Positions 1 through 12,518 of a DNA stretch of 12,518 bases are shown here, piece by piece. The DNA is from an uncultured Granulicatella sp. (lineage in GTDB: Bacteria > Bacillota > Bacilli > Lactobacillales > Aerococcaceae): contig CALATC010000125.1 of the NCBI GenBank assembly GCA_937891475.1, positions 1 through 12,518 of the forward strand. The letters are read 5' to 3'. The position numbers and the translations under genes are program-made. The first letter of the stretch is position 1, and each line of letters begins with the position of its first letter. The notes under the pieces are model-generated. The model was not told the origin of the DNA. It saw only the letters and a list, made by a program, of their open reading frames with translations, and did not search any database.

Positions 1-950
1 ACTGTTGGCAATCCAATCGAATTTCCTACCACACGAGGATAAATAAAATTCCCCTCAATTAACTGTAATCCATAGAAAACACCAATCGAAATTAACGCTT
101 GAATCGGACTTACTGTAAAAATGAAAACAGCTCCTAACATACAAGCTGAAAATGGACCAATATACGGAATAAACGACAGCACCCCTGCCAATACACCCGT
201 AATTGCTGCATAAGGTAATTGAAACACACTGTAAGTAATAAAAACTAATGACCCAATAATCATCGCTTCAATTAATTGTCCCATTAAAAATTTATCATAT
301 GTTTCTAAAGTAATTTCGCCGATATATCGAACAAGTTTAAACCTTTTTTCAGAAATACATACTTTTAACAAACGAGTGATTAAATATTGTAATTGCTCTT
401 TACTTCCTAAAATATTTAACATTAAAAATACAGCCATTAAAATTGTAAATACGTTCGAGAAAATGCCTGTAATATTAGAAGTAAACCCACCTAACAACGA
501 TACAATACTAGAAACAATATTACTTTGATTAATAAAGCCTGTAATTCGTTCTACATCCGTTGCTTTTAACCATCCTGAATTTTGTATCCAATTTACCGAA
601 AAGTCCATTAAATAATTAAAACTTTCTCCTATTTGAACAACTGTTTTCGCTAAGGTTGGAACAATAATCCAAGAAATAGCCACCACAATCGCAATAAAAA
701 TAAATAGTACTCCTAAAATAGCAATACTTCGTCTGAAAGTCTTTGGTACTTTAATCTTTTCTAATTGTTTTTCCATATGTTTCATTGGAACATTAAAAAT
801 AAACGCCATTAATAATCCTAAAACAATTGGAGATAACATCCCTAAAAAAGTATTTACTCCTGCATATAAATGACTAATATTTAATACGAAAAATAAACTC
901 GTTGCTGCAACTGCAATTAATATTAATTGTTGTTTAAAATTTTTCTCCAT
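1..950 (-). CDS. AI-2E/PerM-family membrane protein, C-terminus cut off by window edge
   Basis: The reading frame opens at ATG 948-950 behind GGAGATAAGTA and stays open to the left edge, giving 316 visible residues starting MEKNFKQQLILIAVA. It has several long hydrophobic helices and the family-typical C-terminal stretch GNFIYPRVVGNSIGLP near the end. This matches the AI-2E transporter (PF01594, YdbI/YtvI/PerM-like) family, usually about 350-390 residues, so roughly 40-70 residues are missing. Members have been linked to autoinducer-2 export or to cation/proton antiport; the substrate cannot be told from sequence. It follows the phosphatase gene after only 17 bases and has no promoter of its own that I can see, so the two are probably one operon. 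Family assignment is firm; function is open. Confidence 0.85.
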   Translation of the reverse strand, partial: MEKNFKQQLILIAVAATSLFFVLNISHLYAGVNTFLGMLSPIVLGLLMAFIFNVPMKHMEKQLEKIKVPKTFRRSIAILGVLFIFIAIVVAISWIIVPTLAKTVVQIGESFNYLMDFSVNWIQNSGWLKATDVERITGFINQSNIVSSIVSLLGGFTSNITGIFSNVFTILMAVFLMLNILGSKEQLQYLITRLLKVCISEKRFKLVRYIGEITLETYDKFLMGQLIEAMIIGSLVFITYSVFQLPYAAITGVLAGVLSFIPYIGPFSACMLGAVFIFTVSPIQALISIGVFYGLQLIEGNFIYPRVVGNSIGLPT

Positions 951-967
951 TACTTATCTCCATTTTT

Positions 968-1420
968 CTATAATTTCTCTTGAATTTCTTCCATTAAAGC
1001 TTCACATCCTAAACAAACATCTTGATACGTTTGCTCAAAATCTCCTGTATACCATGGATCTGCAATATCTCGATTGCTTCCTGCAAAACTTAATAAAGAC
1101 GCAATTTTTGCATCAGTCTTCCCTTGCATCATTCGCCTTATATTCATCATATTTTCCGAATCCATTCCAATGATGTAATCCGCATCGGCATCTACTGAAG
1201 ATAATTGTCTCGAATACATTCCATCTGTCGAAATTCCTACTTTTGCTAATTGTTTTCTAGTACCAGAGTGAACAGGATTTCCTTGTTCCCAAGAACTTGT
1301 TGCTGCAGAATCAATAATGACTTGTTGTTCTAACCCTCTATCTTTTACCATTTGTCTAAACACAGCTTCTGCCATCGGTGAACGGCAAATATTTCCTAAA
1401 CATACAAATACAACTTTCAT
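968..1420 (-). CDS. low-molecular-weight protein tyrosine phosphatase
   Basis: This 150-residue cytoplasmic phosphatase carries the N-terminal P-loop CLGNICRS (nucleophile Cys7, Arg13) and the general-acid motif DPWYTG (Asp121), so all catalytic residues are present at normal family length. The family removes phosphate from tyrosine (in some bacteria arginine) residues. I place the start at ATG 1418-1420, with AAGGAG at 1429-1434 and an 8-base spacer. The longer frame opens at TTG 1424-1426, only two bases from the RBS, so it is unlikely. It is the first gene of a two-gene operon with the AI-2E/PerM-like protein. No tyrosine kinase or capsule cluster is visible next to it, so its target is unknown. 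Confidence 0.93.
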   Translation of the reverse strand: MKVVFVCLGNICRSPMAEAVFRQMVKDRGLEQQVIIDSAATSSWEQGNPVHSGTRKQLAKVGISTDGMYSRQLSSVDADADYIIGMDSENMMNIRRMMQGKTDAKIASLLSFAGSNRDIADPWYTGDFEQTYQDVCLGCEALMEEIQEKL

Positions 1421-1447
1421 CTGCAACTCTCCTTTTCTCTTTCTGCC

Positions 1448-1476
1448 AGTATATCATATTTTAGAAAAATTGTCCT
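1448..1476 (-). promoter_or_regulatory. promoter of the phosphatase operon (extended -10)
   Basis: Read on the minus strand: -35 AGGACA (1471-1476, 4 of 6 to consensus), a 17-base spacer, and -10 TATACT (1448-1453) preceded by TGA, which makes an extended TGnTATACT element. It lies about 28 bases upstream of the chosen phosphatase ATG and downstream of the transporter-operon terminator. Confidence 0.7.
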
Positions 1477-1491
1477 TTTCAAATCCATAAC

Positions 1492-1532
1492 AAAAAGCAC
1501 ACGAAAGACTGTTTTGTTGTCTTTCGTGTGCT
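1492..1532 (-). terminator. rho-independent terminator of the nucleoside operon
   Basis: A 14-bp perfect stem (1496-1509 with 1519-1532) around a 9-base loop is followed on the minus strand by a T run at 1492-1496. It lies 15 bases after the transporter stop codon and closes the salvage operon, separating it from the phosphatase promoter. Confidence 0.92.
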
Positions 1533-1547
1533 ACGGATTAATCTAAT

Positions 1548-2927
1548 TTAAAATAAGATAAATGACATAATTAACATAAATACTACACCAACAATCATTG
1601 GGACAGATGTTCTCTTAACAATATCTAACGGTTCTTGTTTAGTACTACCAGCAACAATCATAACAACTGCTGCAACAGGAGATACTGCGCGTAATAAGTT
1701 CCCTGCTAATCCCATTGGAACTGTAACGGCATATGGACTAATATGAGCTGCAGTAGCTAAAGGAACCATTAGAGGAACCATTGCAAAGAAAAGTGCTGTA
1801 CCACTACCACTTAATAATACAATTATTGCTGTAAAGATAACTAAAATCAATGGTAGTAATATTCCTGATGCACTAGTATTTTCCATGGATTTTTGAAGAA
1901 CTGAAATGATGCCTATTCCTTTTAATCCACTAACAAAAACAGATGCTGCAATTAATAGTATTACAATTCCCATAGAATTACCCATTCCTTTAAAGAAGAA
2001 ATCTACATTATCAAATGTTTCTTTAATATTTTTTGTTCTTAGTAATTCACAAATAATTGCAATAACAAAGGAAATAATTGCCACAATTTCAACTGAAACT
2101 TTTAAATTTGTTCCTAGTAAAGAGTTAACTCCAAAAATCACTAACATAATCAAAATTGGCAACAATGGTAAACATGCATAGACAAATTTAGTGAAACCTG
2201 TAAACATTTTTTTACTTTCATCCACAGAAGAATCTAAAACATAATCAATTTCACTAAATTGAATTGATCTATCACAATATTTTTGCCATAAATAATGTGC
2301 AAGAGCCATAACTAATAGTGTTGGGACAGAAATAATCGCATGATAGTTAAAAACATATTCTGCCACAGGAATTCCTAATTCTTGAGCAATAGCAACATTA
2401 TCTGATCCCAACGGAGTAGGCATTACTGTTGCAGTTGTAGCAATAACTGCTGCTGCTGTTAATGGGCTCATTTTTGATTTTACTAATACTGGATACAAAG
2501 TAGCTAATAAAATTATAGCTAAATTCGAAGCACTTGGAATTACTAAAGATAATAAGTTACCTAACAAGAACACTACTGGAACTAAAAAATAAGATGATTT
2601 TACATGCTTTAATGGAGATGTTAAAACATTTACAGTTACTTCATTTGCTCCTATTTTATTCATATAGGCAGTATAACCACCCAAAATCAAAATGACTAAT
2701 CCTGCTCCAGAAAGAGTTGATTTAAATTGGTTTACAACCGAAGTAAGTGGGTCAATAAATGCATTAACAGGTTCTTTAATTACTGGAATTCCTGTTAACG
2801 AAGCGATATATAAAAGTAATATACCTATTCCTAACATTGCAACTTTAATGTCTGCTTTTTTTAATAATAAATAAGTAACTAGGCCCACCGAACAAATTCC
2901 TAATAAAATTGTAACAATTGTACTCAT
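1548..2927 (-). CDS. DcuC-family (C4-dicarboxylate-type) transporter, predicted nucleoside/ribose uptake
   Basis: This 459-residue integral membrane protein has about a dozen hydrophobic segments. It carries DcuC-family signatures (PF03606-like): IPSASNLAIIL at 130-140, the TPLGSDN loop at 171-177, and a second-half LLSGSGTALFFAMVPL stretch at 371-386. Named members exchange C4-dicarboxylates in anaerobes. Here the gene is last in an operon with a nucleoside hydrolase and a ribokinase, and no dicarboxylate enzyme is nearby. I therefore infer that it imports a nucleoside or related ribose compound; this is context only. RBS AAGGAGGAAT fills most of the 11-base gap after rihC, with ATG at 2925-2927. 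The terminator follows at once. Confidence 0.85.
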   Translation of the reverse strand: MSTIVTILLGICSVGLVTYLLLKKADIKVAMLGIGILLLYIASLTGIPVIKEPVNAFIDPLTSVVNQFKSTLSGAGLVILILGGYTAYMNKIGANEVTVNVLTSPLKHVKSSYFLVPVVFLLGNLLSLVIPSASNLAIILLATLYPVLVKSKMSPLTAAAVIATTATVMPTPLGSDNVAIAQELGIPVAEYVFNYHAIISVPTLLVMALAHYLWQKYCDRSIQFSEIDYVLDSSVDESKKMFTGFTKFVYACLPLLPILIMLVIFGVNSLLGTNLKVSVEIVAIISFVIAIICELLRTKNIKETFDNVDFFFKGMGNSMGIVILLIAASVFVSGLKGIGIISVLQKSMENTSASGILLPLILVIFTAIIVLLSGSGTALFFAMVPLMVPLATAAHISPYAVTVPMGLAGNLLRAVSPVAAVVMIVAGSTKQEPLDIVKRTSVPMIVGVVFMLIMSFILF

Positions 2928-2938
2928 AATATTCCTCC

Positions 2939-3859
2939 TTATCCTACTTTACATTTTTCTACTGCTGATACAAACCACTTTCTAAATTCATCAGCATTAA
3001 CATCTATGGCAACAATCGCATTTTCTTCTTTACCCATTTTTTTATTTATATCAATTAAAGAAGCGCCCTGAGTAAATTCTCCTTTAGTTTCTATTGTGAC
3101 ATACTCACTAGACAATTGATATATTTCTGGTGCTAACAAATATGCAATAGCAGTGCTATCATACATCTTTAATCCTGTAGAAAAACTACCTCCTCTATAT
3201 CGTTTAAATAGTGAATAAAACATATCTCCTGTAGGATTTAACTCTTTTATTTTTTCTGAAATTTCAGGATAAATTAATGCCTCCTTACCAATTTCTAAAG
3301 GACAAATCACTTTAGATACTGGAAAATCCATAACAATTTTTGCCGCTTCTGGATCAAAATGAAAATTATATTCAGAATATACCCCTGAATTACCTCTTCC
3401 AATGGCTCCCCCCATAATAACAATTTCCTTAACCTTTTCCAGATCATCTGGATAAGAATTTATTAATAAAGCTATATTTGTTAATGGTCCAATACAAACT
3501 AATGTAATCTCTTTATTACTTTGTATCACTTGATGCATTGCTTCAACTGCAGTTATATCCATTAATAAACTTTTATCAGGTTCTGGGAAGTCATATCCTT
3601 CCATACCAGTCTTACCATGCACAGATTCAACTGACATCGCTGTTTTTAATAATGGTTTTTTGGCACCTTTAGCTACAGGAACTTTTTTGTTTAAAAATTT
3701 TAATAATTTCAAGGCATTAATAGTTACATTTTCTAATCCAACATTTCCTGCTACAGTTGTAATTAATTGAACGTCCAATTCTTTCGCATATAATGCTATT
3801 GCAATCGCAACTGCATCATCTATCCCAGGATCTGTATCAATAATAATTTTTCTCGTCAT
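2939..3859 (-). CDS. rihC: RihC-type ribonucleoside hydrolase
   Basis: This 306-residue cytoplasmic enzyme of the inosine-uridine nucleoside hydrolase family cleaves ribonucleosides to ribose and free base. Visible features: the Ca2+/ribose motif DTDPGIDD (8-15), VHGKTGMEG (80-88), GPLTN (124-128), the ribose-binding EYNFHFDPEAA segment (163-173) and the C-terminal Asp234. Overall pattern (TTVAGNV, ETKGEFTQG) is closest to RihC, which takes both purine and pyrimidine nucleosides. Oddity: the residue before Asp234 is Tyr233 (KMYD), where classical members have the active-site His (HD). The gene starts one base after the ribokinase stop, and its RBS AGAGGAG lies inside the ribokinase end, so translation is probably coupled. 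Ribose made here would feed that ribokinase. The symbol is by family likeness. Confidence 0.93.
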   Translation of the reverse strand: MTRKIIIDTDPGIDDAVAIAIALYAKELDVQLITTVAGNVGLENVTINALKLLKFLNKKVPVAKGAKKPLLKTAMSVESVHGKTGMEGYDFPEPDKSLLMDITAVEAMHQVIQSNKEITLVCIGPLTNIALLINSYPDDLEKVKEIVIMGGAIGRGNSGVYSEYNFHFDPEAAKIVMDFPVSKVICPLEIGKEALIYPEISEKIKELNPTGDMFYSLFKRYRGGSFSTGLKMYDSTAIAYLLAPEIYQLSSEYVTIETKGEFTQGASLIDINKKMGKEENAIVAIDVNADEFRKWFVSAVEKCKVG

Positions 3860-3860
3860 T

Positions 3861-4769
3861 TTACATTTTCTCCTCTATTTCCTCTAATGTTGGTACATAA
3901 TCATGTGCATTTTCTCTTTCACATGCTAAAGCACCAGCCACTACCGAATATTGTATAATTTTTTCGATATTTTCTTCTTCTAACAATTTATATACAAACA
4001 TTCCAAGAAAAGTGTCTCCCGCACCAGTTGTATCTACTACATTTACTCCAATCGAAGGTAATAACCCGTTTAAATTATTAGTTGAATAAAAAGCACCTTT
4101 TTCACCTAATGTGATAACAATATTTTTTACTCCACACTCGTGCAGTTTGTTAGATGCAATTCTACAATTTTCTATATTTTCTGGATACTCTCCTGTTAGT
4201 AATTCTGCTTCAGATTGATTTAATATTAAATAATCAATTTCTTTTAATATTTCTTTTGGTATTCTTTTTGCCGGTGCTGGATTAACTACTACTATCATAT
4301 TTTTCTTTTTAGCTAATTTTATAGCATACCAAATAGTTTCTAGCGGAATTTCAAATTGAACTAATAAAATATCATTCATATTTCCATCAATAAATTTCTC
4401 AACATCTTGTTTAGAAACATTGTTATTAGCACCAGGAGCTAACAATATTCTATTGTCCATATTTTCATATATTATAATTGCTCTTCCGGTATAGGCAGTT
4501 GTATCCTTAATAATACTTTCAACATTAACTCCATTTTTTCTCATTTCATTTATTGCTTCTTCACCTTGAATTTCATTACCTACTCTTCCCAAAAAAAGAG
4601 TTGATGCTCCTAGTGAAGCTGCAACAATCGCTTGATTTGCTCCCTTCCCTCCAAAACTAATATGATAATTTTTACCATGTTTTGTTTCACCAGCTTTTGG
4701 AATACTATCAATACTAATTTTTTCATCAATATTAATACTACCTACAACATATATTTTATTTTTCAACAA
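3861..4769 (-). CDS. rbsK: ribokinase (PfkB family)
   Basis: This 302-residue sugar kinase phosphorylates ribose to ribose-5-phosphate. Visible: N13xD15 near the N-terminus (SINIDE), the sugar-binding GGKGANQA motif (40-47), the QFE segment with Glu140, NPAPAK (163-168), NQSEAELLTG (184-193), and the anion-hole/catalytic motif DTTGAGDTF with base Asp252. The start is unusual: an in-frame TGA lies at 4773-4775 and there is no early ATG, so it must begin at one of two TTG codons (4767-4769 or 4764-4766). The start overlaps the GNAT gene by 14 bases with only a weak SD (GGTGAT), which suggests re-initiation by ribosomes finishing the upstream gene. Other PfkB sugars such as deoxyribose cannot be excluded, but the neighbouring nucleoside hydrolase supports ribose. 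Confidence 0.93.
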   Translation of the reverse strand: MLKNKIYVVGSINIDEKISIDSIPKAGETKHGKNYHISFGGKGANQAIVAASLGASTLFLGRVGNEIQGEEAINEMRKNGVNVESIIKDTTAYTGRAIIIYENMDNRILLAPGANNNVSKQDVEKFIDGNMNDILLVQFEIPLETIWYAIKLAKKKNMIVVVNPAPAKRIPKEILKEIDYLILNQSEAELLTGEYPENIENCRIASNKLHECGVKNIVITLGEKGAFYSTNNLNGLLPSIGVNVVDTTGAGDTFLGMFVYKLLEEENIEKIIQYSVVAGALACERENAHDYVPTLEEIEEKM

Positions 4770-5166
4770 ACATCACCATACCACTTCCAAACGTACCATT
4801 CGGTCGTTTTATAAATCCAAATCGTTCATAAAAGTTTTCTGTTCCACTCGTACTCATTAAACCAATATATGCATGATCACATCCTATCTTTTTAATTTGA
4901 TTTAACAAATTCATTACTAATAATGTACCTACCCCCTTATTTTGAAATTCTGGATGGACAATTATATCTTTTAAAAAGAACACAATTCTTCCATCGCCTA
5001 CAACTCTTCCTATTCCAACTAATTTATCTTTTGAATAAATTTTAATATTAATAATATCCTTTTCTAGAGCAAGCCTCACATCATTATATTCATACGGATA
5101 AAAGTTAACCAATTTATGCATTTCTAAATATTCCGTTGCAGTTAAAGCATTATATATAATTCTCAA
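4756..5166 (-). CDS. GNAT-family N-acetyltransferase
   Basis: This 136-residue cytoplasmic acetyltransferase is the first gene of the nucleoside operon. The acetyl-CoA motif Q75-NK-G78-V-G80 is intact in the run HPEFQNKGVGTLL, and the C-terminal FYERFGF (112-118) is typical of the family. Its substrate is unknown; being co-transcribed, it might act on a base, a modified nucleoside or a regulator. Start choice: the longest frame opens at GTG 5173-5175, which overlaps the SD AGGAG (5175-5179) and so cannot be used. TTG 5164-5166 sits 8 bases after that SD and fits well. The 3' end overlaps ribokinase by 14 bases. Confidence 0.87.
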   Translation of the reverse strand: MRIIYNALTATEYLEMHKLVNFYPYEYNDVRLALEKDIINIKIYSKDKLVGIGRVVGDGRIVFFLKDIIVHPEFQNKGVGTLLVMNLLNQIKKIGCDHAYIGLMSTSGTENFYERFGFIKRPNGTFGSGMVMFVEK

Positions 5167-5192
5167 TCTTATCACTCCTAACTTTAACTTTT

Positions 5193-5208
5193 GGTTAAAC
5201 GTTTAACC
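5193..5208. promoter_or_regulatory. LacI-type operator (16-bp perfect palindrome)
   Basis: GGTTAAACGTTTAACC is a perfect palindrome with the central CG typical of LacI/GalR-family operators. It begins 14 bases downstream of the -10 box and ends 26 bases upstream of the GNAT TTG, so a bound repressor would block early transcription. The LacI-family gene immediately upstream is the obvious candidate ligand. I see no second copy in front of the regulator's own gene. Confidence 0.85.
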
Positions 5209-5222
5209 TATTTTGTGATTTT

Positions 5223-5251
5223 ATTATGCACCTTTTTGTTAGCGTTGTCAA
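5223..5251 (-). promoter_or_regulatory. promoter of the nucleoside salvage operon
   Basis: Minus strand: perfect -35 TTGACA (5246-5251), a 17-base spacer, -10 CATAAT (5223-5228, 5 of 6) with TG just before it. This is a strong sigma-A-type promoter that would need repression, in line with the overlapping cre site and the downstream operator. Confidence 0.85.
5237..5250. promoter_or_regulatory. cre site (CcpA catabolite repression)
   Basis: TGACAACGCTAACA on the minus strand matches every fixed position of the cre consensus TGWNANCGNTNWCA. It overlaps the -35 box and spacer of the salvage promoter, a position where CcpA binding represses. This predicts shut-off of the nucleoside operon when a preferred sugar is present. 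Confidence 0.75.
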
Positions 5252-5260
5252 TTCTAAATT

Positions 5261-5293
5261 AAAAAATGAGCACATAATTCTTATGCACTCATT
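5261..5293 (-). terminator. terminator of the LacI-family regulator gene
   Basis: Stem AATGAG/CTCATT (5265-5270 with 5288-5293) plus CATAA/TTATG (5273-5277 with 5281-5285) with a small CA/CA internal loop and a TTC loop, then six T on the minus strand (5261-5266). It starts 5 bases after the regulator's stop codon and sits just before the salvage promoter. Confidence 0.8.
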
Positions 5294-5297
5294 CGTT

Positions 5298-6272
5298 TTA
5301 TAAATATGGTTTTAAATAAATTGTCTCTGTATAATCCCCTTCTTCTAAGGTTCTCTGTAACATTTTAACCGCTTCTTCTGCTAGTTGATTGATATTTTGA
5401 TTTACAGAAGGTAATTGTATCCCAAACATTTCGGCATATTTTAAATTATCATATCCTATTATTTGAAAATCACTTATTTTTTTTATTTTATTAGCACTTA
5501 ATATCCCATATGCCATTAAATCATTAAAACAAAAAATCCCACTATTTTCTTTTAAAATATCTGTTTCCATTCCTATTTTCATTCCAGATTCATAATGAAA
5601 ATCACCTTCAAAATAATTAACTTTTATTCCCTTATCCGAATTCTCCAATGCATCTTTTACTCCTTTTAAACGTTCATTAGAAATAAAAGATGTTTTTTTC
5701 CCTGTAACTATTGATAGTTCCTTAACTCCTTTTTTTAACAATAAACTAGTTGCCAGGAAGCCTCCTAATCTATTATCCGAGACAACTTGTCCTTTAGAAA
5801 TACCTGTTACAAAACGGTCGACAAAAACTATTGCAGAATCTATTTTCATTATAAAATCTCTAAATTCTTGTAAATGTAAGTACGTTTCGTTTGCTACACA
5901 AATAATAATTCCATCTACTTGTCTTTCTAGAAATTCATTAATATGATTGATATCATTTTTAAAAATATCATTACTATTAGCAATTAATATTGAGTACCCT
6001 TTAGTACTCATTTCACGTTCAATAATTCTAACTAATTTAGAAAAAAACGGATTTTCAATATCTGGAATTAGTACCCCTATTGTTTTTGTTGGTGTCCCTA
6101 ATAAACTTCTAGCTATTTTATTTGGTCTATAATTTAATTCTTTTGCTATTTTTTTTACTTCTTGTTTTTTGGCTTCAGATATTCTTGAGGGTTTATCATT
6201 TAAAATAATAGAAACCGCAGCTGGGGAAATATTTGCAAGTTTTGCAATATCTTTTAAAGTTACATTGGACAT
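5298..6272 (-). CDS. LacI/GalR-family transcriptional regulator of the nucleoside operon
   Basis: This 324-residue repressor has an N-terminal helix-turn-helix (residues 5-24, TLKDIAKLANISPAAVSIIL), a hinge helix with RPNKIARSLLG (49-59), and a periplasmic-binding-protein-like effector domain with IGVLIPDIENPFFSKL (65-80) and the C-terminal IIGYDN motif. Length is normal. It resembles RbsR/CcpA-type members; ribose, a nucleoside or a phosphorylated product is a likely effector, but none is proven by sequence. ATG 6270-6272 follows a GGAGGGATGAA RBS. The gene has its own promoter and terminator, directly upstream of the operon it probably controls. Confidence 0.93.
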   Translation of the reverse strand: MSNVTLKDIAKLANISPAAVSIILNDKPSRISEAKKQEVKKIAKELNYRPNKIARSLLGTPTKTIGVLIPDIENPFFSKLVRIIEREMSTKGYSILIANSNDIFKNDINHINEFLERQVDGIIICVANETYLHLQEFRDFIMKIDSAIVFVDRFVTGISKGQVVSDNRLGGFLATSLLLKKGVKELSIVTGKKTSFISNERLKGVKDALENSDKGIKVNYFEGDFHYESGMKIGMETDILKENSGIFCFNDLMAYGILSANKIKKISDFQIIGYDNLKYAEMFGIQLPSVNQNINQLAEEAVKMLQRTLEEGDYTETIYLKPYL

Positions 6273-6305
6273 TTCATCCCTCCATCTCTCTATTATTTTT
6301 ATCTT

Positions 6306-6334
6306 ATTGTAATGTTTTTTTCTATTTTTAACAA
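6306..6334 (-). promoter_or_regulatory. putative promoter of the LacI-family gene
   Basis: Minus strand: -35 TTGTTA (6329-6334, 4 of 6), 17-base A-rich spacer, -10 TACAAT (6306-6311, 5 of 6), about 33 bases upstream of the ATG. No palindrome overlaps it, so autorepression through the operon's operator motif is not apparent. Confidence 0.6.
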
Positions 6335-6354
6335 TAAATTTCGTAGCTACATAT

Positions 6355-6391
6355 TTAAAAATCGCCTTTCCTCAAAACGAAAAGGCGATTT
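6355..6391 (-). terminator. terminator of glmS
   Basis: An 11-bp stem (AAATCGCCTTT 6359-6369 with AAAGGCGATTT 6381-6391) is followed on the minus strand by TTTTTAAAT. It lies just after the glmS stop and upstream of the regulator promoter. Confidence 0.9.
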
Positions 6392-6398
6392 AACTTCA

Positions 6399-8207
6399 TT
6401 ATTCCACTGTAACAGATTTTGCTAAGTTTCTTGGTTTATCAACATCTAATCCTTTACCAAGAGATGTGTAATAAGCAATCAATTGTGTCACAACAACACT
6501 TAAAATTGGTGCTAATTCCATTTGTACTTTTGGTAATACGATATCGTCTCCTTCACGTTCGCTTCCTTCCATGGCAATAACCATTGTTTTAGCTCCACGT
6601 GCTTTTACTTCTTCGATATTTCCTCTTGTATGGCTTGCAACTACTGGTTCACTTAATAAAGCAATAACTGGTGTGCCTTCTTCGATTAAGGCAATTGTAC
6701 CATGTTTTAATTCTCCAGCTGCGAAACTTTCAGTTTGTACATATGAAATTTCTTTTAATTTCAATGCTGCTTCCATTGCTACATAATAATCTAAATGACG
6801 ACCAATATAGAATGCATTCGCTGTATCTAATAAGTTTTGATCCACTAATTCTTTTACAACAGATTTTTCGTCTAATACACCTTCGATTGCAGAAGCAATA
6901 ACGGCTAATTCATGACTCATATCAAATGTTTGAGGACGACCTTTTGTGCGACGTAAAACTTCTGCTAATACTGCCATTACTGTAATTTGTGCTGTATAAG
7001 CTTTTGTTGAAGCTACTGCAATTTCTGGTCCTGCATGAAGTAATAATGTATAAGTTGCTTCACGAGATAAAGTCGAACCTTTAACATTTGTAATCGTTAA
7101 TGAAGGGTAACCTTTTTCATTCACTTTTACTAATGCTTGACGGCTATCTGCTGTTTCTCCACTTTGTGTTAAGAAAATAAAGAATGGTTTTTCAGATAAA
7201 ATTGGTTGATGATATGCAAATTCACTTGCTAAAAATACTTCAACAGGAATTCCTGCTAATTGTTCTAATAAATATTTTCCAATCCATCCAGCATGGTAAC
7301 TTGTCCCACAAGCTACAACGTAAACACGATCACTTTGTCCAATTTCTTCTAATAATTCACTAGGAACTTCTAATTCACCAGCTTCATTTGTATATTCTTT
7401 AATAATACGACGTAATACGGCAGGTTGTTCATCCATTTCTTTTAACATGTAATGAGGATAAGCACCTTTTTCAATATCATCTGCATCTAATTCTGCTTTA
7501 AATGGTACACGTTCCACTGCTTTTCCATCAATTGTTTCAATTTCCACTTTGTCTTTTGTAATGGTAATTAATTCTTCATCTTTAATTTCTAAGTAAGTAT
7601 CCGTTTGAGAAATAGTTGCCATAGCATCTGAACAAATAACATTGAATCCATTTCCTACTCCAACTAATAATGGACTTTTATGTTTTGCGGCATATAATAC
7701 TCCTGGAGCTTGTTCATCTAATAAACCGAATGCAAATGATCCACGAATTTCTTTTAACGCACGACGGAAAGCTTCTTTACCAGATAAACCTTCTTTTTCT
7801 GCAAAATATTCTACTAAGTTCACTGCAACTTCTGTATCTGTTTGAGATTGGAAGTTTACATGTGATAAATAAGTTTCTTTTAATTCAGAGAAGTTTTCGA
7901 TTACTCCATTATGAACTAAAGTAAAACGTCCATTTTGAGAACGATGTGGGTGAGCATTATTTTCTGTTGCTGGTCCATGAGTTGCCCAACGAGTATGCCC
8001 AATTCCTGCAAAAGCAGGAACTGATTCATCCACTGCTTCACGCAAGTTGGCAATACGTCCTACTTTTTTTACTAATTGTGTTGTACCATCAGCATCTGCG
8101 ATAAATAATCCTGCTGAATCATATCCACGATATTCTAATTTTTCTAATCCATCTAAAATGACCGTTTGAATACGGTTATCTCCAATACATCCTACAATTC
8201 CACACAT
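6399..8207 (-). CDS. glmS: glutamine--fructose-6-phosphate aminotransferase (isomerizing)
   Basis: This 602-residue enzyme makes glucosamine-6-phosphate from fructose-6-phosphate and glutamine, the first step towards UDP-GlcNAc for peptidoglycan. It starts MCGIVGCIGD, so removal of Met exposes the catalytic N-terminal Cys. The glutaminase domain (HTRWATHG 71-78, HNGVIEN 99-105) spans about 1-230. The two SIS isomerase domains carry CGTSYHAG (300-307), TQSGETADS (347-355), Glu486 and AAGELKHGT (497-504). The C-terminus DKPRNLAKSVTVE with Lys597 is the family hallmark. ATG 8205-8207 lies 9 bases after AAAGGAG. A frame 38 codons longer exists, but it would run through the ribozyme and hide the nucleophilic Cys, so I reject it. 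Codon use is strongly biased, as expected for a highly expressed gene. Confidence 0.98.
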   Translation of the reverse strand: MCGIVGCIGDNRIQTVILDGLEKLEYRGYDSAGLFIADADGTTQLVKKVGRIANLREAVDESVPAFAGIGHTRWATHGPATENNAHPHRSQNGRFTLVHNGVIENFSELKETYLSHVNFQSQTDTEVAVNLVEYFAEKEGLSGKEAFRRALKEIRGSFAFGLLDEQAPGVLYAAKHKSPLLVGVGNGFNVICSDAMATISQTDTYLEIKDEELITITKDKVEIETIDGKAVERVPFKAELDADDIEKGAYPHYMLKEMDEQPAVLRRIIKEYTNEAGELEVPSELLEEIGQSDRVYVVACGTSYHAGWIGKYLLEQLAGIPVEVFLASEFAYHQPILSEKPFFIFLTQSGETADSRQALVKVNEKGYPSLTITNVKGSTLSREATYTLLLHAGPEIAVASTKAYTAQITVMAVLAEVLRRTKGRPQTFDMSHELAVIASAIEGVLDEKSVVKELVDQNLLDTANAFYIGRHLDYYVAMEAALKLKEISYVQTESFAAGELKHGTIALIEEGTPVIALLSEPVVASHTRGNIEEVKARGAKTMVIAMEGSEREGDDIVLPKVQMELAPILSVVVTQLIAYYTSLGKGLDVDKPRNLAKSVTVE

Positions 8208-8225
8208 ATATATAGTCTCCTTTAA

Positions 8226-8241
8226 TGAAGGGTTTCCTTCA
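8226..8241 (-). other. small hairpin between ribozyme and glmS RBS
   Basis: A 6-bp stem TGAAGG/CCTTCA with a 4-base loop lies a few bases upstream of the glmS SD (8216-8223). It could shape the 5' end of the cleaved mRNA or hold the SD free. The structure is visible; the role is inferred. Confidence 0.45.
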
Positions 8242-8270
8242 AACAAATTTTTCATTGTTTCTGGTGCATG

Positions 8271-8398
8271 CAAAAATTTTGTATCCCCGCAGAGATTTTT
8301 GTATATTGCTGTAGACTGCACTGCCTTGAGTCACCCGCCGAATATTTCGATAAACTCAATCCTCGTCACTTATCATTCTTAGTGATAAGCCTGGCGCT
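8271..8398 (-). ncRNA. glmS ribozyme-riboswitch
   Basis: The minus-strand leader of glmS contains the conserved core of the GlcN6P-activated self-cleaving ribozyme: A|GCGCC at the cleavage site (between 8398 and 8397), a P2 helix CTTATC/GATAAG, GACGAGG, TTGAG pairing with CTCAA around TTTATCGAA and TTCGGCGGGTG, then a P4 helix CAAAAAT/ATTTTTG at about 8271-8304. Glucosamine-6-phosphate acts as cofactor; cleavage exposes a 5'-OH end and lowers glmS expression, giving feedback control. The P4/P4.1 part looks shorter than in Bacillus subtilis. The 3' boundary is approximate. Confidence 0.95.
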
Positions 8399-8447
8399 AT
8401 CCTATGTTGCTACCTTTCTTAACTATTTATTTTCAGAAACATGACTA

Positions 8448-8477
8448 ATCATACACGATTTTGTACTTATTTGTCAA
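8448..8477 (-). promoter_or_regulatory. promoter of the glmS ribozyme-glmS transcript
   Basis: Minus strand: perfect -35 TTGACA (8472-8477), 18-base spacer, -10 TATGAT (8448-8453, 5 of 6). Transcription would start near 8441, leaving a leader of roughly 40 bases before the ribozyme cleavage site. Confidence 0.8.
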
Positions 8478-8519
8478 AACTCTCGAATTTTATATTTAAT
8501 TTTATATATTTTTGTACGC

Positions 8520-8555
8520 AAAAAAGCCATAAGTCACGCATTCATAACTTATGGC
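8520..8555 (-). terminator. terminator of the two-TM membrane protein gene
   Basis: A 9-bp stem GCCATAAGT/ACTTATGGC (8526-8534 with 8547-8555) with a 12-base loop is followed by six T on the minus strand (8520-8525). It lies about 50 bases past the stop codon at 8609 and upstream of the glmS promoter. Confidence 0.88.
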
Positions 8556-8608
8556 CTTGATTACTTAAATCAGAATTCTTTATACACGAGTAAGGGGAAA
8601 TCTTACTA

Positions 8609-9616
8609 TTAGAACTCCGCAAGAATATTATAGTTTTCCTCTAACCATTGTTCGTCATTGAGATGTCTCTTACCTACAAAGTGTCCAATCGATAATTCAT
8701 AAGGAACATCAGAGTTTTTATATTTCACTCGTAAGTAATATTCTCCAATTCCTTTATAACTCTTCTTAAACTTACGAATACCACGAATTTTATTCAATGA
8801 TTCAAAATAAAATTCATCCGCATGAATAATAATATGCCCTTTATAAACTAATAAAGCAAAATCCTTTGAAACATACTCGGCGTTTTCCACTAAAAGATTC
8901 ATATGACCTTGAACTTCTGGGAACAGTTCGAATAATTCTTTATAATTCTTATAGTTATGATAAATAATTTTTCCAGATGCTACTAAAAATCCTAATCCCA
9001 CAATAAGAAAAATTAAATCTTTTCCCATTTCAATCCATAAATCAAACTTATCAAATTCATCAAAATAGATGTCTGTTCTTAGGAATGATACCTGATAGAT
9101 ATACCCTAAAATTGTATCATTTTTCGCTTCTCTTTCTTTTTTCTTCGCTAAATTACTTTGTTGAAAAACAGCTTCAAAATCCTGCTGCATTTCCGGAGAA
9201 ATCTTTACTATTTTTCTTCCTCTTCTTCCTCGTGTAATTTCAGGGATAACTCTTATTTTTAATAAAAATAATTTATTTTCAAATGGTCTTGCTTTTGGCA
9301 GTTTGCTAGCTTCCTCTGCCATTTCGTCTAATTTAGCATTCCCTGATTTTAACATATGATAGCCTAATTCATCTTCTATGATATAAAAGACTTCGTGTTC
9401 ATTTGGTAATTCTACTTTTTCGATATCATAAATTCGAACTACTTGAACCTCATCTGTTTCCTTTTCATTAAAAGTCTGATTAATATAAATCTCTTCAATT
9501 GGTTCAGTATAACTAACAACATTTTTTAGCATAGTAATAGAAGATATGAAAATGGTAACCAAACTAAAGAGCAAATATAATCTTGCCCCTTTTGTAATCC
9601 TTTTTTTTACTTTCAT
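8609..9616 (-). CDS. unrecognised membrane protein with two transmembrane segments
   Basis: I do not recognise this 335-residue protein. It has a basic N-terminus (MKVKKRITKGAR), a first membrane helix at about 11-32, an outside region of about 165 residues with a basic patch RGRRGRK (129-135) and a charged KKKEREAKND stretch (158-167), a second helix at about 201-219, and a C-terminal cytoplasmic domain of about 115 residues rich in short beta-like and aromatic runs. The positive-inside rule supports both ends inside. Start: the longest frame begins at ATG 9650-9652 without an SD, but ATG 9614-9616 has AAGGAG (9623-9628) at a 6-base spacer, so I choose the latter. It is a single-gene unit between glmS and fba. 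A sensor or envelope-stress role is possible but unsupported. Confidence 0.85.
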   Translation of the reverse strand: MKVKKRITKGARLYLLFSLVTIFISSITMLKNVVSYTEPIEEIYINQTFNEKETDEVQVVRIYDIEKVELPNEHEVFYIIEDELGYHMLKSGNAKLDEMAEEASKLPKARPFENKLFLLKIRVIPEITRGRRGRKIVKISPEMQQDFEAVFQQSNLAKKKEREAKNDTILGYIYQVSFLRTDIYFDEFDKFDLWIEMGKDLIFLIVGLGFLVASGKIIYHNYKNYKELFELFPEVQGHMNLLVENAEYVSKDFALLVYKGHIIIHADEFYFESLNKIRGIRKFKKSYKGIGEYYLRVKYKNSDVPYELSIGHFVGKRHLNDEQWLEENYNILAEF

Positions 9617-9670
9617 TTCTAACTCCTTTTTATTTGGAACATTTCGTTTCATTTAGCAATAGTTTACTCT

Positions 9671-9689
9671 AAATACTATTAAAATACTA
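9671..9689 (-). repeat. two direct TAGTATTT repeats, 11 bp apart
   Basis: On the minus strand TAGTATTT occurs at 9682-9689 and 9671-9678, start-to-start distance 11, about 55 bases upstream of the two-TM protein's start. I found no clear -35/-10 pair here. The repeats may be a regulator site or part of an A+T-rich promoter. Confidence 0.4.
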
Positions 9690-9701
9690 CTTTTTTCGAA
9701 C

Positions 9702-9729
9702 AAAAAAGGCGAGATTTCTCTCGCCTTTT
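9702..9729 (-). terminator. terminator of fba
   Basis: An 11-bp perfect stem (9704-9714 with 9719-9729, core GGCGAGA/TCTCGCC) with a GAAA tetraloop on the minus strand is followed by a run of T. It lies about 20 bases after the fba stop codon. Confidence 0.93.
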
Positions 9730-9750
9730 AAATCTCTTCTCTGATTAAGA

Positions 9751-10608
9751 TTAAGCTTTACCAGTTGAACCGAAGATATCCATTGTTTCTTTAGTGATTT
9801 TAACAATTGCATCAAAACCAGGTTTGATGATTTTACGTGGGTCATAAACTTCAGCGTCTGCATTTAATTTAGCACGAACTGCTGCAGTCCATTGTTGTTG
9901 TAATTCAGTGTTAACATTGATTTTAGCATGTCCACGTTCGATTGCTTTTTTGATTTGATATTCTGGAATACCTGATCCACCGTGTAATACTAATGGAGCA
10001 CCAGTAGCTTCAGAAATAGCTAACATTTCGTCAAATCCTAATACAGGTTCACCTGCATAAGTTCCGTGAACTGAACCTAAAGCTGCTGCTAAAGCATCAA
10101 TACCTGCTTCTTTAACCATACGTTCACATTCGTGTAAGTCAGCATATTTAATTCCGCCTGTTACGCCATCTTCAGTACCACCTACAGTACCTACTTCAGC
10201 TTCTACAGAAACACCTTTTGGATGTGCATAAGCTACAACTTCTTTAGATAATTCAATGTTTTCATCAATTGGATAATGAGAGTGGTCAAACATTACTGAG
10301 CTGAAACCAGCATCAATATATTTTTTACATACATCTACAGATGAACCATGGTCTAAGTGTAATGCAACTGGGACTGTGATATCCATAGTTTCTAATAATG
10401 CATTTACCATAGCTGCAACTACTAATGGGCCACCCATGTATTTACCAGCACCTTCAGATACTCCTAAGATGATTGGTGATTTTGCTTCTTGAGCAGCAGT
10501 TAGAACAGCTTGTGTCCATTCTAAGTTATTGATGTTGAATTGACCTACGGCATATTTACCTTCTTTAGCTTTGTTCAACATTTCTGTCATACTTACTAAA
10601 CGACTCAT
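9751..10608 (-). CDS. fba: class II fructose-1,6-bisphosphate aldolase
   Basis: This 285-residue zinc aldolase interconverts fructose-1,6-bisphosphate with dihydroxyacetone phosphate and glyceraldehyde-3-phosphate in glycolysis. Visible: [13 protein letters not shown] (19-31), the catalytic/zinc motif HLDHGSS (Asp86, His87), [11 protein letters not shown] (134-144), zinc ligands in GSVHGTY (His181) and VLHGGSGIP (His209), and the phosphate-binding KINVNTE (229-235). The C-terminus FGSTGKA is typical, and length is normal for the Bacillus-type subfamily. ATG 10606-10608 follows AAGGAGG (10618-10624). Codon use is very biased, as for an abundant glycolytic enzyme. The gene is monocistronic and divergent from the CapA-like gene. 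Confidence 0.98.
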
Positions 10609-10624
10609 TTAAAATTTCCTCCTT

Positions 10625-10642
10625 ATACTAGTTTCCTAGTAT
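10625..10642 (-). other. 5' UTR hairpin of fba mRNA
   Basis: A 7-bp perfect stem ATACTAG/CTAGTAT closed by a GAAA tetraloop lies directly against the SD AAGGAGG and within about 10 bases of the predicted transcript start (near 10652). Such 5' hairpins can shield mRNAs from 5'-end-dependent decay. The structure is seen; the stabilising role is inferred. Confidence 0.6.
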
Positions 10643-10658
10643 TTATTTTTACGTTGCT

Positions 10659-10687
10659 ATTATACCCCAAAATTCGTTCGATAGCTA
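10659..10687 (-). promoter_or_regulatory. promoter of fba
   Basis: Minus strand: perfect -10 TATAAT (10659-10664) preceded by GGGG, with a 17-base spacer to a weak -35 TAGCTA (10682-10687). The poor -35 suggests help from an activator or the A+T-rich upstream DNA, where a palindrome lies. Confidence 0.65.
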
Positions 10688-10702
10688 GTTATTTAGAATA
10701 TT

Positions 10703-10723
10703 ATTATGAAATAATTTCATAAT
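10703..10723. promoter_or_regulatory. 21-bp perfect palindrome upstream of the fba promoter
   Basis: Arms ATTATGAAAT and ATTTCATAAT flank a single A. Further partial copies of the arm follow on the plus strand (TTTTCATAAT 10733-10742, ATTTCATA 10743-10750). It ends 15 bases upstream of the fba -35, a position fitting an activator or a shared site for the divergent genes. It resembles a Rex box but has one base too many in the spacer and lacks the G/C pairs, so I name no protein. Confidence 0.55.
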
Positions 10724-10772
10724 CTATTTTTCTTTTCATAATATTTCATATATTATCATTTCAATAAATATA

Positions 10773-10802
10773 AGAATTTTCTTAGAATTTTTATAGAAAT
10801 TT
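10773..10802 (+). repeat. three 11-bp-spaced AGAATTTT repeats before the CapA-like gene
   Basis: AGAATTTT starts at 10773 and 10784 and AGAAATTTT at 10795, an exact 11-base period, ending about 14 bases before the -10 box. Such in-phase repeats over a weak -35 are typical of activator (for example response-regulator) sites, and phased A/T tracts also bend DNA. Confidence 0.5.
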
Positions 10803-10821
10803 TCCTAATTTGTTTTATAAT
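10793..10821 (+). promoter_or_regulatory. promoter of the CapA-like gene
   Basis: A perfect -10 TATAAT lies at 10816-10821; the sequence 17 bases upstream (ATAGAA, 10793-10798) is a poor -35. The RBS GGGAGGG (10842-10848) and ATG 10855-10857 follow. Confidence 0.6.
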
Positions 10822-10854
10822 AGTGATAGTATAAACAATTTGGGAGGGATTAAT

Positions 10855-12108
10855 ATGAACCAACGTCAAAACAGTTCATATCATAAACGTGCAGTTAGAG
10901 AAGCACGTTTCGCAAAACTATTATTTGCTTTTATCGCAATAGCCTCACTCGCTATTGTCATTTTCATTTTAAATATTCCATCAATTATTAATAATGAAAA
11001 TAAGCTATTAACTAAAAATGTATCTACAAATCAGCAAAGTTCTTCAACCGCTTCAGAAGATAAGGAAGTCCATACCGCTAGAATTACAGCTAGTGGAGAT
11101 ATGCTATATCATGACATTGTTTATGGAAGTGCCTTTGATGGACAAAACTATGATTTCAAAAATGATTACGAGCAAATTACTCCACTCGTTTCTTCAGCTG
11201 ATTTAGCTCTTGGAGACTTTGAAGGTACGATTAATCCAGATAGACCTTTAGCCGGCTATCCGATTTTTAATGCCCCTGAAGAAGTTGTTCAAAGTATTAA
11301 AGATGCTGGATATGATGTTTTAGACTTAGCTCATAATCATATTTTAGATACAGGAATTAGTGGATTAAAATATACAGCTACAGCTTTTAGAAATGCCGGT
11401 TTAGATATTTTCGGAGTAAAGGTAGATCCAAATGAAGGAATTTTAGTCAAAGAAGTAAACGAGATTAAGGTCGCTATTTTAGGATTTTCATACGGATTCA
11501 ACGGAATTGAAGCAAGTATTTCTAAAGAAGATTACGATAATCATTTATATGACTTAAACATGGATAAAGTAAAAGAGCAAATTGAAAAAGCTGAACAAAT
11601 CGCTGATTTTACAATCATTATGCCTCAGATGGGAGTAGAATATCAGTTAACACCAACTGACGCTCAAGTCGACACTTATCATAAAATGATTGAATGGGGA
11701 GCAGATGTTGTATTTGGAGGGCATCCTCACGTTGCTGAACCTACTGAAACTATCGAAAAAGATGGGCAAAAGAAATTCATCATTTATTCAATGGGGAACT
11801 TACTATCTAACCAAAGAATTGAAACATTAGATAAAATTTGGACAGAACGTGGCGTTATTATGGATATTACGATTCAAAAAGAAGGCAAACAAACGACCTT
11901 AACAAGTGTACAAGCACATCCAACATGGGTTTCTCGTACTCCAATTAATCGTACATTCCAAGGCTATCAAGCATACGATTATCAAGTATTCTTAGCAGAA
12001 GATTATTTACCAGGTGCAAAATACGCCAATACCGTAGATGAAACAACACGACAACGAATTGAAAAAGCCTATCATGAAATGTTAGAGTTACTGAATATTC
12101 AATTCTAA
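10855..12108 (+). CDS. membrane-anchored CapA/PGA_cap-family metallophosphoesterase-like protein
   Basis: This 417-residue protein has a basic cytoplasmic N-terminus (1-21), one membrane helix (about 22-43), a Ser/Thr-rich linker (about 55-70) and an outside PGA_cap domain (about 74-360). Family motifs are GDM (81-83), GDFEGT (120-125), NAPEE (139-143), LAHNH (158-162), GVEY (260-263), GGHPHV (288-293) and YSMGN (311-315). CapA/PgsA proteins act in poly-gamma-glutamate synthesis, but no pgsB/pgsC-like ligase is nearby, so it is probably a stand-alone envelope protein of unknown substrate. Before GVEY it reads MPQMG where many members have HWG. ATG 10855-10857 has a strong RBS; a 15-codon longer frame would begin inside the promoter. 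It is monocistronic and convergent with the dlt operon. Confidence 0.9.
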   Translation: MNQRQNSSYHKRAVREARFAKLLFAFIAIASLAIVIFILNIPSIINNENKLLTKNVSTNQQSSSTASEDKEVHTARITASGDMLYHDIVYGSAFDGQNYDFKNDYEQITPLVSSADLALGDFEGTINPDRPLAGYPIFNAPEEVVQSIKDAGYDVLDLAHNHILDTGISGLKYTATAFRNAGLDIFGVKVDPNEGILVKEVNEIKVAILGFSYGFNGIEASISKEDYDNHLYDLNMDKVKEQIEKAEQIADFTIIMPQMGVEYQLTPTDAQVDTYHKMIEWGADVVFGGHPHVAEPTETIEKDGQKKFIIYSMGNLLSNQRIETLDKIWTERGVIMDITIQKEGKQTTLTSVQAHPTWVSRTPINRTFQGYQAYDYQVFLAEDYLPGAKYANTVDETTRQRIEKAYHEMLELLNIQF

Positions 12109-12111
12109 AAC

Positions 12112-12143
12112 AAAAACCACACGACAAAAATCGTGTGGTTTTT
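12112..12143. terminator. bidirectional terminator between CapA-like gene and dlt operon
   Basis: A 13-bp stem AAAAACCACACGA/TCGTGTGGTTTTT with a 6-base loop has T runs on both strands. It starts 3 bases after the CapA-like stop and lies 8 bases beyond the DltX-like stop, so it can end transcripts from both sides. Confidence 0.93.
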
Positions 12144-12151
12144 TATATTCT

Positions 12152-12310
12152 TTAAAAAGCACTGTAGACAAATTCTGCTACATTTGAAAAATCTGCATGG
12201 AGTAAATATAAGCCTAACACAAGAAACAAAACATAAAATGCCATTGTCCATACAAATAGTTCATGCTTCTCACTAATTTTTTTGATAGAATTTATACATT
12301 TCTTCAGCAA
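12152..12310 (-). CDS. DltX-like small membrane protein at the 3' end of the dlt operon
   Basis: This 52-residue peptide has a basic N-terminus (LKKCINSIKKISEK), one membrane helix at about 19-38 (FVWTMAFYVLFLVLGLYLL) and a short outside tail ending exactly in FVYSAF, which fits the C-terminal FxYxxF signature of DltX. DltX (about 50 residues, single TM) takes part in D-alanylation of lipoteichoic acid with DltB and DltD, and its C-terminal Tyr has been proposed to carry D-Ala. Position is odd: it overlaps the end of dltD by 38 bases, while dltX usually precedes dltA. The start is uncertain; TTG 12308-12310 has AAGGA about 10 bases upstream and gives the family's usual size. Earlier in-frame ATGs lack an RBS. 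Confidence 0.7.
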   Translation of the reverse strand: MLKKCINSIKKISEKHELFVWTMAFYVLFLVLGLYLLHADFSNVAEFVYSAF

Positions 12311-12518
12311 CTTCAGGCCATCCTTTCCATCCAGGGTGAACCGTATCATACATAACATAAGGTTCATATTCCTTTGGTGTTAAATCCATAAGTTTATATC
12401 CATATGAATTAGTAATTTCTGCTAACTTTTTAGAGTAAACCTCTCTTTGATCTTTACCAATACCAATATAATCATACCAACGTCCATTAATTGGGAAATT
12501 AACGACTTCTACTTCTAA
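12273..12518 (-). CDS. dltD: DltD, D-alanyl transfer protein (C-terminal 81 residues)
   Basis: The window holds only the C-terminal 81 residues, in frame from the right edge to TAG at 12273-12275. Signature segments are PINGRWYDYIG, KLMDLTPKEYEPY and DTVHPGWKGW; the last holds the Asp and His of the DltD catalytic site. DltD is a membrane-anchored, outward-facing SGNH-like enzyme that helps load D-alanine onto lipoteichoic acid. It is normally the last gene of dltXABCD; here a DltX-like gene follows and overlaps it. The rest of the operon lies beyond the right edge. Confidence 0.93.
   Translation of the reverse strand, partial: LEVEVVNFPINGRWYDYIGIGKDQREVYSKKLAEITNSYGYKLMDLTPKEYEPYVMYDTVHPGWKGWPEVAEEMYKFYQKN

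Follow-up and report, generated by a model that had tools for sequence, protein, structure and literature searches.

A microprotein gene overlapping the 3' end of dltD

The window (the whole 12,518-nt stretch of DNA that was analysed) ends in the 3' part of dltD, which is followed and overlapped on the same strand by a small open reading frame (Table 1). The product of this frame, LLKKCINSIKKISEKHELFVWTMAFYVLFLVLGLYLLHADFSNVAEFVYSAF, is a microprotein of 52 residues that begins with a lysine-rich, basic segment, continues with a single long hydrophobic stretch and terminates in FVYSAF. A preliminary description of the locus had proposed such a peptide with a single transmembrane-like segment and a 38-base overlap with dltD, and these features were all borne out, on the minus strand. 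AlphaFold2, run on an alignment of 42 family members, modelled one helix over residues 3-51 (mean pLDDT 76, pTM 0.43), and the microprotein is predicted to span the membrane via this single helix. The motif tyrosine and the final phenylalanine are invariant in 42/42 members of the family. The 81-residue fragment of DltD matched PF04914 (2.1e-26) and TIGR04092 (4.5e-32, a match below the full-length cut-off of TIGR04092).

The terminator that had been noted after the reading frame was also found, as a hairpin located between dltX and a convergent plus-strand gene ending at 12108. Because this hairpin was called for the plus strand only, its role as a terminator of dltX is proposed tentatively. 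By eye, the convergent gene past the hairpin is CapA-like. Rfam returned no match at the gathering threshold in positions 10600-12518.

Table 1. Features at the dltD-dltX end of the window
Feature	Positions	Strand	Details
dltX-like gene	12152..12310	minus	TTG start 12310-12308, TAA stop 12154-12152, 52 codons; kept in relatives
dltD 3' end	12273..12518	minus	81 codons plus stop (12275-12273); gene extends past the window edge; PF04914, TIGR04092
dltD/dltX overlap	12273..12310	minus	38 bases, out of frame
Hydrophobic stretch codons	12197..12259	minus	residues ~18-38, limits by eye
FVYSAF codons	12155..12172	minus	FxYxxF acyl-shuttle motif with Tyr49, from sequence; motif kept in relatives
Shine-Dalgarno-like AAAGGATGG before TTG	12318..12326	minus	inside DltD codons for G-W-K-G-W (12332-12318)
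Terminator-like hairpin	12112..12143		called on the plus strand only; 1 found versus 0.2 expected in shuffles

Conservation of the microprotein gene

Of the copies in the two nearest genomes covered, the open reading frame is 98% identical to that of Granulicatella elegans (G001), whose frame reads identically to that of the window, and 94% identical to that of G002. Outside the overlap, the 38 codons compared between the window and G. elegans contain 7 synonymous differences and no non-synonymous ones, and comparison with G002 gives 8.5 synonymous and 3.5 non-synonymous differences; a mean pN/pS of 0.04 was obtained for 18 distinct streptococcal copies. The microprotein overlaps dltD in G. 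elegans (also by 38 bases), in G002, in both copies of G003, in G031 and in G048 (Allofustis). Two further genomes possess the gene as an orphan with an ATG start, dltD being located elsewhere: in G006 it follows a ptsI-like gene (L062:5084-5287), and in G004 it lies at a contig end (L057:6556-6708) with the same downstream neighbours as in G006.

In a hand-chosen sample of 17 genomes, which included all seven genomes already known to match the microprotein, dltD was present in seven and exactly those seven carry the microprotein; the remaining ten presented no microprotein match below E 0.01. A family-wide search yielded matches at E<=0.01 in 8 of 76 genomes, six of which were rows of the query alignment and one of which (G061, 1.1e-21) was new. 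The match in G072 (E 0.0047) was set aside as chance. Finally, a hydrophobic stretch combined with a C-terminal [FY]xYxx[FY] was found in 88 of the 4942 forward open frames with 35 or more codons at 80 dltD loci, and 87 of these 88 frames occupy dltX positions beside dltD or dltA, with one located elsewhere. Because the frame is conserved beside dltD, has undergone almost only synonymous change and persists as an orphan away from dltD, it is not a product of chance. Judged from sequence, the dltX-like frame is a conserved gene under selection.

Start codon and embedded Shine-Dalgarno-like site

A TTG is found at the same position in the window, G001, G002, both G003 copies, G031 and 20 streptococcal loci, and this conservation among relatives makes TTG the probable start codon of dltX; Allofustis (G048) and clostridia present ATG instead. 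Among 57 loci with a microprotein 3' of dltD, 54 have an ATG (32) or a TTG (22) located 20-80 bases upstream of the dltD end, the exceptions being L115, L117 and L118. In every one of these 54, the overlapping start stands in the same frame relative to dltD.

The start is preceded by AAAGGA or AAGGGG within the K-G-W codons of DltD (G-W-K-G-W in the window), and AAAGGATGG may be used as the ribosome-binding site. Among clostridial and Allofustis dltD genes, AAAGGA was found in 15/29 overlapped versus 4/21 non-overlapped genes (p 0.037) and, across all rows, in 37/52 versus 4/21 (p 6.6e-5), both by Fisher tests uncorrected for relatedness. AAGG itself was found in 29/29 overlapped clostridial and Allofustis genes versus 18/21 non-overlapped ones. 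Because a Lys-Gly pair can hardly be encoded without AAGG, the weak excess of AAAGGA fails as a sign of selection for a ribosome-binding site. The embedded site is altered in the genomes where dltX has left dltD, with GWKSW (G006) and GWKAW (G004) replacing GWKGW, which amounts to two cases only.

Relationship to canonical DltX

The Pfam DltX profile (PF12459, gathering cut-off 25 bits) did not match the 52-residue product, as it should have done under the simplest form of the proposal that this is a DltX, and it did not match the G001 or G002 copies at E<=1. NCBIfam gave no match above chance for the window protein, and a search of solved structures returned only weak unrelated matches and no solved relative. 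Across the family, however, PF12459 matched 21 of the 42 members at E<=1 (best 1.6e-7) versus at most two members for any other family. One 3' gene, that of Clostridium thailandense, exceeds the cut-off with 30 bits, and the Allofustis copy, at 21.3 bits, falls under it.

Alignments were then compared with hhalign. The alignment of the 3' type (A3) comprised 42 sequences, excluding L115 and L118, which have no usable start, and near-identical streptococci; the canonical set comprised 23 DltX sequences after L004-L007 and L010 were dropped, these having no forward frame. The whole 3' set matched canonical DltX with a score of 45.0 (E 2.2e-10), against maxima of 14.9 when all columns were shuffled and 35.3 when they were shuffled in blocks of 8 (100 shuffles each). 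Ten Granulicatella, Abiotrophia and streptococcal rows gave a score of 42.5 (E 2e-9), against maxima of 17.3 and 38.2, respectively (100 shuffles each). Shuffling in blocks of 8 preserves hydropathy and much of the motif, and the proximity of the block-shuffled maximum to the real subset score (38.2 versus 42.5) indicates that part of the score reflects motif and hydropathy.

The reverse search, in which the 3' profile was run against 249 Bacilli genomes, yielded 27 matches in 24 genomes: 17 are motif-ended frames of 45-66 codons directly upstream of dltA, i.e., canonical dltX, two are of the 3' type (G001, G482) and eight are neither. Matches inside long frames were set aside as chance. Run against 243 genomes from the class to which Clostridium oryzae belongs, the same profile gave 18 matches, of which five are dltX genes beside dltD, eight are C-terminal tails of 497-540-codon frames with similarity to MBOAT proteins and five are neither DltX nor MBOAT. 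The eight MBOAT-like clostridial frames (L157, L159-L163, L168, L170) end in FIYNQF or FIYSQF.

The profile-profile match, the relatives that match PF12459 and the recovery of canonical dltX by the reverse search outweigh the failed single-sequence match, and the assignment of a DltX-like gene to the 3' end of the operon therefore stands. These similarities make it likely that the microprotein shares common ancestry with canonical DltX, although not beyond doubt because the proteins are short.

Record searches, which reach only proteins sharing short exact words, agree in part with the suggestion that the gene is easy to miss in annotation. The window protein matched one record, of 41 residues, and the profile added one of 92 residues (75% identical to the window protein); in total, the profile search returned 63 proteins, mostly unnamed or hypothetical, among which a Lachnobacterium record carries a UniRef name beginning with D-Ala-teichoic. 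Its out-of-frame overlap with the dltD end makes the gene easy to overlook, and Granulicatella and clostridial operons may appear to lack DltX.

Operon layout across dltD loci

The G. elegans genome presents the order dltA-B-C-D-X. Both there and in G002 the microprotein is the sole DltX-like candidate: no second dltX was found with PF12459 at E<=1, each genome yielded a single family match, and the additional dltX that might have been expected at the 5' end of the operon or elsewhere was not found in G001. Since dltA-B-C lie outside the window, its operon was read from G001, which shares 22% of sampled words with it and is 90% complete, and is probably dltABCDX as well. In these assignments dltB and dltC were recognised from inspection by eye and their similarity to one another across loci, and dltA additionally by TIGR01734, DltA falling below the TIGR01734 cut-off in all 17 chosen genomes. 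In G003, one locus reads dltA-dltB-dltC-dltB2-dltD-dltX (L055:2047-7586) and in another (L056) ptsH- and ptsI-like genes precede a second dltD-dltX; both dltX copies are of the 3' type.

We surveyed the best 80 of 145 dltD loci from named genomes. The microprotein is located 3' of dltD in 57 and only 5' of dltA in 21 (Bacillus and relatives, Staphylococcus), and two loci present it at neither position: L065, which probably corresponds to G004, a genome with dltX at another site, and L114, where the microprotein accompanies an inverted dltD nearby. L065 and L066, titled Carnobacterium maltaromaticum 757_CMAL and Streptococcus sp. 263_SSPC, are probably mislabelled and probably correspond to G004 and G003, both of the window's genus.

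In a clostridial sample, DltD was detected in 23 of 393 genomes at 24 loci (L212, L217 and L219 duplicate genomes or operons already in the first survey), and all 24 loci present exactly one forward frame ending in [FYW]xYxx[FY], with no hydropathy filter applied. This frame lies just after dltD in 22 loci, 15 of which continue with dltA (D-X-A) and seven of which follow dltC-dltD; L207 and L220, with the microprotein upstream of dltD, represent a further layout. The loci are short, so that the D-X-A layout is seen only as D-X-A. None of the 15 D-X-A microproteins was matched by the A3 profile at E<=0.001, with seven of the 15 genomes lying in its sample, and their assignment rests on motif, length, by-eye hydrophobicity and position. 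In Romboutsia and Paraclostridium, the microprotein of this type is annotated 'hypothetical protein'.

By sequence comparison, the ABCDX layout of Granulicatella is shared with clostridia. The orders XABCD, ABCDX and D-X-A(BC) can be read as a single circular order in different rotations, which tandem duplication and loss could produce. These results suggest that operon layouts are circular permutations and that a 'missing' dltX often represents an annotation gap, and the presence of the microprotein beside dltD at 24/24 sampled clostridial DltD loci points to a general three-part shuttle.

Origin of the operon

Midpoint-rooted trees of DltA and DltB were built with at most eight streptococcal and at most eight Bacilli rows per group, short proteins being dropped. 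DltA placed Granulicatella, Abiotrophia and Allofustis together with the ABCDX operons of clostridia (33 rows, 100/96), apart from a group made up of the canonical Bacilli, lactic and streptococcal operons (26 rows, 100/98). For DltB, Granulicatella belongs to a group of 46 rows (100/100). The Granulicatella operon is accordingly placed, by these phylogenies, with the clostridial type, and transfer of the operon between lineages is plausible.

The 3' position does not define a single clade, because L102 and L123 (Clostridium) fall outside the ABCDX group in both trees and L113 and L116 fall outside it in the DltB tree. These four 3' dltX operons, from Clostridium and a Peptococcaceae bacterium, have a DltB nearer to the canonical Bacilli side.

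Oral streptococci with two types of DltX

Twenty streptococcal loci (oralis, mitis, infantis, peroris, pseudopneumoniae and other species) carry a Granulicatella-type dltB-dltD-dltX cassette (e.g., L067:4801-7291 and L083:4809-7291), one of them truncated at the 5' end and another in which the dltB match is broken. In none of the 20 loci did dltA or dltC give a match beside the cassette upstream. A canonical dltX-A-B-D follows the cassette in nine; in the other 11, it was not found within the stretch covered. Canonical DltX above the Pfam cut-off was detected in 7/7 cassette-bearing streptococcal genomes scanned. In the DltB tree, the accessory streptococcal protein clusters with the second copy of G003 (100/99). 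No report of dlt duplication in Streptococcus mitis was found in the literature searched.

We suggest, as a speculative model that is less probable than not, that DltB, DltD and DltX of the clostridial type together make up a mobile module for acyl transfer that is complete in itself, with DltX starting inside dltD behind a ribosome-binding site in the K-G-W codons, and that the streptococcal copy of this module, which travels with neither dltA nor dltC, borrows D-Ala-DltC beside the canonical machine and modifies a different polymer or place. Streptococci with both DltX types permit a direct test of whether the trios are interchangeable.

Proposed function and alternative explanations

The reading that best explains our results (probability about 0.92) is that the microprotein is a divergent DltX, the acyl-tyrosine shuttle of the machinery for teichoic-acid D-alanylation, and that its gene closes a dltABCDX operon of clostridial type in a bacterium resembling G. 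elegans. Passages of PMC12148441 and PMC11035591 describe DltB transferring D-alanine from DltC to the tyrosine of the C-terminal motif of DltX, which passes it to DltD. By analogy with this published biochemistry, the helix would sit in the membrane together with DltB and DltD, DltB would load Tyr49 with D-alanine taken from DltC, and the C-terminus would hand the D-alanine over to the DltD serine, which would pass it on to lipoteichoic acid. With less confidence, translation from the TTG, directed by a ribosome-binding site in the GWKGW codons of DltD, might couple dltX to dltD.

The preliminary description had offered two readings of this position: a relocation of dltX to the 3' end in this lineage, or a second DltX-type carrier. 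A local 5' to 3' move of dltX within an otherwise ordinary Bacilli dltXABCD operon agrees with the detection of canonical DltX above the Pfam cut-off in 16/24 sampled same-order genomes of other families versus 0/36 in the window's family. However, DltA (100/96) and DltB (100/100) place Granulicatella, Abiotrophia and Allofustis with the dltABCDX operons of clostridia and away from the canonical ones of Bacilli and streptococci, which means that the whole operon type differs; relocation is therefore not the best reading and seems improbable. A second carrier alongside canonical dltX in the same genome does describe oral streptococci, which have both types, but not G. elegans: G001 and G002 have no PF12459 match at E<=1 and one family match each, and the two copies of G003 are of the same type. 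For the window's lineage we consider this explanation highly improbable.

It is also conceivable, but quite unlikely, that the microprotein joins or regulates DltB and DltD without carrying an acyl group. Binding of DltB and DltD belongs to the role of DltX as presented in passages of PMC12148441, and PMC11035591, in the part concerned, still terms the actual role of DltX unclear; yet a pure scaffold need not preserve the motif tyrosine and last phenylalanine found in every family member. A spurious ORF, read out of frame across the dltD end, would fit the short length, non-ATG start, overlap and absence of a direct profile match, but copies that persist away from dltD, mostly synonymous change and the near confinement of the motif to dltX positions (87/88) make this explanation the most implausible of all. 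The divergent DltX of a clostridial-type operon thus remains our preferred reading.

Comparison with known systems

Canonical DltX (PF12459; DUF3687 in the passages of PMC5541007 considered) of Bacillus, Staphylococcus and Streptococcus resembles the window protein in its ~50 residues, basic N-terminus, one helix, FxYxxF motif and dlt linkage. In contrast, the window gene lies after and overlaps dltD instead of preceding dltA, where dltX is placed in passages of PMC5541007 and PMC10903887; it also starts with TTG and remains below the Pfam cut-off. No report of a 3' dltX was found in the literature searched, part of it as excerpts and subscription journals mostly outside it. In the passages considered of PMC10642750, the Clostridioides difficile operon is treated as dltDABC (DltA-D) and DltX is not mentioned. 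Our D-X-A loci, sampled from other clostridia, place a DltX-like ORF between dltD and dltA. Finally, the FxYxxF C-terminus is shared with the acyl-shuttle tails fused to MBOAT proteins, such as PatA (passages of PMC12148441), whereas the version in the window is a separate microprotein encoded beside dltD.
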